A stretch of DNA of 20,280 nt from positions 1 through 20,280 of the IMG/VR virus record IMGVR_UViG_3300046028_005098. The stretch is one strand, 5' to 3'. The notes beneath the pieces were generated by a model. That model was not told the DNA's origin. It saw nothing but the letters and a program-made list of their open reading frames with translations, and searched no databases. Numbering within the stretch: the first letter of the stretch is position 1; every line of letters begins with the position of its first letter. The position numbers and the translations under genes were made by a program. Of the stretch, positions 1 through 20,280 are shown one piece after another. This stretch comes from a virus.

Positions 1-16
1 GCGCCAAACCGTTCCT

Positions 17-1003
17 CTATACGGCGACCAGGGCGTTCAGCGCTGCCTGCTTCAGACCCGTGTCCTCAAAGGAGCGCGTCATCTGGTCAGTGTTCTTGGT
101 GCGACCGCGGTACCAGTCGCTCCACTCCCCAACCGCGTTCCAAGCCGTCCACGCCGAGCCAGGCGCGTTGCCGGTTGTGTCACCCGCGGCGCCCTCCCCT
201 TTGTAGATGGTCATGATGTCAGCCTTCGCGCTCTGGCGGTTAGCCAGCGCCCTCTTACCGAGGCTGTCATCCTCTTGGAACAAGCCGTCCAGCACGCTGC
301 TGAACTGACGTTCCGTGATGGCCTTCTGGCCAAGGCTGTCGCCCAGCGCGACGAACTGCGATTCGTAATCAACCGTGACGCCGATCACCTCGCGAGCCTC
401 TTCCCAGCGGTCGCCAATGCCGCTCGTATGGCGCATGCGGAAGGTGCGGTTCGCGGTGGTGCCGTACAAGGCGGCGCCCAACGTATTCGCGCACACAATC
501 CGGACGGGCGTAACAGCGCTCGTTACGCTCATGGAGCCGTCATGGCTGCTGGCCACGAAGACGTAAGTAGCAACCTGGTCGCCCGCTACTGACACGAAGT
601 CAGGACGGCGCGCCAGCACCCAAACCTTGCGGCCGCCATGCAGGGAGCCAGCCGTCTCAAAGAGAAGGTCGGTTCCGAGAATGGCGTCAAGGAACTTGAA
701 CGCTTCGCGGTTCTGAACAATCTCGTATGACTCCGAGACGAGTCCGAGCACCTGGTTGTTGTCGTTACGGACGTTCGCGACGGTTCCCTCAACACTGCTG
801 AACCGCTGGTCAACGCCAGCGTCCGTCAGCGTGGTCTCAGCCGGAACGAACAACGGGCGTTGCTCAACTTCCCAGCTCAGGCCGCTCTTCTCGAGGGCGT
901 CATCGATTCCCCGCGGGTAATCCTCAAGTACGGCGCCCATTCCATGCCAGGGCATCTCCCGCACGCTCATCATGCTGTCTGTATCTGTAATTCCTGAACT
1001 CAT
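17..1003 (-). CDS. DUF932 / TIGR03299-type phage-plasmid protein
   Basis: A 328-aa member of the phage/plasmid-like DUF932 group, by the N-terminal PWHGMGAVLEDYPRGIDDAL, the VRNDNNQVLGLVSESYEIVQNREAF region (about 78-102), the GGRKVWVLARRPDF strand, and the TPVRIVCANTLGAAL motif (about 165-179). The family is widespread in phages and plasmids and its biochemical role is unknown; it is usually expressed early and near replication or recombination genes. It has its own promoter and leader. The C-terminus, with SAWTAWNAVGEWSDWYRGRT, is the usual family ending. Bases 1-16 after its stop are too few to interpret. Confidence 0.85.
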   Translation of the reverse strand: MSSGITDTDSMMSVREMPWHGMGAVLEDYPRGIDDALEKSGLSWEVEQRPLFVPAETTLTDAGVDQRFSSVEGTVANVRNDNNQVLGLVSESYEIVQNREAFKFLDAILGTDLLFETAGSLHGGRKVWVLARRPDFVSVAGDQVATYVFVASSHDGSMSVTSAVTPVRIVCANTLGAALYGTTANRTFRMRHTSGIGDRWEEAREVIGVTVDYESQFVALGDSLGQKAITERQFSSVLDGLFQEDDSLGKRALANRQSAKADIMTIYKGEGAAGDTTGNAPGSAWTAWNAVGEWSDWYRGRTKNTDQMTRSFEDTGLKQAALNALVAV

Positions 1004-1036
1004 CTTGGCTTCCTCCTAGTTGGTTTTTGGTTGGTA
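1004..1036 (-). promoter_or_regulatory. Leader module of the DUF932 gene (AACC repeat plus RBS)
   Basis: Minus strand has ACCAACCAAAAACCAACT, then AGGAGGAAGCCAAG before ATG. The repeat is interrupted by an A-run, and the ribosome site is full strength (GGAGG). Confidence 0.72.
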
Positions 1037-1045
1037 CTGAACGTC

Positions 1046-1073
1046 AGTATACACAAGTCTTGGACAAACACAA
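1046..1073 (-). promoter_or_regulatory. Promoter P1 for the DUF932 gene
   Basis: On the minus strand, TTGTGT (1073-1068) and TATACT (1051-1046) are spaced by 16 bases, with an expected transcript start near 1039. It copies P2 in element sequence, spacing and the doubled CTTGTGT heptamer 17 bases apart; even the bases before the -35 (GCCCTTGTGTT) agree. Conservation across two sites in otherwise different sequence argues that this is functional and co-regulated. Confidence 0.68.
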
Positions 1074-1084
1074 GGGCGGCCACC

Positions 1085-1438
1085 TTACCGGCGCCGCTGG
1101 CGCGCCTGGGCGCGTTCCGCGAGCGCTTCCCGCGCTGGCTCTGAGGTGTAAAGGTCGTCCATGACGGCGGCGGCCTGGCGCAGAATGGCGGCGGCGCCCG
1201 CTGGCTCGTAACGCTTGATCAGAGGTCCAGCGAAGCCATCAGCGAGGGCGCTGAAAGTACGGTAGTAATGCTCAGCCGCCTTCTGGTATTCGTCAGCTTC
1301 GTCTTCAGCGTCCGCCCAGGCTTGGAACCTGGCGGCCGTGACGTTGGCGGTAATCATGGCCGAGACGCCCGCCTCCCAAACCTTCTCAAGGCTGCCGGCA
1401 ATGTGGCTGGCGACAGGGTCACTCATGGCCGCAACCAT
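1085..1438 (-). CDS. Hypothetical helical protein (117 or 113 aa)
   Basis: Not recognised. The protein is Ala-rich and helical: SHIAGSLEKVWEAGVSAMIT, FQAWADAEDEADEYQKAAEH, YYRTFSALADGFAGPLIKRY and AAAILRQAAAVMDDLYTSEP, ending in a basic AERAQARQRRR tail. Two starts are possible: ATG at 1438, overlapping the preceding gene by 20 bases, or ATG at 1426 (MSDPVASH), overlapping by 8. Neither has a clear ribosome site, so coupled translation is likely. It is the last gene before promoter P1, and no hairpin terminator is evident between them. Confidence 0.66.
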   Translation of the reverse strand: MVAAMSDPVASHIAGSLEKVWEAGVSAMITANVTAARFQAWADAEDEADEYQKAAEHYYRTFSALADGFAGPLIKRYEPAGAAAILRQAAAVMDDLYTSEPAREALAERAQARQRRR

Positions 1439-1733
1439 CTAGTGAGCGCTCAAGCCGCTCAGCGGCGCGCTTGAGGTCGCTGGCGCCGTAGAGCAATCCG
1501 GCCTTGGCGTCCACGCCATTAGCGAACACTTCTAGCGAGCGGGCGCCCTCTGCCAGCGTGAGCGCCGTGTCCGTGTCGCCCGCGTCAAGGCAAACCACTG
1601 CGACCCGCCAAGCCGCCGCTACCGTCAAGTAGGCGTCAGCTCGGAGGGTCGCTTGGTCACGTAGCGCGCGCCACTCGCGGCGCTGCTGATCACGGGCGCG
1701 GTCGTAGAGCGTCGAGTGGATGAACGCCATCAT
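1419..1733 (-). CDS. Hypothetical helical protein (104 aa)
   Basis: Not recognised. It starts MMAFIHSTLYDRARDQQRRE and is helical throughout. The centre, AAWRVAVVCLDAGDTDTALT followed by LAEGARSLEVFANG, looks like one TPR-type helical hairpin. The end, SDLKRAAERLERSLDG, is an amphipathic helix. Protein binding is therefore plausible but unproven. The ATG at 1733 overlaps the preceding stop; a second ATG follows at 1730 and could be used. A TTG one codon earlier is unlikely to be the start. It overlaps the next gene if that starts at 1438. Confidence 0.68.
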   Translation of the reverse strand: MMAFIHSTLYDRARDQQRREWRALRDQATLRADAYLTVAAAWRVAVVCLDAGDTDTALTLAEGARSLEVFANGVDAKAGLLYGASDLKRAAERLERSLDGCGHE

Positions 1734-1939
1734 CAAGTACCGGCGCGCCAGACGCCCGCCTCGCAGTTGGCGCGCACCCAGCGGCGCGCCTCTGACCAGG
1801 TGCCGACGGGCGCCCAGACGGCGGCCTCAGCGTTGGACGTGTCGGCGCCCTGGGCGAAGAACGCCCAGCTGCCGCGGCCGCGTGGCTTGCGCCCGTGGCT
1901 CCATTCGTATTCCGTGGTATCGAACTCGAACTTGGTCAT
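1733..1939 (-). CDS. Small hypothetical protein with HGRKPRGRGSWAF motif (68 aa)
   Basis: From the ATG at 1939 the protein reads MTKFEFDTTEYEWSHGRKPR, then GRGSWAFFAQ, followed by TWSEARRWVRANCEAGVWRA. The stretch H-G-x-x-P-R-G-x-G-x-W-A-F is a recurrent motif of small phage and plasmid proteins of unknown function; the end forms a helix with aromatic residues. I know of no assigned role. The longer frame to 1996 runs back through the preceding gene's end and the repeat, so the ATG after AAAGGA is preferred. Its TGA overlaps the next ATG (TGATG). Confidence 0.74.
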   Translation of the reverse strand: MTKFEFDTTEYEWSHGRKPRGRGSWAFFAQGADTSNAEAAVWAPVGTWSEARRWVRANCEAGVWRAGT

Positions 1940-1970
1940 GGTGGCTTCCTTTCGGTTGGTTGGTTGGTTA
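1940..1970 (-). promoter_or_regulatory. Leader module of the 1939 gene (AACC repeat plus RBS)
   Basis: Minus strand has TAACCAACCAACCAACC, then GAAAGGAAGCCACC before ATG. The repeat is nearly identical to that before the 2189 gene. Confidence 0.75.
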
Positions 1971-2189
1971 GTTGACTTGGTAGCCGTCTGCATCAACGCT
2001 GGTGATCTGATAAATGGCGCCGTCAGCGGCTACCACCTCAGCGCACGCACCGTCACGAGCCTCAGCCTTGGCAGCTGCTACTTCGCTCTTAGTAACGCCC
2101 TTGATGTCGTTGACGTGAACGTCCTCTACGGCGTCGCATTCTTCAGGTGCGTTTGGGTTGAACTTGGTAACTTGAAAACGAGCGTGCAT
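1968..2189 (-). CDS. Hypothetical protein (73 aa)
   Basis: Not recognised. It begins MHARFQVTKFNPNAPEECDA and continues VEDVHVNDIKGVTKSEVAAA, then KAEARDGACAEVVAADGAIY with a final QITSVDADGYQVN. Short beta strands around a central Ala-rich helix give the look of a compact alpha/beta domain. A coupling or accessory role in the early module is possible but nothing specific is indicated. The full-strength GGAGG site six bases or so upstream fixes the start. Its TAA again falls at the start of the AACC repeat that leads the next gene. Confidence 0.72.
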   Translation of the reverse strand: MHARFQVTKFNPNAPEECDAVEDVHVNDIKGVTKSEVAAAKAEARDGACAEVVAADGAIYQITSVDADGYQVN

Positions 2190-2221
2190 GGTGGCTTCCT
2201 CCTGGGTTGGTTGGTTGGTTA
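2190..2221 (-). promoter_or_regulatory. Leader module of the 2189 gene (AACC repeat plus RBS)
   Basis: Minus strand carries AACCAACCAACC (three or more units), then CAGGAGGAAGCCACC before ATG. The core GGAGG is a full-strength ribosome site. The upstream gene's TAA lies at the head of the repeat. Confidence 0.75.
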
Positions 2222-2533
2222 GCGGTAGAAACGGTTGGCGGCCAGCGGTGCCGTAAGGTTGTGGTACGGGCGGGCGGTTTCAAAGTTGCCGGTCTTGCGA
2301 ACCTCGACGGCGATGGTGTTCGTCCAGACGTAGCTCGTGCCGTGGGCTGTCTTCTGATCCTTGAGCATCTGCGACTCGTCAGCGACTTCAATCGTGATGC
2401 TGTCGTCAGTGCGGTCGGTTACGACAAAGACGTAGAGGTAAGAGCCGCAGCCGGTGTCGTAGGCGCTGTACTTCTTGCCAACCTCAAACTTCGTTGTCTT
2501 TGAGTTGGTCTTCGTGGCGGTTGAGTTGGTCAT
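2219..2533 (-). CDS. Hypothetical protein (104 aa), first gene after P2
   Basis: I do not recognise this protein. From the ATG at 2533 it begins with a Thr/Ser/Lys-rich stretch (TNSTATKTNSKTTKFEVGKK) and then a beta domain. Segments include YSAYDTGCGSYLYVFVVTDR, DSITIEVADESQ, and AVEVRKTGNFETARPYHN, ending in LAANRFYR. Short beta proteins of this style, with YxAYD...C..YVFxVxDRT, are common early phage products of unknown role. A longer frame goes to 2590 but crosses the promoter, so the ATG with AAAGGA upstream is the real start. The TAA stop lies inside the AACC repeat leading the next gene. Confidence 0.72.
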   Translation of the reverse strand: MTNSTATKTNSKTTKFEVGKKYSAYDTGCGSYLYVFVVTDRTDDSITIEVADESQMLKDQKTAHGTSYVWTNTIAVEVRKTGNFETARPYHNLTAPLAANRFYR

Positions 2534-2561
2534 CGTGGCTTCCTTTGGTTGGTTTCTAACC
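2534..2561 (-). promoter_or_regulatory. Leader module of the 2533 gene (AACC repeat plus RBS)
   Basis: Minus-strand leader containing AACCAACC, then AAAGGAAGCCACG directly before ATG. It is the shortest of four similar leaders in this module. Confidence 0.7.
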
Positions 2562-2564
2562 TTT

Positions 2565-2592
2565 ATAATACACAAGTTCAAGCAGAACACAA
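2565..2592 (-). promoter_or_regulatory. Promoter P2 for the small-gene module
   Basis: On the minus strand, TTGTGT (2592-2587) and TATTAT (2570-2565) are separated by 16 bases. The expected transcript start is near 2558, leaving a short leader before the 2533 gene. The -35 lies within CTTGTGT, and a second CTTGTGT abuts the -10, 17 bases further on. The same arrangement is found at the promoter near 1046-1073. The doubled heptamer could be an operator for an activator or repressor as well as sigma contacts. There is no other gene start that it could serve. Confidence 0.65.
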
Positions 2593-2618
2593 GGGCGAAA
2601 CCAAAGTTTTTTTCTGAG

Positions 2619-2633
2619 CCTTATTCTATAAGG
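2619..2633. repeat. Short palindrome between terminator and P2
   Basis: CCTTAT and ATAAGG separated by TCT, in an AT-rich stretch that also carries a run of seven T on the plus strand. It lies 27 bases upstream of the P2 -35. It could be an operator, a weak hairpin, or chance. No gene is in the interval 2534-2715 apart from the promoter, leader and terminator already listed. Confidence 0.35.
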
Positions 2634-2652
2634 GTTTTAGAGCATAAAGAAT

Positions 2653-2680
2653 GCCCCGCCAAGCGTGAACCAGGCGGGGC
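2653..2680 (-). terminator. Intrinsic-type terminator ending the late operon
   Basis: A perfect 8-bp inverted repeat, GCCCCGCC and GGCGGGGC, separated by 12 bases. On the minus strand it is followed by ATTCTTTATG, a moderately T-rich tract. It lies between the last late gene (stop at 2716) and the next promoter (2565-2592), exactly where an operon boundary is needed. The U-tract is imperfect, so some readthrough is possible. Confidence 0.75.
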
Positions 2681-2715
2681 AAACGGCAGAATGTAGCGCT
2701 GAACGCGGGTTGAGT

Positions 2716-3051
2716 TTAGTCGCCCAGGGCGCGCGCCTTGGCCAGCGCGGCGTACATCAAGATGCCGTGTCGCATGGCCTCCCAAACCAGTGCGACGCGG
2801 TCGCCGCGCTCATCGTTGGCGAGCATCAAGCGGCGCAACTCCCACGTGCCGTAGTTGCCGACGCCATCAGCGGCTTCCTCAATCCACTCCTCAATCAAGT
2901 CGCGCCCAGGCGGGAGCCGCACTCCGCCAGGTTCGCAGCGCCGGTCAGCCAAGGCATGAAGCGCCTCCGCCGCCTGCTCCATTCCTAGGGTCGCGCCAGC
3001 CTCCCTGAGGCACTGCGCCTCAAACTCCTTATCCCGTTCCATGTCGGTCAT
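2716..3051 (-). CDS. Hypothetical helical protein (111 aa), last gene before terminator
   Basis: Not recognised. From the ATG at 3051, which overlaps the phosphoesterase stop as ATGA, it reads MTDMERDKEFEAQCLREAGA at the N-terminus. Helical segments follow, including MEQAAEALHALADRRCEP, DLIEEWIEEAADGVGNYGTW, RRLMLANDERGD, and ILMYAALAKARAL. The longer frame to 3234 lies inside the phosphoesterase and gives an implausible Arg/Gly-rich start, so I reject that extension. The WELRRLMLANDERGDR part resembles short phage proteins of unknown role found near late genes. The stop lies about 35 bases before a strong terminator. Confidence 0.68.
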   Translation of the reverse strand: MTDMERDKEFEAQCLREAGATLGMEQAAEALHALADRRCEPGGVRLPPGRDLIEEWIEEAADGVGNYGTWELRRLMLANDERGDRVALVWEAMRHGILMYAALAKARALGD

Positions 3052-4265
3052 ACTGCCCCCTCTGATTGGTAACTCCAGTCGCGCCAAAGAAGCATGCTGT
3101 CTACCCACTGCGCGAGCTGGACGTTGAACTGACCGCCTGGCCAGATTGTAGCCGTCGCGAAGCCCGCCTGCCAGTCGGGCGCCTGGGTGTAAGACAAGCC
3201 GCCGCGCACCGTGGCCAAGGTGCCAGCCTCGCAACCGAGCAGCGTCCTAGGGTCGCCGTCAATCGAGTGCGCGGTGTGGAACACTATGGACTGCCGGTGC
3301 GTATGCCCGACGATGACGCTGTACCGCAAGTGGTCAATCGTCTTGAGCGCGCTGGCGCCGCTACCCTTCGTGGCGATCCATCCGTGGCGGGCGGCCAGCT
3401 CACTTGTGACGTTCACCTGGCCAGATTCGTATGAGCCGCTGTCGCCCTCGACCCAGTCGATTCCCAGCTCGTCAAGCCGCAACAAGAACGGTACTGAGAG
3501 GACGGGTCGGTCGTTGGCGTCGGGCTGGGCGCGGCGTAGGCCGTAAGTGGCGAACAAGTAATCTAGGACGGCCTTGCGGAGGCGGTCTTCGTGGTTGCCG
3601 TCAAGCATTGACCAGGCGGTGTTCGGGCTGGCCTCAATGTACGACCGCAACAGGCCGTAGCCTTGGTCAATCGTGTCCTGAAGCGTGCTGCTCCACTCCG
3701 GCGTCTTACGGTGGCGGGACACGGCGTCAAAGTCAAGTAGGTCGCCAAGAATGATGGCGCGGTCAGGCTTGTGCTCGGCCAGCCAGGCAAGGACGGCGCC
3801 GTGAAGATCTTTGTCATGGAATGGCACGTGATGGTCGCCAAAGAACGCTACCAGCTCTGGCTCCCCCTGGGCGCGCTGGCGTGGCCTGGCGGGCGGCGCC
3901 AGCCAGCCCTCAACGCGGGCGGGTACAACCATTCCGGCGGTTGGTTCCAAGTCAACGCGGAGCTGCTGGTAATCCGCCCACTGGTTCACCCGACAACGCA
4001 CAACGACCCAGTCGTCAGGGTTGAGATTCCGGGAGCGAAGTAGCTCCTGAATGTCTCCCCATTCCGCTGGGTCGTCTGATGTAATGGCGCGTAGGCCATC
4101 AAGGTATTCTTGCCTGAGCTGCGTGATGTCAAGGCCGCTAAACTTGTTCGCCCGCGACCGGATGGTCGTGGCGCCCAGGCCGAGCGAAGCCGCGACCTTC
4201 TTCCAGCTACCATGCTGAAGGAATAACTCGCGCAGCCCTTCCTCAGTTGTGGCGTCTGGGGTCAC
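3048..4265 (-). CDS. Calcineurin-like metallophosphoesterase with N-terminal HTH-like region
   Basis: A 405-aa protein. The phosphoesterase core runs from about 135 to 380 and has the full metal-binding set: FFGDHHVPFHD (Asp144, His146), ILGDLLDFD (Asp175), LDGNHED (Asn224, His225), ARHGW (His294) and VGHTHR (His321, His323). All ligands appear intact, so it should be active; its substrate (nucleic acid, nucleotide or phosphoprotein) is unknown. The N-terminal 45 residues contain GSWKKVAASLGLGATTIRSR, which looks like a helix-turn-helix. This suggests DNA targeting. Placement behind the lysis genes is unusual for a nucleic acid enzyme. The start is GTG at 4265, overlapping the holin stop. Confidence 0.88.
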   Translation of the reverse strand: MTPDATTEEGLRELFLQHGSWKKVAASLGLGATTIRSRANKFSGLDITQLRQEYLDGLRAITSDDPAEWGDIQELLRSRNLNPDDWVVVRCRVNQWADYQQLRVDLEPTAGMVVPARVEGWLAPPARPRQRAQGEPELVAFFGDHHVPFHDKDLHGAVLAWLAEHKPDRAIILGDLLDFDAVSRHRKTPEWSSTLQDTIDQGYGLLRSYIEASPNTAWSMLDGNHEDRLRKAVLDYLFATYGLRRAQPDANDRPVLSVPFLLRLDELGIDWVEGDSGSYESGQVNVTSELAARHGWIATKGSGASALKTIDHLRYSVIVGHTHRQSIVFHTAHSIDGDPRTLLGCEAGTLATVRGGLSYTQAPDWQAGFATATIWPGGQFNVQLAQWVDSMLLWRDWSYQSEGAV

Positions 4266-4420
4266 GCGGTTTTGATGTAGCCCGCCAGGAACGCCATCAA
4301 CGTCGTAAAGGCCGAGGCCACCTCCGGCGGAACGTCAACGCCCGCTGAGTTGGCCGCCCAAACTACGATGACGGTCAGGGCGCCCGCGGCGCCTGCTGCT
4401 TGAACCTTCTTGTTCACCAT
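4262..4420 (-). CDS. Short holin (52 aa)
   Basis: Missed by length-limited gene callers. The protein begins MVNKKVQAAGAAGALTVIVV and continues WAANSAGVDVPPEVASAF, then TTLMAFLAGYIKTA. Two hydrophobic segments (about 9-24 and 35-48) are joined by a turn with VDVPPEVA, a pattern I know from short actinophage holins next to lysins. The ribosome site is very strong (GGAGGT, seven bases before ATG), the best in the lysis region, in keeping with timed high expression. Its TGA overlaps the GTG of the metallophosphoesterase (GTGA). It would form the lesion that releases the two lysins. Confidence 0.85.
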   Translation of the reverse strand: MVNKKVQAAGAAGALTVIVVWAANSAGVDVPPEVASAFTTLMAFLAGYIKTA

Positions 4421-4434
4421 GCCGTTACCTCCAG

Positions 4435-5205
4435 TTAGAGCAGCGGAAGCCGCTTAGCAATGTTCTGGTCGACGTTGTCGCCAGGGACGCCAGGTACGGC
4501 GCCCTTATCGGTGTTCTGCCAGATTGAGTAGCCGTCCTTTTTCCAGGCGGCCGGTAGGTAAGCGTCAGGGTTCTTGACGTATGCCGCCAGCCAAAGCGGG
4601 CACTCAAAGTTGTAGCTCAGGCGCCCCGTTGCCTTGTCCCAGAATGGACCTCCGGTGTAGATGATTGGCGCCTTGCCGGTCTCCTTCTTGAGGTAACGAA
4701 CCGCGCTCGCCAGGTACTCAATCGTCATGCTGGTCGCAGTGGTTGTGTCCTCAAAGTCAATGACGGGTCTTAGGTCGCCAGGCTTGCCCCAGCCAGCGGC
4801 TCGAGCGCGCTTCATAAAGAACGCCATCTCATCAGCGCCAGTGCGTCCCAGGCGCGGCCGGAGGAAGTGGTAGACGCCCACCTTGACGCCCGCGGCGCGC
4901 ATGGCCTTGACGCGCTCCGTTGTCCAGGTTGGGTCAGCCCAGTCGGCGCCCTCACTGACCTTACAGAACGCAAACTTGATGCCGCCCGCCTTGGCCGCCT
5001 TCCAGTTGACCGAGCCGTTGTACGATGACACGTCAATACCGCGGGCTGGCGCCAACGTGACCATGCCGAGCTTCTCCTTGGCTTGGCGTGACAAGGCAAT
5101 CCAGTGGTTCACCTTTGGCATGTTGCCCCTTGAGCGCCAGTACGAGGCGCGCTTGAGCCGGTAGCTCAGGCGGCGGCGCCAGAGGGCGCGGTTGACTTTG
5201 TTCAT
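4435..5205 (-). CDS. Endolysin, GH25 muramidase (lysozyme)
   Basis: A 256-aa glycan-cutting lysin. The GH25 barrel starts near residue 55: GIDVSSYNGSVNW (Asp58), KFAFCKVSEGADW, VGVYHFLRP (110-118), VIDFED with the probable catalytic Asp150/Glu152, IIYTGG, and IWQ...DNVDQN near the end, where D246 closes the active site. The first 48 residues are a strongly basic helix-rich extension (YRLKRASYWRSRGNMPK). It has no signal peptide character and may bind cell wall polymers or nucleic acid. There is no separate C-terminal wall-binding domain, so this extension may substitute for one (inference). The gene is coupled to the peptidase by ATGA. Confidence 0.93.
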   Translation of the reverse strand: MNKVNRALWRRRLSYRLKRASYWRSRGNMPKVNHWIALSRQAKEKLGMVTLAPARGIDVSSYNGSVNWKAAKAGGIKFAFCKVSEGADWADPTWTTERVKAMRAAGVKVGVYHFLRPRLGRTGADEMAFFMKRARAAGWGKPGDLRPVIDFEDTTTATSMTIEYLASAVRYLKKETGKAPIIYTGGPFWDKATGRLSYNFECPLWLAAYVKNPDAYLPAAWKKDGYSIWQNTDKGAVPGVPGDNVDQNIAKRLPLL

Positions 5206-5672
5206 CGCTTCTTCCTCCTCTTAGAGATGACGTAGCGGCCATACCAAAGGGCGACGCGCGCCTTGGACGCGCGGTGCTGATAATACGTGGCGTGCCACGG
5301 CTCAGATGGCGCGTCAGAGCCGAGCTTGCCGCCCGCTATCCCCCAGCCAAAGAGGTGGCCGTAGCGGCGTACCTGGGCTTGCATGGCGGTGGTCGGGAGG
5401 TCAACCGCGTGGCCAAGGCCGTGATTACTGGTGCCTGGCTTGGCGGCCAGGTTGCCGGTGCCGTTCAAGTAGGCGGAATAGAACCGCTTTTGAACCTCAA
5501 GGCTACGGTAAGATGAGTTCGGTCCAGTAGGGCTGAGCCAGATGTTAGAGCGGCGCCCTATAAGCTGGCGCATGGCCAGCCAGCTGCGGGCGGCGCCATC
5601 ATTACGGAGGCGGCCGCCAGGAATGTTGCTGAGCGCTGAGGCGGGTAGTTGGCCGTTACGGATAGCGGCCAT
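5202..5672 (-). CDS. Endolysin, M15-family D-Ala-D-Ala carboxypeptidase-like peptidase
   Basis: A zinc peptidase predicted to cut peptide cross-links of peptidoglycan. With the start at 5672 the protein is 156 aa. The motif S-N-H-x-x-G-x-A-x-D lies at residues 82-91, with zinc ligands His84 and Asp91. E-P-W-H (124-127) supplies the catalytic Glu and third ligand His127, and a conserved YRS lies near 55-57. These are all key residues of the VanY/M15 class. A longer frame reaches 5714 but would start with TTG inside the membrane-protein gene. I prefer the ATG one base after that gene's stop. The C-terminus is very basic (SKRRKKR). The stop overlaps the next lysin ATG (ATGA). Confidence 0.9.
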   Translation of the reverse strand: MAAIRNGQLPASALSNIPGGRLRNDGAARSWLAMRQLIGRRSNIWLSPTGPNSSYRSLEVQKRFYSAYLNGTGNLAAKPGTSNHGLGHAVDLPTTAMQAQVRRYGHLFGWGIAGGKLGSDAPSEPWHATYYQHRASKARVALWYGRYVISKRRKKR

Positions 5673-5673
5673 G

Positions 5674-5895
5674 TCAGCGACCCAATACCAGTCCAACGAT
5701 GAGGCCAGCGACAACCGGCGAAAGAAACGTAACGACTAGCCAGGCGCCCGTCATGCGGTCGCGCCAAGACTCCAAGCGGTCAACGCGGCCATTCGTGAGG
5801 ATCGTCTGCTCGAGAACCTTGTCGACGGCAGTGTTGATGTGCACGAGCTTGGCGGCGAGCACGTCGGTTGATGGTTGATCTCGGCGGTCAGTCAT
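5674..5895 (-). CDS. Small single-span membrane protein, possible holin or antiholin (73 aa)
   Basis: The first 45 residues form a soluble helix (LAAKLVHINTAVDKVLEQTI, then NGRVDRLESWRDRM), probably a coiled coil. One hydrophobic span follows at about 50-72 (GAWLVVTFLSPVVAGLIVGL). This N-in or N-out helix plus C-terminal anchor resembles XhlA-type lysis accessory proteins and some one-span holins. It precedes two lysins and a second, shorter holin candidate, so it may regulate lysis timing. AGAAAG precedes the ATG. Its stop lies one base before the chosen start of the peptidase gene, suggesting coupling. Confidence 0.68.
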   Translation of the reverse strand: MTDRRDQPSTDVLAAKLVHINTAVDKVLEQTILTNGRVDRLESWRDRMTGAWLVVTFLSPVVAGLIVGLVLGR

Positions 5896-5911
5896 GGTAG
5901 CTTTCTGATGG

Positions 5912-6499
5912 TTAGAAGGGTGTTACGCGCGCATAAAATGCGCGATTTTTGAGGGTAAAGGTTGTTGACACGGGTGACCCACCGACAGGGATGGCCGTCA
6001 TTGAGACACGAAGCTCAAACTTGTGCGCCCCGCTCGCAGAAGCCCACAGCGGACTTGGAAACACCGATACTTGTTTAGGCGGCGAAAAGGTTGTACCCGA
6101 ATAAGTTGAGTTGGTGTAGACGCCACTTGCCGCGTAACCTAAACCGCCGCTCAAAGTTGAGCCGGAGCCAAGCGCGTACGTGTAACCTGTTTCGTTGTCG
6201 CGCAAGTAAATGTAAGCAAGGGCAAAGTCGCTTGCTACTCCTGTCCACGTCCACGAGTAATCGTACGTCAAGTAAAAATCAATGATGCATTGTGTGGTTG
6301 TGACAACCGTGAGGATGTCAGTAGTAGCCAAAGCCACGGCCGTGGTTGGGGTTGACGAGGTGGTTGTAATACCTTGAGCTGTTGTGATAATGGAAGATGT
6401 AGTGCGCGGGACCGCCACCTGCCGCTCAATCTTCCTCAAGCGCTTGTCAGCGTCTTTTATGGTTGTAATCAAGTCGCCCCGCTTAGACAAGTCAGCCAT
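5912..6499 (-). CDS. Tail tip / fibre-like protein with N-terminal coiled coil (195 aa)
   Basis: The first 30 residues form a charged helix (LSKRGDLITTIKDADKRLRK) likely to trimerise. A Thr/Ser-rich linker follows (residues 32-65, TTSSIITTAQGITTTSSTPT). The C-terminal domain (68-195) is beta-rich and aromatic, with IIDFYLTYDYSWTWTGVASD, YIYLRDNETGYTY, and a KFELRVSMTAIPVGG strand, ending in FYARVTPF. It could be another jelly-roll or lectin-like domain. Base composition appears slightly more AT-rich than in the neighbours, which is common for host-binding genes exchanged between phages. The ATG overlaps the hub stop (TGATG). Assignment rests on architecture and position. Confidence 0.62.
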   Translation of the reverse strand: MADLSKRGDLITTIKDADKRLRKIERQVAVPRTTSSIITTAQGITTTSSTPTTAVALATTDILTVVTTTQCIIDFYLTYDYSWTWTGVASDFALAYIYLRDNETGYTYALGSGSTLSGGLGYAASGVYTNSTYSGTTFSPPKQVSVFPSPLWASASGAHKFELRVSMTAIPVGGSPVSTTFTLKNRAFYARVTPF

Positions 6500-7746
6500 C
6501 AGGAGAAGCCTTGAGCCAAGCTGTTCGCCGCGGCCGCGGCGTCAGTAGCAGCGACCGTCAAGCCGGTAGCGTCAGTCTGCTGGCCAAGGCCAGGCGCGCC
6601 CGCCTCGCACTCAAGCCGGTGCGCAACCTCAACTCCGCTGTCATCGATTGTGACGCCAATAGAGCGGACGCGCAAGTTGCCATTGTAAAGCATGGAGCCG
6701 CGCTTGGCGCGCACGCTAACCAGGTCGCCGACGTTGTAGTCGCGCAGCGGCCTGGGCGTCACGGCGGGGTCAGGCGTGAACGTAACGGCCGTGGTCCAAT
6801 CAAGGCGGACGGCGGCGTTCGCGGCGTTCACGCAATCATCCTCCAAGTAGAGATCGTTGTTGCTGACCTGACCTTGCCATACGCCAACTTTAGCCTCAGC
6901 GGTGGTCACGTTCCCGTCGATGACGCTGGCGCCCTCAGTTTCAGTACCGACGCAGATGACGCGCGTCAAAGGTGGCGTCACCTCCCACTCGAAGGACGTT
7001 AGGTTCCCGAGTGTACCGGCGCCGTAACCGAAGCTCGCGACCGTAGCGCTACTGACGTAAAGGTTGCCGACGTCTAGGTAGCCGTAAGTGGCGCCGCCAT
7101 CAACGGGTCGTACTTTGACGTCAGGTCCGGTAACAAGCTGGCAGAGTTCTCGTAGCTTGTCGTAGCAAACGTCGCGCGATGTTGAGAAGGTTTCAACGCC
7201 AATAGAAGTCGTAACGGTGCCAGCGACTAGGCCAGTCGTCGCGGTGGCGTTGGCTTGAGCCAGCAGGCTGTTCTGACCATCAGTTAGGGTGCCCGCGATT
7301 AGGTCGCTGGCGCCTTCGTCGTACGCCTCAAAGTCAAGGTCAGTTAGGCGCTGCTGAAGCGTGGCCAACGCGTCAACGCAAGTGACGACCATGGCCAGGT
7401 CTTCCTCAGCGGATTCTTTGATGGCGACCACCTGGCCAGCAAAGTACAGAACAGAGTCGCGGTACGCGTAGACGCGCGGCGCGGTTTGGGTGAGCTGGTA
7501 GATGATGTTGTAGGCGCGGTCGTCTTCCCCCTGGAGGGTAAGGTTGAGGGTTGTTGCTTCTGAGCGGCTGTACGTCAACTCAGCGCTCAAGATGGCTGGG
7601 TCAAGAACGTCGTATGGCGCGCCACTTGAGGTCGCTAGAACGAACGCCCATTCGTTGCGCGCGGTTCCCAGGCCGAGCGTCTCTTTGATGGAAGCCGTAG
7701 CGAGGCTGTAAACGTATTCGCTCGAGAAGAGCAGTAGTAGGCTCAT
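6499..7746 (-). CDS. Baseplate hub / tail-associated protein (Tal-like)
   Basis: A 415-aa protein resembling the N-terminal hub domains of siphophage tip proteins. An opening beta domain has FSSEYVYSLATASIKETLGL, then AELTYSRSEATTLNLTLQGE and YAYRDSVLYFAGQVVAIKES. Next comes VVTCVDALATLQQRLTDLDF, typical of the D-x-x-x-x-L-x-x-R segment in gp27-like hubs. Later strands include FEWEVTPPLTRVICVGTETE and the terminal VGDLVSVRAKRGSMLYNGNL. I place the start at 7746, where ATG overlaps the previous stop; an upstream in-frame ATG at 7791 lies deep in the preceding gene and looks spurious. No peptidase domain is visible, unlike many tail-associated lysins. Confidence 0.78.
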   Translation of the reverse strand: MSLLLLFSSEYVYSLATASIKETLGLGTARNEWAFVLATSSGAPYDVLDPAILSAELTYSRSEATTLNLTLQGEDDRAYNIIYQLTQTAPRVYAYRDSVLYFAGQVVAIKESAEEDLAMVVTCVDALATLQQRLTDLDFEAYDEGASDLIAGTLTDGQNSLLAQANATATTGLVAGTVTTSIGVETFSTSRDVCYDKLRELCQLVTGPDVKVRPVDGGATYGYLDVGNLYVSSATVASFGYGAGTLGNLTSFEWEVTPPLTRVICVGTETEGASVIDGNVTTAEAKVGVWQGQVSNNDLYLEDDCVNAANAAVRLDWTTAVTFTPDPAVTPRPLRDYNVGDLVSVRAKRGSMLYNGNLRVRSIGVTIDDSGVEVAHRLECEAGAPGLGQQTDATGLTVAATDAAAAANSLAQGFS

Positions 7747-8210
7747 GGTGTAATACCGCCCAGGTGAATGGCGCGCACGACGCCCGTACAAGCGTTGCTC
7801 GCGCCACTGTTCTGGTAGAGCTGCGGTAGGACTGAATAGCCAGGGTTGGTAGCAACCTGAATGGTGGCCGCTGTGCTCTGGTCAAACGCGCTCGTGACCG
7901 GCGAAAGAACTATGTCTTCGCCGTGAGTGCCGCCAGCAAAGTTTAGAATCAAACTCACCATTCTGTAGGTACTCGCAGCGCCAGCCGCCCAAGTTACGGT
8001 TGAGGTTACAAGCCAAGCGCCCTTCGCGCCAAGGGTCAACGAACCGGACGTATTGACGATGTTGAAGCCAAGCGTCTGTAGGCCGTTATCTTGTACGCTA
8101 GTGAACGCGCTCGGTGACGCAAACGAGTTGTTCGCAAGCGTCAAACTGAACGTAGCTTCAGCGTAAGGAACCTTGATGTTTCTGGCGGCGCGCTGGGCTG
8201 AGGTTGGCAT
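7743..8210 (-). CDS. C1q/TNF-like jelly-roll tail-tip protein 3, divergent (155 aa)
   Basis: Third small jelly-roll-like protein in the row, of almost the same length. The shared landmarks are VQDNGLQTLGFNIVNTSGSL (compare VDNGL), the strand LGAKGAWLVTSTVTWAAGAA, a YRMVSLILNFAGG strand, and the closing LPQLYQNSGASNACTGVVRA. The N-terminus is different, with a basic MPTSAQRAARNIKVPYAEAT. Divergence is much greater than between the first two, so this is either an older duplication or an independent acquisition of the same fold. TTTAGGAG precedes the ATG at good spacing. Its stop overlaps the hub gene start (ATGA). Confidence 0.65.
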   Translation of the reverse strand: MPTSAQRAARNIKVPYAEATFSLTLANNSFASPSAFTSVQDNGLQTLGFNIVNTSGSLTLGAKGAWLVTSTVTWAAGAASTYRMVSLILNFAGGTHGEDIVLSPVTSAFDQSTAATIQVATNPGYSVLPQLYQNSGASNACTGVVRAIHLGGITP

Positions 8211-8219
8211 CGCCCGCTC

Positions 8220-8696
8220 CTAAAGATGAGTGCCGAGCCAAACCGCCCGGACGGTAGTGGTTGTTGAGAGGGCGCCGCCACTTGATTGGTAAAGAATGGC
8301 CTGCACGTATGACTCGGTGGAGGCGGTGTAAACGAGCGCGTCAACCGTGTGCGTAGCGCCAAAGAAGCCAGTAAAGGCGTCATTCGTATTCTGCGTCGCG
8401 GTCAACGCGGCGCTCGGCCTCGTCACCTCAAGCCTAATGAGGCGCTTGCCGAAGCCGTTCGCCGCCCAGGCGGTTTTTGCGCTGATGTGCCAGACGCCAA
8501 CGCGGCGCAAGTAGACGCGGTTGTTGGTTCCGTCCAGGATGGCTTGAGCGGTCGTCGCGAGGCCGTTGTCAACCGTGGCCGTAGCTGGAAGATCAGCGGT
8601 AGTGTTCGTAGTGTTCGCGACTGATTGTGAAGCGGTTGTGGCGTCGCAGAATGGACGCTGAAACGCGGCTGGGCTTCGTGTAATGGCGACGGTCAC
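8220..8696 (-). CDS. C1q/TNF-like jelly-roll tail-tip protein 2 (158 aa)
   Basis: Close paralog of the preceding gene. Aligned segments include AFQRPFCDATTASQSVANTT, VDNGLATTAQAILDGTNNRV, YLRRVGVWHISAKTAWAANG, KRLIRLEVTR and YQSSGGALSTTTTVRAVWLG. N- and C-terminal thirds are the most alike, while the loops around residues 85-115 differ (SAALTATQNTNDAFTGFFGA). Variation confined to loops fits a receptor-contact surface that has diversified after duplication; this is inference. It also begins with GTG in a GTGA overlap. The stop is followed after nine bases by the third gene of the set. Confidence 0.7.
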   Translation of the reverse strand: MTVAITRSPAAFQRPFCDATTASQSVANTTNTTADLPATATVDNGLATTAQAILDGTNNRVYLRRVGVWHISAKTAWAANGFGKRLIRLEVTRPSAALTATQNTNDAFTGFFGATHTVDALVYTASTESYVQAILYQSSGGALSTTTTVRAVWLGTHL

Positions 8697-9154
8697 GATA
8701 ATGCCCCTAGCCAGACGGCATGGAAGTCAGTGGTAGTTGATAGGGCGCCGCCGCTGTTCTGGTAGACGAGCGCGGTGGCGTAGGTACTGCCGCCCGTTGA
8801 GTAGTAAAGGGTCTCAACGGTTTGAGCCATCACAAGGGCGCCAGCAGTGTTGTTCACGTTCTGAGCTTTGAGGACGCCATCGACTTGAATGGTAACAACG
8901 CGGTAGCCGGTGGCGTTCGACGCCCAGACGGTCGTCGCCGAGATTAGCCAAGCGCCAGGGCGCCGCAAGTAGATGCGGTCATCGCCGCTACTGTATAGCG
9001 CGGTGCCGGTCGTCGAGAGGCCGTTGTCAACCTCAGCGGCGAACGTAAAGTTAGCCACGGTTTGAGCATTATTCGAGATTGACTGCGCAGCGGTCGTGGC
9101 GTCAGAGAACGGCCGTTGGAACTGCGCCGGATTGCGGGTAAGCGCCAAGCTCAC
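8693..9154 (-). CDS. C1q/TNF-like jelly-roll tail-tip protein 1 (153 aa)
   Basis: A single-domain beta protein with the pattern of C1q/TNF-like trimeric jelly rolls. There is a leading segment QRPFSDATTAAQSISNN, then VDNGLSTTGTALYSSGDDRI, the strand YLRRPGAWLISATTVWASNA (compare G-x-W-x-I-S-A-x-x-x-W-A-x-N), TGYRVVTIQVDG, and the closing ALVYQNSGGALSTTTDFHAV strand. It shares these motifs with the next gene at matching positions, so the two are tandem paralogs. In phages such domains usually sit at tail tips and bind surface glycans or proteins; that role is inferred. It starts with GTG, overlapping the preceding stop as GTGA. Confidence 0.7.
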   Translation of the reverse strand: MSLALTRNPAQFQRPFSDATTAAQSISNNAQTVANFTFAAEVDNGLSTTGTALYSSGDDRIYLRRPGAWLISATTVWASNATGYRVVTIQVDGVLKAQNVNNTAGALVMAQTVETLYYSTGGSTYATALVYQNSGGALSTTTDFHAVWLGALS

Positions 9155-9591
9155 GAGAAGTAAGCGTACGTGACGCCATCGCCAGAGACAATAGAGTCAA
9201 GCCAGATGTCAGCCAGGTTGTCAATCTCAAGGGCAACGCTGTCGCCCGGATTGAGCGGGACGCCAGTGCGGGTAGCGAGCGCCGCTACGACCGTTGAGCC
9301 GCCAACCACTACGTAGCCAGTGTTGTCAGTCTCAGCCGTAATCACGACTTGCTTGACGGCGGTTGAGGTGGCCAACTGAACGCGCGTCGTGGCGGTGGCA
9401 ACAACTTTGCGGCCATCACCTATCGCGGTGATGGTGGCCACGGTTACGGGCAGCGGCGCGCTGGCCGAAGCGTCAGTAGCGGTGCCGTCCGCGCCCCAGG
9501 TTACTTTGACCCGCTGGTACTGGACGCCAGCGATGTCATCGGTGGCGACGGTCTTGCCGGTGCCAGGTGTAATGTCTACGTTATCGGCCAT
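9151..9591 (-). CDS. Putative virion/tail-tip beta protein (146 aa)
   Basis: A 146-aa Thr/Val/Ala-rich, almost all-beta protein. The N-terminus (ADNVDITPGTGKTVATDDIA, then GVQYQRVKVTWGADGTATD) is a widespread phage structural pattern of unknown detailed role, often attached to or near tail fibre and capsid decoration genes. A second part has VVVGGSTVVAALATRTGVPL followed by NPGDSVALEIDNLADIWLDS, resembling a beta-sandwich closing domain. There is no enzyme motif. The start has AGGAGACAGC before ATG, overlapping the stop region of the distal tail gene. Location between distal tail and tip genes suggests it is part of the tip; which part cannot be said. Confidence 0.62.
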   Translation of the reverse strand: MADNVDITPGTGKTVATDDIAGVQYQRVKVTWGADGTATDASASAPLPVTVATITAIGDGRKVVATATTRVQLATSTAVKQVVITAETDNTGYVVVGGSTVVAALATRTGVPLNPGDSVALEIDNLADIWLDSIVSGDGVTYAYFS

Positions 9592-9599
9592 GCTGTCTC

Positions 9600-10421
9600 C
9601 TAGGTAAAGGCTGAACGAAAGTCTAGTTCCAACCGCGGCGAACCAGTAATGGATGAGCCAGTAAGTTTGACTGAGTCAGCGCCAACCGGCAAGTCAAACC
9701 ATTCGCTCGTGCTGGCGGTCAAGCCCGCCAGGGCGTTGGTTGAGCCGTTGGTTCTGACGGTACGGTTCTGAGTGTTGATCTCTAAGTAGTCGCCGCCCGA
9801 CACGGTGCTGCTGAACGTCAAGCCAGCGCCGCCCGAAACCAGGCGCACGACCGGCGCCACAATACCGCCGTAGACGCGCAGAACGGGCGGTGATGGAATG
9901 GTGCCCGCGTTCGTGAACGCGCACGTTGCGCCCGTGGCGGCGTTCGTTACGGTTGAGCTAACCACTTGGCTGAGGGCTTGGTCATAGACGCGCGGGTCAG
10001 GAGCGGTGAAACTGACTTGGTATTGGATCAAGTTAGAGCCGCCAACCAGGGTCAGCGGCTGAACGGACGCCAACTGACAATCCGCTTGGAGCGCCTGGCC
10101 ACTTGTGGAGCGCGTCCACTTGAGAACGCCAGCCGTTGAGATGGAGGCGTAAAGCGCTTTCTCAACGGCGTCAAACTCATCAAAGGAGTCCTCGATGTTG
10201 CTGCCAATAATCTCGCCCTCAAGGGTAATGAGGCGCGCCTCAGTGAACTTGGAACGCACGTAGGCGCCGGACTGCTGGCCGCGTAGCGTCTTGACTTCCC
10301 GAATGGCTGGCACGCCCTGGAGGCCTTCCGCCCTGGTGACGACGCGCTTGGAGCCAGCGGCCGTCGAATGGAGCGTAAAGGCAGAGCCGCCTGGCGGCGT
10401 AAAAGTGATAGTAGAGATCAT
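9600..10421 (-). CDS. Distal tail protein (Dit-like)
   Basis: Hexameric ring protein joining the tail tube to the tip. The N-terminal half (residues 1-140) has the Dit pattern: beta strands with FTPPGGSAFTLHS, then EGLQGVPAIREVKTLRGQQSG, YVRSKFTEARLITLEGEIIG, a long helix DEFDAVEKALYASIS, and VSFTAPDPRVYD near residue 150. The C-terminal half (160-273) is a beta sandwich with IPSPPVLRVYGGI and a final SPRLELDFRSAFT, as in Dit proteins carrying a galectin-like or carbohydrate-binding-like domain. Length 273 aa is normal. The ATG overlaps the tape measure stop by four bases (ATGA). Its direct place after the tape measure supports the call. Confidence 0.88.
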   Translation of the reverse strand: MISTITFTPPGGSAFTLHSTAAGSKRVVTRAEGLQGVPAIREVKTLRGQQSGAYVRSKFTEARLITLEGEIIGSNIEDSFDEFDAVEKALYASISTAGVLKWTRSTSGQALQADCQLASVQPLTLVGGSNLIQYQVSFTAPDPRVYDQALSQVVSSTVTNAATGATCAFTNAGTIPSPPVLRVYGGIVAPVVRLVSGGAGLTFSSTVSGGDYLEINTQNRTVRTNGSTNALAGLTASTSEWFDLPVGADSVKLTGSSITGSPRLELDFRSAFT

Positions 10422-13195
10422 CGTCTAGTGGCCAGTTGCCAGCCTAGCTCCCTTGCTAGCAGTTGAGGGTCGTTAGCGGCGGCGCCCGACGCGTTGATGG
10501 TGATGTTCATTCCGGCCTGGGCGCCCAGGTGTTTAGTGCGCGTAGCGCTCATGACGCTGCCGCCAGCGCCGCCAACTATCATCTCCGGTCCAGTCTCACC
10601 GACGAGGGTGAACGCGCCAGGCGTGAGCGCGCCGCCGTTGGCTTTATTCTCGACACGGTAGCCGGTAACCGTTGGCCGGTTCTTGAAGACGGTAGCTTGG
10701 TCTGAGCCAACCGCCGCGGCAATGACCGAGGCGGCGTAGCTTTTAGGCTTTGCCTTCGTGCCTTTAGGTTTCTTAGCAAGCCATTCGCGGATTCGGTCTT
10801 TGAGTGGCTTGGCGGGCGACACTATGGCGGCCGCGCCTCCGGCGCCAGCGGCTCCGCCGCCAGCGGCCACGTCGCCAGGCGTCACGCCAGTGCCAGCCAG
10901 CAGTGCCGTAATCTTAGCGAAGAACTGACCAACTGAGCCGCCGTTCAAGAGGGCGTCAAGGGCGGCCGTTAGGTTAGCGCCAACGGAATCCGCGAAGGCT
11001 TTGGCGGCGGCCTCACTGGTGCGGTCAATCTCGTCTTCGTTGAGTTGCGCGAGCTGGTCTCTAAGGTTGGCCAAGTACTCCGGTCCGTAGCGCGCGTTGA
11101 GCGCTTCCTTCTCGCTGGTGAGCTGGTCAACGAGGTCAAGGTTGCCCGCCCGCCTGGCGGCGGCGATGCGCCTCTCGTAGGCCAGGTTCTGCCGCGCCAA
11201 GCGCGCTTGAACCTTAGGGTCGTTGATGTCTTTTTCGCCCTGGCTGATGGCGCCCTCAAGGCTGGCGCGCGACCTGGTAAACTCGCGCTCGGAGCGCGCC
11301 TCACGGCTGGCCGTGACGTTGATGCGGTTCGCGCCAGTCAAGGTGCGGCCGCCAACCATCTGGTCAACGGCGCCGCTCAGAATCTGGCTGATTCGAGACT
11401 GCTTGATCTGCTCTACAATACCGGCAATGAACGTCTTCAGGGTAGCTTTGGCTTCCTGGCGGTTTTGCCGCGCCTCAATAATACGGACGCGCGCCTCGGC
11501 GCGGGCTTTAGCTCTCTTGCCTTTGGCTTTGGCGGCGTCACGTTGCGCCTCGCGCAACTCAACCTCGCCGCCTACGCCGAACGGCGTGGCAGCCTTGACG
11601 TCCAGCGCGCGCGCCTGAGCAAGGGTTTGTTGTTTGCTGCCAATCTTGGCGAGCAGGTTACCAATAGCGCCGCCGCTAGGCATGTTGTTCAGCAAGTCTT
11701 TGACGCGCTGAAGTAAGTCACCGAGCACGCGGATTGGTGCCGCCGCAACGTTGAAGGCGCTCACGGCGGCGTCCTTGAAGCTCTTGAAAGCGCCCTTCGC
11801 AAAGTTGACCATACCGCTGATGGCTGACCTTAGCTTGCGAACGTCTCCCGCCAGGGCTGCCATGCGGCCAGCAACGAAGCTGATAATCGGTCCAAGCGCC
11901 CTGAAGGTACTTTTCATCGAGAAGGCTATGGCCTTCATGATTGGCATTACGACGGGCTTTAGCTCCCTAAAGAGCGTGCCGATGGATTTGAGCAGCTTGC
12001 TGACCGAAGACTTGATGGCGGGCAACGACTTGTCCCACTCGGCCTTTACGTCTTTGAAGATTGGCTTGAGCGCCTGGCCAACCTTGGCGACCAGGCCGCG
12101 CACTTGTGATGAGCTTTTATACACTAGAACGAAAGCGGCGCCCAGGGCGATTACGGCCGCCCCAATAGCGAGGATAGTAGCAGTGACTGGGTTGCTGAAA
12201 GCCATAGCCAAACTGCTGCCGATTCCAACCAGCGAGAACGCAATCTTACCGCCCGTTATGGCGGCGCCCAGCAGCGCGAACGCGGTCGCCAGGTTACGCA
12301 CCTTGTTCTCTGAGCCGGTCAGCGGCTCCATGGCGATGTTGATGGCCGTTACAACCTCGTTCAGTTTATCTTTGAACGCGCCCGCGGCGCCGGTTCCGTT
12401 GCGCCATTGAACAATCGTCTGAACAAGTTTTGTAATCAACGTAGTCAACGTAGGCAGCAACGCCAAACCGAGCTGAACGCGCAAGCCCATCACGGCAAGC
12501 TGGGCGTCAAACTGAGCTTGCCGGAACTTAGCGAATGAGTTCATGGCGGCGTCATCTAGTGTTGCGCCCAAAGATTGCGCCAGAACCATCTGCTCTTTGA
12601 TTCCCGCTGAACCTTTTAGCAGCAGCGGGTACATGGCTTGGTAGCCACGGCCAAAGACCTGCGCGGCCAGGGTGTTACGCTTGGCGCCAACCTCCATCTT
12701 GCTGAGGCCGTCGGCCGCTTCCATGAACGCTTTAGTTGTGTTGCCCGTCTTGAGCGTGGCCTGGCTAACCCCAAGCGCCTTGAACGCTGACTGGGCTTTT
12801 TCAGTGCCGTCGGTCGCGGCTACCATCTGCCTCGACAGAACGGTAAACGACGTGGCCACCTTGAGCGTCTCAATACCACGTATCTTTGTAATCGCTACGA
12901 ATGATGACGCGTCGCGGTTACTCAGCTTGGTTGTACGGGTAAGCTGGGCGGTGCCCTTGGCGAGGTCGGTTGTGGCCTTGACGGCCTTCTTGCTCTGGTT
13001 GTAAGCGCCGTAAAGGCTGGCCACTCCCGCGGCGGCGCGGATGGCGCTTTTACCTATAGAACCGAACGGGTTGACCCTAGTTTTTTTTAGGGCGCGGTTG
13101 AAGCGATTGGTTGCGGCCTCAGCACGCTTGATGCCATGAACGTAAGGTTTGTCGTCGGCCAGAAGCCGCGCTTTGACTTCTAGTTGTTTAGCCAT
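10418..13195 (-). CDS. Tape measure protein
   Basis: At 925 aa the longest gene here, setting tail length and probably helping DNA cross the cell envelope. The N-terminal 270 residues are helical and resemble the TP901-type tape-measure core, with repeated Ala/Lys coiled-coil stretches (AEAATNRFNRALKKTRVN). A strongly hydrophobic region (about 300-365: SLVGIGSSLAMAFSNPVTA, then ILAIGAAVIALGAAFVLVY) gives two or three possible membrane spans. A Lys/Arg-rich coiled coil covers about 500-720. The end carries the common GGALTPGAFTLVGETGPEMI motif. I chose the ATG at 13195, overlapping the chaperone stop, over the TTG one codon earlier. By the usual 0.15 nm per residue, tail length would be near 140 nm. 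Confidence 0.93.
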   Translation of the reverse strand: MAKQLEVKARLLADDKPYVHGIKRAEAATNRFNRALKKTRVNPFGSIGKSAIRAAAGVASLYGAYNQSKKAVKATTDLAKGTAQLTRTTKLSNRDASSFVAITKIRGIETLKVATSFTVLSRQMVAATDGTEKAQSAFKALGVSQATLKTGNTTKAFMEAADGLSKMEVGAKRNTLAAQVFGRGYQAMYPLLLKGSAGIKEQMVLAQSLGATLDDAAMNSFAKFRQAQFDAQLAVMGLRVQLGLALLPTLTTLITKLVQTIVQWRNGTGAAGAFKDKLNEVVTAINIAMEPLTGSENKVRNLATAFALLGAAITGGKIAFSLVGIGSSLAMAFSNPVTATILAIGAAVIALGAAFVLVYKSSSQVRGLVAKVGQALKPIFKDVKAEWDKSLPAIKSSVSKLLKSIGTLFRELKPVVMPIMKAIAFSMKSTFRALGPIISFVAGRMAALAGDVRKLRSAISGMVNFAKGAFKSFKDAAVSAFNVAAAPIRVLGDLLQRVKDLLNNMPSGGAIGNLLAKIGSKQQTLAQARALDVKAATPFGVGGEVELREAQRDAAKAKGKRAKARAEARVRIIEARQNRQEAKATLKTFIAGIVEQIKQSRISQILSGAVDQMVGGRTLTGANRINVTASREARSEREFTRSRASLEGAISQGEKDINDPKVQARLARQNLAYERRIAAARRAGNLDLVDQLTSEKEALNARYGPEYLANLRDQLAQLNEDEIDRTSEAAAKAFADSVGANLTAALDALLNGGSVGQFFAKITALLAGTGVTPGDVAAGGGAAGAGGAAAIVSPAKPLKDRIREWLAKKPKGTKAKPKSYAASVIAAAVGSDQATVFKNRPTVTGYRVENKANGGALTPGAFTLVGETGPEMIVGGAGGSVMSATRTKHLGAQAGMNITINASGAAANDPQLLARELGWQLATRR

Positions 13196-13637
13196 CAACG
13201 CTCCCGCGCTTGGTTCATCGTTTTTATGTCTTCGGCCAGGGCTTCTAGCTCGGTTAGCGTGAGGTCATCAACCTCCCACGGCCTGATGCCGTATACCCTG
13301 GCCAGGGTCGGCGCCCACAAGTCTCTTGCGGTCAGGCTGAGGTAGGGTTTGGCTTCTTCTTCCCCTTGGCTGGCGCCTCGTCTTCGTCTTCTTCTTCGTC
13401 GTCGATGAACTCAAGGTCGGTGAGTTTCCAATCCAAGACGGTTTCTTCGTCTAGGCGCTTGCCTGAACGGTACGCTGAGACGAGCACCAGGGCGGTGATG
13501 ACGCCCGTGTCGCCCTGATCAAGGGCTTCTTCAATCTGGCCTGGTAGAAGGCCGGAGACGTCCTTTATCATCCTCATCTCCCTGAGGGTGAACTCTTCTG
13601 GCACCTCAATCGTTCCGACGGGCGTCTTGATCTTCAT
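13195..13637 (-). CDS. Tail assembly chaperone, frameshifted long form (gpGT-like)
   Basis: Predicted -1 frameshift product of 147 aa, joining 13637-13344 to 13344-13195. After residue 98 the -1 frame reads YLSLTARDLWAPTLARVYGI, then RPWEVDDLTLTELEALAEDI and KTMNQARER. That is a typical gpT-type tail: aromatic/Pro motif, then an amphipathic helix. The -1 frame is open only from a TGA at the codons for DLEF to its stop at 13197-13195. That stop overlaps the tape measure ATG as TGATG. No good start serves the second frame alone, which favours frameshifting. In known phages the T part recruits the tail tube protein while G binds the tape measure. Confidence 0.82.
13332..13637 (-). CDS. Tail assembly chaperone, short form (gpG-like)
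   Basis: A 101-aa protein with a beta/helix N-terminal half (MKIKTPVGTIEVPEEFTLRE) and helices around GQIEEALDQGDTGVITALVL. An acidic run (DDEEEDEDE, residues about 79-87) is followed by basic KGKKKPN. Such chaperones coat the tape measure during tail assembly. It lies immediately before the tape measure gene and its end overlaps the alternative frame described in the next entry, which is the diagnostic arrangement of the lambda G/GT system. The start has AGAGGAG about ten bases upstream. It is the product of ribosomes that do not frameshift. Confidence 0.85.
   Translation of the reverse strand: MKIKTPVGTIEVPEEFTLREMRMIKDVSGLLPGQIEEALDQGDTGVITALVLVSAYRSGKRLDEETVLDWKLTDLEFIDDEEEDEDEAPAKGKKKPNPTSA
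13344..13350 (-). promoter_or_regulatory. Probable -1 slippery heptamer A AAC CCT
   Basis: In the zero frame of the short chaperone the codons are CCA AAC CCT, giving A-AAC-CCT. This fits the X-XXY-YYZ rule exactly, with XXX = AAA and YYY = CCC. Slippage here yields ...PNP followed by YLSLT. A weaker alternative, G GGG AAG, lies 9 to 21 bases upstream (13359-13365) but does not satisfy the rule in the second triplet. Tandem slippage at Asn and Pro codons is unusual; Lys codons are more common in bacterial sites. Confidence 0.6.
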
Positions 13638-13662
13638 TCTTACCTACTCCTCTTTAGGGGTT

Positions 13663-14115
13663 TCACTGAATGAAACCAGCCTTGCGGGCGGTTTCGGTCA
13701 TGACGTCTGAAAGGCCATCAAGAATGATGGTGGTGCTGGCGGCGACGGCTGGCGCCAAGAACGCGCGCTGAACGCGCGAGCCGCCAGCCGTACGGCCGCC
13801 GTACTCATAGATGTAAGGGTACGGGTAGTCGGCGCGCGTGGTTTTACCGCCGCGCAAACCTGGCTGCTCCGCGGGCGGCCGCTTGGCCTTCTCGATGATG
13901 TCTAGAGACTTCATCTTGGCTGATGGCTTGATCTTCTTTACAAGGTCGCCGGAGGCGCTGAAGCCGCGCGCTTGGGCTTCTTGTTGCGCCTTGGTCGCCA
14001 CCTTGACGCCAATCTTCCTGAGGCCAACCTTGACTTCTTTATCAAGGTTAGTATCCAACGCTTTGACGCTACGGCGCCAGGCATTGTACTCAGGAATCAG
14101 TATGACCTGGGACAA
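13663..14115 (-). CDS. HK97 gp10-like tail component, TTG start
   Basis: A 150-aa protein resembling the HK97-gp10 family of head-tail/tail completion proteins. It has a basic N-terminal helical half (residues 15-80, Lys/Arg-rich, KVGLRKIGVKVATKAQQEA), a central YPYPYIYEYGGRTAGG motif typical of the family, then RVQRAFLAPAVAAS and a C-terminal helix. The only usable start is TTG at 14115, since no ATG or GTG lies between the upstream in-frame stop and the conserved region. No clear ribosome site precedes it; coupling to the tube gene, which stops four bases upstream, may supply ribosomes. The order tube, then gp10-like, is less usual than the reverse. Confidence 0.72.
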   Translation of the reverse strand: MSQVILIPEYNAWRRSVKALDTNLDKEVKVGLRKIGVKVATKAQQEAQARGFSASGDLVKKIKPSAKMKSLDIIEKAKRPPAEQPGLRGGKTTRADYPYPYIYEYGGRTAGGSRVQRAFLAPAVAASTTIILDGLSDVMTETARKAGFIQ

Positions 14116-14119
14116 GGTT

Positions 14120-15085
14120 TTAGGCCGTGGTGTCGGTGTTCACGGTGGCGATGGTGATGGCCTCTTGGCTACCATCGTACAGACCCTTGAAGGTGAGCTT
14201 CTGGTCAAGGACTTCTGAACCGCCGACGTTCGGGGTGTCGCCATCGAACCGCGCCACCGGAACCGTCACCGTAACGGCGCGCTTGTACGTGCCGGTGATT
14301 GAGCTGCCGACCCAGGTCGCGGAGATGCTTCCGTGGGTAGCGTTGACGACGCGGTTGTAAGCCGTGAGGTCCTTGAACTCAGCGGTGATTTCGCCGGTGA
14401 TTTCTGTCATGGCGGCGGCGACTGGCTGGTTGATGGTTTGGCTGCCGAGGATGTAACGCTCAGCGTCCAAGCCGTTGGCGACGGTGACGGAGAAGTCTTT
14501 ACATTCGTAAGCGCTTCCCGCTATCGAGATGGTGGCGCCAACGAACGAAAGAAGCTCTTGGCTGGCGGGGTAGCTGGCCGTTGTGGTTGAGCCGGTAGCT
14601 TCGTCCTTACCGATGAACTGCCACTCCGCCTTGAGCAGCTCGTTGATTGAGTTGGACAACGTGAACTCGCTGATCTTGCAGCCGTTGTAGGTGAACGCGC
14701 GAACGGTGCCGTCGTTACCTGGGCGGCCAACCTCAAGCGTCAAGCCAAGGCTGTAAGGGTCGCCGAGCGTAGCCGTATGCGTGTAAACGGTGCCGCTTGT
14801 ATTGACGCTGGCGTTGGCGCCCAGGCCATGCTTCATCAGCAGGCCGATGTTCTCCGCCGTGACGTCCATAGAGACGCTTCCGGCGACGGCCTTTTGGCCA
14901 ACCGAGTAACGGTCTGAACGGAGGACGCGGTTGCCTGCGCGCAGGCCTTCCGACTCGATCCTCTCGATGGTGAGCGCCAGGCTCTCGTCATTGAACTCAT
15001 AGAACCTGGTGGGAGTTACTGCGGATCCCCAGGTTGATTCTACTCCGATGCCGAGCTGGGCGGCAAGACCTGAACGAATGGCCAT
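14120..15085 (-). CDS. Major tail tube protein
   Basis: A 321-aa protein predicted to polymerise into the tail tube. The N-terminus (IRSGLAAQLGIGVESTWGSA, then VTPTRFYEF) is characteristic of the phage tail-tube families that begin with 'G-x-ES-x-W-G-x-x-V-x-P-T-x'. Downstream segments such as LLMKHGLGA, a beta-rich middle and an Ig-like or extra barrel region (ITGEITAEFKDLTAYNRVVN) fit tube proteins of about 300 aa. It precedes a gp10-like gene and the tail chaperones. A strong AAGGAG sits 11 bases before the ATG. The length suggests one extra domain beyond the minimal tube fold. Confidence 0.88.
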   Translation of the reverse strand: MAIRSGLAAQLGIGVESTWGSAVTPTRFYEFNDESLALTIERIESEGLRAGNRVLRSDRYSVGQKAVAGSVSMDVTAENIGLLMKHGLGANASVNTSGTVYTHTATLGDPYSLGLTLEVGRPGNDGTVRAFTYNGCKISEFTLSNSINELLKAEWQFIGKDEATGSTTTASYPASQELLSFVGATISIAGSAYECKDFSVTVANGLDAERYILGSQTINQPVAAAMTEITGEITAEFKDLTAYNRVVNATHGSISATWVGSSITGTYKRAVTVTVPVARFDGDTPNVGGSEVLDQKLTFKGLYDGSQEAITIATVNTDTTA

Positions 15086-15091
15086 AGTGGA

Positions 15092-15286
15092 CTACTCCTT
15101 GCCCTTCTCGGGCTGCTTGGTTGGTTTGGTTGGTTTGGTTGGCTTCCAGTCGCCGCGCGCTATTAGCTCAGCGGCAAGCTCGTCTGGCACCTCAACGTCG
15201 CCGCCAAGGTCGCAGGCGTATACCACGCCAGAAGCCAGCGGGATTACTACGCCTTGATGAGGTCCTTTGTAGCTGATGCTTTTCAT
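15092..15286 (-). CDS. Small neck/tail-region protein (64 aa) with KPT repeats
   Basis: A compact beta-type domain, with KGPHQGVVIPLASGVVYACD, then VEVPDELAAELIARGDWKP. It resembles the short proteins often found next to tail tube genes in actinophages, where a Y-x-GPH start and a VPDELA..L helix recur. Its function is not known. The C-terminus is a repetitive KPTKPTKPTK tail encoded by an AACC-type repeat. The ribosome site is AGGAG, seven bases before ATG. Its last codons carry the AAGGAG ribosome site of the tail tube gene, which starts six bases after its stop. Confidence 0.72.
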   Translation of the reverse strand: MKSISYKGPHQGVVIPLASGVVYACDLGGDVEVPDELAAELIARGDWKPTKPTKPTKQPEKGKE

Positions 15287-15295
15287 GTCGTTCTC

Positions 15296-15733
15296 CTAGA
15301 TACTTTCGGCGGCTTCGACGCCGAGGGTGAGTACGGATTGACGCGCCTGGTCGTTGGCGAATTCTTCTAGCTGGAAGGGCTGCGCGAGCTGCGCCACGCG
15401 CACGACGCCTCCAAGGGTGGGGTCGGCGCGCAACAAGTCTTCTAGCTCAGCCGCCAAGGTGAAGGCGCGCTCCGTACAGGTTTGCTGCTGGTTGCCTTCG
15501 CGGAGGACTGAGCAGTAGACGGTGAGGGTGTAGGTTTCATCTTTGCGTAGGTGGCCAAGCGCCGCAAACTCTTGTGAGCCGCTTATGTCGCCCAGGGCAA
15601 TGAACTCGCGCGGCGCGCTGGGTAGCGGCGCCCCGTAGCTGATGGTGACGCCAGACAAGCCGGTGCGCGCGGCCAGGGCGGTAAAGAGTGCCGCCTTGAG
15701 AACCGGCGCCGTACTCTTGTAGGTGACGGGCAT
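15296..15733 (-). CDS. Probable tail terminator / tail completion protein
   Basis: A 145-aa alpha/beta protein, MPVTYKSTAPVLKAALFTAL at the N-terminus. It has a middle strand pair containing DETYTLTVYCSVLREG, a helix AFTLAAELEDLLRADPTL, and a C-terminal strand. This order (N-terminal helix, ISYG strand, E-x-x-x-L-x-V-x-C strand, ELEDLLR helix) resembles the lambda gpU / HK97 gp10-neighbour class that caps the tail tube. The place between connector and tail tube genes supports this. Identity is by fold pattern and synteny, not by a catalytic motif, so it could instead be a head-closure protein. It overlaps the connector stop by one base. Confidence 0.65.
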   Translation of the reverse strand: MPVTYKSTAPVLKAALFTALAARTGLSGVTISYGAPLPSAPREFIALGDISGSQEFAALGHLRKDETYTLTVYCSVLREGNQQQTCTERAFTLAAELEDLLRADPTLGGVVRVAQLAQPFQLEEFANDQARQSVLTLGVEAAESI

Positions 15734-16359
15734 TAGATGGCAGGCCGCTTGTAGGGACTCAGCATCCGTAGTGAGGCGGCCGGTAGCGCGTAGTTGATTG
15801 GCCGCTCAGCGGTGAGCTGGCGCGGGTCGCCAAAGTCGTTCAGGTCAAGCGCTGGCACGTCACGCCGAACGGCGCTCGCGACGGCGACGATGGTGGCCTG
15901 CTTGACGTCGTCTGGCACGCTGGCGAAGCCCCAGGCGCCCGCGATTCTAACTTGCGCGTAGCCAAAGAACCGCGCGGTGTTCGACTGGAAGAGGTTAGCC
16001 AGGTTGCCCGCTAGCCGCACCGATGTGTAAACGCCATGAACCGGCGTAACAGGGTGAAGCTGATAGTCTGAGGTCGCCGTCAAAGTTAGCGGCGCGGCGT
16101 CTTCGGGGTGAAGCGTCAGCGCCGTAACTGACCTCAGGTCGTAAGGCGCCAGCTCCAGCTTCAGCGAGCCAACGTCAAGGCGGAACGTGCGCGTGGCGGT
16201 GGCCGTGGTTGGCGCAAACTCGCGCTGCGTCCACGCCATGATGGCGGCGCTCAACGGCGTGATGGTAGCGCTGATTAGGGCGTCGCGCGATGTGTCGGCG
16301 GCGGGCAATTCTAGGAACGCCCGAACCTCAGCCAGCGTACAAAGATCGTTAGCGGCCAT
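15733..16359 (-). CDS. Head-tail connector / adaptor (HK97 gp6-like)
   Basis: Predicted ring protein that docks under the portal and starts the neck. The N-terminus, with CTLAEVRAFLELPAADTSRD followed by a helix containing IMAWTQREF, matches the usual start of gp6-type adaptors: short helices plus a conserved Trp/Phe segment. A beta-rich middle part (residues 55-150) includes YDLRSVTALTLH, VHGVYTSVRLAG and VRIAGAWGFASVPDDVKQA. That last motif (G-x-W-G then VP..VKQA) is typical of the family. Length is 208 aa. The ATG directly follows the preceding TAG, and its own TAA overlaps the next ATG (TAATG), implying coupled translation. Confidence 0.82.
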   Translation of the reverse strand: MAANDLCTLAEVRAFLELPAADTSRDALISATITPLSAAIMAWTQREFAPTTATATRTFRLDVGSLKLELAPYDLRSVTALTLHPEDAAPLTLTATSDYQLHPVTPVHGVYTSVRLAGNLANLFQSNTARFFGYAQVRIAGAWGFASVPDDVKQATIVAVASAVRRDVPALDLNDFGDPRQLTAERPINYALPAASLRMLSPYKRPAI

Positions 16360-16533
16360 CTAGCGCTCCGCCACCTGGCGCGGCGCTGGGCGCTTGGCCG
16401 CCCTGGCGGCTGGCGCGCGGCCTTCTTCGCCCAGCCTGGTCAGGATGCGCTCAACCTGGGCGCGGCGCTTAGCGCTGGCCGTAGTGTCACGCTCATGGAT
16501 GAGTGCTTTGATGTCTACGGCTTCGGTCTTCAT
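16360..16533 (-). CDS. Small basic hypothetical protein (57 aa)
   Basis: I do not recognise this protein. It starts MKTEAVDIKALIHERDTTAS, is helical and charged, and ends in an Ala/Arg/Pro-rich basic tail (RAAKRPAPRQVAER). The frame is open further upstream, into the tRNA-like element, but the ATG at 16533 has AGGAG at good spacing and is the better start. It lies between the capsid gene and the connector; its TAG stop abuts the connector ATG. In related phages this slot often holds short linker or head-associated proteins. A nucleic-acid-facing role is only a guess from charge. Confidence 0.7.
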   Translation of the reverse strand: MKTEAVDIKALIHERDTTASAKRRAQVERILTRLGEEGRAPAARAAKRPAPRQVAER

Positions 16534-16564
16534 CTTAGTCTCCTGGCTTGGCTTCGTGCTGCTA

Positions 16565-16630
16565 TGCGGCGGCGAGGAATCGAACCTCGCCAAGCCCCGT
16601 TACAAGAGGAGTGTAACGCCAGGGCGCCGC
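16565..16630 (-). tRNA. tRNA-like element with reduced or missing D arm
   Basis: Read on the minus strand, a 66-nt segment has a tRNA outline. The acceptor strands are GCGGCGC and CCGCCGC, pairing at six of seven positions. The T arm is canonical, with stem CGAGG/CCTCG and loop TTCGATT, followed by a discriminator A and no encoded CCA. Two anticodon arms are possible. One is a perfect TTACA/TGTAA stem with loop CTCCTCT (anticodon CCT, Arg). The other has the well-formed loop CTTGTAA (anticodon TGT, Thr) on an imperfect CTCCT/CGGGG stem. Only 7 to 12 bases lie between acceptor and anticodon stem, too few for a normal D arm. It could be a divergent phage tRNA, a decayed one, or another structured RNA. 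Confidence 0.55.
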
Positions 16631-16654
16631 GGTACTACGTCCTTCCGGGTCAGC

Positions 16655-17983
16655 CTAGAACGAAGGCGTGACCAAGCCGGTTCCGGTGATGGCCGAGATG
16701 GCCTTCGGACGGCGACCCTGGATCTGGGCGTAGTAGTTGAACAAGCGGAACCGAACCTGAAGCGTCCCGGAGAGCACGTCACGGAACGTATCGAGATACG
16801 GTCCAGCGGCGTCTTCGTAGATGTACAGGTTTGGCGCGGCTACGACCAGGATGGAGTCCTGGTTGGTTCCCGCTCCGGTGTTCGTTGGGATGTTGGCCGA
16901 CGTGAGAACCGGCAGCCCTTGGATCTGGCCAACTGCGCCCTCGGCCGCCCCGTTGTTCGTGCCAGCGGCGTTCATTGGCGCGTACGGGGTGATGAGTGGG
17001 CGGTTGGTTGAGTCAGACGCAGCGAGGATGAACGCCCAGCGACGCGGATGCATAATGATATGCGTCGGCGCCTCAAAGATGTTCGTCTGGATCTGCTGAA
17101 TGGCGTCAGCAATCTTGGAGTACAACTCAGCTACCGTCGGGCTTGAGTCCGTGTAGGTGACCGAGTTGATTCCGCTCAACTGGAGCAGACCCTTGCTGTT
17201 CGTTGTCGATGAGTTCAAGACCGCGGTCTCGAGGCCACCTGCGTAAGCGCGCGTCAAGTCAGCAAAGATGACTTGGTCAACGCCAGGGATAGAACGGTCA
17301 ACGAGCTGCTGCGACACGTTCTGGATTCCCGCAATGGTCTGTACGGCGCCAGTGATGGTGCCGAACGTGGCTGCCGTATCCTGGGCTGCGCTAGCCTCAG
17401 TTTGCGTAGCTACGGCTGTGCCGGTGTCCATTGTTGGAATGTTGATGCTGTCCGTGTTAGCGGGCAGCGGCTTGGTGCCGATGGCGTCGACGACCTTACG
17501 GCCAGGGCGTGCGAGCGTAACGAACTCGTCCTGGAGGTAGATCGGCGGAACCAGGTAGCCACCATCGCCGTCGGTTCCCGATACCAGCGAGCTGGTGCGG
17601 TTCTCGACGAGCATCTCGTTGGCGTGGCGCTCAAGGCGGGCAGCGGCTGAGCCGTTACCCTTCTGGGCGGCAACCAGGTCGCGGAAGATGCTGTTCGGCG
17701 CGTGAGCCTCGTAAGTCAGCGGCTCCGCTGTTACTGAGACGTCAGCCTCAGGTGCGGCGGCCTCTGGCTCAACTGGCAGAGCGCTACGAGCTTCAGCGAC
17801 GCGCTCAGCGCGTTCAACGGCTTCGCAGGCGCGCTTGTGAGACGCGTCAGCGTCGTCGAAGTCGCCCTGAAGGGCGTCCAGGTCAGCGTCAGTGGATGGC
17901 TGCTCCAGCGCTGCGGCAGCCTCGGTCATTGCTTCGAACGCGGTGTGAACCGCGCCCCGTAGTTCGGTGATGTCGGAAGGCAT
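16655..17983 (-). CDS. Major capsid protein (HK97 fold)
   Basis: Builds the icosahedral shell. The first 110 or so residues are acidic, helical and coiled-coil-like, as expected for a delta (scaffolding) domain removed by the upstream protease. The mature part probably begins near the segment SSLVSGTDGDGGYLVPP (131-147), the usual N-arm motif of this family. Further family features are PLPANTDSINIPTM after the N-arm and a C-terminal stretch with LQVRFRLFNYYAQIQGRRPKA. Length is 442 aa. The gene starts 5 bases after the protease stop, and its ribosome site (AAAGG) lies inside the last protease codons, so the two are translationally linked. A tRNA-like element follows in the downstream gap. Confidence 0.94.
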   Translation of the reverse strand: MPSDITELRGAVHTAFEAMTEAAAALEQPSTDADLDALQGDFDDADASHKRACEAVERAERVAEARSALPVEPEAAAPEADVSVTAEPLTYEAHAPNSIFRDLVAAQKGNGSAAARLERHANEMLVENRTSSLVSGTDGDGGYLVPPIYLQDEFVTLARPGRKVVDAIGTKPLPANTDSINIPTMDTGTAVATQTEASAAQDTAATFGTITGAVQTIAGIQNVSQQLVDRSIPGVDQVIFADLTRAYAGGLETAVLNSSTTNSKGLLQLSGINSVTYTDSSPTVAELYSKIADAIQQIQTNIFEAPTHIIMHPRRWAFILAASDSTNRPLITPYAPMNAAGTNNGAAEGAVGQIQGLPVLTSANIPTNTGAGTNQDSILVVAAPNLYIYEDAAGPYLDTFRDVLSGTLQVRFRLFNYYAQIQGRRPKAISAITGTGLVTPSF

Positions 17984-17988
17984 TGTGC

Positions 17989-18978
17989 CTAACCTTTCTG
18001 TCGGGTTTTTGCGGATGCGAGCGTCAAGCGCCGCTTTGCTCTCGAGAACTGCTCAAGCTCCCGAGCCTTGCGCGCTTCATGCGCTACGTCATCGGCGCTG
18101 GCCTCGCCCGTGGGCGGCTCCAGCGTTGGTTCCGAATCAGCAGTCAAGTCTGAGTCCCTAACCGATTGGGCGTCGGTTTGGAGGTAGGCCGGTGATGTGA
18201 CGAGGCTCACGTCGTGAAGGCGGTTGACCTCCAGCACGCGGCGTAGAATGGTGCCGTCTGAGCGCTCTTGCCAGTCATCCGACGCAACCGTGAAGGCAAA
18301 GCTCATCTGGGACACGTCGCCCCTGCGAACCACCTCACGGAGGTCACGAGCGTATTGAGTGTCAGGCGCCATGAAGTGCGCGTGAAGGCCGCGCGGGTCT
18401 TCCCGTAGCTCCAGGGTGTTATTCGTGGTGCGACCGAGGACGTAGTTGGGGTCATGGTTGAAGAGCGCAACGGTGTCCTGCTTGGCGTCAAGCGCCTTCC
18501 TGAAGGCGCCGCGGGCGATGACCTCAGTGAAGCCGCCCAGGTCTTGCGACTCACGGTCAAAGACGGCGGCGTGACCACGGAAGACGGGCGCGCCATTCGT
18601 GGCGTCTGGCTCGGTGTCATCAACGGTAATGGGAGCGGTCATCTCGCGGCGCTCAGGAATGGTAACGGTGCGCGTAACGCCCGTGGCTGAGCGTAGCTGA
18701 ACCTGGTTGCCGGAGCGGCTCTCAACGCTCAAGGCGGCGGCGCGCGGCGAAGTCATCTCCGCTGGTTCTTCGACTTCGTATTCTTCGTCGCCGCTACCGT
18801 CAGCGGCGATGGCCGCCTTCAATGAGTCTAGCTCCATGGCCGCGGCGGCCAGGTGGGCGCCAAGCCTTTCGGCGCAGGCCGCCATGGTTTCGTCGCCAGC
18901 CTCTTGGTCAACGGCCGCGTAGGCGCCCTCATTGGCGGCTGGGTCTTCGGTCATCATTACGTCGCGATGGTCAGGCAT
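17989..18978 (-). CDS. Prohead maturation protease (HK97 gp4-like, peptidase U35) with long N-terminal extension
   Basis: Serine protease that cleaves the capsid delta domain during head maturation. The core begins near residue 132 (PVFRGHAAVFDRES). It contains FNHDPNYVLGRT with the probable catalytic His175, QMSFAF with the probable catalytic Ser226, and LHDVSLVTSPAY (255-265) near the end of the fold. The protein is 329 aa, longer than the roughly 200-230 aa typical of the family. The excess is an N-terminal acidic, Ala-rich, largely helical region (1-110) and a charged C-terminal tail (about 275-329). Either could act as a scaffold, which is inference. The start at 18978 lies 10 bases after the portal stop with AAGGA upstream. 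In-frame ATGs at residues 8 and 9 have weaker context. Confidence 0.9.
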   Translation of the reverse strand: MPDHRDVMMTEDPAANEGAYAAVDQEAGDETMAACAERLGAHLAAAAMELDSLKAAIAADGSGDEEYEVEEPAEMTSPRAAALSVESRSGNQVQLRSATGVTRTVTIPERREMTAPITVDDTEPDATNGAPVFRGHAAVFDRESQDLGGFTEVIARGAFRKALDAKQDTVALFNHDPNYVLGRTTNNTLELREDPRGLHAHFMAPDTQYARDLREVVRRGDVSQMSFAFTVASDDWQERSDGTILRRVLEVNRLHDVSLVTSPAYLQTDAQSVRDSDLTADSEPTLEPPTGEASADDVAHEARKARELEQFSRAKRRLTLASAKTRQKG

Positions 18979-18988
18979 GTTGGCTGGT

Positions 18989-20218
18989 TTATCCTTGTCC
19001 GGCTACGGAGCCGTTGTCGGGGTTGGTCGGCTGAAGGTTTGGCGCCCCGCCGACTGGCGTGGTTTGGAGTTCGTCGGCGCCTGGCTGATCTAGTGGAGGC
19101 ATGTTCTCCAGGCCGCGAATCTGGTTGGCGGTCAGCCAGCCAGCCTGCCTGCCCTTGAGGTAAGCCTCGTAGCGGTCTTTGGTTGTTGGCCTCAAGATGG
19201 CGTCAGCCAAGAACTCAACGCGCAAGTCGCCAGCCTTGGCTCCGAAGAGTTGCTGGTCGGCCTTGAGCGCCTGCTCAATGCGGCGTAGCCTGGGCGACAG
19301 GTGGAACTTGAGGAAGTGGTCAGCCAGGTTCTCAGCGGCGCCAGGCGCCATCTGCTCAGCGACGGCGATGAGGGCTGGCGGCACGCTAAAGATTCGGGCG
19401 ATCTGCTCCATGCCGAAGCGCTGGCTCGTAATGAACTCGGCGTCAGCCAGGCTGATAGGCAGCGTGACCAGGTCAGCGCCGCCACCTAGTACGGCGGTCT
19501 TGTGGCTGGAGGCGGCGCCCGCGTGCTGGTCGTCCCAAAGGTCAGTCATCTCCCGAGCCTGCTCTTTGGTCATGGTGTTGGGCATCTTGAGGACTACGCC
19601 TGGGCGCGCGTCATTCTGGAAGAAAGCGTTTTGGAAACGGTTCAACGACTGGACGGTGGCCAGCGTATCGCGGTGCTGCTCTATTGGGCTGGGCGCGACG
19701 AGCTTCCCGTTGCTGGTGAAGCCGCGAATGTGGAGCACGTCTTTGCGCGTCAGGTTCTTGAGGCGCCCCTGCGGGAGCGTGAGGTCGTAGGTCAGCTCGC
19801 CGGTGCGGCGGTCTTGGCTCACCTTGACGTTCCCAGCCGGTACGCACCGTAGCTCAACCACCTGGCCGCGGCTCATTGTCTTGTGAACGTAAGCGTTGCC
19901 GAAGCCCTCGATTGAGGCGCTGATGTCAGCCATCAAATCAAAGGCGGTTTGGTCTGAGTTTGGCGCGTCGTGAAGCAGCTGGTACTGAAGCGAATCCGTC
20001 GCCGGTTCCATGTCGGCGCCGTGGTAGATCTTCAGTGGCATGGCCGCGATAGTCTCTGACACAAGACGGATGCAAGCCATGACGGCGGGCAGCGCTACGG
20101 CCTGGGTAGCGGTGACGTTGTTGCCAAAGGCCAGGCGGTTGACGGGAGCCGGTACGGCGCTGGTTCCAAACTCAGCGAACCTGACCTCGCGGTCGCCCTG
20201 GGCGGTTTGGAGCCTCAT
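18989..20218 (-). CDS. Portal protein (HK97 family)
   Basis: Forms the dodecameric ring at one capsid vertex through which DNA is packaged and ejected, and to which the tail joins. At 409 aa it has the usual size for HK97-type portals. Recognisable family segments are VMACIRLVSETIAAMPLKIY (residues 46-65), the FFQNDARPGVVLKMP region near residues 199-213, and EQIARIFSVPPALI (271-284). The C-terminus (about 375-409) is Pro/Gly-rich and probably disordered. The ATG overlaps the stop of the preceding frame and has an AGGTG-like ribosome site 11 bases upstream. Position directly before protease and major capsid is the standard head cassette order. The product class is secure. Confidence 0.95.
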   Translation of the reverse strand: MRLQTAQGDREVRFAEFGTSAVPAPVNRLAFGNNVTATQAVALPAVMACIRLVSETIAAMPLKIYHGADMEPATDSLQYQLLHDAPNSDQTAFDLMADISASIEGFGNAYVHKTMSRGQVVELRCVPAGNVKVSQDRRTGELTYDLTLPQGRLKNLTRKDVLHIRGFTSNGKLVAPSPIEQHRDTLATVQSLNRFQNAFFQNDARPGVVLKMPNTMTKEQAREMTDLWDDQHAGAASSHKTAVLGGGADLVTLPISLADAEFITSQRFGMEQIARIFSVPPALIAVAEQMAPGAAENLADHFLKFHLSPRLRRIEQALKADQQLFGAKAGDLRVEFLADAILRPTTKDRYEAYLKGRQAGWLTANQIRGLENMPPLDQPGADELQTTPVGGAPNLQPTNPDNGSVAGQG

Positions 20219-20277
20219 GACGCCAGCACCTGAACCAGGACGACGCGCTCAGCGGGCACCTCAACGTGGCCAGCCAT
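20215..20277 (-). CDS. 3' end of an unidentified gene upstream of portal (partial)
   Basis: The frame is open to the right edge of the window and ends in a TGA that overlaps the portal ATG as ATGA. Only about 20 residues are visible, beginning MAGHVEVPAERVVLVQVLAS if the in-frame ATG is used. The frame continues past that ATG to the edge, so it is probably the C-terminus of a longer gene. In phages of this layout the gene before portal is often the large terminase or a small linking protein. Nothing here identifies it. Confidence 0.45.
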   Translation of the reverse strand: MAGHVEVPAERVVLVQVLAS

Positions 20278-20280
20278 CGG

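Follow-up and report, generated by a model that had tools for sequence, protein, structure and literature searches.

Organization of the region and of the leaders

The window, i.e., the whole stretch of DNA that was analysed, is the 20,280-base linear IMG/VR phage record IMGVR_UViG_3300046028_005098, whose genes are carried on the minus strand. Portal, maturation protease and major capsid genes lie at its high-coordinate end and are followed by tail genes, below which are found a GH25 lysin, a metallophosphoesterase and the small genes considered here. A near-identical contig, IMGVR_UViG_3300046000_005666 (G004), extends past window position 1 at the left edge, and in its extension lie genes for a ParB-like protein, a small terminase subunit, a RusA-like resolvase and an Erf-like annealing protein. 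The relevant features of the window are as follows.

4435-5205: GH25 lysin
3048-4265: metallophosphoesterase
2534..2555, minus strand: leader 1; AACCAACC (2547-2554), AAA, GGAAGCCA (2536-2543), CG, ATG at 2533
2219..2533, minus strand: 104-aa gene following leader 1, weakly matching phrog_36173 (E 0.0038)
2190..2221, minus strand: leader 2; (AACC)4 (2205-2220), C, AGGAGGAAGCCA (2192-2203), CC, ATG at 2189
1968..2189, minus strand: 73-aa gene following leader 2; no family
1940..1970, minus strand: leader 3; (AACC)4 (1954-1969), GAAAGGAAGCCA (GAAA-GGAAGCCA), CC, ATG at 1939
1733..1939, minus strand: 68-aa gene following leader 3; no family
1004..1035, minus strand: leader 4; imperfect repeat ACCAACCAAAAACCAACT (1018-1035), AGGAGGAAGCCA (1006-1017), AG, ATG at 1003
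17..1003, minus strand: DUF932 gene of 328 aa (phrog_1221) behind leader 4
15117..15142, minus strand: possible degenerate relative of the leaders, CCAACCAAACCAACCAAACCAACCAA, within the last codons of the gene at 15092-15286 (KPTKPTKPTK)

The first-pass annotation had placed a leader before each of the starts 2533, 2189, 1939 and 1003 on the minus strand, and direct reading of the sequence located all four there. In each of them an AACC-type run stands ahead of (A)GGAAGCCA-NN-ATG. Leaders 2 and 3 occupy the entire intergenic gap, and, as had also been proposed, each overlaps the preceding stop codon, the repeat beginning inside a UAA at 2219-2221 and 1968-1970, respectively. Leader 1 is located within the predicted 5' UTR of the first operon and leader 4 within that of the second transcription unit, and these two outer leaders make up most of the respective predicted 5' UTR. 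The genes behind the leaders have no family in common, in agreement with the earlier view that the coding sequences are unrelated. A fifth leader, AAACCAACCAACCCGGAAGGAAGCCAAGAATG, is present in the G004 extension (contig start 17360), where it lies inside the coding end of the preceding gene with an ATGA overlap. At the G004 start 18409, GAAAGGAAGCCATG is present and AACC is absent.

The leader region shares no DNA with any named phage in the similarity search, and a search for relatives based on the major capsid protein recovered near-identical contigs only. The host is likely to be actinobacterial, because the majority of DUF932 relatives occur in actinophages and the G004 extension has weak matches (64-70%) to mycobacteriophages of about 70 kb.

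Promoter-like elements

Both outer leaders are preceded by a promoter-like element.

2565..2597, minus strand: element 1, CGCCCTTGTGTT...ACTTGTGTATTAT, upstream of leader 1; -35 TTGTGT (2587-2592), -10 TATTAT (2565-2570), spacer 16
1046..1078, minus strand: element 2, CGCCCTTGTGTT...ACTTGTGTATACT, upstream of leader 4; -35 (1068-1073), -10 (1046-1051), spacer 16

The element has the form CGCCCTTGTGTT-N(8-9)-ACTTGTGTAT, with TATTAT or TATACT as the -10 hexamer. Its conserved blocks occur exactly twice in 23.6 kb, each time before an AACC leader (starts 2533 and 1003), and local alignment of the two copies gives a score of 17 (shuffled maximum 11). The element upstream of leader 1 was not among the listings of a promoter consensus scan; its activity as a promoter is presumptive, and the leaders at 2533 and 1003 likely mark the starts of transcription units. 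The element is unusual in having two TTGTGT boxes (CCCTTGTGTT ... ACTTGTGTAT). A GC-rich hairpin at about 2653-2680, recognized by eye and absent from the scan list, precedes the first copy.

Frequency of the repeat within the phage

The motif AACCAACC occurs 12 times in the window, in all cases on the minus strand (shuffled sequences: mean 0.45, maximum 2). It is not exclusive to the leaders, because five of the 12 matches (3939, 15119, 15128, 16861 and 17002) are located elsewhere. In the window together with the overlapping G004 contig, an AACC run precedes 5 of 40 gene starts, and the probability of at least five is 3.7e-6 given the rate of 0.58% outside the leaders in 45-nt coding-strand windows, while GGTTGGTT precedes none of these 40 starts. 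The outcome that the first-pass annotation had named as contradicting its view, a repeat as frequent away from starts as before them, was not observed, and the oriented association with starts extends across phages (see below). The context GGAAGCC(A) is found ahead of six starts, and the coding strand of G004 has nine copies of the octamer GGAAGCCA, the opposite strand none.

A sixth upstream match (start 15085) falls in the coding end of the preceding gene. This is the run at 15117-15142, which ends about 31 nt ahead of that start and may be nothing beyond coding sequence. It forms the C-terminus of a 64-aa protein and may double as a leader for the next gene. Two other functions of the repeat were considered and rejected. 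A DNA origin or iteron was discarded on the grounds that the copies stand immediately before start codons in a single orientation, and phase variation on the grounds that the repeat number would alter only the leader length and neither a reading frame nor promoter spacing.

Predicted folding

The leader regions are predicted to be weakly structured. From -40 to +40 their median minimum free energy is -6.5 kcal/mol, versus -20.5 kcal/mol at the other starts of the phage (p 4e-4), and the unpaired probability upstream of the start is 0.72 versus 0.46 (p 3e-4). When the leaders were replaced by random sequence, equal accessibility was reached by 2% of replacements at 2189 and 1% at 1939, and by 29% at 2533 and 87% at 1003; leaders 2 and 3 were thus clearly more accessible than their replacements, and leaders 1 and 4 were not. 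The coding strand of the phage has no GGTTGGTT able to pair with the leaders, and Rfam gave no match above the gathering score in the window. The low predicted structure and the lack of GGTTGGTT on the coding strand fit a site at which the 30S subunit could land on unstructured RNA.

Association with start codons in other phages

IMG/VR viral contigs with (AACC)4 at any position were sampled and distinct blocks were scored, a block being positive when an ATG that opens a frame of 60 codons or more follows it within 45 nt. Among the matches listed, 55 of 118 blocks precede a start on the AACC strand and 10 of 118 on the GGTT strand (p 1e-8); the value for random positions is 8.5%. Other repeats were used as controls. 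Among the matches listed, AAAC repeats precede starts in 48 versus 4 of 115 blocks (repeat strand versus opposite strand), AACT repeats in 46 versus 11 of 108, and AACG repeats, weakly, in 21 versus 7 of 112, while ACCC repeats (10 versus 8 of 65) have no bias. The blocks of the first four repeats are those among the matches listed, a fraction of undefined size of the total, and give no densities. The asymmetry of AACC, AAAC and AACT persists when distance, ORF length and start codons are varied. Because AAAC and AACT behave like AACC, ACCC does not and AACG does so weakly, the signal is A-rich, G-poor sequence of low structure and not AACC as such.

A Shine-Dalgarno (SD) sequence is recognized by a simple pattern in 24 of the 55 pre-start AACC blocks among the matches listed and in none of the others, so that the run does not depend on an SD; the median distance from the end of the repeat to the ATG is 13 nt in the same blocks. 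Examples of annotated genes that follow an AACC run in other phages are those for SSB, DUF932, major capsid, head decoration and major tail proteins, several of which are usually abundant; most genes behind such runs have no known function. A rule that the repeat begins at a stop codon (TAACC) is not supported, the preceding T being no commoner in start-proximal blocks.

These counts bear on the view that the runs are functionless slippage repeats tolerated in short intergenic gaps. Tetranucleotide runs would be ill tolerated in coding DNA and would accumulate in gaps, and the variation in copy number between leaders, read directly, would fit such an origin. However, neutral repeats are expected equally in both orientations, whereas 55 versus 10 were observed (p 1e-8, among the matches listed), and the fifth leader keeps its run within the coding end of the upstream gene. 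Moreover, in a small sample of chromosomes from two bacterial phyla, (AACC)4 was rare (9 of 595 genomes) and its association with starts was weak at most. We regard neutrality as very improbable.

The controls also bear on pairing of the CCAACC run with the 16S rRNA. In E. coli, the 3' end of this RNA has a GGUUGG stretch beside the anti-SD. Pairing with 16S rRNA has been proposed for C-rich ribosome binding sites (PMC3310771). For the present leaders such pairing is unsupported at the 3' end: all 28 actinobacterial 16S ends found, from the presumed host group, read GGCUGG, an incomplete match to CCAACC. The geometry would place CCAACC downstream of the SD and not upstream, and AAAC repeats, which are unable to pair there, are equally biased. 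This explanation is hardly credible.

Phages with comparable leaders

When viral contigs were searched with the full leader pattern, two unrelated records and the near-identical contig were the only matches. The 35 matches in bacterial genomes were mostly in unrelated taxa and at about the chance level, except for L162, which repeats the leader of L009; here, one AACC leader is common to a phage contig and an Actinomycetales metagenome-assembled genome, probably as a prophage. Two other AACC-rich phage stretches have no DNA similarity to named phages. One of them, the unrelated 16.5-kb record G041, has about ten AACC leaders on one strand before different genes (a helicase, a primase-like protein, a methyltransferase and small genes without family), joined to its own repeated ribosome binding site (RBS) forms GGAGAGAACATG and GGAAACA(G/C)CATG. 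This parallel means that one repeat with a genome-specific RBS before many unrelated genes is not unique to the window, and it looks as though the module was copied within each of the two genomes. As AACC is joined to other RBS contexts in other phages, GGAAGCCA is not supported as a wider phage motif.

In G041 (L635, 10000-14200, minus strand), short GC hairpins, e.g., GGGGCCGCAAGGCCC, stand directly before several AACC leaders and are possibly modules linked to termination or processing. An (AACC)4 leader also precedes the DUF932 gene of an unrelated phage (L051:10682-11554), and DUF932 genes may favour such leaders. At L639 (770 and 1500), two nearby genes of one phage, beginning MGLN and MGLD, have AACC leaders and similar first codons, which suggests duplication of a leader together with a gene start.

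The sole diverged relative found retains the DUF932 gene (62% identity) behind a shorter A/C-rich leader, TAACCGACCAAAGGAGAAGCAATG, with no tandem repeat, and has TAACCAACGGAAAGGAACAAGATG at another start. On the basis of these two sequences, what persists is the richness in A and C and not the tandem repeat.

The first-pass annotation had also raised the possibility that the leaders are recombination boundaries between which genes are shuffled as cassettes. Leaders 2 and 3 both contain the 18-nt CTAACCAACCAACCAACC plus GGAAGCCACCATG, so that the 73-aa gene lies between direct repeats; an Erf-like annealing protein is encoded in the extension, and G041 contains a partly duplicated module, GGAAACAGCATGACCAACCAACCAACCGGAAACAGCATG. 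However, the common sequence is short, no relative with another gene set between the leaders was found, G004 being identical to the window across 2600-900, and the strand bias and the cases without an SD across phages point to a role in RNA. Shuffling is, in our estimate, quite unlikely.

A further proposal is that a specific factor from the phage or the host, i.e., an RNA-binding protein or a GU-rich small RNA, binds to the leader and would co-regulate the five genes in the manner of GcvB. One sequence is found before unrelated, non-structural genes, every copy has the same orientation, the constant AAGCCA is unpaired with the anti-SD, and GcvB acting at CA-rich sites is a precedent (PMC3879156). 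Against this, the equal start association of AAAC and AACT repeats makes a specific factor less likely, AACC is linked to different RBS contexts in unrelated phages, and neither GGTTGGTT as an internal partner on the coding strand nor an Rfam match was found in the window. Such a factor appears unlikely.

Proposed role in translation initiation

Among the three roles put forward in the first-pass annotation, the best support exists for an unstructured, C/A-rich element that enhances ribosome loading, namely orientation and start proximity across phages, weak folding and published enhancer data. Translation is increased by CA-rich or ACA elements that precede the SD (PMC3879156), AC repeats are found together with GGAGG in RBSs selected for efficiency (PMC3310771), and the single-stranded standby surface controls the rate of initiation (PMC3936740). 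We therefore favour, as somewhat better than an even chance, the reading that the leaders are unstructured translation-initiation enhancers or standby leaders; the effect on expression and the standby mechanism are both part of what we infer. An almost pure A/C run is unable to fold on itself and has no GGUUGGUU partner on the coding strand of this phage. It would give the 30S subunit a single-stranded landing stretch immediately upstream of the SD and AUG, and the SD (AGGAGG or AAAGGA) would be accessible. At the inner genes, where the run spans the gap from stop to start, ribosomes could load independently in addition to reinitiating. That the (A)GGAAGCCA contexts are near-identical points to copying of the module within the genome or to its maintenance by selection. 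What the analysis shows is the position of the leaders, their common sequence, their low predicted structure and, across phages, the association of A-rich, C-containing repeats with starts in one orientation.

Several points count against an enhancer. (AACC)n, read directly, does not contain the ACA triplet of the tested enhancers, and C-rich RBSs, phage-derived ones among them, worked poorly when tested in vivo in E. coli (PMC3310771). ACCC repeats, which are also expected to be unstructured, show no bias, accessibility alone gives no explanation for the constant AAGCCA after the SD, and many phage genes do without such runs.

More tentatively, and with the odds somewhat against it, tandem A/C tetranucleotide repeats immediately before starts may be a recurrent initiation module that phages evolved repeatedly, born by slippage, copied with the RBS of each genome and marking genes for which the phage requires strong or independent translation. 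If the leaders drive initiation, AACC-type runs would be a sequence-only mark of phage genes that are strongly or independently translated, for the most part genes of no known function, and would also supply laboratory expression work with 5' UTR parts that are short and portable. Given the strand bias found over unrelated phages, it becomes possible to test how far phages rely on unstructured leaders versus the SD alone.

Comparison with known systems

In the literature search, which was largely confined to papers outside subscription journals, AACC repeats or tetranucleotide leaders in phages had not been described before. The closest arrangement is that of the Start-Associated Sequences (SAS/ESAS) of cluster K mycobacteriophages (PMC3203893) and Microbacterium cluster EF phages (PMC7302621). 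Both these and the leaders are repeated motifs of single orientation at the RBS position, a few nucleotides before the ATG of several unrelated, mainly non-structural genes; both combine an SD with conserved bases unpaired with 16S rRNA, and some copies overlap the upstream stop. They differ in that the SAS consensus sequences, GGGATAGGAGCCC and GGGAAAGGACCCC, are at none of the leaders: with up to three mismatches, the 13-bp sequences gave one and no matches in the window, respectively (about five expected for each). The upstream part of the leaders is a simple tandem A/C repeat, whereas that of SAS is a 17-bp inverted repeat or a GTAGAG-centred element, and no linked inverted repeat of the ESAS type accompanies the leaders as a set.

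The CA-rich or ACA enhancers of the GcvB targets yifK, dppA and gltI (PMC3879156) have an A/C-rich run beside the SD, are position-tolerant and are proposed to raise initiation, and the leaders resemble them in having an A/C-rich run, weakly structured by prediction, upstream of the SD. Unlike the leaders, however, they were tested in enteric bacteria only, their active unit is ACA, which is absent from (AACC)n, and they have a small-RNA partner, none being known for the leaders. Ribosome standby sites (PMC3936740) likewise present a single-stranded stretch upstream of the SD, as the leaders do by prediction, but are defined by structure, were tested in synthetic 5' UTRs and need no sequence repeat. 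The leaders match the consensus of neither SAS nor CA-rich enhancers, and we file them as a variant of the start-associated phage leaders that would function like a CA-rich enhancer, and not as members of SAS.

The C-rich RBSs and AC-repeat enhancers of GGAGG obtained by ribosome display, with natural phage examples (PMC3310771), share with the leaders a C/A-rich sequence combined with an SD in phage 5' UTRs. They have no tandem AACC and are not common to several genes of one phage. Both also resemble the Kozak consensus at GCCACCATG, a likeness which is taken as coincidence.
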